In this document: positions 1 through 51,700 of the stretch, piece by piece | Numbering within the stretch: the first letter of the stretch is position 1 | How the letters are laid out: every line of letters begins with the position of its first letter | Source of the DNA: a virus | DNA: 51,700 nucleotides | Strand: one strand, 5' to 3' | Virus record (IMG/VR): IMGVR_UViG_3300021168_000005 | Location: 1-51,700 of that record | The notes under the pieces: model-generated | Database searches by the model: none | What the model saw: the letters and a program-made list of their open reading frames with translations, nothing else | Told to the model about the DNA's origin: nothing | Program-made: the position numbers and the translations under genes

Positions 1-127
1 GTTATAATAAACCCTGCATGGCAGGTTGGGTATTTCATATACAAGGAAAAGCACCTTCGGTGGAAAGAAAGACCAAAATATTGCGGCCTCGTTTTAAAGG
101 TTCTAGGATTGATAAGACTCCAAGACA
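1..127. repeat. Terminal direct repeat, left copy (circular junction)
   Basis: Identical base for base to 51574-51700. A 127-base overlap equals a common maximum k-mer size in short-read assembly, so it most likely shows a circular or circularly permuted molecule closed by the assembler rather than a biological terminal repeat. The unit length is then 51,573 bp. Confidence 0.95.
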
Positions 128-416
128 GCTAGATGATTTTGCTGCTAGACAGCTTTCTAGTTTTAAGCGCGTAGCGGAGTTGCTATTCCAAGATAAAAAT
201 CCCGAGTGGTCCACGCACGCGTGTTCTAACATCTATGGCCGCCAATGCGAATATCGAGAAATACACAGACAAGATTCAGAATATTGGCCTCATGCCATTG
301 AACAGTTCTATCATATTACTGAAGCTTGGAATCCCAATCGTCCAGAAGAAAGTTTAATCGTCAGAGACGATGTAATGAATGCAGTAGCGGCGGAACCTAC
401 TGAGGTGCAAGAATGA
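1..416 (+). CDS. PD-(D/E)XK nuclease, C-terminal part (continues from 50892-51573)
   Basis: The frame entering at position 3 continues the gene that starts at 50892. Joined across the circle the protein is about 365 aa. This part holds the tail of the nuclease after the catalytic core; it contains no further catalytic motif I recognise. An internal ATG at 18 is not the true start, because the frame is open across the junction. The stop overlaps the next start as ATGA at 413-416. Early plus-strand operon. Confidence 0.85.
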   Translation, partial: YNKPCMAGWVFHIQGKAPSVERKTKILRPRFKGSRIDKTPRQLDDFAARQLSSFKRVAELLFQDKNPEWSTHACSNIYGRQCEYREIHRQDSEYWPHAIEQFYHITEAWNPNRPEESLIVRDDVMNAVAAEPTEVQE

Positions 417-598
417 TTATAACTAAAGAAGAAATGTTGAAAATAGCAGAAGCAGCAATTACTAAATATTTAGATTATAAAAAAGTCGAATATTTAAACT
501 CTGTAGATAAACATGCAGAAGATTATTTAAAAGAAACAAAATATGAATTAAATGAACAATACTTTGAAAATGATTTCCAAGAATGGTTATTTGGATAG
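413..598 (+). CDS. Small hypothetical protein
   Basis: 61 aa, charged and rich in Lys, Glu and Tyr, probably helical. No domain recognised. Its start overlaps the stop of the nuclease gene (ATGA), implying translational coupling, and it lies between the nuclease and the Sak4-like ATPase, so a small accessory role in recombination or replication is possible but is only inferred from position. Confidence 0.65.
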   Translation: MIITKEEMLKIAEAAITKYLDYKKVEYLNSVDKHAEDYLKETKYELNEQYFENDFQEWLFG

Positions 599-619
599 AA
601 TAAAAAGAGGACAAAAATC

Positions 620-1447
620 ATGGCAACCGACAATCACGGAGTTAAAAGTTATAATCTTGATGAGTTCCTTACTTATGTACAAGGGACTAAAAATGCGTCC
701 GACATCACGAAAGTGGACCGCATTAAAGCGGCTATCGTAGGTGAACCAAAATCCGGAAAGAGTAAACTAATCGCAGATACAGCAAGAAAGCCACTATTTC
801 ATTGTGATTTCGATGATCGACAAGAGTCGATAGCTGGTGCTAAAGATACAGTAATCAAGCAGTATCTTGATCCAGACGCTATGACTCCTAATGGATGGAA
901 CGCTCTTGAAGGAGATATTGCCACTTTTGAATGGCTTAAGAAAGAAGGAAAGTTACCATTTAAGAGTTTTGCTCTTGATAGCATGACATTTTTACGCCAG
1001 CTCGCAGAAAATCAAATGATGAAAGATACAAATATGTTTAGAGCCTACAAGGTAGGCAACTTAAAATATCCTATTGCACAAGGATGGGATGCGGTTGTTG
1101 AAGTGCAAAAAATGTTACAGACTTTACTAGCAAGGCTATTCGCCTTGGATATAGATATTTACGTCACGTTCCATATTAAAAATGAAAAAGATAAACAAAA
1201 AAGCACCAAAGAAGAAACAGTATATACTGATAAACTCACCGTCGATCCGCAAAACCTTGCAATGCTACTTCCAAAGTTCAATGAAACATGGCGAACGTTT
1301 ATTGATACGGATGGTAGTTTTAAAGTCCAAACAAAACAAGACTGGCGTTTTAACGCCGCAACAGCTTTACACATATCTGGAATCGAGAATCCCAATATCG
1401 AAGAAATGATAGAAAAACATTTGAAAGCTGTAAGCGAAGGTAAGTAA
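620..1447 (+). CDS. Sak4-like / AAA_24 RecA-fold ATPase (recombination)
   Basis: 275 aa. A P-loop GEPKSGKS lies at residues 41-48, and a Walker B-like strand ending FALDS at about 117-121 carries the acidic residue. The layout (short N-terminus, one RecA-type core, no zinc or helicase motifs) matches the phage Sak4/AAA_24 family, ATPases that promote single-strand annealing with a phage SSB. A DUF669-like SSB candidate two genes downstream and a PD-(D/E)XK nuclease upstream fit a nuclease-annealase-SSB recombination set. Shine-Dalgarno AGAGGA lies before the ATG. Confidence 0.8.
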   Translation: MATDNHGVKSYNLDEFLTYVQGTKNASDITKVDRIKAAIVGEPKSGKSKLIADTARKPLFHCDFDDRQESIAGAKDTVIKQYLDPDAMTPNGWNALEGDIATFEWLKKEGKLPFKSFALDSMTFLRQLAENQMMKDTNMFRAYKVGNLKYPIAQGWDAVVEVQKMLQTLLARLFALDIDIYVTFHIKNEKDKQKSTKEETVYTDKLTVDPQNLAMLLPKFNETWRTFIDTDGSFKVQTKQDWRFNAATALHISGIENPNIEEMIEKHLKAVSEGK

Positions 1448-1912
1448 TTGGCTAAGAAGAAAAAACCGAACGATTTTGGCTTATTAAATGGTGCAACTGC
1501 AAGTAATGTAAATGCAAGAGTTGATAATACGGCGTTAACTTATAAAAATTTACTGGATGCTATAGATAAGTTTAATCTAGCTTTTCCAGCAGGATTGATA
1601 AAGCCAACACAAATATTTGTTCACCCTAGTAATCGAAAATGGGCAGAACAACTTTTTGGATTATGGCAAGAGATTAAAAAGTTTTCTTCGACAGAATTAA
1701 AAGCAAATATGGAACTCTACAAAAATATAATCGAAACTGAATACGGAGTTAAACTTTGCGTTCGTGACAACATTGCTGATTTTACTTCGATGGAGATTCT
1801 TGTTCCTAATAAACTCTTCGCAGATGATAAAAGCCGCGAGAAACTAGCCGACGCTTTGCAGAAAATTGCTATGTTTGTATTATCTATGGATGATCCCGAC
1901 ATAGATACTTAA
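1448..1912 (+). CDS. Hypothetical protein, TTG start
   Basis: 154 aa beginning with TTG directly after the previous TAA; AAGGTAAG a few bases upstream supports this start and no ATG lies nearby. The N-terminus is basic (MAKKKKP), followed by an alpha/beta-looking region with no motif I recognise. It lies between the Sak4-like ATPase and the DUF669-like protein, so a recombination or replication accessory role is an inference from position only. Confidence 0.7.
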   Translation: MAKKKKPNDFGLLNGATASNVNARVDNTALTYKNLLDAIDKFNLAFPAGLIKPTQIFVHPSNRKWAEQLFGLWQEIKKFSSTELKANMELYKNIIETEYGVKLCVRDNIADFTSMEILVPNKLFADDKSREKLADALQKIAMFVLSMDDPDIDT

Positions 1913-1916
1913 AAGA

Positions 1917-1932
1917 TTCGGCCTCGGCCGAA
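1917..1932 (+). other. Perfect palindrome / hairpin in intergenic leader
   Basis: TTCGGCC-TC-GGCCGAA: 7-bp arms with a 2-base centre, followed by a second small palindrome CGAG-AA-CTCG near 1941-1950. There is no T-run, so it is not a classical terminator. It lies in the 59-base gap before the DUF669-like gene and may be an mRNA processing or stability hairpin. Confidence 0.5.
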
Positions 1933-1971
1933 AATAGAGCGAGAACTCGTTAAACTACGGAGATGTAAATA

Positions 1972-2472
1972 ATGTCACCAAAAATGTCCGCAGATCCAGA
2001 ACGTATTAAGGCTCCAAAACCAGTCCCCGCTGGATGGTATCAGCTAAAGCTAATCGGCTTTAGACCTAAATTGTCCACAAAGAAAGACAGTGTCAATTTT
2101 AATCCAATGTTCGAAGTTGTAAACTCAAAGGCCGAATATAATGGCTCAAGAGTTTACGAGAACTTGAATACAAAATTTGACCGTCAACACGTTGACTTCG
2201 CGCATGGTTTTGGATTCCCTTTAAATCCTGACGCGAGTCTACCGGGAGACTGGGTTCCTGATCCAAATGATAAGGACAATGTAGAAAAGATGCAGTATAA
2301 AGGTCCGCTTCTTGGTAAGATTTGTGAAGCGGAGCTTGTAGTTAGCACATATCAGGGAAATGAAAGTAACAAAATCCGTCAAATTAAATGCAGACTTGAC
2401 GGTTGTGCTACCAAATTTCCTGATGTTAAGCACCTTACCAATTGGATTGGGAAAGATAAAGCAGCCGCTTAG
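1972..2472 (+). CDS. DUF669-like putative ssDNA-binding protein
   Basis: 166 aa. The N-terminal pattern PAGWYQLKLIGF, a TKKDSVNFNPMFEV strand and NGSRVYENLN resemble DUF669 proteins, which are OB-fold-like and usually sit beside phage annealases. It probably coats single-stranded DNA for the Sak4-like ATPase and the replisome. GGAGATG lies 8 bases before the ATG. The stop codon falls in a small GCAGC/GCTGC hairpin that starts the structured gap downstream. Confidence 0.65.
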   Translation: MSPKMSADPERIKAPKPVPAGWYQLKLIGFRPKLSTKKDSVNFNPMFEVVNSKAEYNGSRVYENLNTKFDRQHVDFAHGFGFPLNPDASLPGDWVPDPNDKDNVEKMQYKGPLLGKICEAELVVSTYQGNESNKIRQIKCRLDGCATKFPDVKHLTNWIGKDKAAA

Positions 2473-2481
2473 CTGCTAAAG

Positions 2482-2599
2482 CTTGCTTCGTAAGTAATGG
2501 GATTCTTACGAAGCATCTCCCCACACATTACAGCCGCCATGACTGTAAGCCTCAAGGAGATGAGCTACGCTCAGTTGTGTGGACAGCGTAGCTCTTTTT
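2482..2599 (+). ncRNA. Structured, potentially pseudoknotted leader RNA
   Basis: Perfect pairings seen by eye: GCTTCGTAAG 2485-2494 with 2505-2514; CATCTCC 2514-2520 with GGAGATG 2556-2562; TTACAG 2528-2533 with CTGTAA 2543-2548 inside that loop; GAGCTACGCT 2562-2571 with AGCGTAGCTC 2585-2594. CCACACA 2521-2527, in the loop of the second helix, pairs with TGTGTGG 2576-2582, in the loop of the last, which makes a kissing or pseudoknot contact. It ends in a terminator just before the ribosome binding site of the next gene. Confidence 0.55.
2562..2599 (+). terminator. Rho-independent terminator or attenuator
   Basis: A 10-bp perfect stem GAGCTACGCT/AGCGTAGCTC with a 13-base loop is followed by five T. 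It lies immediately upstream of AAAAAGGAGCC and the ATG at 2614, so it could attenuate transcription into the Nmad1 and polymerase genes. The loop holds TGTGTGG, complementary to 2521-2527. Confidence 0.6.
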
Positions 2600-2613
2600 A
2601 AAAAGGAGCCATA

Positions 2614-2940
2614 ATGACAAAAGAAGATTATTTAAAACGTTTCAAAGAAATAACTGAAGAAATGTTTCGAATTACTAGTATAAAAAATCATGATTATTCT
2701 CCAGGGGATGAAGCTTTAGCCAACTTTAACGAGTTTGGCGCTGCTGGAGTGTTGGTTCGGATTTCAGATAAGACGAAGCGGTTAAAGACTGCTTTATGGC
2801 ATAAGCAAGATTATCTTGTTAATGAAACTGTTATTGACACTGTTACAGATTTAGCAGTCTATTCTGTAATATTAAGAATTCTTGCTGAAGAAGAAGCTAA
2901 AAAGGAAAAGCCGGCCATTATTGTAAAGGTTAGAAAATGA
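2614..2940 (+). CDS. Nucleotide modification associated domain 1 (Nmad1/DUF1599) protein
   Basis: 108 aa. The pattern KNHDYSPGDEALANF followed by VLVRISDKTKRL and ETVIDTVTDLAVYSVI matches the Nmad1/DUF1599 family, small phage proteins linked by genome context to modified nucleotides; the biochemical role is not settled. Shine-Dalgarno AAAAAGGAGCC precedes the ATG. The stop overlaps the next start (ATGA). Together with MazG at 7793 it suggests management of the nucleotide pool, but no base-modifying enzyme is obvious nearby. Confidence 0.75.
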   Translation: MTKEDYLKRFKEITEEMFRITSIKNHDYSPGDEALANFNEFGAAGVLVRISDKTKRLKTALWHKQDYLVNETVIDTVTDLAVYSVILRILAEEEAKKEKPAIIVKVRK

Positions 2941-4049
2941 TAATCCGAGATTATGGAGATGAGAAGAACCCTATCTGGGTTGTAATGAGGGAAGCCTATG
3001 CTAAGGATAGTGAGCAAGGTTATCTACTGTCTTGTGGTTACGGCCATAACTTTAAAAAAACATGGAAGCTCAGTGGAGCAAGTGATCCTTTTATCACTTC
3101 TATCAATCCTGAACTTTCTATTCCTTATGATTGGGCTTCTCAATCTCTGCTCTTTCTTACAAAGATTAATAATTATCAACCGAAAATAATAGTCGTCCTT
3201 GGGGACGAGTTATTAAATACTTTTGTTCCGTATACAAAGCAGAAGAATGCTAAAGCTTCAAGCCTCACGAAGTGGGCTGGCTCACTCCTACGGAGTGATT
3301 TGTTGACATACGATCATTATATAATTCCAAGTTACGAACCAGACTTTGTATCTTCTAATTGGGATTACCATGAAATTCAGGGATTTATAGACTTCGGTCA
3401 TGTTAAAGAGGAGGTAGATTATTTCAATGCTAATAACAAACTTAATCCTCTTCCTATGCGTAGTATCATTACGAATCCTACATATGATAACTTATGTGAT
3501 TATCTACGGTGGCTTGTTTCTGAGTGGAGTGCAAATAGGCTATCTTTTGTCTCCTCAGATATCGAAACTATCCGTCCTAAAAAAAGTACTAACTATCATA
3601 CTATTGGCCATCCCGGTTACACTTATACTATTAGCCTTGCTCCATCAATTAAAGAAGCGATAAGTTTTTGTTTTTGGGATTATCCTGCGGAGCAAGCTAT
3701 TAAGATATGGAGACTTCTAAATGCTGTTCTTAGTCAGGTGCCACAGATTGGTCAAAATTATTTTAGCTTTGATTCCCATCATCTGGAAGCACTCGGATAT
3801 AAATTACATTTATCTTTATGCCAAGATACATTATTACGGCACCATATCCTCTGGCCCGGCCTTCCTCATAAGCTACAATTCCAAACTAGACAATACACCA
3901 GAGAACCCTACTATAAAGACGAAGGGAAAAATTGGAGTTCTAAACAAAAGCATCAACTTATGAGGTATAATTGTCTCGATGCTATGGTAACATACGAGAT
4001 TTATCTCGCTCAAGAAGGAGAATTTAATGACCGACCGCATCTTCGTTAA
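2937..4049 (+). CDS. UDG-like domain fused to DnaQ-type 3'-5' exonuclease (split DNA polymerase, proofreading part)
   Basis: 370 aa. Residues 1 to about 165 have the layout of a family 4/5 uracil-DNA glycosylase (an N-terminal VVMREAY-type strand, then PKIIVVLGDELLNTF). The C-terminal part carries DEDD exonuclease motifs: DIE near 208-210 (Exo I), NYFSFD near 274-279 (Exo II) and YNCLD near 344-348 (Exo III). It is the proofreading half of a family A polymerase whose polymerase half is a separate gene at 4933-6456. Glycosylase activity is uncertain. Confidence 0.75.
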   Translation: MIIRDYGDEKNPIWVVMREAYAKDSEQGYLLSCGYGHNFKKTWKLSGASDPFITSINPELSIPYDWASQSLLFLTKINNYQPKIIVVLGDELLNTFVPYTKQKNAKASSLTKWAGSLLRSDLLTYDHYIIPSYEPDFVSSNWDYHEIQGFIDFGHVKEEVDYFNANNKLNPLPMRSIITNPTYDNLCDYLRWLVSEWSANRLSFVSSDIETIRPKKSTNYHTIGHPGYTYTISLAPSIKEAISFCFWDYPAEQAIKIWRLLNAVLSQVPQIGQNYFSFDSHHLEALGYKLHLSLCQDTLLRHHILWPGLPHKLQFQTRQYTREPYYKDEGKNWSSKQKHQLMRYNCLDAMVTYEIYLAQEGEFNDRPHLR

Positions 4050-4266
4050 GTATAAAGTTAGTATATCTCGTGTCGATCAAGTTGAAACTGTAGAACGAGA
4101 ATATAAACAGGTTGCAGATACAGGTAATCCAAAAGACGGTAAAACCGTCTATGATTATGTAACACGTCCCGGAATTGCTTTTCACGAAACAGCAATTTTA
4201 ACACAGGAGATAAAAGATGAACAACTCGACATTAAAGCAGTCATCAAAGCCATCAACGGAATCTAG
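4027..4266 (+). CDS. Small hypothetical protein
   Basis: 79 aa with AAGGAG 7 bases before its ATG, overlapping the end of the exonuclease gene by 23 bases in another frame. A beta-rich N-terminus precedes a helical tail. No family recognised. It is the first of five short genes between the exonuclease and polymerase genes. Confidence 0.6.
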   Translation: MTDRIFVKYKVSISRVDQVETVEREYKQVADTGNPKDGKTVYDYVTRPGIAFHETAILTQEIKDEQLDIKAVIKAINGI

Positions 4267-4414
4267 TAGATTTCTTAAACCAATCTGTGCTAAGATTGTA
4301 AGGACAATGGATAATGACAGACGACCCTGTTTACGACCAGAAGGACATCCTGATGGATGCAATCCCTTTAGTGATACACCCTCCCCAATGGAGAAGGCTA
4401 AAAGCAATAAGTAA
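4217..4414 (+). CDS. Small Cys/His motif protein
   Basis: 65 aa. AGGAG precedes the ATG at 4217; it overlaps the previous gene by 50 bases. The C-terminal CLRPEGHPDGCNPFSDTP stretch (CxxxxGHxxGC) recurs in small phage proteins and may be a tiny metal-binding motif. Function unknown. The conserved motif and good ribosome binding site support a real gene despite the overlap. Confidence 0.6.
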   Translation: MNNSTLKQSSKPSTESSRFLKPICAKIVRTMDNDRRPCLRPEGHPDGCNPFSDTPSPMEKAKSNK

Positions 4415-4571
4415 TTGCATGGATATACTACATGAAATTGAAGAAGCGGCTAAACTGGATAAAAGTTATAACCACCAACTTAATTGTATGTGGGGTTGGT
4501 TGGATTGGATGGAAGAGTTACATCGACTTCTGCACGATTATGATGAAGCAATACAGATGCTGATAGGTTAA
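4314..4571 (+). CDS. Small hypothetical protein, start uncertain
   Basis: Up to 85 aa. The ATG at 4314 has AAGGA 9 bases upstream but would overlap the preceding gene by 101 bases; an in-frame ATG at 4419, just after that gene's stop, gives a shorter protein of about 50 aa with a weak Shine-Dalgarno site. The C-terminal part is helical and Trp-rich (MWGWLDWMEELHRLL). No family recognised. Confidence 0.5.
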   Translation: MTDDPVYDQKDILMDAIPLVIHPPQWRRLKAISNCMDILHEIEEAAKLDKSYNHQLNCMWGWLDWMEELHRLLHDYDEAIQMLIG

Positions 4572-4572
4572 T

Positions 4573-4785
4573 ATGAATTTTATAACAGACCATCCCGAAG
4601 TTATTATCATATTAGTAACCAACATAATAAGTCTCGCGTTCGGCGCAGGCTTTATGTACTTTATGATTAAGCAAACTAGAAGTCACGTAAATGGAATTGG
4701 TAAAAAAGTTGCCAATATGCAACTTGCAATGTTAACTTTTTGTCCTGAAGAACAACGTTCAAAAATGGCAGATTTATTAAAATAA
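4573..4785 (+). CDS. Small single-span membrane protein
   Basis: 70 aa. Residues about 9-33 are strongly hydrophobic and form one transmembrane helix, followed by a basic, polar cytoplasmic tail. Function unknown. It starts one base after the previous stop, and its own stop overlaps the next start (TAATG), so it is translationally coupled in the polymerase operon. Confidence 0.6.
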   Translation: MNFITDHPEVIIILVTNIISLAFGAGFMYFMIKQTRSHVNGIGKKVANMQLAMLTFCPEEQRSKMADLLK

Positions 4786-4961
4786 TGTTGCGACAAATAT
4801 ATCAAATAACATTATCTTATGCTACTTATGGAATCATTGTGGATAACGGCATTGTAATACATGCTCCGCCTATAGCACAATGGATGATAGGTAAGCATAT
4901 TAATGAAATAATGGATTGGGTAAACCGTAAACATGGAACAATTGATAACATCATCTTATGA
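4785..4961 (+). CDS. Small conserved phage-type protein
   Basis: 58 aa, read from ATG at 4785 (TAATG overlap with the gene before) to TGA at 4959-4961, so it overlaps the polymerase start by 29 bases. The pattern YATYGIIVDNGIVIHAPPIA followed by WMIGK resembles a small protein common in phage replication regions (YGI-V-N-G-V---APPIA-W--G). Function unknown. The family-like pattern is my reason for calling it real. Confidence 0.65.
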   Translation: MLRQIYQITLSYATYGIIVDNGIVIHAPPIAQWMIGKHINEIMDWVNRKHGTIDNIIL

Positions 4962-6456
4962 ACACAAACTCGCAAATGCATATCATCGCATTGATAAACG
5001 AGGTTTGCTGTTTGATACTACTGCCCTTGAACAGGTCAGAGTCAAGGTTCAATCGGAACTTGATAACATCTGCGGTTGGTTTACTAATCAATGGAGTTAT
5101 CCTGTATTCATAGGGGCAAAAAAGGGTATCCCAAAAGATACGAAATTTCTGAATTTAAATAGCCCTCAGAAAGTTCTAGAAGCTTTTAAAGAGCAAGGTT
5201 ATAAAGTACCAAAGGTACGGATTAAGAATGTTGAAAGTGATGAATATGAATGGAATGAAAGTGTTAAAGAACTTGCCATGCGTAAGCTTATGGCTGATCC
5301 TACTTTGTGGCCTCATCCTCAAGGCGGAGATGCCATTAAAAAATATCTTGATTTAAAAGAATTAGTAACTTTCCGAAATAGGAATATAAATGCACGTTTT
5401 CGTAGCGTACCTTACGGTGCAATTTTTTATTCTAGTTATAATGTTGCTAGTACAGTTACTGGCAGACGCGGGTCACGAAAAAATATATTCGGTTTTGGAG
5501 GAAATGGGCAGAATTTTCCTACGAGGACTTCTTCTAGTGACGATTTTCGTAAGTGTATTATTGCTAGGCCCCGCCGTTTGTTCTTTTTTGTGGATCAAAA
5601 GCAAGCTGAAGACTGGCCAGTTCAAGCACTTGCAAAAAATTATGAAGCTTTAGAGGAGATGCGTAAAGGTGTTAATAGACATTATAAGTTCGCTAGTCTT
5701 ATTTTTGGTCGTAGTATTGATAGTCTTAGGATTGGTAGAAATAATCACGAGTTCGAAGCTGAGCTTCAATATAATCTTGGCAAACGTGGTCGCCATGCTA
5801 ATAATTATGGGATGCGTGCTGATAGGTTTTCTGAAATTTTAACTACTGAAGGTTACTCTGTACCTAAGTCAACTTGTGAGGTTATCCTTGACAAGATCAA
5901 TAAAGCCGACCCCAACGTCGATGGAGTTTTTCATTCGTATATCCAGAAACAAATCTACGATACAAGAATTTTGCGAACTCCACTTGGACGAGAACGCCAG
6001 TTCTTTGGAGTTAGACAGAATGATAAGAATTATGCAATTCTTAATGAAGCGTATTCTTACATACCACAGTCTACAATCGGTGATAATACTGGGCTTGCCA
6101 TACTCTACTTGGATGCGTGTAATGATTACGTTGTACAGGAAGGACATGACAGTATTATCCAAGAGTTACCTGATTCCTTACAAGAACTACTCAAAGTTTA
6201 TGAAGATACTACGAAAGCATTTAAAAGAATTATCACTTTCGATAACGGGATTAGCGTTGAAATCCCTATTGAGGGAAAACTCGGGTTTGACTGGTTCAAT
6301 ACAGTAGAAATTAAAAGTTGGACTCCTGAAGGCATCGCAGATGCTTATAAAGAACTCCATGAAAAGTATCATAATAGATATGAAGAAAAACAACAAAATA
6401 TAGTCATACCAAGGGAGCAAAATGCCACGACTGTTAACGAAGTCATGGCTGGATAG
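4933..6456 (+). CDS. DNA polymerase I family polymerase domain (no exonuclease)
   Basis: 507 aa. Template-directed DNA synthesis for phage replication. Motif A is DQKQAEDW near residues 221-228, where most family A enzymes have DYSQIELR: the catalytic Asp, the second Gln and the Glu are kept. Motif B is the KRGRHANNYG segment near 284-293, with NYG for NFG. Motif C is GHDS near 404-407, keeping His-Asp. There is no proofreading domain; that is encoded at 2937-4049. It overlaps the helicase gene start by 35 bases. Confidence 0.85.
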   Translation: MEQLITSSYEHKLANAYHRIDKRGLLFDTTALEQVRVKVQSELDNICGWFTNQWSYPVFIGAKKGIPKDTKFLNLNSPQKVLEAFKEQGYKVPKVRIKNVESDEYEWNESVKELAMRKLMADPTLWPHPQGGDAIKKYLDLKELVTFRNRNINARFRSVPYGAIFYSSYNVASTVTGRRGSRKNIFGFGGNGQNFPTRTSSSDDFRKCIIARPRRLFFFVDQKQAEDWPVQALAKNYEALEEMRKGVNRHYKFASLIFGRSIDSLRIGRNNHEFEAELQYNLGKRGRHANNYGMRADRFSEILTTEGYSVPKSTCEVILDKINKADPNVDGVFHSYIQKQIYDTRILRTPLGRERQFFGVRQNDKNYAILNEAYSYIPQSTIGDNTGLAILYLDACNDYVVQEGHDSIIQELPDSLQELLKVYEDTTKAFKRIITFDNGISVEIPIEGKLGFDWFNTVEIKSWTPEGIADAYKELHEKYHNRYEEKQQNIVIPREQNATTVNEVMAG

Positions 6457-7627
6457 TTACTTAGATTATATTGATAGTACAGAAAATCCAAAGTCTTATA
6501 GCCTATGGAGTGCTATTAGTGCTGTCTCCTCAAGCTTAAAAAGACGAGTTTATATTTGGAGAAATTTTGTACAATACTTTCCTAATCAATACGTCGTACT
6601 CGTTGGACCTCCCGGTATTGGTAAGGGCGCAAGTATTCATCCAGTTACAGCAATAGTAAATGAAGCTGCAACGGTCAATTATCTAAGTGATAAAATCACA
6701 GCAGAAAGAATAATTCAGAAGCTCGCGGACGGGTTTACTAACTTACAACCGTCTATGACAGCCAACAATGTTGGGATGGTTAACTTTACTCAGGATCATA
6801 CAGCAACTATATTATCTAAAGAACTTCCAGTATTCTTAAGTTCTAGCGAATGGCTCCACGCATTAATGTGTCAACTTTGGGATGAGAATACTTTCGAATA
6901 TGAAACCAAGAACAAAGGAAACTATAAAGTTACTAACATGTGCGTTGGAATGCTTGCGGGTTGTGTCCCGGACTTTATACGCATGTTATCACGCGATAGC
7001 ATGGCTCCTATTACGGGTGGATTTACAGCTAGAACAATATTTGTTTATGCAACAGAAAAAAGTAAACTCGTCCCCGGAGGATGGGGAAGACCGCAAGTTA
7101 GTATAAACCAACTGAAAGATGATCTAATTAACGATCTAAAGCACATATCTTCTATAGAAGGGGAAATGAAATTCGATCAAGCTGCTTTGCAGCTTTGGGA
7201 TAAAAAATATGGAGAACACAATAAAAAAGGAGATTTTGATAGTGATGTTAGTGCAAACTTCAAATCCAGACTTAGTAGTCACATCATCAAGACCGCAATT
7301 ACAGTCTCTATTTCTGAATCAGATTCTCTCACAATTACAGAATCTCAACTACGACGAGCTATTGAACTTGTTGAAGATGTCAGAGATCAAGTCGATATCG
7401 TCTTCCGTAGCGTTGGAGAATCTCCGCTCGCAGTCGCTCAAGAGCGCGTAATAGAATTTATAAAGATAAAAGGAATAGTTTCTAGAGAAGAGATACTGCG
7501 ATATAATTTTCGCCATATGACGGATGAACAATTAACACAAGTTATGTTTACATTACTGCATAGTGGGATGGTTAGTGAATACAGTCAAGCACATAAAACA
7601 GCTTATCAGTGGATGAATATAGCATGA
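6422..7627 (+). CDS. DUF3987-type replicative helicase/ATPase
   Basis: 401 aa. A P-loop GPPGIGKGAS lies near residues 61-70, after an N-terminal region typical of DUF3987 phage proteins (WSAISAVSSSLKRRVYIW). The ELPVFLSSSEW segment and a GGFTARTIF arginine-containing motif fit a hexameric helicase core. It probably unwinds DNA for the split polymerase. No primase domain is visible, so priming may rely on the host or an unrecognised protein. AGGGAG precedes the ATG. Confidence 0.7.
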   Translation: MPRLLTKSWLDSYLDYIDSTENPKSYSLWSAISAVSSSLKRRVYIWRNFVQYFPNQYVVLVGPPGIGKGASIHPVTAIVNEAATVNYLSDKITAERIIQKLADGFTNLQPSMTANNVGMVNFTQDHTATILSKELPVFLSSSEWLHALMCQLWDENTFEYETKNKGNYKVTNMCVGMLAGCVPDFIRMLSRDSMAPITGGFTARTIFVYATEKSKLVPGGWGRPQVSINQLKDDLINDLKHISSIEGEMKFDQAALQLWDKKYGEHNKKGDFDSDVSANFKSRLSSHIIKTAITVSISESDSLTITESQLRRAIELVEDVRDQVDIVFRSVGESPLAVAQERVIEFIKIKGIVSREEILRYNFRHMTDEQLTQVMFTLLHSGMVSEYSQAHKTAYQWMNIA

Positions 7628-7812
7628 ATGAATTTAATCAATGTCCAACATGTAAACATTCTCTTGAGGATAACCAACATGGGTTCGATCAAAATGATGG
7701 ATACATGGATGGTGATAAATTGATCCTCTATGGAACTTGCACGTATTGTAAGATTTGTAATCCAACTTTGTTTCGTAAAAAGGAGTGGAAAGATGCCTCT
7801 AACGCTAGATGA
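7624..7812 (+). CDS. Small zinc-ribbon-like protein
   Basis: 62 aa from the ATG at 7624, which overlaps the helicase stop as ATGA; an in-frame ATG at 7609 is less likely. Cys pairs CPTC near residues 7-10 and CTYCKIC near 43-49 suggest one zinc ribbon. Function unknown; it overlaps the MazG start by 20 bases. Confidence 0.6.
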   Translation: MNEFNQCPTCKHSLEDNQHGFDQNDGYMDGDKLILYGTCTYCKICNPTLFRKKEWKDASNAR

Positions 7813-8137
7813 ATATCAAAAAACTTGCAAAGATACAAGAGCTTATAAAGATTACGGCCAAGGTACAATCGGTCCCGTATCTTATTGTGTTCTGGGTCTT
7901 TGTGGTGAAGCTGGAGAAGTAGCAAATAAAATCAAGAAAATCCTGCGCGGAGATTATATTCTCGATGCGCTAGCAATAGACCAAATTCTTGATGAGCTTG
8001 GCGATGTTCTTTGGTACACTGCCATGCTTGCAGATGAGCTTAATGCTGATCTATCGGTTGTTGCTATGAAGAATTTAAACAAGCTCCGCTTGAGAAAAAA
8101 TATGAACACTATAAAAGGAACTGGAGATAAACGATGA
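7793..8137 (+). CDS. MazG-like nucleotide pyrophosphohydrolase
   Basis: 114 aa from the ATG at 7793, supported by AAAAAGGAG upstream. The pattern GLCGEAGEVANKIKK followed by ILDELGDVLWYTAMLADELN is the all-alpha NTP pyrophosphatase signature, in which the acidic residues bind magnesium. It probably hydrolyses (d)NTPs or ppGpp-like nucleotides to tune the pool. No PurZ or DatZ gene was seen, so there is no reason to propose a 2-aminoadenine genome. Its stop overlaps the next start (ATGA). Confidence 0.85.
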   Translation: MPLTLDEYQKTCKDTRAYKDYGQGTIGPVSYCVLGLCGEAGEVANKIKKILRGDYILDALAIDQILDELGDVLWYTAMLADELNADLSVVAMKNLNKLRLRKNMNTIKGTGDKR

Positions 8138-8703
8138 AGTCAAAAGATAATTTTGATCCAAAAGAATGGGCCGTTATTAATGAAAGTGAAGCTTTACGTG
8201 CTGTTGATGATAGAATTTTAGTTCTCGAAGATGAATTTCGTTCAGGTTTAGAATGTTCTTCTTGCAAAGGTAAAGGCCATACAGATATAGTCTGTAAATA
8301 TTGTAAAGGTACTACATTTTACAAAGCAGACCGTGATAGCGGCGCCTGTCCTGACTGTGAAGTCGGCACTTTAGGGATTAGAAAGTCCTTTGGATACGAG
8401 CTTTGCAGTGTATGCAAGGGCCGTGGAGCGTCTGTAATAATTCCTGACTCATCTAAGCGTCCAACACTGACGGGGCGCGTTATATCAATCGGCAGGAATG
8501 TCACAGAGTTTCGGGTCGGTGATCGGGTATTATTTACGAATTACACTGGTACAGATTTTACTGTCTCTGGTACGAAGTTAAGAATTATGAAACAGTACGA
8601 TGTGTGTTGTGAACATAAACAGCTTTCTAGAAAAGAAAAAACTCCGCAGAGCGGAGCTATTAGAGATGAACTTGTTAGTGCTGGTGTACAACCTTTAGAT
8701 TAA
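8134..8703 (+). CDS. GroES-like co-chaperonin with a DnaJ-type zinc finger in its mobile loop
   Basis: 189 aa. Residues about 21-34 (LRAVDDRILVLEDE) match the first GroES strands, and about 113-158 (TGRVISIGRN, VGDRVLF, GTKLRIMKQYDV) match the rest of the Cpn10 barrel. Between them, where GroES has its GroEL-binding mobile loop, sit four CxxC units: C41/C44, C54/C57, C72/C75 and C91/C94, three with Gly after them as in DnaJ. After the finger, SVIIP sits where GroES has its hydrophobic IVL tripeptide. It probably serves phage capsid protein folding with host GroEL. Confidence 0.8.
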   Translation: MKSKDNFDPKEWAVINESEALRAVDDRILVLEDEFRSGLECSSCKGKGHTDIVCKYCKGTTFYKADRDSGACPDCEVGTLGIRKSFGYELCSVCKGRGASVIIPDSSKRPTLTGRVISIGRNVTEFRVGDRVLFTNYTGTDFTVSGTKLRIMKQYDVCCEHKQLSRKEKTPQSGAIRDELVSAGVQPLD

Positions 8704-9071
8704 AGAACGACTTCTAGTTCTTTATCAGGATCGTTATTAATCATTTCTCTTTGAGCTTTTAGCATTCCAACTATACAACCATGAGATGCTAAATGTTGGC
8801 CGAATTTTGCTTTACTGTCGGGATGAATTCTAAAATCTTCTCTTCCGAAAGTATTAGTACCATTTATAGGCGTTAGGTTCATAGTAACTGGGCCTAACTT
8901 AAGATGGTCATAGGCTGGACCGATACGGTATAATCCTCTCGGAAGAGGACCGACATTCTTTACTTCTTGCATATTAGGATTATTAAGTCCTAATCCTATT
9001 CCTGAATAACAGCAGGCAAAAAATTCTCCGTTCTTATATAATTTTCCCGAACTCTGAGAGAAAGTCCACAC
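8700..9071 (-). CDS. DUF2778 / Tlde1-like L,D-transpeptidase-fold protein (possible lysis enzyme)
   Basis: 123 aa, GTG start with AAGGAG upstream. The C-terminal pattern FRIHPDSKAKFGQHLASHGCIVG has the HxxxxxSxGC signature of the DUF2778/L,D-transpeptidase group, with Cys as nucleophile. It has no signal peptide. Such enzymes act on peptidoglycan peptides. Placed last in the late operon and with no other endolysin visible, it is the best candidate for the lysis enzyme. Its end overlaps the GroES-like gene by 4 bases, tail to tail. Confidence 0.65.
   Translation of the reverse strand: MWTFSQSSGKLYKNGEFFACCYSGIGLGLNNPNMQEVKNVGPLPRGLYRIGPAYDHLKLGPVTMNLTPINGTNTFGREDFRIHPDSKAKFGQHLASHGCIVGMLKAQREMINNDPDKELEVVL
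8701..8724. other. Hairpin at the convergent gene junction
   Basis: TAAAGAAC (8701-8708) pairs with GTTCTTTA (8717-8724) around an 8-base loop, just where the plus- and minus-strand operons meet with a 4-base overlap of their ends. It could be a weak bidirectional terminator, but there is no T-run on either side. Confidence 0.35.
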
Positions 9072-9094
9072 TTCGTATTGTCTCCTTAATAATA

Positions 9095-10552
9095 TTAATT
9101 GCTAGGAAGTATTAAAATATTCATTGCGCTAGCAGGTGCGCCACTTATGCTCGTTCCAAGTTGAGTCGAAGATACTGTTGAGCCTCCGGCATGGCTAGAA
9201 GCCATTATCAAATTAAAAGTGACTCCAGCATTATTAGCATAAGTAATTGTTGATCCACCAGAACCAGTAAATCCATATCCTGATGCACTTCCCGGTGTTG
9301 CAGTTTCCGAGCCTGCAAAACCTGCGGTTCCATCACTAACATAAGCTACATCTTGTCCAGAAGCCGTAGATGATACATATAACCACCAATGTACTATTAC
9401 TCTACAAGGACAGCCCGACGAAGGCATAGTTACAGCTTTAGTAATAACAGTATTATTACTATTACCGATTGCTGTAGTACTTAACGTAGTTGTCGTAGAC
9501 TGCGCGAGTATTGCTTTAGTAGCGCTGGCGCTAATAGCACTTTGAACAAACGCATCCGTAGCAAGCTGAGTAGTATTATCCGCAGGAGAGCCGTTAGTTG
9601 GTGCAACAGGAGTTCCTGTAAACGTCGGAGATGCTAGCGGCGCAGCTCCACTAATTTGAGAAACTGAATAATCTCCAGTATTCGCTAATATAGCACCAGT
9701 ACGACCAAACACACTAGTAACAGGTGCTCCTCCGGAAGTAACGTATCCTTGTCCTTTAACCCAAGCACTGTTAACAATTTGTGTACTATTATCAGCTAAC
9801 GACTGTGTTGGTGTCGTAGGTGTCCCGCTGAAAACAGGACTAGCAAGTAATGCTAGTGTGCCTCCAACCGCAGGTAATGTAACATTAATATGCCCTGTAG
9901 CCGCTTGACTACATACTGTCGTATCGTCTCCTGCATCGAAATTAAATTTAACACAAGGAACTGTTAAGGTTCCTGTAAAAACAGGATTAGTAGCACCAAT
10001 GATAACAATTTGCCATCCAGTACCATTACAGATAGCAATTAAACATTGACGCATTGTCCCATCAATACTGTTAATATATAATGCACCAAAACCACCATTA
10101 GCTTCGCTATCGCGGTAAGCGCGCGCGATAGTAGGTGCCGTATTAACCGCAGGTACTATCAAGAAGGAACTAAGTGAAGCTGATAAGTTTTGTGAAGCAC
10201 CATGTACGCTAACGATAGCAACAGAACAATTCTGTACGCTCGCATTCGGACATAGAATAAATTGCCAAGTATTTCCTGACGGAGTCACTACCGTGTTGTC
10301 ATCTAAAATGACAGTAAATGTTCCCGTAGCATCAGCCGTTCCAAAATGATTGGAGGTTATAGGATTACCGTTATTTAATGGCGAAGCCGGATTACCAAAC
10401 GGCTGCATAAAATTAGCTTGCCATTGAGCATTTGCCCAAACCTGTCCCGCCGAATCCGTCAACGTTGCTGTTACCGTAGTAAGTGCCGGAGGCGTAGCAC
10501 TGGCAAGGCCAGTAAATATTAATACTAACGCAGCTAGGAGTTTAGATTTCAT
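9095..10552 (-). CDS. Tail-fibre protein with an N-terminal signal peptide
   Basis: 485 aa. Residues 1-19 (MKSKLLAALVLIFTGLASA) look like a Sec signal peptide with an AxA-type cleavage site. Next comes a beta-rich domain related to the N-terminus of the 22562-26950 protein (DSAGQVWANAQW, then GTFTVILDDNTVVTPSGNTW and paired Cys). Then two copies of a tail-fibre repeat (ASPVFSGTPTTPT and ASPTFTGTPVAPT, each followed by DN-TQ). The C-terminus is Ser/Thr/Gly-rich. A phage fibre bearing an export signal is unusual. Confidence 0.7.
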   Translation of the reverse strand: MKSKLLAALVLIFTGLASATPPALTTVTATLTDSAGQVWANAQWQANFMQPFGNPASPLNNGNPITSNHFGTADATGTFTVILDDNTVVTPSGNTWQFILCPNASVQNCSVAIVSVHGASQNLSASLSSFLIVPAVNTAPTIARAYRDSEANGGFGALYINSIDGTMRQCLIAICNGTGWQIVIIGATNPVFTGTLTVPCVKFNFDAGDDTTVCSQAATGHINVTLPAVGGTLALLASPVFSGTPTTPTQSLADNSTQIVNSAWVKGQGYVTSGGAPVTSVFGRTGAILANTGDYSVSQISGAAPLASPTFTGTPVAPTNGSPADNTTQLATDAFVQSAISASATKAILAQSTTTTLSTTAIGNSNNTVITKAVTMPSSGCPCRVIVHWWLYVSSTASGQDVAYVSDGTAGFAGSETATPGSASGYGFTGSGGSTITYANNAGVTFNLIMASSHAGGSTVSSTQLGTSISGAPASAMNILILPSN

Positions 10553-10739
10553 GTTCTTCTTTTATCCTATTATTAAGTAGATAACTAAGTGTATGAATCA
10601 TCTTTTTAGCTTTTTCTAATTGATCATATGCATCAGTAAATTTACCTTCTTCCCATTTTACTTTAGCAACTTCAATATACCCCATAATACCAGCTAAATC
10701 ATTCTGCACTTTATGCGCCAACTTTCTTGTTATAACCAT
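10542..10739 (-). CDS. Orphan histidine-kinase dimerisation-like (DHp) helical protein
   Basis: 65 aa, two predicted helices. AHKVQNDLAGIMGYIEVA resembles the H-box helix of histidine kinases (His followed by Asn/Asp), and the second helix ends LSYLLNN. There is no ATPase domain. It could be a phosphotransfer or kinase-binding mimic, or simply a coiled-coil. It lies in the late operon between the PurD-like gene and a fibre gene, overlapping the latter by 11 bases. Confidence 0.55.
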   Translation of the reverse strand: MVITRKLAHKVQNDLAGIMGYIEVAKVKWEEGKFTDAYDQLEKAKKMIHTLSYLLNNRIKEEHEI

Positions 10740-10751
10740 TTTATCCCCGAA

Positions 10752-11132
10752 TTATAAATCATCAATAGCTTTTTCATAATCTATCCAGTTAACTTTCAGC
10801 TCCGCTGAGAGTAGCCGTTCTAAGTTTGTAGCAAAGAAATGTTCTGTTCTATACGGAGCATGAGGATCATCTCCAGGTTCAGCATGGCTATCTTTACTTC
10901 GTTTCTTCTCATATTCAACATCAAACGCTGTTACCTGTTCATCCGTAATACCTCTGTCAAGACAGAGAAGTACCTCTACGAGTTCATGTATACCAACAAG
11001 TAATTCATATCGCCAGTTCCCAATTTTAGATACTCTTATCAAGATAGTATCTTTCTCCGCATCAATCTGCCAATCTCCGACTGTCGGATAACGTTGTTTA
11101 TCATGGTCAATAGTTTCAATTAGTATATTCAT
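10752..11132 (-). CDS. Hypothetical protein with HELVE motif
   Basis: 126 aa from the ATG at 11132, which overlaps the PurD-like stop (TAATG); an ATG at 11144 is also in frame, but AAGGA is better spaced for 11132. It contains GIHELVEVLLC, reminiscent of a metalloprotease helix though the second His of HExxH is missing, and a later HAPYRTEHFFATNLERLL helix. Function unknown; protease activity is doubtful. Confidence 0.6.
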   Translation of the reverse strand: MNILIETIDHDKQRYPTVGDWQIDAEKDTILIRVSKIGNWRYELLVGIHELVEVLLCLDRGITDEQVTAFDVEYEKKRSKDSHAEPGDDPHAPYRTEHFFATNLERLLSAELKVNWIDYEKAIDDL

Positions 11133-12406
11133 TATCTTAACCATCCTTGCGACATTAGAGTATTATATCGTTTATGTACACAAGTAAGGATATCAGCACG
11201 ATATTGCATGTTCGGTATCTGAAGTTTTTTAATTTTAGAATCTATTTTGCTAAAAGCTTCTGGAATAGTACTGCCGCTCGCAATTGGAACTGTTATTAAT
11301 CCACTAATTCCTGCGGTTACTAATTCGTCTTCTTTGTTAATGCAGCAATCATAAAGATAGTAAGACCGCCAGATATCTTCGACATCTTCTAATCCTTGAA
11401 TAGGAATATCCGGATGATGATGACCATCTATTTCAGAAGGATACGGAGGAATAGAAATTCTTACTCCACCTGCATACTGCGTTTTAATTCTGTATTCAGG
11501 TTTCACACCATGTGCTATCATTGCTAAGAACTCTGCAAGATCAGAACTTATAATATGAAATAATGTCGGAGACGCATCATAGCCGAAGCGTGGTGTCCAT
11601 TCAAGACCGTACATTTCTCGGTCACTTACGATAGTATTAAGATCAATCATCCCTCTATACTTAGCACTTCGCAAGAAGTCTTTAAGCTTTCCAAGTCCTT
11701 CCCGAAACACAAGAGGAAGATTAAGACTATCATAAATAAAAACGAGATTACCAGCGCAGCCAGTATTAGGCCCTTTCCCACCTTCCATGAATTTCTTTTC
11801 TTCGAGAGTTCCATTAACCAGATAAAAATCTTCTCCATTGAACCAACCTTCGGTAGAAACTTCAGTTCCTTCAACAACTTCTTGAAGTAGAAATTCTACG
11901 CCTTTGATAACGCTACCGAGTTTATCAATATAACGCAGCATATCTTCTGGCGACTTACTCACGTAAGTAAATGCCGTATCTTGATCTCCGAAGGCTTTAA
12001 AAACGTATCTCTTTTTAGTTTTCTTAATAAAACTCTTCGCTTCGCCAAGATCGTTAAACTCTTTGTATGGCGGAACATTAATACCACACTGTTCCATTAT
12101 CTGTATACCAGCAAGTCGGTTATTCTCAATTTCACTAGCGAAGCCACTATCGCCTATAACAGGCGCTAAAGTTGCGGCTTCATCAGCAACTTTAGCCATA
12201 TCTGTTGAATCAAAAATTATAAGATCATATTTCTTAAAATCTGGTTTCTCCATCATTAAATCAGGGCAAAGTCCTCCAAGAGCGTTGGAGTAAGCTTTAT
12301 TCTTTTTACCACAATAATAAATATCAACACTATGACCCTCTTCAAGAAATCTCAAAGAGAACCAATTACCAACGCATTCGTGAGTTACTAGTAATAGTTT
12401 TGCCAT
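11132..12406 (-). CDS. PurD-like ATP-grasp enzyme (phosphoribosylamine-glycine ligase family)
   Basis: 424 aa, close to cellular PurD length. A Rossmann-like N-terminus (AKLLLVTHECVGNWFS) precedes an ATP-grasp core containing VEGTEVSTEGWFNGEDF, EEKKFMEGGKGPNTG (the KGPNTGG motif of PurD, here GCAGN) and a late LEWTPRFGYDASPT where PurD has EFNARFGDPE. PurD joins glycine to phosphoribosylamine in purine synthesis. In a late structural operon it may instead ligate an amino acid to another substrate. It is unexpected among virion genes. Confidence 0.75.
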   Translation of the reverse strand: MAKLLLVTHECVGNWFSLRFLEEGHSVDIYYCGKKNKAYSNALGGLCPDLMMEKPDFKKYDLIIFDSTDMAKVADEAATLAPVIGDSGFASEIENNRLAGIQIMEQCGINVPPYKEFNDLGEAKSFIKKTKKRYVFKAFGDQDTAFTYVSKSPEDMLRYIDKLGSVIKGVEFLLQEVVEGTEVSTEGWFNGEDFYLVNGTLEEKKFMEGGKGPNTGCAGNLVFIYDSLNLPLVFREGLGKLKDFLRSAKYRGMIDLNTIVSDREMYGLEWTPRFGYDASPTLFHIISSDLAEFLAMIAHGVKPEYRIKTQYAGGVRISIPPYPSEIDGHHHPDIPIQGLEDVEDIWRSYYLYDCCINKEDELVTAGISGLITVPIASGSTIPEAFSKIDSKIKKLQIPNMQYRADILTCVHKRYNTLMSQGWLR

Positions 12407-12423
12407 AGTGTTGATATCTTTCT

Positions 12424-12591
12424 TTATCTTGGTAGAATATTAATAGCATGTCCTGTGCCAATAGCAAGTAAGAAAGCTAACAAGCCACAGAAAAACATTA
12501 TTCTACCAATTTCAGCAAGTTTCGCTTGTGAACAAAGTGCGTACATAAGGACACCAATCAAAGCTACAAGTATACTGAAATAGATTATCAT
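12424..12591 (-). CDS. Small two-helix membrane protein (holin-like)
   Basis: 55 aa, ATG at 12591 with AAAGGA upstream, TAA at 12426-12424. Two hydrophobic helices (about residues 2-20 and 31-50) flank a short polar turn, SQAKLAEIGRIMF. This layout recurs in small phage membrane proteins and could be a holin or an antiholin. It lies between internal virion genes and the PurD-like gene. Confidence 0.7.
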   Translation of the reverse strand: MIIYFSILVALIGVLMYALCSQAKLAEIGRIMFFCGLLAFLLAIGTGHAINILPR

Positions 12592-12613
12592 AGAGTCCTT
12601 TCATCAAAGTTAG

Positions 12614-12796
12614 TTAAGCCCAATCATCTCCCTTCTTTTTGGGCGGTACTCCTTCAGTAGTTCCAGTATTAAAATTACCTCCGCTTCCTCCTTCTGCTCC
12701 AGTAGGAGGACCGTAGGAACCTTCGGTGTTATGTTCGATTCTTTTAATATTTGCTTTTGTTTCTTCGACCGTGTGAACGTGTGGTTGATTTCCCAT
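12614..12796 (-). CDS. Small hypothetical protein, Gly-rich tail
   Basis: 60 aa from the ATG at 12796, chosen because AAAAAGGAG lies upstream; an in-frame ATG at 12859 would overlap the preceding gene. The N-terminus is helical (VEETKANIKRIEH), the middle Gly-rich, the end basic and acidic (PPKKKGDDWA). No family recognised. Expressed with the internal virion proteins. Confidence 0.6.
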   Translation of the reverse strand: MGNQPHVHTVEETKANIKRIEHNTEGSYGPPTGAEGGSGGNFNTGTTEGVPPKKKGDDWA

Positions 12797-12821
12797 TTTA
12801 TCTGCTTTCTCCTTTTTAATT

Positions 12822-14468
12822 TCATTGTTTCTTGTCAGGATCTTTAAGTTGTTCTGCAATTATTCTACCCGGCCAGCCAAGCTTATAAGTTATGTCTCTT
12901 GCTAATCCTCTAGCTTGTTGTTCTGCTTTATAAGTATCGCCCTCTTCGAGGGCTTTATAAATATTCTTGCCCCTTATAACAGGCTTAAAGAAAAAGTCTT
13001 CTATGTTACTAGCAGTTGGGCCTTCTAAGAATCCCTTTCCACGATTATATAAACCTGCTCGCCAAAGAGAATTAAAGATTCCTAAGCCTCCGGCATAGCC
13101 AAGGGCTGAGAAGTATTCTGCTGCGCCTTCATTATCTCGTTTTAGTGGATTCTTTCCGCTTGCAATATTTTCTAGCGAATGTACTAATTCGCCGAAGGCG
13201 GGGAAGACGGTTCCATAAACTAGTAAGGTCTTTGCAAATTCCGCAGGACCACCATACTTGTAAGCTTCAGAGAAGCCACTCCATAAAAATCTTCCGTATC
13301 TATAGGCGAAGTCTTTATATTGAAAAGCCAACCTTGCAACTGCTGACTCTTGCCACTTCCAAGGAGTATCAAGTTCTCGTGTTACCATTATAGAACGATT
13401 CGCTTCTTTAAACATCGCCGTTGATATATCATTCTCTGTAAGCTGAAAGCCTTTCTCAGCAGCTTCATCGTACTTGATACCTAACTTCTCAAGAGTAAAT
13501 TTTGACCATTGGTCATAACCATCTTTAGATAATTTCTCTGCTGCGTCAAGCGCAGCATGTTTACCTGCTAATGCGGCGAGTGTAAGTTCTTGGCGCCTTA
13601 CCCAATTAAAGCCGGGAAAGTGAAATAGTTTTTCAAATAATCCCGCGCCTCTGGCATCAGCCTGCATTTCATAATGAAGTTCATCAAATAAAACACCACT
13701 CTTCATTATTCCATTCATTATATCATCAGCACCAGTGATAACTTTTCCGTAGTCTGCTAACGCTTTAGCGGTTGCTTTAAATCCGCTATCTAGTAACGTA
13801 GCTCCTACTTGACTCATATGCGGAATCGCTATTAATGGCGCATTCATCCATCCATTAGCTTGTCTTAAAGCAACTTCCCAATCTTCAGGATGAGTCCACT
13901 TACCTTTTTCACGTATCTCAACATCAGAAAGACTAATCCCTTTCTTAGCTGTAGGATCAATCTTAACTCTTCTCGTTCGCCATCCCGGTAGGCTTACATC
14001 TTTGCCGGGCAACTTATAAGACTCTCCAGCATCATGCATCACGTAAGATAATGCATCGCTCATCATATTACCGTAAACTTTACCATTAGACTTCGTTGCA
14101 TCGTAGATAGCCTTAATGAGAACTTCGTCTTTCTTACCAAGATAAGTTTGACGAACATCTCCCCACGCCTTACGGCGAGCACTGGTTGATATATCTGCAA
14201 GTGCTTTCTTACGGAACTCCGGCTTCATAGAAGGAGATATGTTTTTAACGCCTACATCAAAATAAGCTTGTGCTGTTTTTCGGCTCTGCGGAATAACAAC
14301 ATTGTCAATATGATCGAGTAGAACTTTACCACTTTCACTTTTAGATAAAATATCTCTAGCTGTTTTAAAGAAACCTTGTCCTTCAGCAAACTTACTCATA
14401 AAGGAAGAGATTCCTTCAGAAGCTTCTTTCTCGACGATATCCCCGGCGATATTACTAAGGCCGCCCAT
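12822..14468 (-). CDS. Internal virion protein (putative ejection protein)
   Basis: 548 aa, mostly helical with Ala- and Lys-rich stretches and hydrophobic segments near the middle and C-terminal third. No catalytic motif seen. It is one of four consecutive large, low-complexity or helical proteins next to the tail genes, as in podoviruses where such proteins are packaged and ejected with the DNA. AGGAATAATAA precedes the ATG. Function inferred from size, composition and position. Confidence 0.6.
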   Translation of the reverse strand: MGGLSNIAGDIVEKEASEGISSFMSKFAEGQGFFKTARDILSKSESGKVLLDHIDNVVIPQSRKTAQAYFDVGVKNISPSMKPEFRKKALADISTSARRKAWGDVRQTYLGKKDEVLIKAIYDATKSNGKVYGNMMSDALSYVMHDAGESYKLPGKDVSLPGWRTRRVKIDPTAKKGISLSDVEIREKGKWTHPEDWEVALRQANGWMNAPLIAIPHMSQVGATLLDSGFKATAKALADYGKVITGADDIMNGIMKSGVLFDELHYEMQADARGAGLFEKLFHFPGFNWVRRQELTLAALAGKHAALDAAEKLSKDGYDQWSKFTLEKLGIKYDEAAEKGFQLTENDISTAMFKEANRSIMVTRELDTPWKWQESAVARLAFQYKDFAYRYGRFLWSGFSEAYKYGGPAEFAKTLLVYGTVFPAFGELVHSLENIASGKNPLKRDNEGAAEYFSALGYAGGLGIFNSLWRAGLYNRGKGFLEGPTASNIEDFFFKPVIRGKNIYKALEEGDTYKAEQQARGLARDITYKLGWPGRIIAEQLKDPDKKQ

Positions 14469-14471
14469 TTA

Positions 14472-16685
14472 TTATTCCTTTTTTCCTAATGAACGATTAA
14501 TAACTTTCTGTCGTTCTTCAGAAGTAAGCTCTTCAAACTTTTTATTAGGATAAAGTTCTTTAAGCGCGTCTCCAAGTTTCATGGTGTCTTTACCAGAAAC
14601 TTTCTGTGTTGCTTCTCGCATTCTGCGATTTAAAGCTTCTTCTTCTGTTTCTTGTGGAACCTTTTTAGTGCTTTCTGCTGCTTTACTTTCTGCTTCTGAA
14701 GCTTGCTGAAGCAACTTAACTTCGTGAGCAAAAGGAGATTCTCCCGGTGCAGAATGTTGTCTCCAATATCTAAATGGTTCTCCTTCTTTCATAAGACCAG
14801 CTTTAGTAGCCTGATCTATATCACTCCAAACTTTATCACTCATCAGTAATAAGTTTGGCAATCGCCCTTTATCTCCTGGAAATTCTTCTTGGAGTTTAGA
14901 CAGCAGAGCTGTGAAAACTTTATTACGTTCTTTCGATGGCCCTAACCTCTGCTGGTCCGTCATTAAGATATTCAGATAGAAAAGAAACTTATGACCTCTA
15001 GCTTCGAACTGTATCTTATTCTTGCCAAGTCCAAGCTTATCTAACTGAGCATCAACATGCTTGGTTAAATTTTCTCCAAATTCTAAACTTTTAGCACTAG
15101 CTACGCCGGGTTTAACTGCAACGCCAGTATCCGGATCAATAGTTCCTTTACCATAAAGATGATCTATTGCCTTCTGTGGGTGATTCCGTATCAGCGTATC
15201 AAGACTATCTTTATTAGCTGCATGAGAGATACTTTCATGCGTTTGTTGTTTGCTTGCGCCCTCTAATTTAGTAAGAACATTATTAAGCTCTGGAACTGCT
15301 GCTCGCTGCTTTACTAAGTCTTGCGCCACGTCAACACCAACAACCGTTTGGTCGATATAAGCGATCTGATCTGCAAACTCAGGAGCTACTTTAGCTAGCT
15401 TCGCTAGTGCAACTTTCTTCATCGCTTCTGGTGCTTTACTGAAATTACCTCCAGTAAGATCATTCAAGGCAGATATAACTGCCGCACTTATTTTCTGCTT
15501 CTGGCTACCTGCTAACGCGATGGTCGGTGTAGAAACTGTCGTTATCGGAGACTTCGTTTTTATATCTTTGATAGCAATATCTACTAAATCTGAAACTCCT
15601 TTTCCACCGGCCCATCCAAATATACGTCCTAAAAACATTTCCGCAGGAGTAAAAATAGCAGTTCCAATACCAAAACCTGCTGCTTCTTTAGGGCCACTTT
15701 CTCCTGATACAGTTCCGACAAGATAACCTTGAGCAGCATTATAAATAGACTTACTAGCAATTTTAGCTACGCCAGTAGCCTTATCGACATTAAGAAGTTC
15801 TCCAATTCCTACTTTACCGAGCAATCCTTCTGAAAGCTCGAAAGCTGGAAGCTGCCCTGCAAATTCTCCCGCTCCGCGCATAATCTTGTTGGTTAGATTT
15901 TGTTTGTAACCATTCAAAGCATACCACTCATCAGCGCTAAGATATTCATCAAGCTTCTTTTCTGTCTTATCTTCTCGCACTGATGTGTAATGGGGATTCA
16001 TAATAATCGGCCCCATGTGAGCAGCGACTGTCGCGCTTAATAGCGCAGTGCCAAGAGAGAACTCTTTAGATAGATTTTGAAAGTGAAAGATAGCAGTTCT
16101 ATTAGCTTCTTCTAAAGCTTTCGCAGTGTGCAACACAGTAGATGCTACGCCACTAGCGCCAGCTTTTAAAGCTTCTTCATGTTTCTTTTCATCTGCTCTA
16201 GTAAGACCAGGAATTATGCCACCTAACGGCTTATCTTGTGCAGAGGGGTTAACTTTTCCCTGCCAGTAAGTTCCTCTATCTCTGGCCCAAGCTTTAAAGT
16301 CTCCCTTATAATTTGCAGCTTTATTTACAGGCTCAACATATTTCTTATAGAAGGCTGCTTGATAAGCAAGTCTTTTTTCCGCTGTCGCGTTCTTGTATAA
16401 GTCACTCTCTTCAAGTGTCTTAAGATGTCTTTGCATCACGACCGAAGGTGGTAACGTAGTTTCTGGTTCATAACTACCGCTAGCATCAGCACGCGCCATT
16501 GCTTCTTTAAATCCCGGAGATTTACTAAGCAACGGAAACATCTCGTCTGTGTTAATCATTATCGGAGACTGATTATTCGCAGACGTAGGAACTTGTGGAG
16601 CATTAGGATTATCTAACGCTCCACTTGTTATTGGAGTCGGTATAGTAATATCATCACTGCTGGTCTGCTGTCGTTGCGGCATCAT
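14472..16685 (-). CDS. Large internal virion protein (putative ejection protein)
   Basis: 737 aa. Pro/Thr-rich start, long Ala/Lys-rich helices, and a Gly/Ala-rich central part with hydrophobic stretches. The C-terminus is highly charged (QETEEEALNRRMRE, EELTSEERQKVINR). No transglycosylase or protease motif was found. Two adjacent ATG codons; GGGGAAG fits either. It overlaps the preceding gene by 32 bases. Probably an ejected inner-capsid protein. Confidence 0.6.
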   Translation of the reverse strand: MMPQRQQTSSDDITIPTPITSGALDNPNAPQVPTSANNQSPIMINTDEMFPLLSKSPGFKEAMARADASGSYEPETTLPPSVVMQRHLKTLEESDLYKNATAEKRLAYQAAFYKKYVEPVNKAANYKGDFKAWARDRGTYWQGKVNPSAQDKPLGGIIPGLTRADEKKHEEALKAGASGVASTVLHTAKALEEANRTAIFHFQNLSKEFSLGTALLSATVAAHMGPIIMNPHYTSVREDKTEKKLDEYLSADEWYALNGYKQNLTNKIMRGAGEFAGQLPAFELSEGLLGKVGIGELLNVDKATGVAKIASKSIYNAAQGYLVGTVSGESGPKEAAGFGIGTAIFTPAEMFLGRIFGWAGGKGVSDLVDIAIKDIKTKSPITTVSTPTIALAGSQKQKISAAVISALNDLTGGNFSKAPEAMKKVALAKLAKVAPEFADQIAYIDQTVVGVDVAQDLVKQRAAVPELNNVLTKLEGASKQQTHESISHAANKDSLDTLIRNHPQKAIDHLYGKGTIDPDTGVAVKPGVASAKSLEFGENLTKHVDAQLDKLGLGKNKIQFEARGHKFLFYLNILMTDQQRLGPSKERNKVFTALLSKLQEEFPGDKGRLPNLLLMSDKVWSDIDQATKAGLMKEGEPFRYWRQHSAPGESPFAHEVKLLQQASEAESKAAESTKKVPQETEEEALNRRMREATQKVSGKDTMKLGDALKELYPNKKFEELTSEERQKVINRSLGKKE

Positions 16686-17985
16686 CTTCCCCTGACTGGA
16701 ATAGTTGCAGCATTTGCTGCATCTCGTTATCGTCCAATTTTAGGGGATCTTGATTAAAATCATTCTCATCAAGACCAACTCTTTTAGCAGCCTCTGCCGA
16801 GACTATTTTCTGCTGCATCTCTAACAAAGAAAGCTGATTATTTAACGCTTTCAGTGCATTATTATCATGTGCTTTAGCCGCTGCTGTTACTTGTTCTTTA
16901 ATAGCTTTAGCTTGTGAATCTAGTGATTTAATAAGTGTACCCAGTTTCTTATCCTCAATATTTCCAGCCGTAGGCTTAAATCTCTCGCGTAATTGTTGAA
17001 CGCGATTATTAACTCCCTCTAATACTTTATCCGCACGATACTTCCACATGCGTTCCATAATTTGCATTCTATCATTAGCACCTTGCACTGTCATCAATGT
17101 ACGTAGTACTGCGGCTTGAGTGTTTCTATCTTTAGCATCGACCATCATCTTGGCCATGTTCATCTTATCATCATTAGTAAGTTTATTAGCCGCTGCACGT
17201 TGATTGATCTGCATTAAATCCTTAGTGAAGGTTAACTCTTCTCCTGCCTTCGGCAGTACTCCTGATTTCGTCAATTGTTCTATTATTGCTAACCTTGGGT
17301 CCATCTGCGCGGTCTGCGGAACTTGCCTCATAAGCGCTTGCGCTTGAGGAGCTAACATTGTTTTCTTGGCTGCAAAATCTTGCGTGTCTTTAGCAAAAGC
17401 AGCTTTAAGCGCGTCTTGTGCTGGATTAGGTTTCTCCTTCTTTTTCTTTTCCGCAAGAGGATTTAAGTCCACTTCAAAAGCTTTAGCTAGTGCTTTTGCT
17501 TTTTTAGGATCAGAAACGATACCATTAATGATATCTGCATTGTGCTTCATCATTTCTTTATTGCCTGAGGCTTGGGCTTCGTTGTACCCTTTTATAGCTC
17601 CAGACATAATCTCAAAGTCATGCTGAAGTTTCTGAACATCCATCTGATAGTGTTTCTTTTCCGCTCCGCGTACAATATCCGCTATTGTGCCGAATAACGC
17701 TTGCTTATCCGCACGCTTGCGTTCTCCAACACTACCGAACGATCCTTGAGGTATTCCACCTCCCGGTGTAGGCTGCGGAGGTGATGGAACAATTGGACGT
17801 GCTAATTCCGGCCCAAAAGTAATATCGCCTCCAGCACTACCCATTCTTTGTTGTACAAGTTGCTGTATAAGATTTTGTGCTTGTTGCTGAATCGCAGCTT
17901 GATCTGGAAGCGCCGAAGTCGCGGCTCCAGTTAGTAAGTCTGTACCACTTTGTCCGGGCATTAACATTGCAGGATTATCTGGCAT
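16654..17985 (-). CDS. Coiled-coil internal virion protein
   Basis: 443 aa. Gln-rich N-terminus, Pro/Gly linker, then long coiled-coil helices rich in Ala, Lys, Met and Gln, ending in an acidic tail. Resembles inner-core or ejection proteins of podoviruses in composition. AAGGAG precedes the ATG. It overlaps the next gene by 32 bases in another frame. Confidence 0.6.
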   Translation of the reverse strand: MPDNPAMLMPGQSGTDLLTGAATSALPDQAAIQQQAQNLIQQLVQQRMGSAGGDITFGPELARPIVPSPPQPTPGGGIPQGSFGSVGERKRADKQALFGTIADIVRGAEKKHYQMDVQKLQHDFEIMSGAIKGYNEAQASGNKEMMKHNADIINGIVSDPKKAKALAKAFEVDLNPLAEKKKKEKPNPAQDALKAAFAKDTQDFAAKKTMLAPQAQALMRQVPQTAQMDPRLAIIEQLTKSGVLPKAGEELTFTKDLMQINQRAAANKLTNDDKMNMAKMMVDAKDRNTQAAVLRTLMTVQGANDRMQIMERMWKYRADKVLEGVNNRVQQLRERFKPTAGNIEDKKLGTLIKSLDSQAKAIKEQVTAAAKAHDNNALKALNNQLSLLEMQQKIVSAEAAKRVGLDENDFNQDPLKLDDNEMQQMLQLFQSGEDDAATTADQQ

Positions 17986-17996
17986 TTAAAATCTCC

Positions 17997-18956
17997 TTAG
18001 TGATACGTTACACCCGGCATTGTTGTTGGAATCCCTAGAGATTCTCCACCGAGAGCAGAAGCTCCAGAGCCTTGCATTGATGCTATGATTTCAGAAAGAG
18101 CACTCATATTTCCTAAAGAACTTCCACCCATACTAGAACCTGCAAGATTAGGCGTAGAGCTTGCGCTATTTTGATTGAATAACTGTTGCAATGCTTGTAA
18201 CAAACCAGCTTGACTATTTCCCCCTCCGCCAGTACTAGCACCAGCAGTAGGATTATTAGCTCCCGTTAATGAACCTATTCCAGAAGTAAGTAATCCTAAC
18301 GAAGCTCCACCACTAAAAGGAGCAGCAATAGCACCACCAAGAATTTCTAACCCTCCAAGAAGATCATTAGTCCAAGACCCTTGATTTGCTCTTTCTTGAT
18401 GGATAGTAGGAAGTACATTTTCTAGCAATCCTAATTGCTGACTCTGGGCATTCTCGAAAAGACTCGCTAGAGTTTGCTGTTGATTAAGCTGTACCTGAGA
18501 TTCAAAATCTCCCAGTCCTAAAGCAGCAGCGCTGCTAAAGCGTGCTCCAGCATCAGCAAAAGAAGATTGAATACCAGCTTCCCCGCGTGATATACCCGGT
18601 GCTTGTGCATTTAAAAATGCAGCAGCAATTTGAGGGTTAAATAACCCTTGGGTTATCATATTACCAATTAACTGTCCTGGTCCTTTGCCATAGGCAGAGC
18701 CTAAATAATTATAGAGATCACGAGTACGTCCGGGATCATTAGTACTAAAACCAGAAGATAAACCAGCAATTCCTTGCCCAGTACCGAAGGCTCCAACATT
18801 ATAAGAAGGAGAACCAAATAAAGGAATAGAAGGAAAAGCCCCTCCACCACCGGGACCGAAACCATGTGTATTTGCTCCAGTTGGATTACCATATCCACCG
18901 GGAATTGGTAAAGGAGCATTATTACTTGTAGGAAAAGGTAAACTAAAAGATGCCAT
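17997..18956 (-). CDS. Gly/Ser/Ala-rich internal virion protein
   Basis: 319 aa. The N-terminal third is Gly/Pro-rich, the middle is helical (SFADAGARFSSAAALGLGDF, then LNQQQTLASLFENAQ), and a Gly/Ala hydrophobic stretch (GGAIAAPFSGGASLGLLTSGIG) could insert in a membrane. First of the run of presumed ejection proteins, next to the adaptor gene. AAGGAGAT precedes the ATG. Confidence 0.6.
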   Translation of the reverse strand: MASFSLPFPTSNNAPLPIPGGYGNPTGANTHGFGPGGGGAFPSIPLFGSPSYNVGAFGTGQGIAGLSSGFSTNDPGRTRDLYNYLGSAYGKGPGQLIGNMITQGLFNPQIAAAFLNAQAPGISRGEAGIQSSFADAGARFSSAAALGLGDFESQVQLNQQQTLASLFENAQSQQLGLLENVLPTIHQERANQGSWTNDLLGGLEILGGAIAAPFSGGASLGLLTSGIGSLTGANNPTAGASTGGGGNSQAGLLQALQQLFNQNSASSTPNLAGSSMGGSSLGNMSALSEIIASMQGSGASALGGESLGIPTTMPGVTYH

Positions 18957-18957
18957 G

Positions 18958-19689
18958 TTAGTATCTCCTTACAACTGGACGTAACTGGCGTTCGTTATAA
19001 TCGCTCTGTCGTTGTTGTTGACTTAGTCTTTCCATAATAAGACCGACAGTTTTCTTTTGAGGATTACCATATAACTTTTGATGAAATAAAACTCCAACAT
19101 CTAACATTCCAATATCATCACAAGCTTTCTCTGCGGCAGCGTATTCTATAATATCTTGCCAGTCATCAGGAACTTGAATCGGCACATTACCAAGTACTGC
19201 TCCAGCATTACTCGCGTTATCATCTATATCTGGAAATGGATGTTGAATCTGATAACGCATATAAGTAGCGTAAGCTGCATTAGGCATATAACCAACAATA
19301 AGATTACCTTGATTAACTTGTTCTCCAACTTGACTATATGCTACTGGAATACCGGGAATAACTGACATACCTTCTACAACACGAGGTTGTCTATACTTAA
19401 GTACGTTACCTGTACTTTGACCAACAGTTATAACAGAATCAAAGTAACGAAACCAACTTACAATAAAAGTAACATACTTATGATTCGGTTGCGAAAAGAA
19501 ATTCCTTGGATATTCACTCTGATTAACAACAAAGTTGCTAATAGGCCCTTTATAACGAAGCTCTTCAAATTCATAATTCTGTGTTAAATCAAGAAGAGCT
19601 TTCTTGATATAAACAGGAATAATCGGAGCTAGGTCATCTCGATTTCGGAGCTTTCGTACTACTCCGGGAACTAAAGTTCTTATAAGCAT
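18958..19689 (-). CDS. Head-to-tail adaptor protein (P22 gp4-like / podovirus adaptor)
   Basis: 243 aa. The helical N-terminus (IIPVYIKKALLDLTQNYEFEEL) and the later DIIEYAAAEKACDDIG helix with a Gln/Arg-rich tail match the layout of phage adaptor proteins that bind under the portal ring. Position among the tail genes agrees. The long insert between the helical parts is larger than in minimal adaptors. Confidence 0.6.
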   Translation of the reverse strand: MLIRTLVPGVVRKLRNRDDLAPIIPVYIKKALLDLTQNYEFEELRYKGPISNFVVNQSEYPRNFFSQPNHKYVTFIVSWFRYFDSVITVGQSTGNVLKYRQPRVVEGMSVIPGIPVAYSQVGEQVNQGNLIVGYMPNAAYATYMRYQIQHPFPDIDDNASNAGAVLGNVPIQVPDDWQDIIEYAAAEKACDDIGMLDVGVLFHQKLYGNPQKKTVGLIMERLSQQQRQSDYNERQLRPVVRRY

Positions 19690-19694
19690 TTTGG

Positions 19695-20096
19695 TTATCC
19701 ACCTAAGAAGAACTCAACAAGTGTATTAGCCAAACTAGCATTTAGTGTTAACGCAGTAATACCCGCATTCGCGTTAGCGTTAGTAATCTGTTGCCACATT
19801 AAAAAAACTTCGCCCGGTCCAAGAGTTGCACTTAGCTGTTGCGCTAATCCTGTTGGAGTATATTTAACAACAATAAACTGTGCAGGATCATTATTCTTTA
19901 CATAAACTTGAAAAGCTTTTCCATTAGGAATAGTAATAACATTATCTCCTAAACCAAGCTTTTCATAAGTTGTAAAGTCTGCGAAGATACTATCAAAGCT
20001 TAAATTACCAAGCCCTCTATTAACAGGGACAAGTCCCGTAGTATCCTCGGTAGAGATAATTGTTGCAGATAAGGCATTAGTAACATTATTGGCCAT
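19695..20096 (-). CDS. Virion structural protein
   Basis: 133 aa, beta-rich and low in Cys, with an NGKAFQVYVKNNDPAQFIVVKY core. Probably a tail or head-decoration beta-sandwich. AGGGGAG precedes the ATG. No family recognised. Confidence 0.6.
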   Translation of the reverse strand: MANNVTNALSATIISTEDTTGLVPVNRGLGNLSFDSIFADFTTYEKLGLGDNVITIPNGKAFQVYVKNNDPAQFIVVKYTPTGLAQQLSATLGPGEVFLMWQQITNANANAGITALTLNASLANTLVEFFLGG

Positions 20097-20111
20097 TTAA
20101 TAACTCCCCTC

Positions 20112-20459
20112 TTAAAAGATGAAAAACGTTGCTGAAAGATTAGCCGTGCTACATTTCAGAAATATCTGCGTAGCAGTCCACGTAGTTCCACTATCATAAA
20201 AGCTTCCTGCACCATTCTGGCGTATAACATGAAACCCTACGGGTACTCTATTTAAGTTATGAGTAACAATAAATTCTGTATTGATAGCGCCGCTATTACT
20301 CGTAGTGCCATAGGCACCATCAATGTTATCAGTTTGTAAACCATTCTGTGTATTACCACCATAACTTATACGACCACGCAATGCTTTATAGATATCATGG
20401 AGAACAACCGTAAGATTGTCTTCACCACTTACGTGCTTAGAATATTTCCGAACTTTCAT
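20112..20459 (-). CDS. Tail-associated structural protein
   Basis: 115 aa. VTHNLNRVPVGFHVI is a pattern common in phage tail and fibre head-binding proteins. Start overlaps the stop of the gene before it (TAATG). Probably a small tail or fibre-linker protein. Confidence 0.6.
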   Translation of the reverse strand: MKVRKYSKHVSGEDNLTVVLHDIYKALRGRISYGGNTQNGLQTDNIDGAYGTTSNSGAINTEFIVTHNLNRVPVGFHVIRQNGAGSFYDSGTTWTATQIFLKCSTANLSATFFIF

Positions 20460-21082
20460 TAGATGAAATCCTTCTCATCTGCTTTGCCAACCATCATAAC
20501 GCGCGTTATAGAAACAGCACCGCTATTTGGTAAACGATTCCAAAAAATTTGTGGCCGTTCACCAGAGAGAACATCAATACCAACTTTCATGGTTCGCAAT
20601 GTATTTGAAGGAAATTTAATTTTCCGTCCATCCTTCGGTTTAATAGTTACTACGCGACTGCTAGTTTTAAAACTATCCGTATCTCGAACATAAACGCGAA
20701 CCCCAATAGTAAAGGTTGCAACATCTATTTCTCTGTAAGTTACAAAAAGAAGATGAACAGAAACCTTTCTATTTATCATCACATCTTCTTGACGGAATGT
20801 ATAAAAGCAAGCTTCTTCAGAATTAAAATTAGTTGGATCAATACTAGCTAGATAAGTTTTTTCAAAGATCGAATCAAATACTGGCATCAGCAAGCTGAAC
20901 GAAATTCCTGCTAATCCTCCGGTAGAAGTTATTAATCCGGGAGAACCTTTAATCGTAGATTTTCCTACCGGAGGTTTATATGGTGGATTTGGATTCCCTC
21001 CACCATCTCCACCACCATCAAAAATACGAAGTGTTAACTCACGCTTCCCGTGTAACTTCGCTATGAAATTATCAATATGCAT
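20459..21082 (-). CDS. Structural protein with Gly-rich linker
   Basis: 207 aa. A short N-terminal helix is followed by a Gly/Pro linker (DGGGDGGGNPNPPYKPP) and a beta-rich domain. Probably a tail component bridging the gp10-like protein and its neighbour. No strong Shine-Dalgarno, so it may be translationally coupled to the upstream gene 6 bases away. Confidence 0.55.
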   Translation of the reverse strand: MHIDNFIAKLHGKRELTLRIFDGGGDGGGNPNPPYKPPVGKSTIKGSPGLITSTGGLAGISFSLLMPVFDSIFEKTYLASIDPTNFNSEEACFYTFRQEDVMINRKVSVHLLFVTYREIDVATFTIGVRVYVRDTDSFKTSSRVVTIKPKDGRKIKFPSNTLRTMKVGIDVLSGERPQIFWNRLPNSGAVSITRVMMVGKADEKDFI

Positions 21083-21088
21083 ATCAGT

Positions 21089-22447
21089 TTACTGAATAGC
21101 AACGAAGTTCATTCTTCCAGTAACAGTAAGATTCTTTTTAATCCAAGAAACCCAAGAACTGTCTTCGACTGAATATACCCATATCTTAGTGTCTGCTCCA
21201 AATGGAATAACTAACATATAGGTTAGATAGATATAATTATTAGCCATTCTTGGAACAAACGCACTTAACGGCGTTGAAGATGCATTCGCAAGATCAGTAA
21301 AAATTTGATCGCGTGCCATCCCTCCTACATTTTTAAAACCACCAATAGATATATTATAGATATCGTCACTGCTAATAAACATCCCAATAGGACCATATCC
21401 GGCAATACTAAACGGTAATACGTTACCAATCCCACGATCAGAAGCCCACAGATGATTAAAATCAAAGGGTAATATACCATCACTGACTGCCGTCATTTCT
21501 GATATTCCGTTAGAGCGAAATATGAATCCTGTCTTATCTCCGATAGGAAGATAACCAGTTATAATATCTGGCACTTCTAAAAGATCATTAAATCCTGCAC
21601 CTATGTTAACATTGGTATCCCAAATAGACGGAAGTCCTGAAGGACACCATCTTATACGCTGAGTAAAAGCAGATTGACCAGAACCTTCTATCGTTGAAAG
21701 TAACAATAAACGTGACGCTAGAATACCAAGAAAAAATGCACCGCAAGTAATGCCATTTGTAGCATCTACAACTGCCGTACTATAGAATCCATTAGCCGGT
21801 CCCGGTTTACCATTATTAACCCAAGTAGCAGGCTGACTTCCAGCCGTATCTACTGTATTGCCACCTATAACTAACGACCATACAGGAGCAGCACCACCAG
21901 TAAAACCGGGTTTAACTACTATCTGAACATTACCATTAGAATCTATAATACGAAAATTCGCAAATACCCTTTGGTTTTTAACCCAAGGAACAGGAGTATT
22001 GACGGATGAAATTCCATCCCAAACCCATAAATTATTAGAACCGTTAGTCCAATAAAACTTATTAAGAAATGTCTGATGAGCAACAGGAATATCCGGTCCC
22101 GGTTGGACGGGGAAGGTTCCTATAATGTTCCACGCATTACGCGGATTAATTTGATAATTAGGATTTAACTGCCACAAACCCTTACGGGTCACTATTACTG
22201 TATGTGTGATATTATTACTATCCATAAACGTATCAATAACGTCTATAGGAAAGTTATCTGGAGTTCCAAGTATCTGTGGTGTTATTCTTGGTCTCGTTCG
22301 TAGTTCTTGATTCTTAAGAATGATATTTTGAAGATTAGGAGAATAAACATCTGCCATTTGATTTTCAGGTTCTTCTACGTTGATCCCCTTCCAAGGACCA
22401 TTATAGATTGCCTCAAAATAACCATTCTCTTTTATTTGAATAGGCAA
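21089..22447 (-). CDS. P22 gp10-like tail/DNA-stabilisation protein (beta-propeller)
   Basis: 452 aa, TTG start with AAGGAG at good distance. An N-terminal IYNGPWKGINVEEPENQM segment and repeated beta-blade-like strands (FYWTNGSNNLWVWDG, GYLPIGDKTGFIFRSNG, IWVYSVEDSSWVSW) resemble the packaged-DNA stabilisation protein gp10 of P22-like podoviruses, which plugs the portal-tail channel. Length is near that of gp10 (about 470 aa). Confidence 0.6.
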   Translation of the reverse strand: MPIQIKENGYFEAIYNGPWKGINVEEPENQMADVYSPNLQNIILKNQELRTRPRITPQILGTPDNFPIDVIDTFMDSNNITHTVIVTRKGLWQLNPNYQINPRNAWNIIGTFPVQPGPDIPVAHQTFLNKFYWTNGSNNLWVWDGISSVNTPVPWVKNQRVFANFRIIDSNGNVQIVVKPGFTGGAAPVWSLVIGGNTVDTAGSQPATWVNNGKPGPANGFYSTAVVDATNGITCGAFFLGILASRLLLLSTIEGSGQSAFTQRIRWCPSGLPSIWDTNVNIGAGFNDLLEVPDIITGYLPIGDKTGFIFRSNGISEMTAVSDGILPFDFNHLWASDRGIGNVLPFSIAGYGPIGMFISSDDIYNISIGGFKNVGGMARDQIFTDLANASSTPLSAFVPRMANNYIYLTYMLVIPFGADTKIWVYSVEDSSWVSWIKKNLTVTGRMNFVAIQ

Positions 22448-22468
22448 AGTTTATTCTCCTTCGGATTG

Positions 22469-22537
22469 TTACTTTTCTTTCTTTTTCTTAAGCGGTAGCT
22501 TAACTTTCTTTCCAGACTTTACAATTTTATCTTTCAT
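22469..22537 (-). CDS. Very small basic peptide
   Basis: 22 aa from the ATG at 22537, with AAAAGGAGC upstream; 11 Lys, and a C-terminal run KKKKEK. Located between two tail genes. Could be a real micro-protein or a leader peptide; the good ribosome binding site is the main support. Confidence 0.45.
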   Translation of the reverse strand: MKDKIVKSGKKVKLPLKKKKEK

Positions 22538-22561
22538 AGTTAGGCCGCTCCTTTTCTATTT

Positions 22562-25500
22562 TTAGTTACCAACACAGTTGAAACTAAAACCGTCAGAAAC
22601 CGTATTCGGACCAGTTACAGTAAAATGACTCCCATCAGTATAAGTGATTGCTAATGAGTTAGCAGGATTCGTTGTATTACTAACAGCACACTTATAAGAA
22701 GTGTTCGATGTGAAAACAGCCGCACCAGATAACGTTATTACTTTCGTACTCGGTGTTCCTGATGTTAAACTCGAAGAGTCTGCTATTATGTGGACGTTTA
22801 CTAATTGAGTTCCTGAAACATTATAAGTAACTGGAACTGTCGTAAGATTAGTAACTGGCGTCGTAGACGCTGCTTTAAAAGGGGCAGTGCCAGTACTAAG
22901 CAGAGATTCTATCTGTCCAGTATTATTAACACGCCCAACCTTAGCTCCTGAGTTAACTACTTGACTAGATACACTTGGCGTACTAATCCACCAATTTATA
23001 GCACCACCAATACCAGCACCAGTAGACGGACCTCCGGTTATATCTGAATCAGTACCGGACTGATCTGTAGTATTAAAGTTATTAGAAGCCGAAGGTTTTG
23101 GTGCTCCCCGTCCAAACATTCCAGTGTATTCTAAAATATTACGAGTTGCGTCATTGGAAGCACCATTATCAGAACGACCTCCAATAGACACTGAAGATGC
23201 CGAAGCATTAGCCGGAGGATTATTTGTACCTATATTACCAATATCCCAAACTAACGCTTTAGTTCCTAATCTACGTTGTAAAGCTCCATTATATTGTGTT
23301 CCTCCAAGAGATGGTAAAGTCCATGATTGGTAAAATATTCCTTGATAAGGAACAACATTTGGTCCAATAGTCTGCGATACACGAATATCCCAATCAAAAG
23401 GTTGATCGCAACATGTTTGTGGATTTTGTCCTGCTGTATTATCGAACCAATCTTGACGGGATACTAATAATCCATCAATTACAGAACCAGTTAAAGCTGC
23501 TCTAATTTGACCACCTGCTTCAATTACATCTTCAAGTCTAAGCTGAGGAACACAACCACTTTTAATATTAAAAGTAACTTCACAGTCTATGGCATTCTCA
23601 TTTAAATACACCATAGTCATACCACCACTCGTCACAGTTCCATGATTCCATGTTGGTTCTACTAAAAAATTAGAACTAGTATCCGGTCCAGGACATCCTA
23701 ACTTATCATAACGAGTAATCCAGCTAGCATTAAGAGTTATACTAGTTGCAGTGTTAGATGCAATAGTATTATAACAACCTGCATTTTTACCAGATAAAAC
23801 TGAAAGACTCATTCCAGCAAAACCATTTACTGTAAAGTTAGCTTGATTAATAGGCAAACCTGAAGGTGTGAAGTGTCCTCCGTTTGTACCACCAACCCAA
23901 TCATGCGTACTATCCGGTGATCCTGTTGCAGCAGTTATTAACATTGAAGAAGCTGAGAATGCTGGTACTCCGCTAGGAGTAAACGTGGCTAGAGTAGTGT
24001 TGTCGGTCCAAACATGTGTACCGTCAGCAGTGCCACTAAAATTGGAACAATTAAAAAGTACACTAGTATTTCCAGAGCCAATAGTACAAGTTACACCTGT
24101 AACAGCTTGCTGTGCAATATCTCCGAATACAAAAGATCCGCTTGTAAGAGTACCAGAAATTGTAGCACTAGAACTAGGTGCTGTAAGTACTGTACCAGTA
24201 GAACCAGTTACGGCTTGTGTTACTACTTCATTAGGAGTTATTCCAAATTTAAGAATAGTAACAGCACCAGCAACTGTTTGGTTAGTATCTACTAACGTAG
24301 TTGAACTACCACTGCTAGCAGTTAATAATGCCGTAGGCGTTCCTATACCATTCGCAGCACCAGCATTACTTGTAACTGTATAAAAAGCTCCATCTCCAGC
24401 AACTATAGAACCTATCATTATAGAACCGACAGGAAAAGTTTGACCTGGTGGTAAGAAAGCAGCTTGATTAATAACGCGAGTCTTATGTAATACTATATCA
24501 TTACCAGATATAAGCCGACGGCTTTCTGATCGCATATAGTCCATAGAACATGGACCTTGTGTTAACTCACAATACATATCAAATCCGGTCTGTGTTGAAT
24601 ATCCATTCTCCATTGAAGATTCTTCAACACCATCTCCGAAAGACACATATCCGCCGCCGTAAACGGCAATGCCATTTTTGTTACAACCTTGCATATCACC
24701 ACTAAAACCAATAGCAAGGGCATTGCCTGCTAAATTAGCATGTGTACCAATCTGAGCACAAGCCTCAGTAAAAGACTGGAATGCACAATCTCTACAATAA
24801 ATATTCGAACCTTGTGCTGCACCTCCAGATTTAGCAATTTCTAAACCGATAAATCCTACTCCACTACCAGCAAAATTAACGTGATTAAAATCTAAAAACT
24901 GTGGTTTTAAGTCTCCTGGAGTAGTAACACCATCCCAATCAATATCTACAAGTGCCACATTTTGAGAAGCTTGTGTGCTAAAACCTATATTATCAATAAC
25001 TCCGTAAGTATTACTTTGACCATTGATAATTCGTTTATTAGTAACAGTTTGATTAAATCCAGACGCTAAACGATTAATACCATGTATGGCAAAGCCATTG
25101 GTATTAAACATTTTTAATTCATCATTAATTTGATAAATACTTCCAATATGAAGTGGCCGGTTATATTGCGAAAGCCCACTAGCATTAGTACGTGCTTGCG
25201 TTTTACCTCCACCAAATGCTGCCCAAATAGATGCTTGTATAGCAGGAGTATTGGTGCTTGCACTAGCATTAGTAGAAGCTCCCCACCATTCAGGAACTAC
25301 ATCGAATGTTATTCCAGAGCCAGTAAAATCTACTACTCCATGCCCAGTAGCACTGTCAGCATTATAAAAGATTTGGTGTTGATCTGGATCATAAATACCG
25401 CCCCAAATGGTCGCTGTAGCATTTCCCGGTTTTAAAGAAACTAAACTATAAACCCAAGTTCCCGGTGAAGGATTAGTACTAATGGTCTGCGTAGCAGAAG

Positions 25501-26950
25501 TAGAACCTCCGCCAGAAGCATTAGCATATTCCATACAAATAGAACCATTAGGACTAGATTGTCCTGCTGTACTAGCAGGCTGCGTATATCCTGCTCCAGC
25601 CGTACATGTTTCAGGAAAGGTAAATGGTTGACCACCGAAGGCGAATAAAAACGCTCCTGTAAGTGTAGTAGCCGAACCACTACTCATAGTGGTTCCAGTA
25701 TTATTATTCGATGCGCTATTATCTAACGAAGTTACTGGCCCCATTCCGGATACTTGTGCTACTATCATCATGTGCGTAGTAAGGGAGCCATTCGCTATTG
25801 CTGTGATAGTACAACTTCCACCAGTAACGTTAGAAGCTACCCAAGCTCCTTGATTACGTGGTTGTCCGAATAGCGATTGAAAAACGTGAATATAAAAATT
25901 ACCACAACTATCTGTTACCTTAGTAGTTTTAAAAGTGAACCCCGGATACGGGGCTTCACCTACGACAAGTGTATTACCTGTTGTAACACTAAAAGCAGGT
26001 AAAGAACACGTAATGCCTGAGCCGCATTCTACGCTAGTACCACTAACAAAAGTTCCACCGCCTATAGCAGTATTAGAACTAATGAGCTGTATAGCTCCAC
26101 CACCGGAAAAATCTAATGTAATATTCTGATTAAAAAATGTATTCCCTATACGACAAGCCGCACCGGGAGTAGTAGAACCTACAAAACGAATAGTTGCTTC
26201 ATTTGTGCCAATCGTAGATAATAAAAGATTCATTCCCGCTGAAGCATCTGTTCCCGTAACTCCATTCCCATCACAAGTCATCCAGTCTCTAGTATCATAG
26301 ATAGCTTTATTTTGTGGCACCCACAAAGATGATCCAGTGTTCCATGTTGGGAATTGAGAATTATTAGTTCCCGGATTTATATTACCACCACCCCCACCTC
26401 CGGTAGAAATGTCTTGCCAGATAGTACCATTGAAAAATCTAATCTTATTAGTATTAAGATTATAATATGCAATACCCGGCCCTAAGTTTAGTGCTGCTTC
26501 TGTATCATTGTAGAACTTAGGATAGTTAAATGAATTACCAATGGCACTAATAATGGATGCATTAATCGGCCCACTAAGGTCTATCGCAGGCCCAAATACA
26601 TCTTGAAGTGAACTTGCACAAGGAAGATTAGCATTACTACAAACTGTAAAAGTCCACTGTCCGCCTAACGGTGTAACTTTATGATCGTCAGTCAGGGTAA
26701 GAGTAAAAGTCCCCGAACCGTTCATAGTTCCATTTACATTATATGGAAAAGCTACACCATTTAATTTGTAAGTAAAAACAGAAATATTTCCACTGCTAGG
26801 TGTAAATGCAGCAGATACAGTGCCATTAGTAAACGTCTGCCCATCTGGATACATGATTGTTCCAGTGACAGAAGTAGTTTGAGCGGCTACTATACAACTA
26901 CTAAGAAGCAATGTTAATGTAAGAAATTTTTTCATAGTATTAATTAGCAT
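22562..26950 (-). CDS. Giant tailspike/adhesin with signal peptide
   Basis: 1462 aa from 26950, or 1457 from the better-looking ATG at 26935. Either way the start looks like a Sec signal peptide (MKKFLTLTLLLSSCIVAAQ). Next comes a domain related to the N-terminus of the 9095-10552 fibre (GSGTFTLTLTDDHKVTPLGGQW, paired Cys), a Gly-rich hinge, a long beta-helix-like region with many Asn, Gly and Cys, and a Thr/Ser-rich C-terminal beta domain. Probably receptor-binding, perhaps polysaccharide-degrading. Start overlaps the previous stop. Confidence 0.7.
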   Translation of the reverse strand: MLINTMKKFLTLTLLLSSCIVAAQTTSVTGTIMYPDGQTFTNGTVSAAFTPSSGNISVFTYKLNGVAFPYNVNGTMNGSGTFTLTLTDDHKVTPLGGQWTFTVCSNANLPCASSLQDVFGPAIDLSGPINASIISAIGNSFNYPKFYNDTEAALNLGPGIAYYNLNTNKIRFFNGTIWQDISTGGGGGGNINPGTNNSQFPTWNTGSSLWVPQNKAIYDTRDWMTCDGNGVTGTDASAGMNLLLSTIGTNEATIRFVGSTTPGAACRIGNTFFNQNITLDFSGGGAIQLISSNTAIGGGTFVSGTSVECGSGITCSLPAFSVTTGNTLVVGEAPYPGFTFKTTKVTDSCGNFYIHVFQSLFGQPRNQGAWVASNVTGGSCTITAIANGSLTTHMMIVAQVSGMGPVTSLDNSASNNNTGTTMSSGSATTLTGAFLFAFGGQPFTFPETCTAGAGYTQPASTAGQSSPNGSICMEYANASGGGSTSATQTISTNPSPGTWVYSLVSLKPGNATATIWGGIYDPDQHQIFYNADSATGHGVVDFTGSGITFDVVPEWWGASTNASASTNTPAIQASIWAAFGGGKTQARTNASGLSQYNRPLHIGSIYQINDELKMFNTNGFAIHGINRLASGFNQTVTNKRIINGQSNTYGVIDNIGFSTQASQNVALVDIDWDGVTTPGDLKPQFLDFNHVNFAGSGVGFIGLEIAKSGGAAQGSNIYCRDCAFQSFTEACAQIGTHANLAGNALAIGFSGDMQGCNKNGIAVYGGGYVSFGDGVEESSMENGYSTQTGFDMYCELTQGPCSMDYMRSESRRLISGNDIVLHKTRVINQAAFLPPGQTFPVGSIMIGSIVAGDGAFYTVTSNAGAANGIGTPTALLTASSGSSTTLVDTNQTVAGAVTILKFGITPNEVVTQAVTGSTGTVLTAPSSSATISGTLTSGSFVFGDIAQQAVTGVTCTIGSGNTSVLFNCSNFSGTADGTHVWTDNTTLATFTPSGVPAFSASSMLITAATGSPDSTHDWVGGTNGGHFTPSGLPINQANFTVNGFAGMSLSVLSGKNAGCYNTIASNTATSITLNASWITRYDKLGCPGPDTSSNFLVEPTWNHGTVTSGGMTMVYLNENAIDCEVTFNIKSGCVPQLRLEDVIEAGGQIRAALTGSVIDGLLVSRQDWFDNTAGQNPQTCCDQPFDWDIRVSQTIGPNVVPYQGIFYQSWTLPSLGGTQYNGALQRRLGTKALVWDIGNIGTNNPPANASASSVSIGGRSDNGASNDATRNILEYTGMFGRGAPKPSASNNFNTTDQSGTDSDITGGPSTGAGIGGAINWWISTPSVSSQVVNSGAKVGRVNNTGQIESLLSTGTAPFKAASTTPVTNLTTVPVTYNVSGTQLVNVHIIADSSSLTSGTPSTKVITLSGAAVFTSNTSYKCAVSNTTNPANSLAITYTDGSHFTVTGPNTVSDGFSFNCVGN

Positions 26951-28397
26951 GACAGCTAACTTCTAAAATGTCCGATGCAGTCCAAGCTTGAGCAGCTCCC
27001 GCTGCTGTAAATTGACCTATAGGTGCGGTCGTCGTTGTACCAGCACCAGTTTGTTTACAACGAAATACAGTAGAAGAACTTGTCGTTACATCTTCACAAT
27101 TACAATACCAACTATGTGCTGCTATTGGTAATCCTATAGTTCCAGTACTCGCTGCTCCACCAGTACCAACGTTAATTTCAAAAGAAGCCGTAGAATTAGC
27201 ATTAACAATAGATGGTGAAGTTCCAAATCCTGCTGAAATAGTTGGGGCCGTATTAGAAATTATTAAATTACCTGTCCCCATAGAAATTTTCGTTGGGTCT
27301 ATTTCTAAAAATTGATTTCCGATAGTAAAAGCCGTATTACCCGCAGCACCATTACCCCAAGTTAGAATTATATTAGATCCTGCCCCACCAAAAATTCCTG
27401 ATGTATTTGCAACACCAGCACCACCATTTAATATATACCCCGGTACAGAAAAATCATTTGTACAAGTTACTGGATTTGTAACTGTTCCTGCTACTGCTGG
27501 TCCTGTACAAGTTGCTGTTCCACTAGTACCACCAACTAAACCAACAATACCACCAGCACCAGTTTTACCAATATTTAATGTTGTAGACGTTCCGCAATTA
27601 GCTGCGCCGAATACTAAGTTAAGAGCACTAACACCAGCAATCTGCATATCTATAAGCTTTGAAGATATTGCTGCTGCGGTACAAGTTGTATTAAAGAGTA
27701 TATTTGTAAATGTTGCACCTGCCGCATTCCAAGTTTGTGTGCTATTAATAGTTGGAGTATTAGCTACTATACTTCCTTGAGTTAATGCAATATTAGTTTG
27801 ATATGCTGGCGCTGCTGATCCACCAGTATTATTGCCGTAAACTGTTCCTGCTGCTGCATTAGATAGCGAGAATGATAATGCTGGCGTCGTTGTTGGTGTA
27901 GCAACTGAAGTTGTAAATAATGGAGATAATGTTCCTGCGGAAAACGAAGTAACTGTTCCTCCACCTCCACCTCCAGAGGGATTATTGGCATAGCCTGTAA
28001 GATTAGTAGTAAGCGAAGCACTCCCTACGGGAGTTATAGATGTTATATTAATTCTAGTAAAATTAACGGTCTGCGCTGTAGAAATAGCGTTGCCATTAGC
28101 TGTACAGGTTTGAGCAGCAACTATATCACCAATGTTCCATGTTACTCCATCAGCGCTACTATCAACTCTCACAGAGCACGCTGAAAGCGTTCCCGTAACA
28201 TTCCAGCTTAGTTGATGATATTGTGCTCCTGTACCAATAATATTGCAAGAAGAAAGAAAGTCTCCACAAGAAGTGCTTACAGTAGTACTATTATGAGTAA
28301 CTGCCGAATAAACATACTGAATAGTCTGAGCTTCGCTGTGCTTCGCGCAGCAAAATAATAGCGCAGCTAATAGCGAAGCTAGAAAGATTCTTTTCAT
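26940..28397 (-). CDS. Signal-peptide-bearing fibre/adhesin protein
   Basis: 485 aa. Residues 1-23 (MKRIFLASLLAALLFCCAKHSEA) form a signal peptide; the CC could also suggest a lipobox-like site, though the surrounding pattern is poor. A beta-sandwich-like domain with three or four Cys is followed by a Gly linker and a Thr/Ala/Asn-rich beta region ending in WYCNCEDVTTSSSTVFRCKQ. AAAGGAG precedes the ATG. Probably forms the distal tail apparatus with the giant adhesin. Confidence 0.65.
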   Translation of the reverse strand: MKRIFLASLLAALLFCCAKHSEAQTIQYVYSAVTHNSTTVSTSCGDFLSSCNIIGTGAQYHQLSWNVTGTLSACSVRVDSSADGVTWNIGDIVAAQTCTANGNAISTAQTVNFTRINITSITPVGSASLTTNLTGYANNPSGGGGGGTVTSFSAGTLSPLFTTSVATPTTTPALSFSLSNAAAGTVYGNNTGGSAAPAYQTNIALTQGSIVANTPTINSTQTWNAAGATFTNILFNTTCTAAAISSKLIDMQIAGVSALNLVFGAANCGTSTTLNIGKTGAGGIVGLVGGTSGTATCTGPAVAGTVTNPVTCTNDFSVPGYILNGGAGVANTSGIFGGAGSNIILTWGNGAAGNTAFTIGNQFLEIDPTKISMGTGNLIISNTAPTISAGFGTSPSIVNANSTASFEINVGTGGAASTGTIGLPIAAHSWYCNCEDVTTSSSTVFRCKQTGAGTTTTAPIGQFTAAGAAQAWTASDILEVSCHAN

Positions 28398-28409
28398 AGC
28401 GAAGCTCCT

Positions 28410-28778
28410 TTAAGCGTGAAATACGTTAAGCCGACCATTTGTTATCCCGTTGTTCTTTACTAACAAACCATTATTAACCCAACCAGCATTTCCAGACCTT
28501 ACGGTTTGAAGATCAGAAGCACCATTAAGATTGATAAATTGACGTGGAGAATTACCATCAATATTATCATATCTGAACAGTGTAGCTTGGTCCGCGTCTG
28601 CAATGTACTGCATAAATTCAACTTGAAAAATCTTCTGCGGTCCACGCCATACAACAAGATAAAAAGCACCATTAATAGTAACAACATCTCCCGGATTATT
28701 TCCACTGCCGCTATTAGCTGCCAAAGCTGCTACGTCAGTGGATAACACTATAAGAGGATTTCCAGTGAAATCAGCCAT
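28410..28778 (-). CDS. Virion structural protein
   Basis: 122 aa. Beta-rich, with GDVVTINGAFYLVVWRGPQ and AGWVNNGLLVKNNGI, features often seen in phage decoration or tail proteins. AAGGAGAT precedes the ATG. No family recognised. Confidence 0.6.
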   Translation of the reverse strand: MADFTGNPLIVLSTDVAALAANSGSGNNPGDVVTINGAFYLVVWRGPQKIFQVEFMQYIADADQATLFRYDNIDGNSPRQFINLNGASDLQTVRSGNAGWVNNGLLVKNNGITNGRLNVFHA

Positions 28779-28792
28779 AGATTATCTCCTTA

Positions 28793-28819
28793 GAAGGCTC
28801 CTTTTCTAGCGAAGCTAGA
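28793..28819 (-). other. Intergenic hairpin plus AAAAGGAGCCTT motif
   Basis: On the minus strand CTAGC-TTC-GCTAG forms a hairpin over the stop codon of the upstream gene, followed by AAAAGGAGCCTT and then a second ribosome binding site for the next gene. The motif recurs near 29720, 30259 and 31346. Confidence 0.4.
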
Positions 28820-29381
28820 CATTAACGATTGCATAAGTAAGAACTACTTCAAGAGTTCCCGCACCCACGGTGTAATTAGCTGCACCATCATTACCAGCAA
28901 AAACACCTTGTCCGAGTGCTTGAGCATCCGTCAATGGTGTTGCTGCTGAACCAGCAGGTAAACCAGTAATACCAATAACAGAACCATTAGCAACCGCAGT
29001 TAGGATAGCTGATTGATCAGCAGAGATTGCCTTAGCATTAGCAACAGCACCAAGAAAGAGCTTGAATGTTCCGGCATTAAGAGTGTACGCCGCAGTCAAG
29101 AATAAATATCGAAGAGTAATCTCTTCGACATAAATAACTTGATTTGCTCCCGGATTAGGAAGTAACTGAATTGGCGTAGTCTTAAGCGCAAGTAACTGTG
29201 CGCTAGTTAGAAGAACTCTAGCAATAAGAGAAGGAGTTGCCACACCGGGATTAGTATTTGCTGTACCAGCAGCTACCTGTGGTACTGTTACACTACCATC
29301 AACGTTAAGAGATGCAATAACATCTACGTTATTTTCATCCAAAATCTGCCAAACAGGACTTGTAGAGATTCTTTGAGTCAT
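28815..29381 (-). CDS. Virion structural protein (capsid fibre or decoration candidate)
   Basis: 188 aa. Ala/Thr/Val-rich beta protein beginning MTQRISTSPVWQILDENNVDV. AGGAGG precedes the ATG. Lies between the capsid genes and the fibre genes. No motif recognised; structural role inferred from position and composition. Confidence 0.6.
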   Translation of the reverse strand: MTQRISTSPVWQILDENNVDVIASLNVDGSVTVPQVAAGTANTNPGVATPSLIARVLLTSAQLLALKTTPIQLLPNPGANQVIYVEEITLRYLFLTAAYTLNAGTFKLFLGAVANAKAISADQSAILTAVANGSVIGITGLPAGSAATPLTDAQALGQGVFAGNDGAANYTVGAGTLEVVLTYAIVNV

Positions 29382-29392
29382 ATTAAAACCTC

Positions 29393-29704
29393 CTAGAATA
29401 TAATATCGTCGTCTGTATTACTTCCGCTTTCCAGCGGAGTTATCAATTTTTCATTTGGTTCTAATTCGTGAGTAGGAATTTCTAATACTTGTGCTATATT
29501 AGATTCTCTTTGACCAACTAGATAATTCCCATGATTACCATAATCAACGCAATCCCACTTTTTACAGAGTAATAAACCACGCTGCCAAACCATTTCAGAG
29601 ATCTTTACACGGGAACCGCAACGAGAACAATAATGATATTCAACTTGATGAAACGATCTATCACCACGGTAAGCTGTCGTTACTACGATTGGTTGATTAG
29701 GCAT
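29393..29704 (-). CDS. Zinc-ribbon protein in the capsid operon
   Basis: 103 aa. CSRCGS near residues 26-31 and a second Cys pair in CKKWDC near 47-52 suggest a zinc ribbon. An acidic C-terminus (SGSNTDDDIIF). Its ribosome binding site AAAGGAGCC is one arm (29720-29730) of the interleaved inverted repeat upstream. Function unknown. Confidence 0.65.
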   Translation of the reverse strand: MPNQPIVVTTAYRGDRSFHQVEYHYCSRCGSRVKISEMVWQRGLLLCKKWDCVDYGNHGNYLVGQRESNIAQVLEIPTHELEPNEKLITPLESGSNTDDDIIF

Positions 29705-29719
29705 TAGATTATTATAGCG

Positions 29720-29799
29720 AAGGCTCCTTTAGTATGAAGGGTCAGCCATATTATAAAAGGCGGGCAGAAGAAAAGGAGCCTTAAGCCTAACTTCTGCCC
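29720..29799 (-). promoter_or_regulatory. Interleaved inverted repeats (pseudoknot) covering a ribosome binding site
   Basis: Perfect pairs: 29720-29730 with 29772-29782 (11 bp) and 29762-29770 with 29791-29799 (9 bp). Order A-B-A'-B', so both can form together only as a pseudoknot. On the transcribed minus strand the 29720-29730 arm is AAAGGAGCCTT, the ribosome binding site for the gene at 29393-29704, and its partner is an anti-Shine-Dalgarno. Possible translational control of the zinc-ribbon gene. Confidence 0.6.
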
Positions 29800-29872
29800 T
29801 ATCCATTATTAACTCTCATTTGCTTCGTATCACCCGCGAAGGTAGGCGAAGAAAGAGAATTAAAATGGAATC

Positions 29873-30238
29873 TTATTTAGTCTCAATATGTTTTACCGCG
29901 CCAGCTTCTGCTTCGTTAAGATGTTTAAATCGTCCCTGCCATGCACACTTGCATTCAGCATAATATTTGTAATTCAAACCTTGCTGAGGTTTCACTGTCA
30001 CAATATGCTTACCATCGCTAGTTTGCATAGTAAACACAATATCCGAAGGATCTTCACCATGTACAGCTTCTTCAACTTCATCTTCAACTTTATGAATCTC
30101 AGCTTTCATTTTACTCAAAGCACTAGTTTTCGCAGGCGTTGCTTGTTGTTCGGCTTGAGTAACATTAACTTGATTATCTACATCAGGATTAACTTGTCCA
30201 GTACCACCACCTAATTTATCATCCAAGCTACCCATCAC
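29873..30238 (-). CDS. Small acidic structural-operon protein
   Basis: 121 aa. A disordered Gln/Thr-rich N-terminus, a coiled-coil KMKAEIHKVEDEVEEAVH, then a beta domain with CKCAWQGRFKHLNEAEAGA. GAAAGGAG precedes the ATG. Next to the major capsid gene; function unknown. Confidence 0.6.
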   Translation of the reverse strand: MMGSLDDKLGGGTGQVNPDVDNQVNVTQAEQQATPAKTSALSKMKAEIHKVEDEVEEAVHGEDPSDIVFTMQTSDGKHIVTVKPQQGLNYKYYAECKCAWQGRFKHLNEAEAGAVKHIETK

Positions 30239-30347
30239 AGACTCCTTTCAGGTTTAAAAAAGGCTCCTTTTTTCGCTCTGGCTTTAGTTTTTATGCGGAG
30301 TTAGCTGCCATACCTCTTTCTTTCTAATGTAAACAAACCATCAGAAT

Positions 30348-31301
30348 TTACGGACCATTGCTACCCCAAACTCCTAGCCAATGAGAAGCACCAGCAGCAA
30401 AACGCATCTTAGATTTTTGCTTCAGTGCATCTGTGTCAAAGTCATCATCATAATCCATGTCTGGTTTTTTACGCCACATGAATTTAAGTTGATGCATATC
30501 TTTTGCACAAACTGCAAACCATGCAGTGTCAGAGGTGAGATAATGGCCAACCATATAGCCAAGATCTTCACCAAGCAATGCGTTAATTTCGTTGGTCGCA
30601 GTTCCTGGTTTTCCGGGGCTTCCTAGTAGTTCTCTTGCAAGAAAGCGAAGCGCTGGAGGAATAACCAGAGCTTTAGGCTTAAGAACAATAGGAAGACCAA
30701 CACCGTCTACAATTCGTTCAAATTGATTTGTCATTGCAATAACAGCAGCAAGGCTCAAATCAACATCTACTGCGGGACGATTAGGAAAGGTTCCAGCAGC
30801 AGAAATAACTCCTGATAGTCCAGGACCGTAATTTGTGGCCGTTGGTCCACCAAGAAGAGGATGTTGGTTATTAAAGAGACTTACACCATCAATTGTTTTG
30901 ACGGTTGAAAAGCCAAGATTAAAGATATTCCACGGAACCATTTCTTCCGTGAATCTTTGACTACGCGCTAGTGCTTTAGGAATCTGTTTAATTACGCCAT
31001 ATTGATCGTCTTCATAAAGCTCAAAAGAAGCGCGAGCAGCAAGAGCGTAGGTTAGAGGGATATAACGTAAGGTGCCACCTTGAATAACCTGTGTATAATT
31101 AACAGGAGTATTTTCAGGTTTATATGGCATCGGGCCAGTTCCTGCAAATTCTACGTCGTCTGCGTAAGCAGTAGTAATATTTTCGACGTTAAAAATAGCA
31201 GGATATTCTAGGTCCCGTTGATAAGTCTCTAACCATTGGTTAAAGAGCTTATGTATGCCAGGCGCCATTAATTGTGCATACTGGCCGCGAACCATAGTCA
31301 T
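30348..31301 (-). CDS. Major capsid protein
   Basis: 317 aa. An N-terminal helix and an ERY-like start (MTMVRGQYAQLMAPGIHKLF) lead into an HK97-fold-like layout. Segments such as FERIVDGVGLPIVLKPKALVIP and the NALLGEDLGYMVGHYLTSDTAWFAVCAK core resemble Mu-type and related HK97-fold capsid proteins. Position after scaffold-like and decoration-like genes and a strong AAGGAG support it. Not proven to be HK97-like by motif alone. Confidence 0.75.
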   Translation of the reverse strand: MTMVRGQYAQLMAPGIHKLFNQWLETYQRDLEYPAIFNVENITTAYADDVEFAGTGPMPYKPENTPVNYTQVIQGGTLRYIPLTYALAARASFELYEDDQYGVIKQIPKALARSQRFTEEMVPWNIFNLGFSTVKTIDGVSLFNNQHPLLGGPTATNYGPGLSGVISAAGTFPNRPAVDVDLSLAAVIAMTNQFERIVDGVGLPIVLKPKALVIPPALRFLARELLGSPGKPGTATNEINALLGEDLGYMVGHYLTSDTAWFAVCAKDMHQLKFMWRKKPDMDYDDDFDTDALKQKSKMRFAAGASHWLGVWGSNGP

Positions 31302-31334
31302 AGAGTATTAATTCTCCTTGATTTATATAACAAG

Positions 31335-31362
31335 TAACAAAAAACAAGGCTCCTTTTTGTTA
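31335..31362 (-). other. Hairpin presenting GGAGCC in its loop
   Basis: TAACAAAAA (31335-31343) pairs with TTTTTGTTA (31354-31362). On the transcribed strand the loop contains GGAGCC. It lies just after the decoration gene stop and about 30 bases before the true ribosome binding site of the capsid gene. It may be a processing site or a partial terminator that sets capsid level. Confidence 0.5.
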
Positions 31363-31371
31363 TGAAGCTAA

Positions 31372-32013
31372 TTATGAATATTGCGATGCAGAACGTAGGA
31401 ACTTAAAACGTACTCTCGCGTTAGGAATAAGACCGTCGATTGGTGAAATCTCTACTAGCTCAACCACAGTATTAGTACCTACGGTAACTTTTCCACCATC
31501 TACATACCAATAAATTGGGGCAGTCAAGTCAGCCGTAAGGCCGAATTGAGTATTAAGCATAGCTTGTGTTGGAGTTGCTCCTACTGAGGTTCCAAGCGTA
31601 GAATTATCAAACATTGCTTCGAAGATAGTGTCATCAATAGCAGTGTTAAATTCAATCTGACCAGTTACAAAAGGAGCACCACGAGGAATATTAACAGCCA
31701 AACTTTCGTTTGATACTGAACCAAACGTAGTTCCTGTTCCTGGAAAACCTACGCCCACAAAACCACTTGGCGCGCCAGCTCCTGAAGATGCTAAATTATG
31801 AGCATCCTCCATAGCAACGCCAGCAATTACAGCAGCTACGCCACCACCTGTTCCTGCCCAAGCGATAACATTACCAGTTCCATCAACAGCAACTGGAGTA
31901 CCAGCAAGAAAAGTTTGTCCGTTCTTTTCGTTAATGTGTCTAGTATTATCAGTGTTACCACTGATGGTTATTACAACTGTAATAGGTGCGTGATGTGCTA
32001 AAAATGCGGCCAT
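31372..32013 (-). CDS. Head decoration / stabilisation protein
   Basis: 213 aa. Ala/Gly/Thr-rich beta protein with INEKNGQTFLAGTPVAVDGTGNV and a Gly-rich middle, typical of head decoration or DUF2190-like proteins that bind capsid surfaces. Strong AAGGAGG precedes the ATG. Located directly upstream of the capsid gene in transcription order. Confidence 0.6.
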   Translation of the reverse strand: MAAFLAHHAPITVVITISGNTDNTRHINEKNGQTFLAGTPVAVDGTGNVIAWAGTGGGVAAVIAGVAMEDAHNLASSGAGAPSGFVGVGFPGTGTTFGSVSNESLAVNIPRGAPFVTGQIEFNTAIDDTIFEAMFDNSTLGTSVGATPTQAMLNTQFGLTADLTAPIYWYVDGGKVTVGTNTVVELVEISPIDGLIPNARVRFKFLRSASQYS

Positions 32014-32057
32014 TAGTTTTCCTCCTTCGGATTAATTTAAAACACTTAAAAATCACA

Positions 32058-32930
32058 TTAGCGACCTTCAGCAAACTCTTTATCTTGTGCTGCCATCTCT
32101 CCTGTTGACGGTGCATAAAATTCTACAGTGTGTCCTGCCTTACGCATTGCTTGCAAAACATCTGCGCCAACTTCGTTGGCTAGAGTTCTTTTTGCTTGTG
32201 CAATAGCATTAGGCTGCCACCGTCCAACCATTTCAAGAGAACGAATGATATTCTTCTTTAGTATACCCATAAGATGAATAACATCCACCTTCATAAGCAC
32301 AACATCAAACCATTTGATAGTTCCATCTTCCTTAAGAAGATGCTCGCTAAATCCACCTGCAATATCTTCAGCAACTGCGTTGCTAAAACCAATCGCCTTA
32401 AACATCGCATAGTTACCGCCTTCGTAGTTTTTATAATTAACCCAACGAAAGCGGATAGATGGATCTTTCGGCTTCACTTGCAACATCGCAGGAATATCAA
32501 AAGACTTAGCATCAATAAAAGGAAGATCAAGAATATCCGCCTCTGTCAAGTTAGCCAAGTCTACTTTAGTAGCACTCCGTGCCCTTGGACCATTTTGATC
32601 TTGTGAAGACGGCGGAGGAGTAATCTGAACATCTGGATTAAGATGATCCGTTGTTTGTTGACTAGAGAATCCTGCTTTATTCGTAGTTACTCTTACATCC
32701 GGTTGAAAAGGACTCTTAGCTTTACCAAGTACGTCAGTATTTGTATTACCTTTAGGAGTCATCTTATCCAAACGATCAATAACTTGCTGTGTTAAGTTAG
32801 ATGACGCCTGCGAAGGTTCTGCAAGTTTCTCCTTAGCAAGATCGCTAGCATTAGCTAAATCGCTATCAATAGCGGCAGGATTAGAAGTATTCTTTATGTT
32901 CTTAGCGATATCATCAAGAGACTTAGACAT
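32058..32930 (-). CDS. Head morphogenesis protein (unassigned)
   Basis: 290 aa. A low-complexity Ser/Asn/Gln-rich N-terminal 110 residues is followed by a folded domain (IRFRWVNYKNYEGGNYAMFKAIGF) and helices. Start overlaps the scaffold-like gene by 8 bases. Probably a minor head protein or part of the scaffold; no family recognised. Confidence 0.55.
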   Translation of the reverse strand: MSKSLDDIAKNIKNTSNPAAIDSDLANASDLAKEKLAEPSQASSNLTQQVIDRLDKMTPKGNTNTDVLGKAKSPFQPDVRVTTNKAGFSSQQTTDHLNPDVQITPPPSSQDQNGPRARSATKVDLANLTEADILDLPFIDAKSFDIPAMLQVKPKDPSIRFRWVNYKNYEGGNYAMFKAIGFSNAVAEDIAGGFSEHLLKEDGTIKWFDVVLMKVDVIHLMGILKKNIIRSLEMVGRWQPNAIAQAKRTLANEVGADVLQAMRKAGHTVEFYAPSTGEMAAQDKEFAEGR

Positions 32931-33654
32931 ACTTCAATCCACCTTTCGACTTTGCATAATCTTCAGGAGTCATTCCCCATTTCGCAGCTATTTGTAACTC
33001 CTGCGGAGTTAAATTATCTTCAAGCTTTGCAGAGGTATTACTATCTTTACGAATGACAGTAGTTCCTCCAGCCTGAATAATATTATACTTACCTTCTCTT
33101 TTGGCAGTATCAGTAGCAATTTCGTCTGCGTGGCGGCCTTTAACGAGATAATAGATATTCTCAATTAGCTCGTTAGGTTTACCTTTTTGCACAATCTGAT
33201 ATTTATTCCACTCTTTCTTAATCTCTTCTTCAAAGAGAGCAAAATGAGGGAGCGTATTTTTTGCATTCTGATACGCCATGTCAGCGGCTACGCCAAGTGT
33301 ATGTAGTTGAGTTCCTGCGATGGAAGCTTGTACAATCTTCTTAATATTACCAGAAGGGTCTTCCATAAAAGAGACAGGATCAATATTGAAAGGATCAGGA
33401 GGAGGCTCAGTTTGACGATTGTTATTACCACCATTGTTATTACCATCGTCATTATTTTGACGATCCTGATTCTCTAACTGTGTGCGCGATGTAAGCGCAG
33501 CAAGGCTATCTTTGATACTTGATAAAGAATCAGTTACAGTTTTAAGTTCTTCTTTAGAAGCAACGCCGTCTAGTTTACCTTCAAGATTTTTAATTCTATC
33601 AGGATCTAAACCAGCTTCTTTAAGTTCTTCTGGTGTTACTTTTCCCCATGCCAT
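32923..33654 (-). CDS. Scaffold-like protein
   Basis: 243 aa. An N-terminal coiled-coil (EGKLDGVASKEELKTV), an Asn/Asp/Gln-rich disordered linker and a C-terminal charged helical region, which is the usual build of phage scaffold proteins. Position between portal and capsid supports this. AGGAG precedes the ATG. Function inferred. Confidence 0.55.
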   Translation of the reverse strand: MAWGKVTPEELKEAGLDPDRIKNLEGKLDGVASKEELKTVTDSLSSIKDSLAALTSRTQLENQDRQNNDDGNNNGGNNNRQTEPPPDPFNIDPVSFMEDPSGNIKKIVQASIAGTQLHTLGVAADMAYQNAKNTLPHFALFEEEIKKEWNKYQIVQKGKPNELIENIYYLVKGRHADEIATDTAKREGKYNIIQAGGTTVIRKDSNTSAKLEDNLTPQELQIAAKWGMTPEDYAKSKGGLKYV

Positions 33655-33655
33655 T

Positions 33656-34072
33656 TTAATTTACTCCTGCTGGCTGATTTTCAGGCTTGGCAACTTTAGG
33701 CATGTTAGATTTTGTATAACCTTCTGCCTCTAACTGTGCAAGCTCTGCTTTAATCTTATCAATTACTTTAAGTTGTTCCGGTATCCCAAGAATTTCTTTA
33801 AGCTCAAAGAGCCGACCTCTAATAACATCCGAAACGTCTTCACGTTTATCATTCAGATAATTATCAGCAAGCTCAGTCAAATAAAGCGCTGTCAAATCTT
33901 CCAAGAATTTTGTGTAATGCGTAGCAGCATCATCAAGCATCCAATTAACGATTGCCGTTTTGTGGCTGTAAAGCTCCTTGAATGGCTGGAACTGCCCCCG
34001 CTTGTCCATTGCTTCCAACTGGGAACGCAGTTGATGTGCTCTGTTCAGTTTCATTGGGTCTGTTGCTGACAT
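33656..34072 (-). CDS. Small helical protein overlapping the portal gene
   Basis: 138 aa, mostly helical and charged. Its ATG at 34072 has AAAAGGAGCC seven bases upstream, inside the portal coding sequence, so it overlaps the portal C-terminus by 128 bases in another frame. Function unknown; perhaps a portal- or scaffold-associated factor. Confidence 0.6.
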   Translation of the reverse strand: MSATDPMKLNRAHQLRSQLEAMDKRGQFQPFKELYSHKTAIVNWMLDDAATHYTKFLEDLTALYLTELADNYLNDKREDVSDVIRGRLFELKEILGIPEQLKVIDKIKAELAQLEAEGYTKSNMPKVAKPENQPAGVN

Positions 34073-35882
34073 TTTCGTTGGCTCCTTTTGTTAACATTTT
34101 AACTACATTTAACTCCGGTTGTAATCTGGAAATATCGTCATGTCCAAAGTTTCTTAGAATACGGGACATTAGTTCGCCAGAGGCAGCGATTACACCAATA
34201 AGAAAGGTCTTTAATTCCGCAGGCATTTGTGGATTTCCAAGACCTTGAAGAATCTGTGCGATAGTCGCATGATGACGTTGCATTACTTGTACAAGCAACA
34301 TATCATTTTGTTTTTCAAGTTCTTTATTAATGCTCGCATTCGCTGCTCTTATAGGAAGATCTATACGACCTTGGCGTATATTCTCTAATGCTTTCTTAAG
34401 ATATTTTGCTTGTTCCCCGAAATATTTTAATCTATCTCCAACACCAAACTCTGCATACTGCTTTGCCGCTTTGCGACCGAGTTTAAGATGCATATATCTG
34501 AAATCGGTAATGTTAACATTAACTCTACGATTACCAGATTGCAGGACACTGAAAGTGCCCATAGCTGAAAGCTGGCCTTTTTTATTAGTAACATCTCCAC
34601 CCATCGCAGACATACCACTATCTACGCCAGCTCTTGCTTTGGCAAGTTCTATAGTTAAAGTTTCTTCTTGAACAGAGCTAGGATAGGCTACACCAAGTTG
34701 ATGAAGACCAAATTCTTCAGTAGATATTGGCAAGACTGCCATTGGATAAACGCCAAGGTTAGCATCTATCTTGTTATTACGGCCAACAGTAGCAACACTA
34801 GTATTACCAAGTGTCCTATTATCATTTCTCTGATTATGCCCCGTGGTGACTTCTTCTTGGTAATACTTAAGCATCTCAGCGAAACCATAACCAAGCAAAC
34901 CGTCGTCAGTATAACCAAGCCTTCCGAACTCAAAAGGTTCTTCGTTATCTGGATAAAAATTAAAAATAGCGTTACACTTAATATCACTACTCTTATGATA
35001 AAGGAAGATAATTTTCCACTTAGCATCGTTATGCCAATAATAGAACCAACACTCGTAGATATCCCATTCTGCTAAAATATTAGCATGTTGGGCTTCTACA
35101 TTTTGAAGTTGTTCTTTTTGCTGACGTTCGTTAGAAGCGCCATAGCGATCTGGAGACTTAAGAAGTTTTTCTTTATTTTCTTCAGAAAGCTCGAATAAGC
35201 CTAGGTGGATTTTTTCAAGAATTTGTTGCTTAGTAAGAGTATATTTATGATATTTGAATTGTGCTTTTTCCCAAGTCGGCGCACTTGCAGTGGCGCCCCA
35301 ATCTTCGATTGGTATCTTCTCGGGCCTTGGCCCATCATATTTAATGAGTTCTGTTGTAGCAGGAGTTCCACTATTTTCTAGGGCCGGACCGGTCACCTTC
35401 TTTTCAATTTCTGTTTCCCAAGGCTGTTTAATAAGGACTGACCCAAACTGGATCATATCATTAGCTGCAAGGCTTTCAACTCTATAGAGATCAAGCTCCG
35501 AAGGCTCCATCCCCATTAAATTCATAAATAATTCAAACGCAGTTCTTTGTGCTCCGCCTTCTTCTTGTTCCGGCCAGTCACCAACTAAGGATGAGGTCCA
35601 TAAAGGCATAATCTCATAGATAGTCCCTATGATACGAGCCTTAAGAGTATCAACATTCTCAGCGATAAGCTGAATGACCGTATTAGAAGCATTCGGCCAA
35701 GGCCAATCACGAGTTTCTTGTTCTGGTTGTCCTTTATAAAGACGACGAAATTCGGGAATTTTTTCGGTATGAAACTTATCATAAGCGTTAATCATAGCTT
35801 GCAAGTTCTCTTTTACAAAAAGATGCAAAGCTATATCTTCGTCGGCTCCAAAGGAAACCTTTATGGGTCGTGAGACGGGCAT
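33945..35882 (-). CDS. Portal protein
   Basis: 645 aa. Begins with a helical clip-like region, contains TRDWPWPNASNTVIQLIAENVDTLKARI (a pattern frequent in podovirus-type portals), a central beta-rich wing (AEWDIYECWFYYWHND), and long C-terminal crown helices ending in a disordered tail. The size fits P22-like portals. AAAGG precedes the ATG. The last 128 bases also encode the next gene. Confidence 0.8.
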   Translation of the reverse strand: MPVSRPIKVSFGADEDIALHLFVKENLQAMINAYDKFHTEKIPEFRRLYKGQPEQETRDWPWPNASNTVIQLIAENVDTLKARIIGTIYEIMPLWTSSLVGDWPEQEEGGAQRTAFELFMNLMGMEPSELDLYRVESLAANDMIQFGSVLIKQPWETEIEKKVTGPALENSGTPATTELIKYDGPRPEKIPIEDWGATASAPTWEKAQFKYHKYTLTKQQILEKIHLGLFELSEENKEKLLKSPDRYGASNERQQKEQLQNVEAQHANILAEWDIYECWFYYWHNDAKWKIIFLYHKSSDIKCNAIFNFYPDNEEPFEFGRLGYTDDGLLGYGFAEMLKYYQEEVTTGHNQRNDNRTLGNTSVATVGRNNKIDANLGVYPMAVLPISTEEFGLHQLGVAYPSSVQEETLTIELAKARAGVDSGMSAMGGDVTNKKGQLSAMGTFSVLQSGNRRVNVNITDFRYMHLKLGRKAAKQYAEFGVGDRLKYFGEQAKYLKKALENIRQGRIDLPIRAANASINKELEKQNDMLLVQVMQRHHATIAQILQGLGNPQMPAELKTFLIGVIAASGELMSRILRNFGHDDISRLQPELNVVKMLTKGANENVSNRPNETEQSTSTAFPVGSNGQAGAVPAIQGALQPQNGNR

Positions 35883-35902
35883 CAGTGATGCCTTTCTTAA
35901 TA

Positions 35903-36226
35903 TTATTTCTTTTCTATAATTTGAACATCTGTAGCAATTTCAACCTTGGCCTCATCAATTGGTAAGACAGCCATCATCCCTTTAGTTAGGGGAGAGCGTC
36001 TAAATAGTACAACTAGCACTAGAGATGATGAAATCATGCCAGCACCAATTGATAAGGACCAAGATTTAGTGCTTACTAGAGAGCTACCACAGACAAAGAG
36101 AAAAGTACTAAAAGCGCTAAAGAACATCTGAAATAACAAGACGACCCATTGCTGGACTTTTTTAGTCTCATATATTCCGAGGAATATATTTGCGATAGCA
36201 GTAAATGGATCGCCTGTTATACTCAT
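35903..36226 (-). CDS. Two-span membrane protein, possible lysis accessory
   Basis: 107 aa. Hydrophobic segments near residues 24-46 and 57-75, followed by a charged cytoplasmic tail. It begins one base after the stop of the holin candidate. Probably a partner of that protein; function unproven. Confidence 0.6.
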   Translation of the reverse strand: MSITGDPFTAIANIFLGIYETKKVQQWVVLLFQMFFSAFSTFLFVCGSSLVSTKSWSLSIGAGMISSSLVLVVLFRRSPLTKGMMAVLPIDEAKVEIATDVQIIEKK

Positions 36227-36227
36227 C

Positions 36228-36401
36228 TTAGCCTTTAATTGGTGACGGCATTAACCCTTTAACAACTCCCCATACTCCAGCAAGAATAATACTTGCTGTA
36301 GGATGAGCGCCCCAAAATGCGGTGGCGGTTGGTGTTAAAGCCGCTACTGCTGCGGTTCCAACTGTAATTATAATTGGAATCCACGCTTTAAGTGTGTTCA
36401 T
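36228..36401 (-). CDS. Holin-like small membrane protein
   Basis: 57 aa from the ATG at 36401; an in-frame ATG at 36407 lies too close to GGGGAG. Two hydrophobic helices (IPIIITVGTAAVAALT and ASIILAGVWGVVKGLM) with a short loop, a class II holin-like topology. It lies between TerL and another membrane protein in the late operon. Confidence 0.7.
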   Translation of the reverse strand: MNTLKAWIPIIITVGTAAVAALTPTATAFWGAHPTASIILAGVWGVVKGLMPSPIKG

Positions 36402-36407
36402 CAACAT

Positions 36408-36444
36408 CTCCCCTTTTTTATTCCTACCATAGAATAAGGAGGGG
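36408..36444 (-). promoter_or_regulatory. Hairpin able to mask the holin ribosome binding site
   Basis: On the minus strand a CCCC run upstream and TTATTC/GAATAA arms fold so that the C-run faces GGGGAG, the Shine-Dalgarno site of the holin candidate. It could delay holin translation. Confidence 0.4.
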
Positions 36445-36450
36445 GGAAAC

Positions 36451-38208
36451 TTAATAACCTTGCGAACCTACTTTACGCCGCTTAAATTGTTTAGCCTGTT
36501 GCGTAAGAAATTCTGAAATTTCTCTACTACTCATAGCGTCCATATCGAAGGTCTGAACACCGTAACCAAGAACATCAAGAATATCACGAGTAGCATGAAA
36601 AGGGTACTCCAAGTATTCGGAAATGAATTGCTCGTGTCCCGTGCGAAGACAATAAAACTCACCACGAGCAAACATAGGCTCAAGAGCATCAATACGATTA
36701 ATTTTGGCATCCTTACTATTATCTTTCTTGAACTCATTAATCTTAGTAAAGGTCCACTTTCCAGCTTTCTTATTTGTTTCGCTCGCAACTTCTAAGTGGT
36801 ACTTGAGCCATTTTTGCGCTCCAATAGTTTCAAGCCACGGTTCTTTGATTTTCCACTTTTCACCAAATTGAAATAGTTTACTAACCAAATCCGCATGAGA
36901 GGAATTGTCTGCATACAAATCCAAAAGATATACGCGAAAAGGCAATTCCAAAGTATAACCAAGAACAACAAGAGCGTGCCGTGAACGCCCTTCCGTTCCA
37001 GCGTGATTAGGGTCAAGCAAAAGAACCCGCTGTAAATGAGAAGGAAAAAGATTTTTGATAACCTGTCCATTTTTAGCTTCGTGTATTATCTGTACTCTTT
37101 TATCCCCCTTCAAGGGATCTACGGCTTGATATCGAAAATAATTTAAGTAAGACTCTTTAAATTTAGCATCAGTCGGAGGAACAGGGCTATTAAGAAATTG
37201 ACAGCTAAAAAAATAAGTGCCAAGCCGCGCTTTCCACCTATCGAGCTTCTTCCAGCTAAACTCGTGAGGAAATATAATCTTGCCACTAGGATGTTTGTCA
37301 CAACAGCCGCCAACAGCACTATGACTAGTAATTCTAAAGTACGATTCATTTTTACGAATCCAGTGATTAAGGTCTTTGTAACTCCACCTATTTCCGATTA
37401 CAACTTCGTCGTTATCTGCTTCAGGATCATTAGGATCACTATCAAAGGCTCCAACGAGTAACTTATGGTAGTCGATTGTACCATTCATTACTATTTCAGA
37501 TTCTAATGCTTCTTTTCCTACTAAATCATCTTCGATGGCTCGTTTATAATGCCGTGACTGTAATGCAGTTCCAACTGATAAGTAATCGTAAGTTCCTTCT
37601 CCATCAGCGGTTCTTCCACTACGCTTATGCGTCTTAGTTGTAACACTCCAATTACATGAGGTATCCGGTTTAATCTCGGAATAGAGTCTAGTGAAGAAAT
37701 CATTATTTTGATATTGGTTATCAACTCGTACTCCGAGTTTACCAATATTTTCTTTATTTTCGGACACAAGCAACGTCCTTGTATCTTGGTCATGCGCTCT
37801 ACGCATCCATTTAATCCACTCATCTCCATATCCCAAGGCGCGCATGAACTTCTCGTCCTCATCATTAAACGGCAAAGCCCACCATATAGGAGCGGATTCA
37901 CTACCGATCGTAGACTTGAAGTGGTCACGCGGTATCTCTATTATATCCTTTAATCTTTCAGATTCGAACAACTCACAGATGTCTTTATGCAAATACTCTC
38001 GTAAGCGATGCTTACGCAGTATAATTTTAGAGAAATAATAAAGAGAACCGAAACCATTAAGTCTATGTATAACATCTGCAACCTTTGGTGCTAACCCCGT
38101 AGGGTCTATAATAGTCCAATGATTAGCCCAACTCTTCGAGTTTTCTTGCTGTAACTGATCTACTAATCCATCAAGTTCTGTCGTTATATCTGTGGTCGAA
38201 GTAGGCAT
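36451..38208 (-). CDS. terL: Terminase large subunit
   Basis: 585 aa. The ATPase part has a deviant Walker A (PRDHFKST, near residues 93-100) and Walker B IEDDL near 224-228. The nuclease part has LLLDPNHA near 396-403 (first catalytic Asp) and a late DILDVLGYG. It pumps DNA into the prohead through the portal. No Shine-Dalgarno site lies directly before its ATG; upstream is the interleaved repeat 38222-38417. Headful packaging would fit a circularly permuted genome. Confidence 0.85.
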   Translation of the reverse strand: MPTSTTDITTELDGLVDQLQQENSKSWANHWTIIDPTGLAPKVADVIHRLNGFGSLYYFSKIILRKHRLREYLHKDICELFESERLKDIIEIPRDHFKSTIGSESAPIWWALPFNDEDEKFMRALGYGDEWIKWMRRAHDQDTRTLLVSENKENIGKLGVRVDNQYQNNDFFTRLYSEIKPDTSCNWSVTTKTHKRSGRTADGEGTYDYLSVGTALQSRHYKRAIEDDLVGKEALESEIVMNGTIDYHKLLVGAFDSDPNDPEADNDEVVIGNRWSYKDLNHWIRKNESYFRITSHSAVGGCCDKHPSGKIIFPHEFSWKKLDRWKARLGTYFFSCQFLNSPVPPTDAKFKESYLNYFRYQAVDPLKGDKRVQIIHEAKNGQVIKNLFPSHLQRVLLLDPNHAGTEGRSRHALVVLGYTLELPFRVYLLDLYADNSSHADLVSKLFQFGEKWKIKEPWLETIGAQKWLKYHLEVASETNKKAGKWTFTKINEFKKDNSKDAKINRIDALEPMFARGEFYCLRTGHEQFISEYLEYPFHATRDILDVLGYGVQTFDMDAMSSREISEFLTQQAKQFKRRKVGSQGY

Positions 38209-38221
38209 TTTTTACATAGCG

Positions 38222-38417
38222 CTTAGGTCCTAATTTTCGCGCCCCTAAGATTGTGGGAGGGTTTTCACTTTTGATCTCTCATCCGGGCATCTATCGAGCA
38301 TAATTTAAGGGGATTGTTATTATGCCCGTTGTGTTGATCGTAAGATGTCAGTCAAAACCCTCCCAAGGAAAAGACGACAGAGCTTACACTTAACACTCTT
38401 ACAAAATAACAATCCCC
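38222..38417 (-). ncRNA. Pseudoknot-forming intergenic element between terS and terL
   Basis: Perfect pairs by eye: 38222-38227 with 38244-38249 (6 bp); 38255-38265 with 38354-38364 (11 bp); 38284-38290 with 38322-38328 (7 bp); and 38309-38321 with 38405-38417 (13 bp). The last two long helices interleave: an arm in the loop of the 11-bp helix pairs outside it. There is no coding sequence here. Could be an RNA controlling TerL translation, or a DNA site such as pac. Confidence 0.65.
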
Positions 38418-38420
38418 AAC

Positions 38421-38972
38421 TTATTGAGTCTGCTCACTCGCTGAAGGCGAATCAATTGTTATAGGAATAGACTCAGAGATAATCTTTTCATTATTACGTT
38501 TAGTTGTTTCTAAAGCCTTTATTAGTTCGCTCGCAAGTTCATTATCTTGGCTATTATCCACATTTTGCGATGCCGTAGGTAAGCCGATTCTACTAACCTT
38601 AGCGAAAGCTCCTTGTCGATCGAGTACTTCTTTCGAGGCTTCAAACTGAAGCTTCTTATCTATTTTCTGGACACAAGCTGCATAAAGATTTTCCAACGCG
38701 ACAGGGACTGCCTGATTTAAAATCCGTCTTTGTAGAGGGAGATTCTCTATGATATTCTCGTCTGCTACGCTGAGAACACCAGTCAAGTATTGATTATGTA
38801 ATTGCTGATAAATTTGGGTTTTCTTAAGGAGGGAATACGAAGTCTGCGACATCCCAATATGTTGGGCTATCTCGCGATCTTTAAGGCCGAGATTTAACAT
38901 CTCTAAGCGGCAGGCGATTCTAATCTTATCGACTGTTTTAGAATGATGTTTCCCTTTACGGGAGAAGCTCAT
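38421..38972 (-). CDS. terS: Terminase small subunit
   Basis: 183 aa. A helix-turn-helix (LKDREIAQHIGMSQTSYSLLKK) near residues 34-55, a helical middle for ring assembly and a disordered Ser/Pro/Glu tail, as in small terminase subunits that recognise the packaging site. Directly upstream of TerL in transcription order. Start overlaps the preceding stop (TAATG). Confidence 0.75.
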   Translation of the reverse strand: MSFSRKGKHHSKTVDKIRIACRLEMLNLGLKDREIAQHIGMSQTSYSLLKKTQIYQQLHNQYLTGVLSVADENIIENLPLQRRILNQAVPVALENLYAACVQKIDKKLQFEASKEVLDRQGAFAKVSRIGLPTASQNVDNSQDNELASELIKALETTKRNNEKIISESIPITIDSPSASEQTQ

Positions 38973-39112
38973 TATGTTTTCTTTCTGGCTTCTTGTTTAC
39001 GTATTTTCTTAATGTTACCAGCGTTTACGCTAGTACAGATAGCATGAGCACTGGAAGTGCTTTTTCCTGAAGCCTTCACATGAGAAACACAGCGTTTATA
39101 CTTCGCTGGCAT
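38972..39112 (-). CDS. Small basic protein
   Basis: 46 aa from the ATG at 39112 (AAAGGAG upstream) to the TAA at 38974-38972. Sequence MPAKYKRCVSHVKASGKS, then SSAHAICTSVNAGNIKKIRK; this pattern (CxxxVKAxGK and AxAICT) is common in small phage proteins near terminase genes. Function unknown; basic and possibly nucleic-acid binding. Confidence 0.7.
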   Translation of the reverse strand: MPAKYKRCVSHVKASGKSTSSAHAICTSVNAGNIKKIRKQEARKKT

Positions 39113-39290
39113 TATCATTCTCCTTTGGCATAGCCACGACTTCCGGTCGCCATTTCTTAAAGTGTGAAGCTAAAGCACCAATAATCTTACTATCATGGTT
39201 CTCTGTCTTAGGTGGGTTAATTACTGAAGGCGAAGCCACAACTTTCGCAGGCTGTTTTAGCTTCAGCCGAGATTTTGAACCATGCTTCAT
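39096..39290 (-). CDS. Small basic hypothetical protein, first gene of the late operon
   Basis: 64 aa, Lys/Pro-rich, with a helix near IIGALASHFKKWRPEVV. It overlaps the next gene by 17 bases. It is the first gene downstream of the predicted late promoter at 39537-39565. Weak Shine-Dalgarno (GAGGT, 12 bases away). Confidence 0.5.
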   Translation of the reverse strand: MKHGSKSRLKLKQPAKVVASPSVINPPKTENHDSKIIGALASHFKKWRPEVVAMPKENDNASEV

Positions 39291-39536
39291 AATCTATCAA
39301 ACCTCAACTTCACACTTTAACGCAATCGAACCAGCCTTACTTTGTCTACTAGTATGGCAGGCTTCGTTGGTGAAGTCAATGAATATTATGGCCGCAGGCT
39401 GTACCATTTAAAGGAAGTTACCTTGGTAACTATCTACTCGTCTATCGTTAGATGGTAGACTTGGCCTTTCGGCGTTAACTCTTTAGCTTTGCTAATCTAG
39501 ACTCTCTTCACTATCGTTATTATCAATCACGAAGTG

Positions 39537-39565
39537 ATTATAAATGTCATCGTAGATAAAGACAA
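39537..39565 (-). promoter_or_regulatory. Late promoter candidate (sigma70-like)
   Basis: Minus strand: -35 TTGTCT at 39565-39560, a 17-base spacer, and a perfect -10 TATAAT at 39542-39537. It reads into the late operon and is the best promoter in the control region for that direction. Confidence 0.6.
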
Positions 39566-39600
39566 ATATATTATGTACGAAATGAAAAAACTAGAAAAAA

Positions 39601-39629
39601 TTCTGAGAACATCCCCGGTCGTGTAAAAT
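39601..39629 (+). promoter_or_regulatory. Rightward promoter candidate
   Basis: -35-like TTCTGA at 39601-39606, a 17-base spacer, and -10 TAAAAT at 39624-39629 (5 of 6 match). It would start RNA just before the structured 39652-40106 stretch. The -35 is poor. Confidence 0.35.
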
Positions 39630-39651
39630 TTTCTCTGCTATATTACCCCCG

Positions 39652-39755
39652 GCCTTTAGATTCTTACACTTAGAGTGCCTTCGGCAAGTAATAAATATAC
39701 ACTGGCGTGTAATAATTATATATTACTATGAGCTTATGTGTATGATTCTAAAGGC
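39652..39755 (+). ncRNA. Y-shaped RNA fold candidate
   Basis: 39652-39669 pairs with 39738-39755 (16 of 18 bp). Inside are TGCC/GGCA (39676-39679 with 39683-39686), TAATA/TATTA (39689-39693 with 39721-39725) and TACAC/GTGTA (39698-39702 with 39707-39711), making a three-way junction. Two further hairpins follow at 39767-39782 and 39794-39812. Confidence 0.5.
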
Positions 39756-39859
39756 TTTAACTTTAGTATAGCACTTGCTATAGTAAGGGTGCGAGCTAGT
39801 TATGAGCTAGCTGTACAAGTAATAGTGTTTACTAATGAGTAAGCCTTACATTTTGTGGC

Positions 39860-39888
39860 TTGCATCATAGCGGACACTTGTATATAAC
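39860..39888 (+). promoter_or_regulatory. Second rightward promoter candidate
   Basis: TTGCAT at 39860-39865, a 17-base spacer and TATAAC at 39883-39888. It overlaps predicted helices, so promoter and structure roles may exclude each other. Confidence 0.3.
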
Positions 39889-40013
39889 CATACTGTCTGC
39901 TGTATATGGGACGGTGTAGCATATAGATCAGCGCTCTATGGTAGGCTATTACCTGCTAAGGTAGCCGTTTATATGTGCACTAAGACCTACGTCATTAGGA
40001 TTATGACTCTGTG

Positions 40014-40106
40014 CTAGTGTAGTGTTATGACCGTTAATCTGGGGCTACATGCAGGTAGCGTTAGACGTAACACTACTGGGGATTAACGGTCTTATCACTA
40101 CACTAG
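40014..40106. repeat. Long inverted repeat with two internal hairpins
   Basis: CTAGTGTAGTG (40014-40024) pairs with 40096-40106, then a symmetric TTAT/TTAT bulge, then GACCGTTAATC (40029-40039) pairs with 40081-40091: a 26-position stem with two 11-bp perfect parts. The loop holds CTAC-ATGCAG-GTAG and GTTA-GACG-TAAC hairpins between two TGGGG sequences. Cruciform or RNA four-way shape. Confidence 0.75.
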
Positions 40107-40122
40107 AGATTATCTTCCGCAT

Positions 40123-40532
40123 ATCATGCTCTAGCCAATTCTACAGATGAGAGGCTAAGATCATGGCAACGTTGGAAGGCAAAACACCCGAACAAATTGC
40201 AGCGGAGATTGTTAAAAAAGCAGTTGAGCCGCTGAAAATCGAAATCGACGGAGTTCGCGGTCAAGATTTGGATAGTCTGCTTAAGTATAAGCATGCTAAA
40301 CAAATCTACTCCAAAGGCGAGAAGTGGTTTACTGAGAATCTTGATATGCTCAGGAAAGAGTTTCTTGAGAATATCATCGAATCTCAGTACGACCAACGGA
40401 AGAAACAGGATAAAGCACAGTCAGAAAAAGAGAAACTTGAATACTACACTCTGCTTATTAGTCGTGGAGTGGAGAAAATCAAGGCTCTTGAAATGGCAGG
40501 GATGTAGTTTGCGTTCGAAACTAGAGCATGAT
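40123..40532. repeat. 12-bp inverted repeat flanking the first early gene
   Basis: ATCATGCTCTAG at 40123-40134 and CTAGAGCATGAT at 40521-40532 are perfect complements on either side of the 40163-40507 gene. In the mRNA this would tie the 5' leader to the region just before the next ribosome binding site. Confidence 0.6.
40163..40507 (+). CDS. Hypothetical early protein
   Basis: 114 aa, helical and charged (KKAVEPLKIEIDGVRGQDLDSL). First gene of the rightward operon. No family recognised. GAGAGGCTAAGATC precedes the ATG. Its stop lies in the hairpin TAGTTT/AAACTA (40505-40523). Confidence 0.65.
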   Translation: MATLEGKTPEQIAAEIVKKAVEPLKIEIDGVRGQDLDSLLKYKHAKQIYSKGEKWFTENLDMLRKEFLENIIESQYDQRKKQDKAQSEKEKLEYYTLLISRGVEKIKALEMAGM

Positions 40533-40549
40533 GTAGGGAGGATAATCTA

Positions 40550-40765
40550 ATGGGGTTAATAACAATGCGCAATGGCAAGGTAACTCATATAATATCTACG
40601 CGTGTTGTTGGTGCTAGCGCTAATATGAGCGAGGTATCAGCAGCAAAGAAACGTAGATATCATGTAGACAGGTCAAAATTACAACGCAGAGAAGAGTTAC
40701 GCCTGTTAAGATTACAAGAACAGATGGAAATGCGGAAGTTAAAGCAGAAATTGATAGGCTGGTAG
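40550..40765 (+). CDS. Small basic early protein
   Basis: 71 aa, Arg/Lys-rich with a long C-terminal helix (KLQRREELRLLRLQEQMEMR), possibly nucleic-acid binding or coiled-coil. GGGAGG precedes the ATG; a second ATG at 40565 is possible. No family recognised. The gene ends in a terminator-like hairpin. Confidence 0.55.
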   Translation: MGLITMRNGKVTHIISTRVVGASANMSEVSAAKKRRYHVDRSKLQRREELRLLRLQEQMEMRKLKQKLIGW

Positions 40766-40780
40766 TAATCTACCAGTCTT
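40759..40780 (+). terminator. Terminator-like hairpin
   Basis: CTGGTAG-TAAT-CTACCAG (7-bp stem, TAAT loop) followed by TCTTT. The stop codon lies in the stem. Probably a weak rho-independent terminator ending the first early transcript. Confidence 0.5.
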
Positions 40781-41131
40781 TAGAATTTTGTTCGGTGTCA
40801 CGATGTGTCAACTACACACACATTCGGCAGGTGTAAGTCCTTGTGTTTGAATGGTTTAGCGTTGGATAATGAAATGACACACACACACGGGAGTGGTGTA
40901 TGGTTTATTTTTTTTTTTTTTTTTTTTAAAATAATAAAGATTTCTTCAAAATTTAAACTCGGCAATTATTACACAGCGCTTACCTCTCCATCCAGACCGT
41001 ACTCCCGTGCCTGTGCCAGATTTCAACATACAAGTTTAACATGCTGATTTCGAAGGACTTAAAAGCCTTGACATTGCGCGGATAGAGACTAGACTCGTTA
41101 AGTACATTAATTCTATCAGGAGTTTAGCTCT
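40766..41131. other. 366-bp noncoding stretch with T20 tract
   Basis: No gene with support. It holds CA-repeats (near 40813-40820 and 40878-40889), a run of 20 T (40908-40927), CACGGGAGT (near 40887-40895) complementary to ACTCCCGTG (near 41001-41009) on the two sides of the T-run, TGTGTCA/TGACACA arms, and a promoter candidate at 41068. Could be a noncoding RNA with a T-run in its loop, or a terminator and promoter pair. Confidence 0.5.
41068..41095 (+). promoter_or_regulatory. Promoter candidate
   Basis: Perfect TTGACA at 41068-41073, a 16-base spacer and TAGACT at 41090-41095. The same -35 and -10 pair, with an 18-base spacer, occurs at 45381. Drives the operon from 41132. Confidence 0.45.
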
Positions 41132-41746
41132 ATGGAAGTTAATCCGAGATTAGCTGGTGAAGAAGCTTGTATATGTAAACGTTCTGCCTTGCGTACACAT
41201 TGTCCTTATTGTGGACGAGCGAACTTCTATGCTCTTAAAAAGAAAATAGAGCGGCCACATCCACAATCAGGAAACATAACACAAGTTACATTGTATCGTT
41301 GTCGTGGATGTAATAAACAATTTGATGATTTACAATGGCGTTTCAATTGTGAAGCTCCTGCACCATTACGAGTACAATATGAGACAGCGCTTAAATTGGA
41401 GCAAGATGAGCTATTCTTACGTGCGCGTACTCCAGGTGTTAAGTTTAATGAAAATGAAAAGAGACATTTTCGTAAAGTCACAGGTATGCAATATGAACAA
41501 TATCGAGATATGATGGCTAATCTTGAGAAGAAGATACAAAAAGCAGAGTTTACAGGCATAGCAACGCACCATCAAAAGACCGGACTTAAAATAGTTGTAG
41601 ACGATAAATATGCTCCAACTGCAAAACCACAAACTCCGTATGATGCACACATTGTACAATGTCAAACTTGTATGATTGCAGATACAGAAGAACAACACTG
41701 CGATGCTGGTAAAATCCTTTTTAAGTTAAGAGAGCAAGTACAATGA
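41132..41746 (+). CDS. Zinc-ribbon protein (double)
   Basis: 204 aa. Cys pairs in CPYCGRAN (near 24-31) and CRGCNKQF (near 57-64) make one zinc ribbon; two further Cys near the C-terminus (CQTCM) may make another. A helical middle follows. AGGAG precedes the ATG. Could bind nucleic acid or host transcription proteins. Its stop overlaps the next start (ATGA). Confidence 0.65.
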   Translation: MEVNPRLAGEEACICKRSALRTHCPYCGRANFYALKKKIERPHPQSGNITQVTLYRCRGCNKQFDDLQWRFNCEAPAPLRVQYETALKLEQDELFLRARTPGVKFNENEKRHFRKVTGMQYEQYRDMMANLEKKIQKAEFTGIATHHQKTGLKIVVDDKYAPTAKPQTPYDAHIVQCQTCMIADTEEQHCDAGKILFKLREQVQ

Positions 41747-41970
41747 CATCTACTGATTTATGGTATGCACAAGAGCGTGTTACAGAATTCATTAGAGATC
41801 GTAAACGAGTATCATTTGATGAGATATATCGACATAATTACAAGTATGTAATATCCAAAGAAGCATTAGATTCAATTCTTTGGATATTAGTACACTGTGA
41901 ATTTGTCACAGAAGAAATAATAAACCATAGAAAGTATTACACATGGATTTTTGAAGGAGACATAACATGA
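41743..41970 (+). CDS. Small winged-helix-like protein
   Basis: 75 aa. Three short helices followed by a VTEEIINHRKYYTWIF beta-hairpin look like a winged helix. Start overlaps the previous stop (ATGA), and its own stop overlaps the next start. Possible transcription factor; unproven. Confidence 0.55.
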   Translation: MTSTDLWYAQERVTEFIRDRKRVSFDEIYRHNYKYVISKEALDSILWILVHCEFVTEEIINHRKYYTWIFEGDIT

Positions 41971-42155
41971 GCGTCAGCTATTTCTGCAACAACTGCGAAA
42001 ATGAGGATAATTTCATTGTTATCCAAGGAGTTGTACATTGTGACGTTTGTCAATCTAATGATGTTGAGATTGTGAAAGCTGACGGACCACCTTACGCTGA
42101 TGAGATTAATGAAGATCTCTTCTATGATGATTTAGAGGATCTCTATAATAACTAG
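41967..42155 (+). CDS. Small zinc-ribbon acidic protein
   Basis: 62 aa. CNNC near residues 7-10 and CDVC near 25-28 form a single zinc ribbon; the C-terminus is very acidic. ATGA overlap with the gene before. Confidence 0.6.
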   Translation: MSVSYFCNNCENEDNFIVIQGVVHCDVCQSNDVEIVKADGPPYADEINEDLFYDDLEDLYNN

Positions 42156-42227
42156 CAGGTCAGCACTTCTATGGTTCAGTTTGTTGGTTGTTGGTTAATT
42201 ACGATTATCAAACTAAAGGAGTCTAAA

Positions 42228-42359
42228 ATGATTGACATCTTGCTTGCAATCGCTGCTGTTTATATACTCTGGAGATTTATGCAAGAGACAGAGTCGGAAG
42301 AAGATATAGCACATAAAACCATCGTTCGTTGGACGGAACATGACAAGCGTAACTATTAA
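42228..42359 (+). CDS. Very small membrane protein
   Basis: 43 aa from the ATG at 42228, chosen because AAAGGAG precedes it; an upstream in-frame ATG at 42171 lacks one. A hydrophobic helix (DILLAIAAVYILWRFM) then a polar tail. Function unknown. Confidence 0.55.
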   Translation: MIDILLAIAAVYILWRFMQETESEEDIAHKTIVRWTEHDKRNY

Positions 42360-42360
42360 C

Positions 42361-42546
42361 CGGGCGTTAGCCCGTCTGGAGGGTATAAAGATTATCACTA
42401 GCGTGATTATAATAATCACTTTAGTGAGCTACGCTAACAATAAGGGACTGACGAAAAATATATGGCTGCAAACGTATATAATAAATCAGTCGCTCTTGCA
42501 GGAGAAACCAGCATACGTTGGGTTAGCGTAGCTCAGTGAGGTGATT
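42361..42546 (+). ncRNA. Riboswitch-like leader with a 25-bp stem, pseudoknot and masked ribosome binding site
   Basis: 42414-42438 pairs with 42522-42546: 24 of 25 positions, two G-U and one mismatch. The 3' arm holds GAGGTG, the Shine-Dalgarno site of the next gene. In the loop, GACTGA 42446-42451 pairs with 42486-42491, and ATATA/TATAT (42458-42462 with 42475-42479) forms a hairpin whose loop CTGCAA (42466-42471) pairs with TTGCAG (42496-42501). Upstream are CGGGC-GTTA-GCCCG (42361-42374) and GTGATTAT (42403-42410), which can take ATAATCAC (42412-42419) away from the stem: an on/off switch. Confidence 0.6.
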
Positions 42547-42552
42547 TTTAAA

Positions 42553-42774
42553 ATGTCAAGATATCTTGTTGAAGTTATGGAAATTAAAACACAACGTAAA
42601 ATTGTTATTGCACATGATTATAATACAGCCAAAGATTATGGTTTACGTGATTGTAATATTTCTGTTCGTAGTGTAACAGATCACACCATTGATGTTAGAG
42701 TGATTAAAAGACTTCCAGATTTAGACTGTAATTGGGAACAACGTAGGCAAGATAACGAGGAGTTACAACGATGA
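42553..42774 (+). CDS. Small hypothetical protein controlled by the upstream leader
   Basis: 73 aa from the ATG at 42553 (GAGGTG 9 bases upstream); a GTG at 42541 is in frame. Beta-rich then charged tail. No family recognised. Its ribosome binding site lies in the 3' arm of the 25-bp stem. Its stop overlaps the next ATG. Confidence 0.6.
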   Translation: MSRYLVEVMEIKTQRKIVIAHDYNTAKDYGLRDCNISVRSVTDHTIDVRVIKRLPDLDCNWEQRRQDNEELQR

Positions 42775-43115
42775 AACATAACCTAAGCTTCATCTACGAC
42801 GCTCTTGTAAGCGTAGATAATGATCCTGCTAAAAGTATGCATTTTTGGAATAATCCTTCGGACAAGATTAAACTGTTCGGAGATATTCTAATGCATTCTG
42901 TAGTTGGACAAGATCATCTACAAGGATTCGAAGCAGAACAACGAGCGCGAGAAATTATTAAATGGATAGATCAGCACTACGATGCACAAGCTTGGCCATT
43001 GCATGATGTTCATTTTCATACGAACTTTGAGCAGTATATCAACTGTCCCTTTACTTGCTTAAACGAGATAACCAGCAATATTGAGAAGATGATAAAGGAA
43101 AACTTCCATGCCTAG
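42771..43115 (+). CDS. Hypothetical protein
   Basis: 114 aa, helical, His/Asp/Phe-rich (GQDHLQGFEAEQRAREIIKW). No family recognised. ATGA overlap with the gene before; overlaps the next by 8 bases. Confidence 0.6.
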   Translation: MKHNLSFIYDALVSVDNDPAKSMHFWNNPSDKIKLFGDILMHSVVGQDHLQGFEAEQRAREIIKWIDQHYDAQAWPLHDVHFHTNFEQYINCPFTCLNEITSNIEKMIKENFHA

Positions 43116-43323
43116 CGGCAGAGTTTATGATTACGATATTTGTGGCTATTGCAAAGTTAACGACGGTCCACTTTGTTGGGTTGTTTTATTGCCACATAAC
43201 ACAACAATTTGCAAAACGAACGTCTGCGCGAATTGCAGAAAAGGATTAAAGAAGCTTGGAAGAGGAACAATCCTAGCGGAAAATATTGGAAATAAAATCA
43301 CAAAAAAGGAGCCTAAAAAATGA
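43108..43323 (+). CDS. Small Cys-pair (zinc-binding) protein
   Basis: 71 aa. CGYC near 12-15 and CANC near 40-43 with a basic C-terminus suggest a zinc finger of the treble-clef kind. Function unknown. It ends in AAAAAAGGAGCC, the ribosome binding site of the next gene. Confidence 0.6.
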   Translation: MPSGRVYDYDICGYCKVNDGPLCWVVLLPHNTTICKTNVCANCRKGLKKLGRGTILAENIGNKITKKEPKK

Positions 43324-43616
43324 AAGTCGAACTCGTCGGCCAAGTCGTTTCAATGGAAAGAAAAGAACGTTTTCCTACGGACAGTCATGGTGTAACCAAC
43401 TATCGTGCTAAACAAGTTCCATACAACGTAGCAACTATTAAGTTGCTAGACAACCTTCATAATATTGAAGGCACCTGCCAAGTCGAAACAAACGAACTGA
43501 AATATCTTCAATATGTCGGAATAATTATCGACTCTGACAGTCGTCTGCAACTGCCTGAAAGCAAGGATGATATCGTGCTAGTGGACAAGCCGAAAGTCCA
43601 AAAAGACTGGCCATAA
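43320..43616 (+). CDS. Hypothetical beta-rich protein
   Basis: 98 aa. Strand-rich layout (VELVGQVVSMERKERF, YNVATIKLLDNLHNIEGTCQV), OB-fold-like in appearance but no signature. Strong AAAAAAGGAGCC before the ATG. Confidence 0.55.
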   Translation: MKVELVGQVVSMERKERFPTDSHGVTNYRAKQVPYNVATIKLLDNLHNIEGTCQVETNELKYLQYVGIIIDSDSRLQLPESKDDIVLVDKPKVQKDWP

Positions 43617-43617
43617 C

Positions 43618-43646
43618 TTGACAGCCGTTCGGGTATCCTTTATTAT
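43618..43646 (+). promoter_or_regulatory. Strong sigma70-type promoter
   Basis: TTGACA at 43618-43623, a 17-base spacer and TATTAT at 43641-43646. The -10 is the centre of a perfect palindrome, ATCCTT-TATTAT-AAGGAT (43635-43652). Drives the genes from 43729. Confidence 0.65.
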
Positions 43647-43652
43647 AAGGAT
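43635..43652 (+). promoter_or_regulatory. Operator-like palindrome over the -10 box
   Basis: ATCCTT and AAGGAT arms flank the -10 hexamer, so a dimeric regulator bound here would block the promoter. Alternatively it is a transcript hairpin. Confidence 0.45.
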
Positions 43653-43653
43653 G

Positions 43654-43696
43654 TTCGGCACAGCCGAATCCCCTGACCGGAGGGCAATATTCGGTC
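43654..43696 (+). other. Two hairpins in the 5' leader
   Basis: TTCGGC-ACA-GCCGAA (43654-43668) and GACCG/CGGTC (43675-43679 with 43692-43696) lie between the promoter and the ATG at 43729, another structured leader. Confidence 0.5.
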
Positions 43697-43728
43697 TTGA
43701 CTTATAATATGTCTATATTGAGAACAAG

Positions 43729-44025
43729 ATGCTTATAAGACGATTAAAAATTAAGATATTCCATCCACCGGATAATAAGTCTTATAAGCTTCTTATTATC
43801 AATGCAGGCAGTGGCAAGTATTTTCATGCTGTTGGCATTGAGAATGAGCTTATGCGAATTGCAGATTCTATAGAGAGTAGTTTTCCTGAGTTTGAATATA
43901 GAATGGTTCCGACAGGAACAGATTCGTTTAATTTCATTTTCACTGGTATCAAACAGAAAGTTGAAGCAGTAGAGGCAGTAAATAATCAAAAAGGAGACTT
44001 ACAAAATGGCAACTACAGCAATTGA
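43729..44025 (+). CDS. Hypothetical protein
   Basis: 98 aa. Alpha/beta layout with YKLLIINAGSGKYFHAVGIE, no P-loop consensus. First gene after the 43618 promoter, with no clear Shine-Dalgarno. It overlaps the next gene by 20 bases in another frame. Confidence 0.55.
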   Translation: MLIRRLKIKIFHPPDNKSYKLLIINAGSGKYFHAVGIENELMRIADSIESSFPEFEYRMVPTGTDSFNFIFTGIKQKVEAVEAVNNQKGDLQNGNYSN

Positions 44026-44599
44026 CCGTGCTTCCGCACCTGCGGCAGCAGAAAGTAACGTAACTTCAGAACGTCAAGATTATGTTATTGGTTATGATCT
44101 TGGTGTTGATGAAAAAACAGGCGCAAAGACGCGAGTGGTCGCGTTCAGGGAAATTACCAGCGAAGAGCAGCTTGCGGCAGTTAAAAAGCTTCGCGATGAA
44201 GGAAAGTTTGCAGACGTAACCACGGTTACTGTTTCTATTCCAAGGGCAAAGAATCTTGATGGTATTAAGGCAATTTGCCCGAATGAAGAGGAAGCGGCTG
44301 CAAATTTTAATCGCGGTGCAAAACAGAAGGCGAATAATCGCTTGAAAGCGATTTTGCTCGAAGAGACGGGAACTGGTGAAGTTGCTTTTGATCCTGAGAG
44401 TGCCGTAGATGAAAATGGAACTAAGCGCGTTGTTAATGGCGTTCTTGATCTTACTTCGGAGATCGCTAGCGAGAGCAAGCGAAAGGTTCTCACTGAAGAA
44501 GAGAAACTTGATCGTTTCTTGGAACAGTTCCCCGAGTCTGTTCGTGCAGCAATGAAGTCTGCTTATCAAGCTTCGCGGCAGGCTGCACCTGCGGCTTAA
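44006..44599 (+). CDS. Hypothetical, Ala/Glu/Lys-rich abundant-looking protein
   Basis: 197 aa. Disordered Ala-rich ends and a charged helical middle (EEAAANFNRGAKQKANNRLKAI). AAAAAGGAG precedes the ATG. The higher G+C and richer codons than its neighbours suggest strong expression or separate origin. A strong terminator follows. No family recognised. Confidence 0.65.
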   Translation: MATTAIDRASAPAAAESNVTSERQDYVIGYDLGVDEKTGAKTRVVAFREITSEEQLAAVKKLRDEGKFADVTTVTVSIPRAKNLDGIKAICPNEEEAAANFNRGAKQKANNRLKAILLEETGTGEVAFDPESAVDENGTKRVVNGVLDLTSEIASESKRKVLTEEEKLDRFLEQFPESVRAAMKSAYQASRQAAPAA

Positions 44600-44644
44600 A
44601 TAATATTCGCTGGAGTTATGAACCAGCGATAGCTTGCAAGCAAT

Positions 44645-44676
44645 GAGGTTCTCAGAAATGGGAACCTCTTTTTTTT
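44645..44676 (+). terminator. Strong rho-independent terminator
   Basis: GAGGTTC (44645-44651) pairs with GAACCTC (44662-44668), followed by eight T. A second hairpin, TCGCTGG/CCAGCGA, lies just upstream. It ends the transcript carrying the 44006-44599 gene. Confidence 0.85.
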
Positions 44677-44701
44677 ATCCCTATTTCACAAAGGAGGATT
44701 T

Positions 44702-44890
44702 ATGTTTTGGAAATCAAAAGATTTTAAAGGTCACGAAGTTATGATTAACATTGAAGAAATTCTTGTTTTAATTTCACATGGCTCACTTGATCCTGGTGAA
44801 GTAATTATATCACGTGATAGATCAGTATTTTTAAATCAGAAAGAATATAAAGAGTTAGTAGATTTCCTGCCGCAAATTACCGGCAGTTAG
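44702..44890 (+). CDS. Small hypothetical protein
   Basis: 62 aa. AAAGGAGG precedes the ATG. Layout MFWKSKDFKGHEVMINIEEILVLISHG, beta-rich then helical; no family recognised. It follows a terminator, so it needs read-through or its own promoter. Confidence 0.6.
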   Translation: MFWKSKDFKGHEVMINIEEILVLISHGSLDPGEVIISRDRSVFLNQKEYKELVDFLPQITGS

Positions 44891-44895
44891 ACTAT

Positions 44896-45303
44896 TTACT
44901 TTGCTGGTCCTTCAATTGCTTTAGTGATTAGTGAAATGAATTTAGCTTCTGTTAGTATTACTTTTTTGCGTTTAAATTTGTCTGTAGTTTGTACGAATAA
45001 TGTTTTATGCCCAAACTCTTTTTCTTCATGTTTTTTAATTATGTTACAATTAGCACATAAGCACTGAAAATCTCTTTTATTTTTTGTGCCGTTAAGAATA
45101 GCTCTATATAAAGCTATACCACTATCTGCGTATGTTCTATTTTTAGTTACAAAACATTCTTTATGATCTAATTGTAACGCACGGATATCAGTAAAGCCAC
45201 ATCTACAACATTTAGAACCATAAAGAGCTAATACTTCTAATCTACATTTTTGATTATAGTCACGATGATAATTTGGATTTATATACTGTTGTTTATTTGG
45301 CAT
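44896..45303 (-). CDS. HNH endonuclease (free-standing, opposite strand)
   Basis: 135 aa. CCRCGFTDIRALQLDH gives the first Cys pair and the HNH catalytic His after Asp; CLCANCNIIKKHEEKE gives the second Cys pair and the downstream His. It is the only minus-strand gene among rightward genes and very AT-rich, as expected of a homing endonuclease. It faces its neighbour tail to tail. Confidence 0.75.
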   Translation of the reverse strand: MPNKQQYINPNYHRDYNQKCRLEVLALYGSKCCRCGFTDIRALQLDHKECFVTKNRTYADSGIALYRAILNGTKNKRDFQCLCANCNIIKKHEEKEFGHKTLFVQTTDKFKRKKVILTEAKFISLITKAIEGPAK

Positions 45304-45380
45304 AGTCTTTATAGCTTAAAGCATATTTTCTGGCGTGTCAATAGCTAGGTAACTCACTGATTTCACAGGACTTAGATCGC

Positions 45381-45410
45381 TTGACAGTCAAATACGAAAC
45401 AGAGTAGACT
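45381..45410 (+). promoter_or_regulatory. Promoter candidate for the J-domain operon
   Basis: TTGACA at 45381-45386, an 18-base spacer and TAGACT at 45405-45410, the same pair as at 41068. The 34-base leader carries AAGGA before the ATG at 45444. Confidence 0.45.
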
Positions 45411-45443
45411 TGAAAATGACCTTGTATAAAGGACTTAAATTTT

Positions 45444-45974
45444 ATGCCGCGTTACAACAGAAACTCTGGTCCAGTAAACGTATCTCTTTCATGGTCTACC
45501 ATGATTGGTGCATACAATCTCAAGTTTGATAATGCCTACGGAGATTTTGATAAAGTTAAAGCAGTTATCACTTGGATTAAAATGACAATTCCTTCTAATG
45601 AACGAGATTATGATCCTGATACTTATGAATGGACTATCCACGAGAAATATTTTCAAACTCTGAAAGATGTTATTGAAGGGATTTCTGGCTTTAACTTTTC
45701 GTATTTTGAAAAGCCTCTTGGCAGTAGTCAAACGAAATTTGTTCCTTTGGATGAATACACAAAACTCTTTCAATATGTAACCAATCAAGATGCAACACAG
45801 CTTGAATATAAAGATGCGTTGCGCGCATATAGATTAGCTGCGCTAAGAATGCATCCGGATAGACATCCAGAAGATCCATCAGCAGGACAAAAAATGTCAG
45901 AATTTAACGAAGCATGGAACGTAATCAAAGAGAGACATTTTAAAATTGTGAAAGTGATGGAGCACGTTCAATGA
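45444..45974 (+). CDS. J-domain (DnaJ-type) protein
   Basis: 176 aa. C-terminal J-domain: helix II AYRLAALRM followed by the HPD motif near residues 137-139, then helix III MSEFNEAWNVIKE. It would recruit and stimulate host DnaK. The N-terminal domain (about 1-115) is not a DnaJ Gly/Phe or zinc region; it has an IPSNERDYDPDTYEW segment of unknown role. No zinc finger here; a DnaJ-type finger is instead in the GroES-like protein. Confidence 0.8.
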   Translation: MPRYNRNSGPVNVSLSWSTMIGAYNLKFDNAYGDFDKVKAVITWIKMTIPSNERDYDPDTYEWTIHEKYFQTLKDVIEGISGFNFSYFEKPLGSSQTKFVPLDEYTKLFQYVTNQDATQLEYKDALRAYRLAALRMHPDRHPEDPSAGQKMSEFNEAWNVIKERHFKIVKVMEHVQ

Positions 45975-46183
45975 TTCCACATAAAGAAGCATCCTTTACA
46001 ATTCTAGCTCCGAATGATTTCCATCGTTGTTTATGGCTAGGTTGTAGACGACAGGGAGATTTTCACGCATTCGCTAAAAATGATAGAGATAGTTATATTT
46101 TTGACTATCCAAACATTTGTGGTGTTCATGTTGTCATGGCTGCTATAGAATTTTGCGCTGTAAATGATAAAGGTGAATTTTAA
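45971..46183 (+). CDS. Small Cys/His protein
   Basis: 70 aa. CLWLGCRRQGDFH has Cys-Cys-His spacing that could bind zinc; another Cys lies near 50 (NICGVH). Start overlaps the J-protein stop (ATGA). Function unknown. Confidence 0.55.
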   Translation: MIPHKEASFTILAPNDFHRCLWLGCRRQGDFHAFAKNDRDSYIFDYPNICGVHVVMAAIEFCAVNDKGEF

Positions 46184-46185
46184 AC

Positions 46186-46656
46186 ATGCCGCGATTGCGG
46201 TATTATAAAAACTTTGATTATGAAGCTAACGCTGACGCTGAAGATAATAGCGAAGCTGATAGCGGAAAAAGTTGGCTCTCTAATGCGCAAATTATTTCTT
46301 CGTTTTCAACGAGTAAACTCGAAGAAGCTCTCGCTCGTTATAAAGCAATCGTTAGATTGCTGGAGATGGAATTATTATCGCGTTCTTTTAATAATCGCAA
46401 GCATCCTGCTGAAAGCAGCAGTAGCGATTCACACGTATTTACTAACACGCAAGAGCGTGATAGAAACGGACGAACAAATGCAAAGAGAGAAAGAAATAAC
46501 AACAAAAGTTATAAAGTTTCAACGATGAGAGCGATGTTAAGAACATTAAAAATTTCGCCAGAAGCGAAAAGGCTGCTCTTTGAGCAGTGGTGTAAAATTC
46601 AACAAGAGGAGCATAATCATGGCAGTAAAGTTAAAGAAAGTGAAAAGACACCTTAG
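46186..46656 (+). CDS. Disordered/basic hypothetical protein
   Basis: 156 aa. Acidic N-terminus, helical middle (TSKLEEALARYKAIVRLLEME), Ser/Asn/Arg-rich linker, basic helical end. AAAGGTGA precedes the ATG. No family recognised. Confidence 0.55.
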   Translation: MPRLRYYKNFDYEANADAEDNSEADSGKSWLSNAQIISSFSTSKLEEALARYKAIVRLLEMELLSRSFNNRKHPAESSSSDSHVFTNTQERDRNGRTNAKRERNNNKSYKVSTMRAMLRTLKISPEAKRLLFEQWCKIQQEEHNHGSKVKESEKTP

Positions 46657-46876
46657 TGCTTCTGCTATTCGTAGTATTCGCAAAGCACAAAAAAGACGTT
46701 GGGCAGCATTTCATGCTGAACAAGACAAAACAAATGGAACTGTAAAAGTTACACAATCTGCAAAGACGGTAATGAAGGTGTTAGTAAATAGATTGTTATC
46801 TGAACGTACAAAGATATACAACAATCCGATGGAAGCATATATTGGTGGGTTTCTCGATGGAAGATCAAGTAAATAA
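46619..46876 (+). CDS. Small basic protein
   Basis: 85 aa from the ATG at 46619 (AGAGGAG upstream), overlapping the previous gene by 38 bases. Very basic N-terminus (KLKKVKRHLSASAIRSIRKAQKRR), probably nucleic-acid binding. Followed by a 7-bp hairpin at 46884-46902. Confidence 0.6.
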   Translation: MAVKLKKVKRHLSASAIRSIRKAQKRRWAAFHAEQDKTNGTVKVTQSAKTVMKVLVNRLLSERTKIYNNPMEAYIGGFLDGRSSK

Positions 46877-46883
46877 TTTATAA

Positions 46884-46902
46884 AGCGGCTTAAAAAGCCG
46901 CT
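46884..46902 (+). other. Intergenic hairpin
   Basis: AGCGGCT-TAAAA-AGCCGCT. There is no T-run, so it is probably a processing or stability hairpin before the VWA gene. Confidence 0.5.
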
Positions 46903-46932
46903 GGCATAAAATCTATTATAAGGAGTCACAAA

Positions 46933-47661
46933 GTGACTGAAGAAAACAAACTCGAAAAACCATCAAACATCGTTGAGATGTTTAAACCTAAGAAGTGGGG
47001 CATAGCTGCGGCAAAAGAACAAGCGAAGAAAGCAATTGCAGATTTAGACCCATCTACGATGGAACATCGTCTTGGAATCGTTTTCGATGATAGTGGTAGT
47101 ATGGGTTCTAAAGTAGATGATAAAACAAAAATAGATCATGCTCATGCAGGAATAAGAAACTTCACTGCACAATGTAATCCCAAGGATACTTCGTTAGCGA
47201 TTTATCCGCTTAATAAAACACCGCAGGCATTAACCTGCAATTACGACGTTCTCAATCTTTATGTAGGCACCATCAGAGAAAGTGGTGGAACTCCGTTATA
47301 TACAATCACAACTAAAATGCTCAACGAAGCTGATCTTACTCGTGGAGTATTATTTTCTGACGGGTCACCAACAGACGGTCATGCTGGTTATGGAGAAGAA
47401 TACGATAAAGACTTGAAAGAGGATATGATTAATTTGGCAATAGCCAAGAAAGTTCCTCTTGATACAATCTTTATTGGTTACGACGGCGAAAGTGGTTATG
47501 ATCTTCTGAAAGAAATAGCCGATCGCACAGGCGGTATCTTTGTTCATTTTAAAGATGCCAAGGCGCTAGGAGCTTCGCTTAAATACTTAGCACCCGCCTT
47601 GCGTGGAATCTTGATGAATGCAGAACTCAAAGAGAAAATACAACGTGGGGAAACAATATGA
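46933..47661 (+). CDS. von Willebrand factor A (VWA) domain protein
   Basis: 242 aa, GTG start with AAGGAG upstream. MIDAS motif: DDSGS near residues 52-56, the Thr in GGTPLY and the Asp in FSDGSPTDG. Such domains bind metal and a protein ligand. Its stop overlaps the start of the FtsK/HerA-type ATPase gene (ATGA), so the two are coupled; VWA-ATPase pairs act together in cellular systems such as MoxR-VWA. Confidence 0.75.
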   Translation: MTEENKLEKPSNIVEMFKPKKWGIAAAKEQAKKAIADLDPSTMEHRLGIVFDDSGSMGSKVDDKTKIDHAHAGIRNFTAQCNPKDTSLAIYPLNKTPQALTCNYDVLNLYVGTIRESGGTPLYTITTKMLNEADLTRGVLFSDGSPTDGHAGYGEEYDKDLKEDMINLAIAKKVPLDTIFIGYDGESGYDLLKEIADRTGGIFVHFKDAKALGASLKYLAPALRGILMNAELKEKIQRGETI

Positions 47662-48800
47662 ATCAGGTTAATAATATGAATCTAGAACAAACCAACAATA
47701 TAATTGCCCTTGGGCAGAAACTTGTTGGTTTAGGCATCGAAGCAAAATTCAGCCACGTTGAAGAAGGTCCGGTTGTCACAGTCTATTATTTTAAACTTGA
47801 CAGCGGCGAATCTGTTGCTAGAGTTATAAAACGAGCAGAAGATTTTGCTTTAGCAATGGAACAAGATAAAGTGATGGTTCAACGTGTCGGCGGTTTAATT
47901 GCCGTATTCGTTCCCAATGCAGAAAAAAAGATTGTAGACTTTAAGGATTATCTATACTGGTATCTCAATGATCCGAAAGTTAAAGCGCAAGCTCTTCCAA
48001 TTCCTTTGGGAGTTGATTATCGTGGTAATAAGAGTACTTTCGATTTAGTAGATATGCCACACTGTTTAATTACAGGTTCTACTAATAGCGGAAAATCCGT
48101 ACTCGAAGCGGCGATTCTTTCAGCGCTAAGCTTACATCGCGCGTCTAACGAGCTTAATTTCTATCTCTGCGATACTAAAATGGTCGATCTTCCACTTTTT
48201 AAAGATTTCCCACATGTAAAAGTAGTCGCAGATAACGTCCAAGCTTTTCATAATATGATGACTTGGATTATGCAAGAAACGCGGCGAAGACTCGCCGTCT
48301 TGCAAGGAGCTAGCTGTAGGAAAATCCAAGACTATCATAATATGTATAGCGGAGATATATCTATGATGCCGTATATCATAGTAATGATAGATGAGTTTGG
48401 AGACTTGATGGATCTTGACTCTGCAATTCGTAAAGGAGGCGATACCCTTGACGAAGTTCCTACCGTTAAACAATGGATTAAAAGTGCATCCCAAATATGC
48501 CGTGCAGCAGGCGTACATCTTATCTGTTGTACCCAACGCGCAAGCGTTAAAGTTGTTGATGGTGACATCAAAGCTAACCTACCTTGCAGGATTTCCCTTC
48601 GGTTGCCAACCCAAACGGATTCTCGTACTATTCTCGGTATTGGGGGAGCGGAGAATTTATTGGGCAATGGTGACATGCTTATCGCAAGGCCGGGAAAAGA
48701 TGCTCTTGAACGTTTTCACGGTCCATTTGTGTCGATGAATGATATAGCAGCGCTAATTTCTCAATATGATATGATGAAAACTATGTTCGCACCTAAATAA
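47658..48800 (+). CDS. FtsK/HerA-type DNA-translocase ATPase
   Basis: 380 aa. N-terminal region (PVVTVYYFKLDSGESVARVIKRAEDFALAM) matches the alpha/beta start of FtsK motors. Walker A GSTNSGKS is near 140-147, Walker B IIVMIDE near 240-246, then CTQRAS and GRPGKD-like late motifs. No transmembrane part and no C-terminal gamma (KOPS-reading) domain. It could move DNA or a protein-DNA complex, perhaps regulated by the VWA partner. Confidence 0.8.
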   Translation: MNQVNNMNLEQTNNIIALGQKLVGLGIEAKFSHVEEGPVVTVYYFKLDSGESVARVIKRAEDFALAMEQDKVMVQRVGGLIAVFVPNAEKKIVDFKDYLYWYLNDPKVKAQALPIPLGVDYRGNKSTFDLVDMPHCLITGSTNSGKSVLEAAILSALSLHRASNELNFYLCDTKMVDLPLFKDFPHVKVVADNVQAFHNMMTWIMQETRRRLAVLQGASCRKIQDYHNMYSGDISMMPYIIVMIDEFGDLMDLDSAIRKGGDTLDEVPTVKQWIKSASQICRAAGVHLICCTQRASVKVVDGDIKANLPCRISLRLPTQTDSRTILGIGGAENLLGNGDMLIARPGKDALERFHGPFVSMNDIAALISQYDMMKTMFAPK

Positions 48801-48817
48801 TATGCCTTGCTAAGAGT

Positions 48818-48928
48818 TTTCCACAGGTTTCTGTGGAAATGTGGGCAAATCTCAATAGTCTTGCAAAGGACTGAATCTAAAGAGAATAAAATTCTTGCAC
48901 CCACTCCCGCATACAGCTATTCTAGCTG
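48818..48928 (+). other. Structured intergenic region with DnaA-box-like arms
   Basis: TTTCCACAG-GTTT-CTGTGGAAA (48818-48839) is a 9-bp hairpin whose arms resemble DnaA boxes (one mismatch to TTATCCACA). GTGGGCAA (48841-48848) can pair with TTGCACCCAC (48895-48904) with a bulge. CAGCTA-TTC-TAGCTG is at 48914-48928. A minor origin or an RNA leader. Confidence 0.45.
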
Positions 48929-48967
48929 AGCAGTATACTTGATAGGGTGAGACAGGAATAATATAAC

Positions 48968-49174
48968 ATGGAAGCTGGAAGCAGAAATTTTCTTGGTGGA
49001 CATACAGCAAACTGGAGGGTTGTTAGTACTAAAATACCTCCTTCGGAATACAAAAAGTTAGTACAGCGCTATCCCGAAAGGGGTAAATACGCTAAGGTTT
49101 TACGCGCGCTAATACAAATGCATTTACAGGGGAAAATTAAAGATTTAGAATTTACAATCACGGAAACAATCTAA
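48968..49174 (+). CDS. Small hypothetical protein
   Basis: 68 aa. A basic helical stretch (PSEYKKLVQRYPERGKYAKVLRALIQMHL) looks like the C-terminal part of a ribbon-helix-helix or other small DNA-binding protein, but no signature is clear. It follows the structured gap and starts the DNA metabolism block. Confidence 0.55.
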   Translation: MEAGSRNFLGGHTANWRVVSTKIPPSEYKKLVQRYPERGKYAKVLRALIQMHLQGKIKDLEFTITETI

Positions 49175-49197
49175 TCTCGAAAAGAGGCACAAACGTC

Positions 49198-49770
49198 ATG
49201 GCAGACGGACCAAACGGACAGTTAATAACGTGTAAGTATTGTCTAAATGAAAACGTAAAGAAGTGTCTTAAGTGTCAATCTACTTTTTGTAGTCTTCACG
49301 CTGCTGTATTCTCTCCGAATTTCTGCAAGGATTGCTTCAATAATCTGACTGCTGTCATGTCGCGATTTACGCGGACGACAACGGAGTATGATTCTGTTAC
49401 AGACACAGTCGAAAAGATAACCTCTGGATGTGATCGTATTCAATTAGATGGGCCGGACTGGATATTTTATTCTGAATGGATTGACAATCTCACAGACGAT
49501 GATCTTGCGACGATTTATGAATTTCACTACTTTGTATTGAAGTTGATTGAACACGATAATGAAGTTCGAAAAGTTAAGAAGGCTAGAAAACTTGCTTCGC
49601 AACCTACGCCTATCGGCGTTGTTACTACAAAGACTAGCTCTGTGAAACGCGAAGCGAAGCCTAAAGACATGCAGAAAGAACTGGAAAAGCTTAATCTTCC
49701 AGAAGCAACAATAAGAGCTATGTTGCAAGCAGCAGGAATATCATACAAGGAAAATTCGCAAAGTGCATAA
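49198..49770 (+). CDS. Zinc-finger hypothetical protein with C-terminal helical motif
   Basis: 190 aa. N-terminal Cys/His-rich zinc finger (CKYCLNENVKKCLKC, CSLHAAVF, CKDCF), acidic middle, and a C-terminal LEKLNLPEATIRAMLQAA helix that reappears in the 50196-50675 protein. AGAGG precedes the ATG. Function unknown; the HNH gene immediately follows. Confidence 0.6.
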   Translation: MADGPNGQLITCKYCLNENVKKCLKCQSTFCSLHAAVFSPNFCKDCFNNLTAVMSRFTRTTTEYDSVTDTVEKITSGCDRIQLDGPDWIFYSEWIDNLTDDDLATIYEFHYFVLKLIEHDNEVRKVKKARKLASQPTPIGVVTTKTSSVKREAKPKDMQKELEKLNLPEATIRAMLQAAGISYKENSQSA

Positions 49771-50199
49771 ATGACTTTAGAACAAAGATTATTACAAAAA
49801 AGAAGTATAGAAGATAGAGGATATTTAACACCATGCTGGATATTTACCGGAACTATAACTTATGGTTATGGTCGTATTAGAGATGTATATAAACTAGAAT
49901 CAGCTCATGTTGTTGCAGCTAAGTTATGGTTAAAAGATTATACACCAGCATTAAACGTATTACATAAGTGTGATATAAGAGCTTGCTTCAATCCAGATCA
50001 TTTATTTCAGGGAACACATAAAGATAATATGCAAGATTGTAGCAATAAAGGACGACGTTTTAACCAAAAGAAAACACATTGTTCCAAAGGACATCCATAT
50101 ACACCAGAAAATACATATATAAATAAGGGTCGTAGGCATTGTAAGATATGTCTAAGAGCCTGGCAGGTGCTATCCAATTATATGAGGAAGGCACCATGA
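49771..50199 (+). CDS. HNH endonuclease (homing type)
   Basis: 142 aa. AHVVAAKLWLKDYTP, then LHKCDIRACFNPDHLFQGTHKDNMQD matches the HNH_3 family (H, C, N and H positions), with a C-terminal zinc finger (CSKGHPYTPENTY, CKIC). It starts directly after the previous stop with no good ribosome binding site, is more AT-rich than its neighbours, and lies between two genes that share a C-terminal motif: signs of insertion. Confidence 0.8.
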   Translation: MTLEQRLLQKRSIEDRGYLTPCWIFTGTITYGYGRIRDVYKLESAHVVAAKLWLKDYTPALNVLHKCDIRACFNPDHLFQGTHKDNMQDCSNKGRRFNQKKTHCSKGHPYTPENTYINKGRRHCKICLRAWQVLSNYMRKAP

Positions 50200-50675
50200 A
50201 TTTATGGCTGGTTGTAGAATATACTTACAACAGAACCTACTATCGTATGATTTGCGATAGTCAAGAGCAGGCGGAAGTTCTAAAGATTTATCTTGTTAAT
50301 AAAATAACCTACGATAGTTTCGGAGACATATGTTTGGGAGTTAATATTTTCGGACCGTTAACATTAAATATTTTAATGACCGATGTAGCAATGGTAAATA
50401 TTGATACGACCAGAGACTTACGTCCGCCAAAGATAAGCGAACCTCCTCCGAGAGAAACGACCGCAGGTGATTTTAAGATACAAGGTTCAGTAGTTACGGT
50501 CTTGCAAGATAAGAAAGTTCTAGATTCTATCCTTAACAAAATTGACAAAGTCGTTGATGAAAAATTTGCGAAGCTTAATGAAGACGAGAAGATGCGTAAA
50601 GATTTAGAAAAGTTAAAACTTTCGAAAGAAACAATCGACGCTATGATTGCGGCGCATAACACGGAGAAAAAATAG
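50196..50675 (+). CDS. Hypothetical protein sharing a C-terminal motif with 49198-49770
   Basis: 159 aa from the ATG at 50196, which overlaps the HNH stop (ATGA); GAGGAAGG lies upstream. N-terminal strands (LWLVVEYTYNRTYYRMI), a Pro/Arg linker, and a helical C-terminus containing LEKLKLSKETIDAMIAA, very like the other protein's LEKLNLPEATIRAMLQAA. Perhaps both dock on one partner. Function unknown. Confidence 0.6.
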   Translation: MNLWLVVEYTYNRTYYRMICDSQEQAEVLKIYLVNKITYDSFGDICLGVNIFGPLTLNILMTDVAMVNIDTTRDLRPPKISEPPPRETTAGDFKIQGSVVTVLQDKKVLDSILNKIDKVVDEKFAKLNEDEKMRKDLEKLKLSKETIDAMIAAHNTEKK

Positions 50676-50890
50676 TGCTTTCTATACAAGCTATATCTCC
50701 TGAAAGATTTACTGTTCTATGTGACAGAGGAACTATTGAGGTTCATTCTGTTGGACAATTACAAAAAGTTTTAGAAGAACAACTCAATATTGAATTTGAA
50801 GTATATTTTGAAGATTTTGAAGAAATGACAATAATAAAGAAAGCACATATATTTGATAATTTTGTTAAGATTTTAAAAACAGGAGCCTAA
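50675..50890 (+). CDS. Small acidic protein, GTG start
   Basis: 71 aa. GTG start overlapping the preceding stop (TAGTG); GGAG upstream. Beta strands then acidic helix (EVYFEDFEEM). No family recognised. Its end carries AGGAGCC, the ribosome binding site of the nuclease gene. Confidence 0.6.
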   Translation: MLSIQAISPERFTVLCDRGTIEVHSVGQLQKVLEEQLNIEFEVYFEDFEEMTIIKKAHIFDNFVKILKTGA

Positions 50891-50891
50891 A

Positions 50892-51700
50892 TTGAATCCC
50901 ATCCAAGCGGCAGAAAAATATCATTGGGTTGTCTACGACAGTAAGACTAACACTATTGATCTTTTTATGGATCACCAGATGTTATCAACCTTGCGAACTT
51001 GTGAATCTAAGTTTGTTCTTGAACATATCCTCAATATCCGTCCGAAAGGCCATAAAGCTTGGAGTCTGGTATTCGGAGCTTGGATGCATTACTGCTTAGA
51101 GTTTTTTTACAACTCTATAAAAAATGATCCTAATGGCAGTCCTGTTAATGTTAATACATACGCTGCTTATGGTGCTGAAAAATGGAGAGAGTTTAACTTA
51201 GATGCTTACAAAGGCGAAACAAAGTATGAAGATATCGCAGGATGGAACGGAGCACTTGCGCTTCTTATAGAATATTATGCATTTTACATGCAACAACGTT
51301 TAAGAGTTGTTGCGTGCGAAATTCCTTTCGGTTTCGAAAAAGAAGTTTTCTTAGGACAATTCCATATATGGATAAATGGAATTCTAATTACTATTAACTG
51401 TTTTCTAACTGGCCGCATAGATATGCTCGTAGACAATGGTTCAATAATCGGTCCCGTCGATCATAAACATACTCATATTTTTCGCGGTGATGAGTATGAT
51501 AAATTTAATCCACACGACGGGATTTTAGGGTATATCTATGCGACCAATAAAATCATTGAAACTTATTTTCCCGGTTATAATAAACCCTGCATGGCAGGTT
51601 GGGTATTTCATATACAAGGAAAAGCACCTTCGGTGGAAAGAAAGACCAAAATATTGCGGCCTCGTTTTAAAGGTTCTAGGATTGATAAGACTCCAAGACA
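50892..51700 (+). CDS. PD-(D/E)XK nuclease (RecB/Cas4-like), N-terminal and catalytic part
   Basis: TTG start with AGGAGCC 5 bases upstream. 269 codons to the window end, continuing at position 3 of the window for a total of about 365 aa. N-terminal RTCESKFVLEHIL and AWSLVFGAWMHYCLEFFY helices, then the catalytic block: GRIDMLVDNG followed by GPVDHKHT, the D-(D/E)XK pattern with Asp, Asp and Lys. Probably an exonuclease or resolvase that resects DNA for the Sak4-like annealase immediately downstream. Confidence 0.85.
   Translation, partial: MNPIQAAEKYHWVVYDSKTNTIDLFMDHQMLSTLRTCESKFVLEHILNIRPKGHKAWSLVFGAWMHYCLEFFYNSIKNDPNGSPVNVNTYAAYGAEKWREFNLDAYKGETKYEDIAGWNGALALLIEYYAFYMQQRLRVVACEIPFGFEKEVFLGQFHIWINGILITINCFLTGRIDMLVDNGSIIGPVDHKHTHIFRGDEYDKFNPHDGILGYIYATNKIIETYFPGYNKPCMAGWVFHIQGKAPSVERKTKILRPRFKGSRIDKTPR
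51574..51700. repeat. Terminal direct repeat, right copy
   Basis: Identical to 1-127. See the left copy; the junction lies inside the PD-(D/E)XK nuclease gene, and the reading frame is open across it. Confidence 0.95.

Follow-up and report, generated by a model that had tools for sequence, protein, structure and literature searches.

A predicted family of phage GroES co-chaperonins that carry a DnaJ/BSD2-type zinc finger in the mobile loop

The window considered here is the whole 51.7-kb stretch of DNA analysed, which is IMG/VR virus record IMGVR_UViG_3300021168_000005. Its genes include those for a terminase, a head-tail adaptor/portal-type protein, a head protein, a DNA polymerase, and a primase, which identify the genome as that of a tailed phage. 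The gene for the major head protein is located at 30348-31301 on the - strand. One of its genes encodes a predicted GroES-like protein with a zinc finger (finger-GroES); the features of this gene, together with two other genes discussed below, are as follows.

7730-8137, + strand: MazG-like pyrophosphatase gene, which overlaps the finger-GroES gene (Pfam MazG, 1.2e-8; PHROG)
8134-8703, + strand: whole zinc-finger GroES gene, ATG start, 189 amino acids
8197-8229, + strand: predicted first strand of the Cpn10 barrel, residues 22-32, RAVDDRILVLE (strand 27-32 in the model; joins the GroES profile when the finger is omitted; alignment with ordinary GroES)
8254-8427, + strand: putative DnaJ/BSD2-type zinc finger in the mobile loop, residues 41-98 (profile matches, conservation)
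8254-8265, 8293-8304, 8347-8358, and 8404-8415, + strand: CxxC units of the finger
8434-8445, + strand: mobile-loop tripeptide VII followed by P, residues 101-104, the presumed GroEL contact (conservation)
8467-8613, + strand: second part of the Cpn10 barrel, residues 112-160, which lacks the roof-loop hairpin (Pfam Cpn10, alignment, model pLDDT about 94-96)
8614-8700, + strand: C-terminal tail, which has a conserved Leu and is predicted to contain a helix (family alignment, AlphaFold model)
45444-45974, + strand: gene for a J-domain protein that has the HPD motif and lacks cysteines or a finger (Pfam DnaJ, 1.3e-7, above the cut-off)

The ATG of the finger-GroES gene overlaps the TGA stop of the MazG-like gene upstream. 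On its other side, the gene is convergent with one for a Tlde1-domain protein (8700-9071, - strand; 1.1e-11), possibly a cell-wall enzyme, and the ends of the two genes overlap by a few bases.

The sequence-only reading of this locus described two Cpn10 barrel halves, DDRILV and GRVISIG...VGDRVLF, around four CxxC units, and all of these elements were located: DDRILV at residues 25-30, VIIP at 101-104, GRVISIG at 114-120, and VGDRVLF at 128-134, with the CxxC units beginning at C41, C54, C72, and C91. As that reading also stated, the units at C41 (CSSCKGKG) and C91 (CSVCKGRG) are full CxxCxGxG motifs; those at C54 (CKYCKGTT) and C72 (CPDCEVGT) are degenerate. Pfam Cpn10 (PF00166) matches residues 100-159 at E=1.4e-9 (38.3 bits, cut-off 21.1), and the PHROG GroES family matches at E=1.2e-8. 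The best sequence match in the PDB is 7ekq chain R, from the chloroplast Cpn20/double-Cpn10 group. Each of the 48 family members described below matches Cpn10 at E<=0.01.

An AlphaFold model built from the alignment of these 48 members (mean pLDDT 82.8) has a Cpn10 barrel with both halves, in which strands 27-32 and 112-119 flank the finger; the mobile-loop region is less confident (pLDDT about 68). The two outcomes that would have counted against the architecture, a structure with no Cpn10 barrel or a finger placed elsewhere than between the first two strands, are thereby excluded at the level of the model. Cpn10 chains rank first in a Foldseek search of the PDB (E 1.8e-5 to 1e-3). In a search against viral models, the model of a 78-residue phage GroES superposes at 1.9 A with a target TM-score of 0.86; this fit spans 141 alignment columns, so the finger forms a gap in it. 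None of the 50 viral models among the matches listed covers the whole architecture (best query TM-score 0.39), with the long entries A0A8S5RQD3 and A0A8S5S075 left uninspected. Sequence comparison and modelling thus confirm the predicted nature of the window protein, a phage Cpn10/GroES with a four-CxxC insert in the mobile loop.

The GroES fold might instead have been reused in a structural or enzymatic part that has no co-chaperonin activity, such as a head component or an enzyme similar to alcohol dehydrogenase, and weak matches to PHROG 931 (head morphogenesis; 6/48 members) and to Pfam ADH_N (4/48) point that way. This reading is highly improbable given that all members match Cpn10 and that Cpn10 chains lead the fold searches; moreover, the tripeptide and the P[D/E] after it would have no reason to persist. 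For the window protein itself, identification as a GroES-like zinc alcohol dehydrogenase was rejected, as the ADH_N match reaches 15.9 bits (cut-off 23.5) over only 25 residues.

The position of the insert becomes apparent when the finger is omitted in silico: the window protein then aligns with ordinary GroES across the mobile loop, where they differ by a single residue, an HMM of ordinary GroES scores it at 50.0 bits instead of 43.9, and the part of the profile that is covered extends from 22-91 to 3-91. Omission of the finger raises this score in 44 of the 48 members, by 3.3 bits on average, and the flanks of the loop are in register with those of GroES in the alignment. Hydrophobic residues occupy tripeptide positions 101, 102, and 103 in 48, 44, and 43 of the 48 members, respectively, followed by P in 42. 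Both these alignments and the model give good support for insertion of the finger at the mobile-loop tip, immediately ahead of the hydrophobic tripeptide predicted to bind GroEL.

The nature of the insert is evident from the family as a whole. The HMM comparison that the sequence-only reading called for was positive for Cpn10; for the window protein alone it was sub-threshold for DnaJ_CXXCXGXG (PF00684; E=0.057), a model that matches 27 of the 48 members, and BSD2_CRD matches 20. The 22 inserts that have four motifs were used to build a finger profile, which matches the E. coli DnaJ finger (1exk; 2.9e-5) and chloroplast BSD2 (6ekb; 1.4e-6) across all four motifs; BSD2 is by sequence the closest solved structure to the finger. 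Kinship to DnaJ is accordingly claimed at the family level, where profiles indicate it. With that qualification, the finger profile, the alignment with ordinary GroES, AlphaFold, and Foldseek agree on the earlier proposal of a DnaJ-type finger in the mobile loop before VIIP. No J-domain was matched by Pfam in the finger-GroES protein, which thus differs from a type I DnaJ (Hsp40).

The insert ranges from 28 to 107 residues across the family and contains one to three pairs of CxxC units; the units are considered to come in pairs because members carry two, four, or six. Most members have four CxxC-type motifs; CxC variants occur in a few. In six members just two units are left, beside the two ends of the insert, and a full DnaJ-like finger is therefore dispensable in some members, a point against the client-holding reading given below. 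In DnaJ, one zinc is bound by motifs I and IV and the second by motifs II and III; a DnaJ-like fold would therefore tolerate losing the inner pair as long as the outer pair stays, and the sequences of the one-pair members are consistent with such an arrangement of two zinc sites. One member, L038 (13215-13937, + strand), has six units in an insert of 107 residues; its gene runs off the contig end and the Cpn10 match resumes at the contig start, so this contig is probably circular. Another, L047 (3124-3768, + strand), has a second CxxC pair at the position of the GroES roof loop besides the finger in the mobile loop.

The location of the cysteines next to the presumed GroEL contact would suit a metal or redox switch, in which oxidation releases zinc, unfolds the finger, and toggles GroEL binding; thiol-redox activity of DnaJ fingers is reported (PMC5818400). 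A structural CxxCxGxG pattern, however, usually marks a stable zinc site, and such a switch has very little likelihood.

In addition to the window protein, 47 distinct members of the family were found in IMG/VR contigs, with hit loci from approximately 49 IMG metagenomes. Scans of viral and genome contigs with a single protein or two sequences revealed no relative beyond one sister phage (L002); these scans rely on short exact peptide patterns and so missed the others. The sister phage was reached by synteny with the polymerase, which is 72% identical by tblastn; its ortholog of the finger-GroES gene is in the same genomic place, is 56% identical, and keeps all eight finger cysteines, as does each of the nine proteins in the first family set. 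Eight further true loci came from a degenerate DNA pattern that covers the last CxxC and the IVPD motif; a second, at the first CxxC and its upstream flank, gave 56 stretches, all but about two of which are members. As hits to the second pattern had to match only at the first CxxC and the flank preceding it, the fact that the remaining cysteines, the tripeptide, and the C-terminal part of the barrel are also conserved is independent evidence. Removal of near-duplicates left the 48 members that were aligned. Searches of 50,697 phage records and of plasmids, at tblastn sensitivity, revealed no member.

Several candidates were discarded: L013, L014, L042, and L070 match a pattern without having the architecture; Dulem virus 39 has no matching ORF; the protein of the huge phage LR745206 is a genuine DnaJ; and Campylobacter homing endonucleases match at E-values near 1 to 10. 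An assembly artefact or chance fusion was likewise rejected, because the architecture recurs in 48 distinct members, which come from about 49 metagenomes. The finger was probably inserted only once: a tree of the Cpn10 cores groups the family (support 0.73), although it also pulls in two short divergent ordinary GroES proteins (of DSL-LC05 and Va2).

The separate components are known: GroES, phage GroES, and the DnaJ/BSD2 finger. The placement of such a finger inside a GroES mobile loop, in a widespread family, appears to be new; full-text search of the open-access literature turned up neither a paper nor a database entry that describes a folded domain in this loop, and the GroES mobile loops compared here are short. 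As in bacterial GroES/Cpn10 (PF00166), the barrel halves, the loop flanks, and an IVLPD-type motif are in register once the finger is omitted, but in ordinary GroES the loop is short and disordered, and a roof hairpin is present. T4 gp31 and related phage GroES proteins (PHROG 3188) share with the family a phage-encoded Cpn10 fold, a hydrophobic tripeptide in the mobile loop, the absence of the roof-loop hairpin, and no need for a phage GroEL; the gp31 loop, however, has 22 residues without a folded domain (PMC6318259), where the finger family has a putative zinc finger of 28-107 residues. The DnaJ central domain (PF00684) and BSD2/ZnJ2 contain four CxxCxGxG-type motifs in the same order, whereas the phage finger is embedded in a Cpn10 loop, lacks the J-domain and the DnaJ C-terminal domains, and in most members has shorter linkers between motifs. 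Chloroplast Cpn20 and other double Cpn10s also have an enlarged Cpn10 architecture, although theirs consists of tandem domains with no finger insertion. H. pylori HspA likewise combines GroES with a metal-binding addition, but this is a His/Cys-rich C-terminal nickel extension rather than a zinc finger in the mobile loop (PMC3856676).

The finger-GroES gene occurs in two settings: it follows DNA polymerase/primase in about 17 loci and lies just upstream of genes for the terminase large subunit and a portal-type protein in 31 loci, counts that include near-duplicate loci, with seven loci unplaced by a simple gene caller. The window belongs to the polymerase-primase lineage, where the gene sits with replication genes. 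A Cpn10 search of 16 larger records gave one match in 14, none in G005, whose member (L020) is a weak Cpn10, and two in G009; since these two sit at opposite contig ends, the most natural explanation is a single gene interrupted by the break in a circular contig. A gene for Cpn60 (GroEL) is absent from all 48 records; control genomes were all positive. Separately, the GroES of phage DSL-LC05 (L076, 223-471, + strand), which has no finger, is encoded directly upstream of the portal gene, a head-module position like that of the terminase-lineage members.

T4 gp31 replaces GroES on the host GroEL and folds the capsid protein gp23; its longer mobile loop and lack of roof loops go with a cage 8% larger (PMC6318259). 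By analogy, the head-operon position in the terminase lineage fits a gp31-like role in capsid folding. The same position might suit an assembly chaperone, whose finger would catch folded but unassembled subunits, capsid protein for example, as they leave GroEL, acting after folding as BSD2 does for the Rubisco large subunit; BSD2, the solved structure nearest to the finger in sequence, is a Rubisco assembly factor (PMC5780408). In the window lineage, however, the gene is among replication genes, and the loop predicted to bind GroEL is kept, which makes a purely post-folding role quite unlikely.

The finger-GroES protein is probably a lid for GroEL with the finger at its rim. In infection, a phage co-chaperonin of the GroES/gp31 kind would cap the host GroEL and promote folding of phage proteins. 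The protein would form a heptamer and bind host GroEL through the tripeptide, which would put seven zinc fingers at the rim, the entry point for clients; there the fingers would most likely hold non-native phage protein, in the manner of DnaJ or BSD2, at the opening of the cage during lid closure. This full reading, which combines a gp31-like lid on host GroEL and client-holding fingers at the rim, is given a probability of roughly 0.45. It is proposed because gp31 replaces GroES and because ZnJ2, a chaperone with four CxxCxGxG motifs and no J-domain, binds zinc and prevents aggregation (PMC5818400). By analogy with the DnaJ finger and ZnJ2 it is plausible that the finger binds unfolded substrate and passes it to GroEL. 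The same source states that a cysteine-deficient ZnJ2 mutant retained holding activity, so conserved cysteines alone are no proof of holding.

A spacer or gripping role fits the same anatomy as substrate handover. The finger would then be a rigid zinc-stabilised extension of the loop that binds no client; it could pre-order the loop, add contacts to the GroEL apical domain, and outcompete host GroES, or lift the lid and enlarge the cage for large phage proteins, an effect that the longer loop of gp31 has. The family shares with gp31, with its larger cage, the lack of roof-loop residues; the size of the finger, from one to three CxxC pairs, varies as expected of a spacer; and the gene precedes terminase and portal in the 31 loci noted above. 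The retained CxxCxGxG glycines and the profile kinship to the client-binding fingers of DnaJ and BSD2 nevertheless exceed the needs of a spacer, and this role is a serious possibility that falls well short of even odds.

If the protein closes GroEL, a domain of 45-60 residues is tolerated at the GroEL contact and direct coupling of a holding chaperone to the folding cage becomes testable. Designers of chaperonin lids would then have a new scaffold to work from, and the family suggests an undescribed way in which uncultured phages may adapt the host folding machinery.

The J-domain protein of the window is possibly a functional partner of the finger-GroES protein. Of ten near-complete records from the polymerase-primase lineage, nine encode a J-domain match, which exceeds the Pfam cut-off in five; none of six records of the terminase lineage has one. 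This co-occurrence follows lineage and is no proof of a link. A more elaborate and rather doubtful proposal is that of a merged chaperone, an Hsp40-type client-holding finger in an Hsp60 lid, by which one viral protein would deliver clients to the host GroEL rim and close the cage; in the window lineage the separate J-domain protein might connect these clients with host DnaK, so that the virus would run a relay from DnaK to GroEL. Elsewhere in the window, an FtsK/SpoIIIE-type DNA translocase with an alpha domain (47658-48797, + strand; 5.5e-29) is unusual at this phage size, and an ATP-grasp protein similar to phosphoribosylglycinamide synthetase (11132-12406, - strand; GARS_A, 2.1e-11) is encoded among the structural genes.

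What the first reader, a model, noticed from the sequence alone, without database searches (positions are those of the whole stretch)
38222..38417. Pseudoknot with 11-bp and 13-bp interleaved helices between terS and terL
38255-38265/38354-38364 and 38309-38321/38405-38417 interleave, and both are perfect. Combined with a TerL start that lacks a Shine-Dalgarno site, it suggests structure-controlled TerL synthesis, or a packaging (pac) site recognised by TerS, whose gene is adjacent.
Basis: partly seen in the sequence, partly recalled or inferred. Interest (0 to 1): 0.7.

Follow-up and report, generated by a model that had tools for sequence, protein, structure and literature searches.

The report
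New pseudoknotted RNA family in phage terminase operons
The interleaved helices between two DNA-packaging genes of this phage belong to a real, previously unlisted folded RNA, found in about 30 related phages that keep the fold while changing nearly every paired base; what it does is not yet known.

Summary
Two perfect interleaved helices (13 bp and 12 bp) lie in the 212-nt terS-terL gap on the terminase-sense (minus) strand. No shuffle of the gap comes close (0/200).

About thirty phages of this TerL clade carry the same topology with different helix sequences. Covariation is very strong: H2 has 10/10 pairs with double changes in 21 sequences; H1+P2 has 15/20 in 7; both 0/500 shuffles. There is no Rfam match for the window or 20 relatives, and I found no paper on it. 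I conclude that this is a new structured-RNA family.

TerL is often not the next gene, and in two phages the RNA precedes terS. Covarying pairs point to RNA rather than a double-stranded pac site. The RNA lies sense, near the start of the late operon, and is patchily absent even from close TerL relatives. My best guess is a cis-acting nascent-RNA element of the late operon (put-like, not shown). A trans-acting packaging RNA and mRNA-level control remain open.

The parts
38222..38420 (-). the structured RNA region: terS-terL gap from after the terS stop to the 3' hairpin
   Evidence: conserved topology in ~30 relatives
38405..38417 (-). H1 5' arm GGGGATTGTTATT
   Evidence: covariation of H1 in 7 relatives
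38309..38321 (-). H1 3' arm AATAACAATCCCC
38354..38365 (-). H2 5' arm TGGGAGGGTTTT, in the apical loop of P2
   Evidence: H2 covariation, 10/10 pairs doubly changed in 21 sequences
38254..38265 (-). H2 3' arm AAAACCCTCCCA
38322..38328 (-). Px 5' arm CGGGCAT, directly before the H1 3' arm
   Evidence: equivalent helix in nearly all members
38284..38290 (-). Px 3' arm ATGCCCG
38392..38396 (-). P2a 5' arm GTGTT (partner AACAC 38331-38335)
   Evidence: 5 of 6 pairs of this helix doubly changed
38383..38387 (-). P2b 5' arm GTAAG (partner CTTAC 38340-38344); an AAGT/GATC internal loop separates P2a from P2b
38366..38372 (-). pyrimidine tract TTTTCCT before H2, present in nearly every member
38222..38249 (-). 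3' hairpin CTTAGG...CCTAAG, equivalent in place to the G+C-rich hairpin after H2 in relatives
38212..38217 (-). AUG-UAA start-stop just before the TerL AUG; the corresponding AUG opens the HNH ORF in L001; AGGA at 38228-38231
36451..38208 (-). TerL, 585 aa
   Evidence: phrog_38 E=1.6e-41
38421..38972 (-). TerS, 183 aa
   Evidence: phrog_2538 E=2.2e-6

Best explanation
SHOWN: the gap encodes a conserved structured RNA of about 165-200 nt, read from the strand of the late genes. H1 encloses a P2 hairpin whose apical loop pairs downstream as H2, and Px pairs from just before the H1 3' arm to a place before the H2 3' arm, giving two interleavings with H1. INFERRED: it acts in cis, as part of the late transcript, near the 5' end of a long late operon (about 30 kb in the window). 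Most likely it acts on the transcription machinery or on the fate of that transcript, in the manner of a put-type antitermination RNA, rather than as a switch dedicated to TerL. That it is transcribed, and what it touches, is not shown.
For: RNA-level selection: H2 10/10 pairs doubly changed, 61 such cells, 0/500 shuffles, and collapse when slid by 1-3 columns. H1+P2 15/20 pairs, 30 cells, 0/500 (on a structure-blind MAFFT alignment). In 19 of 21 regions none of 200 shuffles reaches the joint score of the real one. Strand: every member is sense to the late genes; G-U beats A-C 24:11. Cis placement: all lie in the terminase slot, about 0.5-1.9 kb from the start of the late operon where this could be read, mostly with divergent genes upstream. 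The gene that follows varies (TerL, HNH, small ORFs, TerS), so it is not a leader for one gene. No single-subunit RNA polymerase was found in 19 records, so host polymerase presumably makes the late transcript. No convincing copy elsewhere in the sister contigs read.
Against: No transcript data. L160 and L180 have a strong terminator-like hairpin upstream of the RNA, so there it could not act on that terminator and may start a separate transcript. Terminator-like sites on the late strand of the window are few. A trans-acting RNA made from the late operon would sit in the same place. put RNA is ~70 nt with two stem-loops (PMC9378689), much simpler than this fold. The PF00940 search rang in no control genome, so that absence is weak.
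Confidence: 0.42

Rival explanations
1. A trans-acting phage RNA that works with the terminase or portal (a packaging RNA, working like but unrelated to phi29 pRNA).
For: Always in the terminase neighbourhood while its exact place moves (before terS, after terS, other ORFs between), as expected of a gene rather than a leader. Intricate fold with conserved unpaired motifs (GCUCUG, pyrimidine tract, A-rich linker).
Against: Patchy: close TerL relatives lack it beside terL (L139/L140 at 77% TerL identity to the window, L254, L150), so the motor probably works without it. No copy seen elsewhere in L005's 19.5-kb contig. No Rfam match, and Rfam holds the phi29 pRNA family.
Confidence: 0.22
2. A cis-acting mRNA element that sets translation or stability of terS versus the genes after it.
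For: Sits between the terS stop and the next start codon in most members. The TerL AUG in the window lacks a Shine-Dalgarno site, and AUG-UAA precedes it. Pseudoknots can block ribosomes or nucleases (general knowledge).
Against: The next gene varies and can have its own unpaired AGGAG (L142, L155). In L161 and L164 the RNA is before terS. In L160 a terminator-like hairpin separates terS from it.
Confidence: 0.2
3. A double-stranded DNA packaging-start site (pac/cos) bound by TerS or cut by TerL/HNH, the inverted repeats being protein sites.
For: pac and cos sites are commonly in or beside terS (general knowledge). HNH genes, found in packaging machines of other phages, adjoin the element in L001 and L169.
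Against: Several helices with unrelated sequences, each covarying, in a fixed interleaved order; G-U favoured over A-C; the site would have to be dispensable in close relatives.
Confidence: 0.08
4. A mobile or selfish RNA (ribozyme-like) that occupies the same insertion hot spot as HNH genes.
For: Patchy on the TerL tree: 14 changes, 11 forced by well-supported branches, an upper bound because some absences are false (L243 proved positive on inspection). HNH or EndoVII-like ORFs in the same slot (L001, L150, L169).
Against: Not found outside this locus by a motif scan of 2.9 million viral contigs. No clean insertion borders between L177 and L254. No group I intron match.
Confidence: 0.08

Closest known systems
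HK022 put RNA (processive antitermination element)
   Same: Phage cis-acting RNA near the start of a long operon, acts with host RNA polymerase; its first stem forms an RNA triplex, and the pyrimidine tract beside H2 here could allow one (PMC9378689; the comparison is mine).
   Different: put is ~70 nt, two stem-loops, in early operons; this is ~165-200 nt, pseudoknotted, in late operons. Activity untested.
phi29 packaging RNA (pRNA)
   Same: Structured RNA linked to DNA packaging.
   Different: No Rfam match, different architecture, terminase is T7-like TerS/TerL, and close relatives lack the RNA beside terL.
EAR / eps-associated RNA of Bacillus
   Same: Intra-operon structured RNA that acts on elongation (from memory).
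   Different: No Rfam match; different organism group and fold.
Group I introns (P3 x P7 pseudoknot)
   Same: H1 x Px interleave like P3 x P7, with HNH genes nearby in some.
   Different: No conserved intron core, no Rfam match, intergenic, and H2 has no counterpart.
pac/cos packaging sites
   Same: Location by terS.
   Different: Selection is on base pairing within one strand.

Membership tests
Any Rfam 15 family (including phage pRNA, EAR/epsC, group I intron) | Score at or above the family's gathering threshold | tested here: not met
   No match for the window or 20 relatives; best loose match of the gap E=0.53, a snoRNA, chance
put-type antitermination RNA | RNA near the start of an operon, sense strand | tested here: met
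   (0.5-1.9 kb from the start of the late operon), all sense
put-type antitermination RNA | ~70 nt, two stem-loops | tested here: not met
   This element is ~165-200 nt with interleaved helices (put size from PMC9378689)
put-type antitermination RNA | Makes RNA polymerase read through terminators | not testable with these tools
   Needs a reporter or in vitro transcription
phi29 pRNA | Covariance-model match | tested here: not met
phi29 pRNA | Required for packaging throughout the lineage | tested here: inconclusive
   Absent beside terL in close TerL relatives, but contigs are partial; no essentiality test possible
pac/cos site | Genome ends or first cuts map to it | not testable with these tools
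   No reads available
Structured RNA family (new) | Compensatory changes in the proposed helices beyond chance | tested here: met
   0/500 shuffles each
Structured RNA family (new) | Same topology in independent relatives | tested here: met

The most novel reading that the evidence does not exclude
A new class of phage RNA that is a working part of, or a dedicated RNA-only controller for, the genome-packaging/late-gene module of a large uncultured phage clade with T7-like terminases, where no packaging RNA or RNA antiterminator is known to me.
Probability: 0.3. Interest if true: 0.85.

Novelty: categorically new. Interest (0 to 1): 0.66.

Why it matters
As an RNA family it matches none of 4227 known families and has an unusual three-helix interleaved fold with very strong covariation in divergent phages. 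It gives a concrete, small, testable element. If it controls late transcription it would be a rare protein-free phage control RNA; if it acts in packaging it would be the first RNA I know of tied to a TerS/TerL motor. Even without a function, the alignment and topology let others find and fold it. 'Categorically new' refers to the RNA family, not to a proven mechanism.

Tried and rejected
Pattern scan AAGTGTARGCTCTGT: nearly all chance hits. TerS alignment scan gave no new relatives beyond those known, and the genome-contig scan found none. That scan gives background at scores below about 40, and the complement of a true RNA also scores, so minus-strand 'controls' are inflated. RNA absence by scan is not safe: L243 was called absent on the tree but has a weaker copy, so the 14 changes are an upper bound. 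L275, L288 and L301 looked like chance and were left out. One search used a structure offset by two columns; one search is the right one. The pieces in H2 alignment A7 were cut at helices already identified, so 'percent paired' there is partly by construction; the double changes at each position and (structure-blind alignment) are the fairer evidence. G-U versus A-C is only modest evidence. Host not identified. Group I intron, HDV-like ribozyme and tmRNA readings were rejected on topology, Rfam and ARAGORN.

Full report
OBSERVATION. The two helices are in the sequence as stated: H1 38405-38417/38309-38321 (13 bp) and H2 38254-38265/38354-38365 (12 bp). They lie in the 212-nt gap between terS (38421-38972, minus) and terL (36451-38208, minus); PHROGs supports both names. 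On the terminase-sense strand the order is H1 5', P2 5', H2 5', P2 3', Px 5', H1 3', Px 3', H2 3', hairpin. Px (CGGGCAT/ATGCCCG) adds a second interleaving with H1. The joint score is reached by 0 of 200 dinucleotide shuffles of the gap (48.5 against a maximum of 32.5). In a scan of the window it is the best place; shuffled windows reach 34.5-37.

RELATIVES. TerL finds 11 viral contigs at 44-100% identity, then 80 and 80 more, partly the same, with alignments. In L002, L003, L004, L006 and L011 the gap holds the same layout with different helix sequences (L002, 99% TerL identity, differs little). Many more distant relatives (L142, L147, L148, L151, L154-L156, L159-L161, L163, L164, L169, L172, L177, L180, L181, L183, L242, L249, L259, L292, L293, L297) have it too. 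I count about 30 members, 28 with distinct H1 arms tabulated. H2 or Px is not clear in every one (H2 unclear in L147, L151, L172). In 19 of 21 regions tested none of 200 shuffles reached the joint score; L004 had 1/200 and L172 2/200.

COVARIATION. On a MAFFT alignment that knew nothing of structure (A4, 7 sequences), H1, P2a and P2b have 92% standard pairs, 15 of 20 pairs with changes on both sides and 30 such cells (shuffle mean 10.3, 0/500); sliding partners by 1-3 columns destroys it. For H2, 21 sequences give 10 of 10 pairs with double changes, 61 cells (mean 15.8, 0/500), 91% paired; those pieces were cut at helices found beforehand, so the percentage is partly by construction. Interior non-Watson-Crick oppositions are G-U 24, A-C 11 (p=0.04), in favour of RNA of the sense strand over double-stranded DNA.

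CONSERVED SINGLE-STRANDED PARTS. A pyrimidine tract (such as UUUCCUU) directly precedes the H2 5' arm, often GGCAGG or GACAGG, in nearly all members. A linker, A-rich in many, precedes the H2 3' arm and a G+C-rich hairpin often follows it. Many members have GCUCUG at the exit of P2b and CAU or CAA at its return; the subfamily of the window has AAGU opposite GAYC within P2. The tract beside a purine-rich helix would permit a triplex; this is inference.

WHERE IT SITS. Every member is on the strand of the late genes. In most it follows the terS stop, and then comes TerL, or an HNH ORF (L001, L169), or small ORFs (L006, L142, L151, L155, L163); in L161 and L164 it precedes terS. It is about 0.5-1.9 kb from the start of the late operon, mostly with divergent genes beyond. 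L160 and L180 have a strong terminator-like hairpin just upstream of it. It is absent beside TerL in several close relatives (L139, L140, L150, L254), and the TerL tree needs up to 14 changes, an upper bound since L243, scored absent, has a weaker copy. No convincing second copy lies elsewhere in the contigs read. A motif scan of all viral contigs found only a known member.

MECHANISM. The variable next gene and the position before terS speak against a leader for TerL. Compensatory changes speak against a TerS site in double-stranded DNA. Patchiness speaks against an obligate motor part. The constant features are strand, early position in the late operon, and independence of the following gene. 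Of the models considered, a cis-acting nascent-RNA element of the late transcript explains these best; put RNA of HK022 is the nearest thing that works so (PMC9378689: ~70 nt, two stem-loops, read-through over at least 10 kb). That step is inference, and L160 and L180 do not fit simply. A trans-acting RNA and mRNA-level control stay open.

MEMBERSHIP AND NOVELTY. No Rfam family matches the window, the gap at loose thresholds (one chance hit) or 20 relatives; literature searches found no such RNA. It is not filed under put, pRNA, EAR or group I introns. It is a new RNA family; the function is a hypothesis.

THE MISSING SD. The TerL AUG has none; an AUG-UAA start-stop at 38217-38212 with AGGA 10 nt upstream lies just before it. 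In L001 the corresponding AUG opens the HNH ORF, so this may be an emptied gene slot rather than a regulatory signal.

Noticed in passing
window 2937-4049 and 4933-6456 (+): Family-A DNA polymerase is encoded in two ORFs about 880 nt apart with small ORFs between; the two halves are also separate in six sister contigs. A stably split polymerase gene.
   Followed up: partly
window 42424-42534 (+): A 14-bp perfect inverted repeat (TGAGCTACGCTAAC/GTTAGCGTAGCTCA) enclosing interleaved short helices, a second pseudoknot-like element overlapping small ORFs; no nucleotide match in the sister contigs read.
   Followed up: partly
window 39300-40160: Long non-coding region between divergent operons with nested inverted repeats at 39950-40110; about 219 bp (39580-39793) are 73% conserved in L218. 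Candidate origin or promoter region.
   Followed up: partly
L001 about 166-417, L169 3576-3911, L150 3648-3968: HNH or EndoVII-like ORFs occupy the slot just before terL, with the RNA (L001, L169) or without it (L150).
   Followed up: partly
window 38212-38217 (-): AUG-UAA start-stop immediately before the TerL AUG, also in L002 and L004, possibly a remnant of an emptied gene slot.
   Followed up: partly
L160 2683-2741, L180 about 263-281: Strong intrinsic-terminator-like hairpins just upstream of the RNA, in L160 between terS and the RNA, so RNA and terL may be a separate transcript there.
   Followed up: partly
window 47658-48800 (+): FtsK/SpoIIIE-like ATPase gene in the early region, which looks unusual beside a T7-like terminase.
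   Followed up: no
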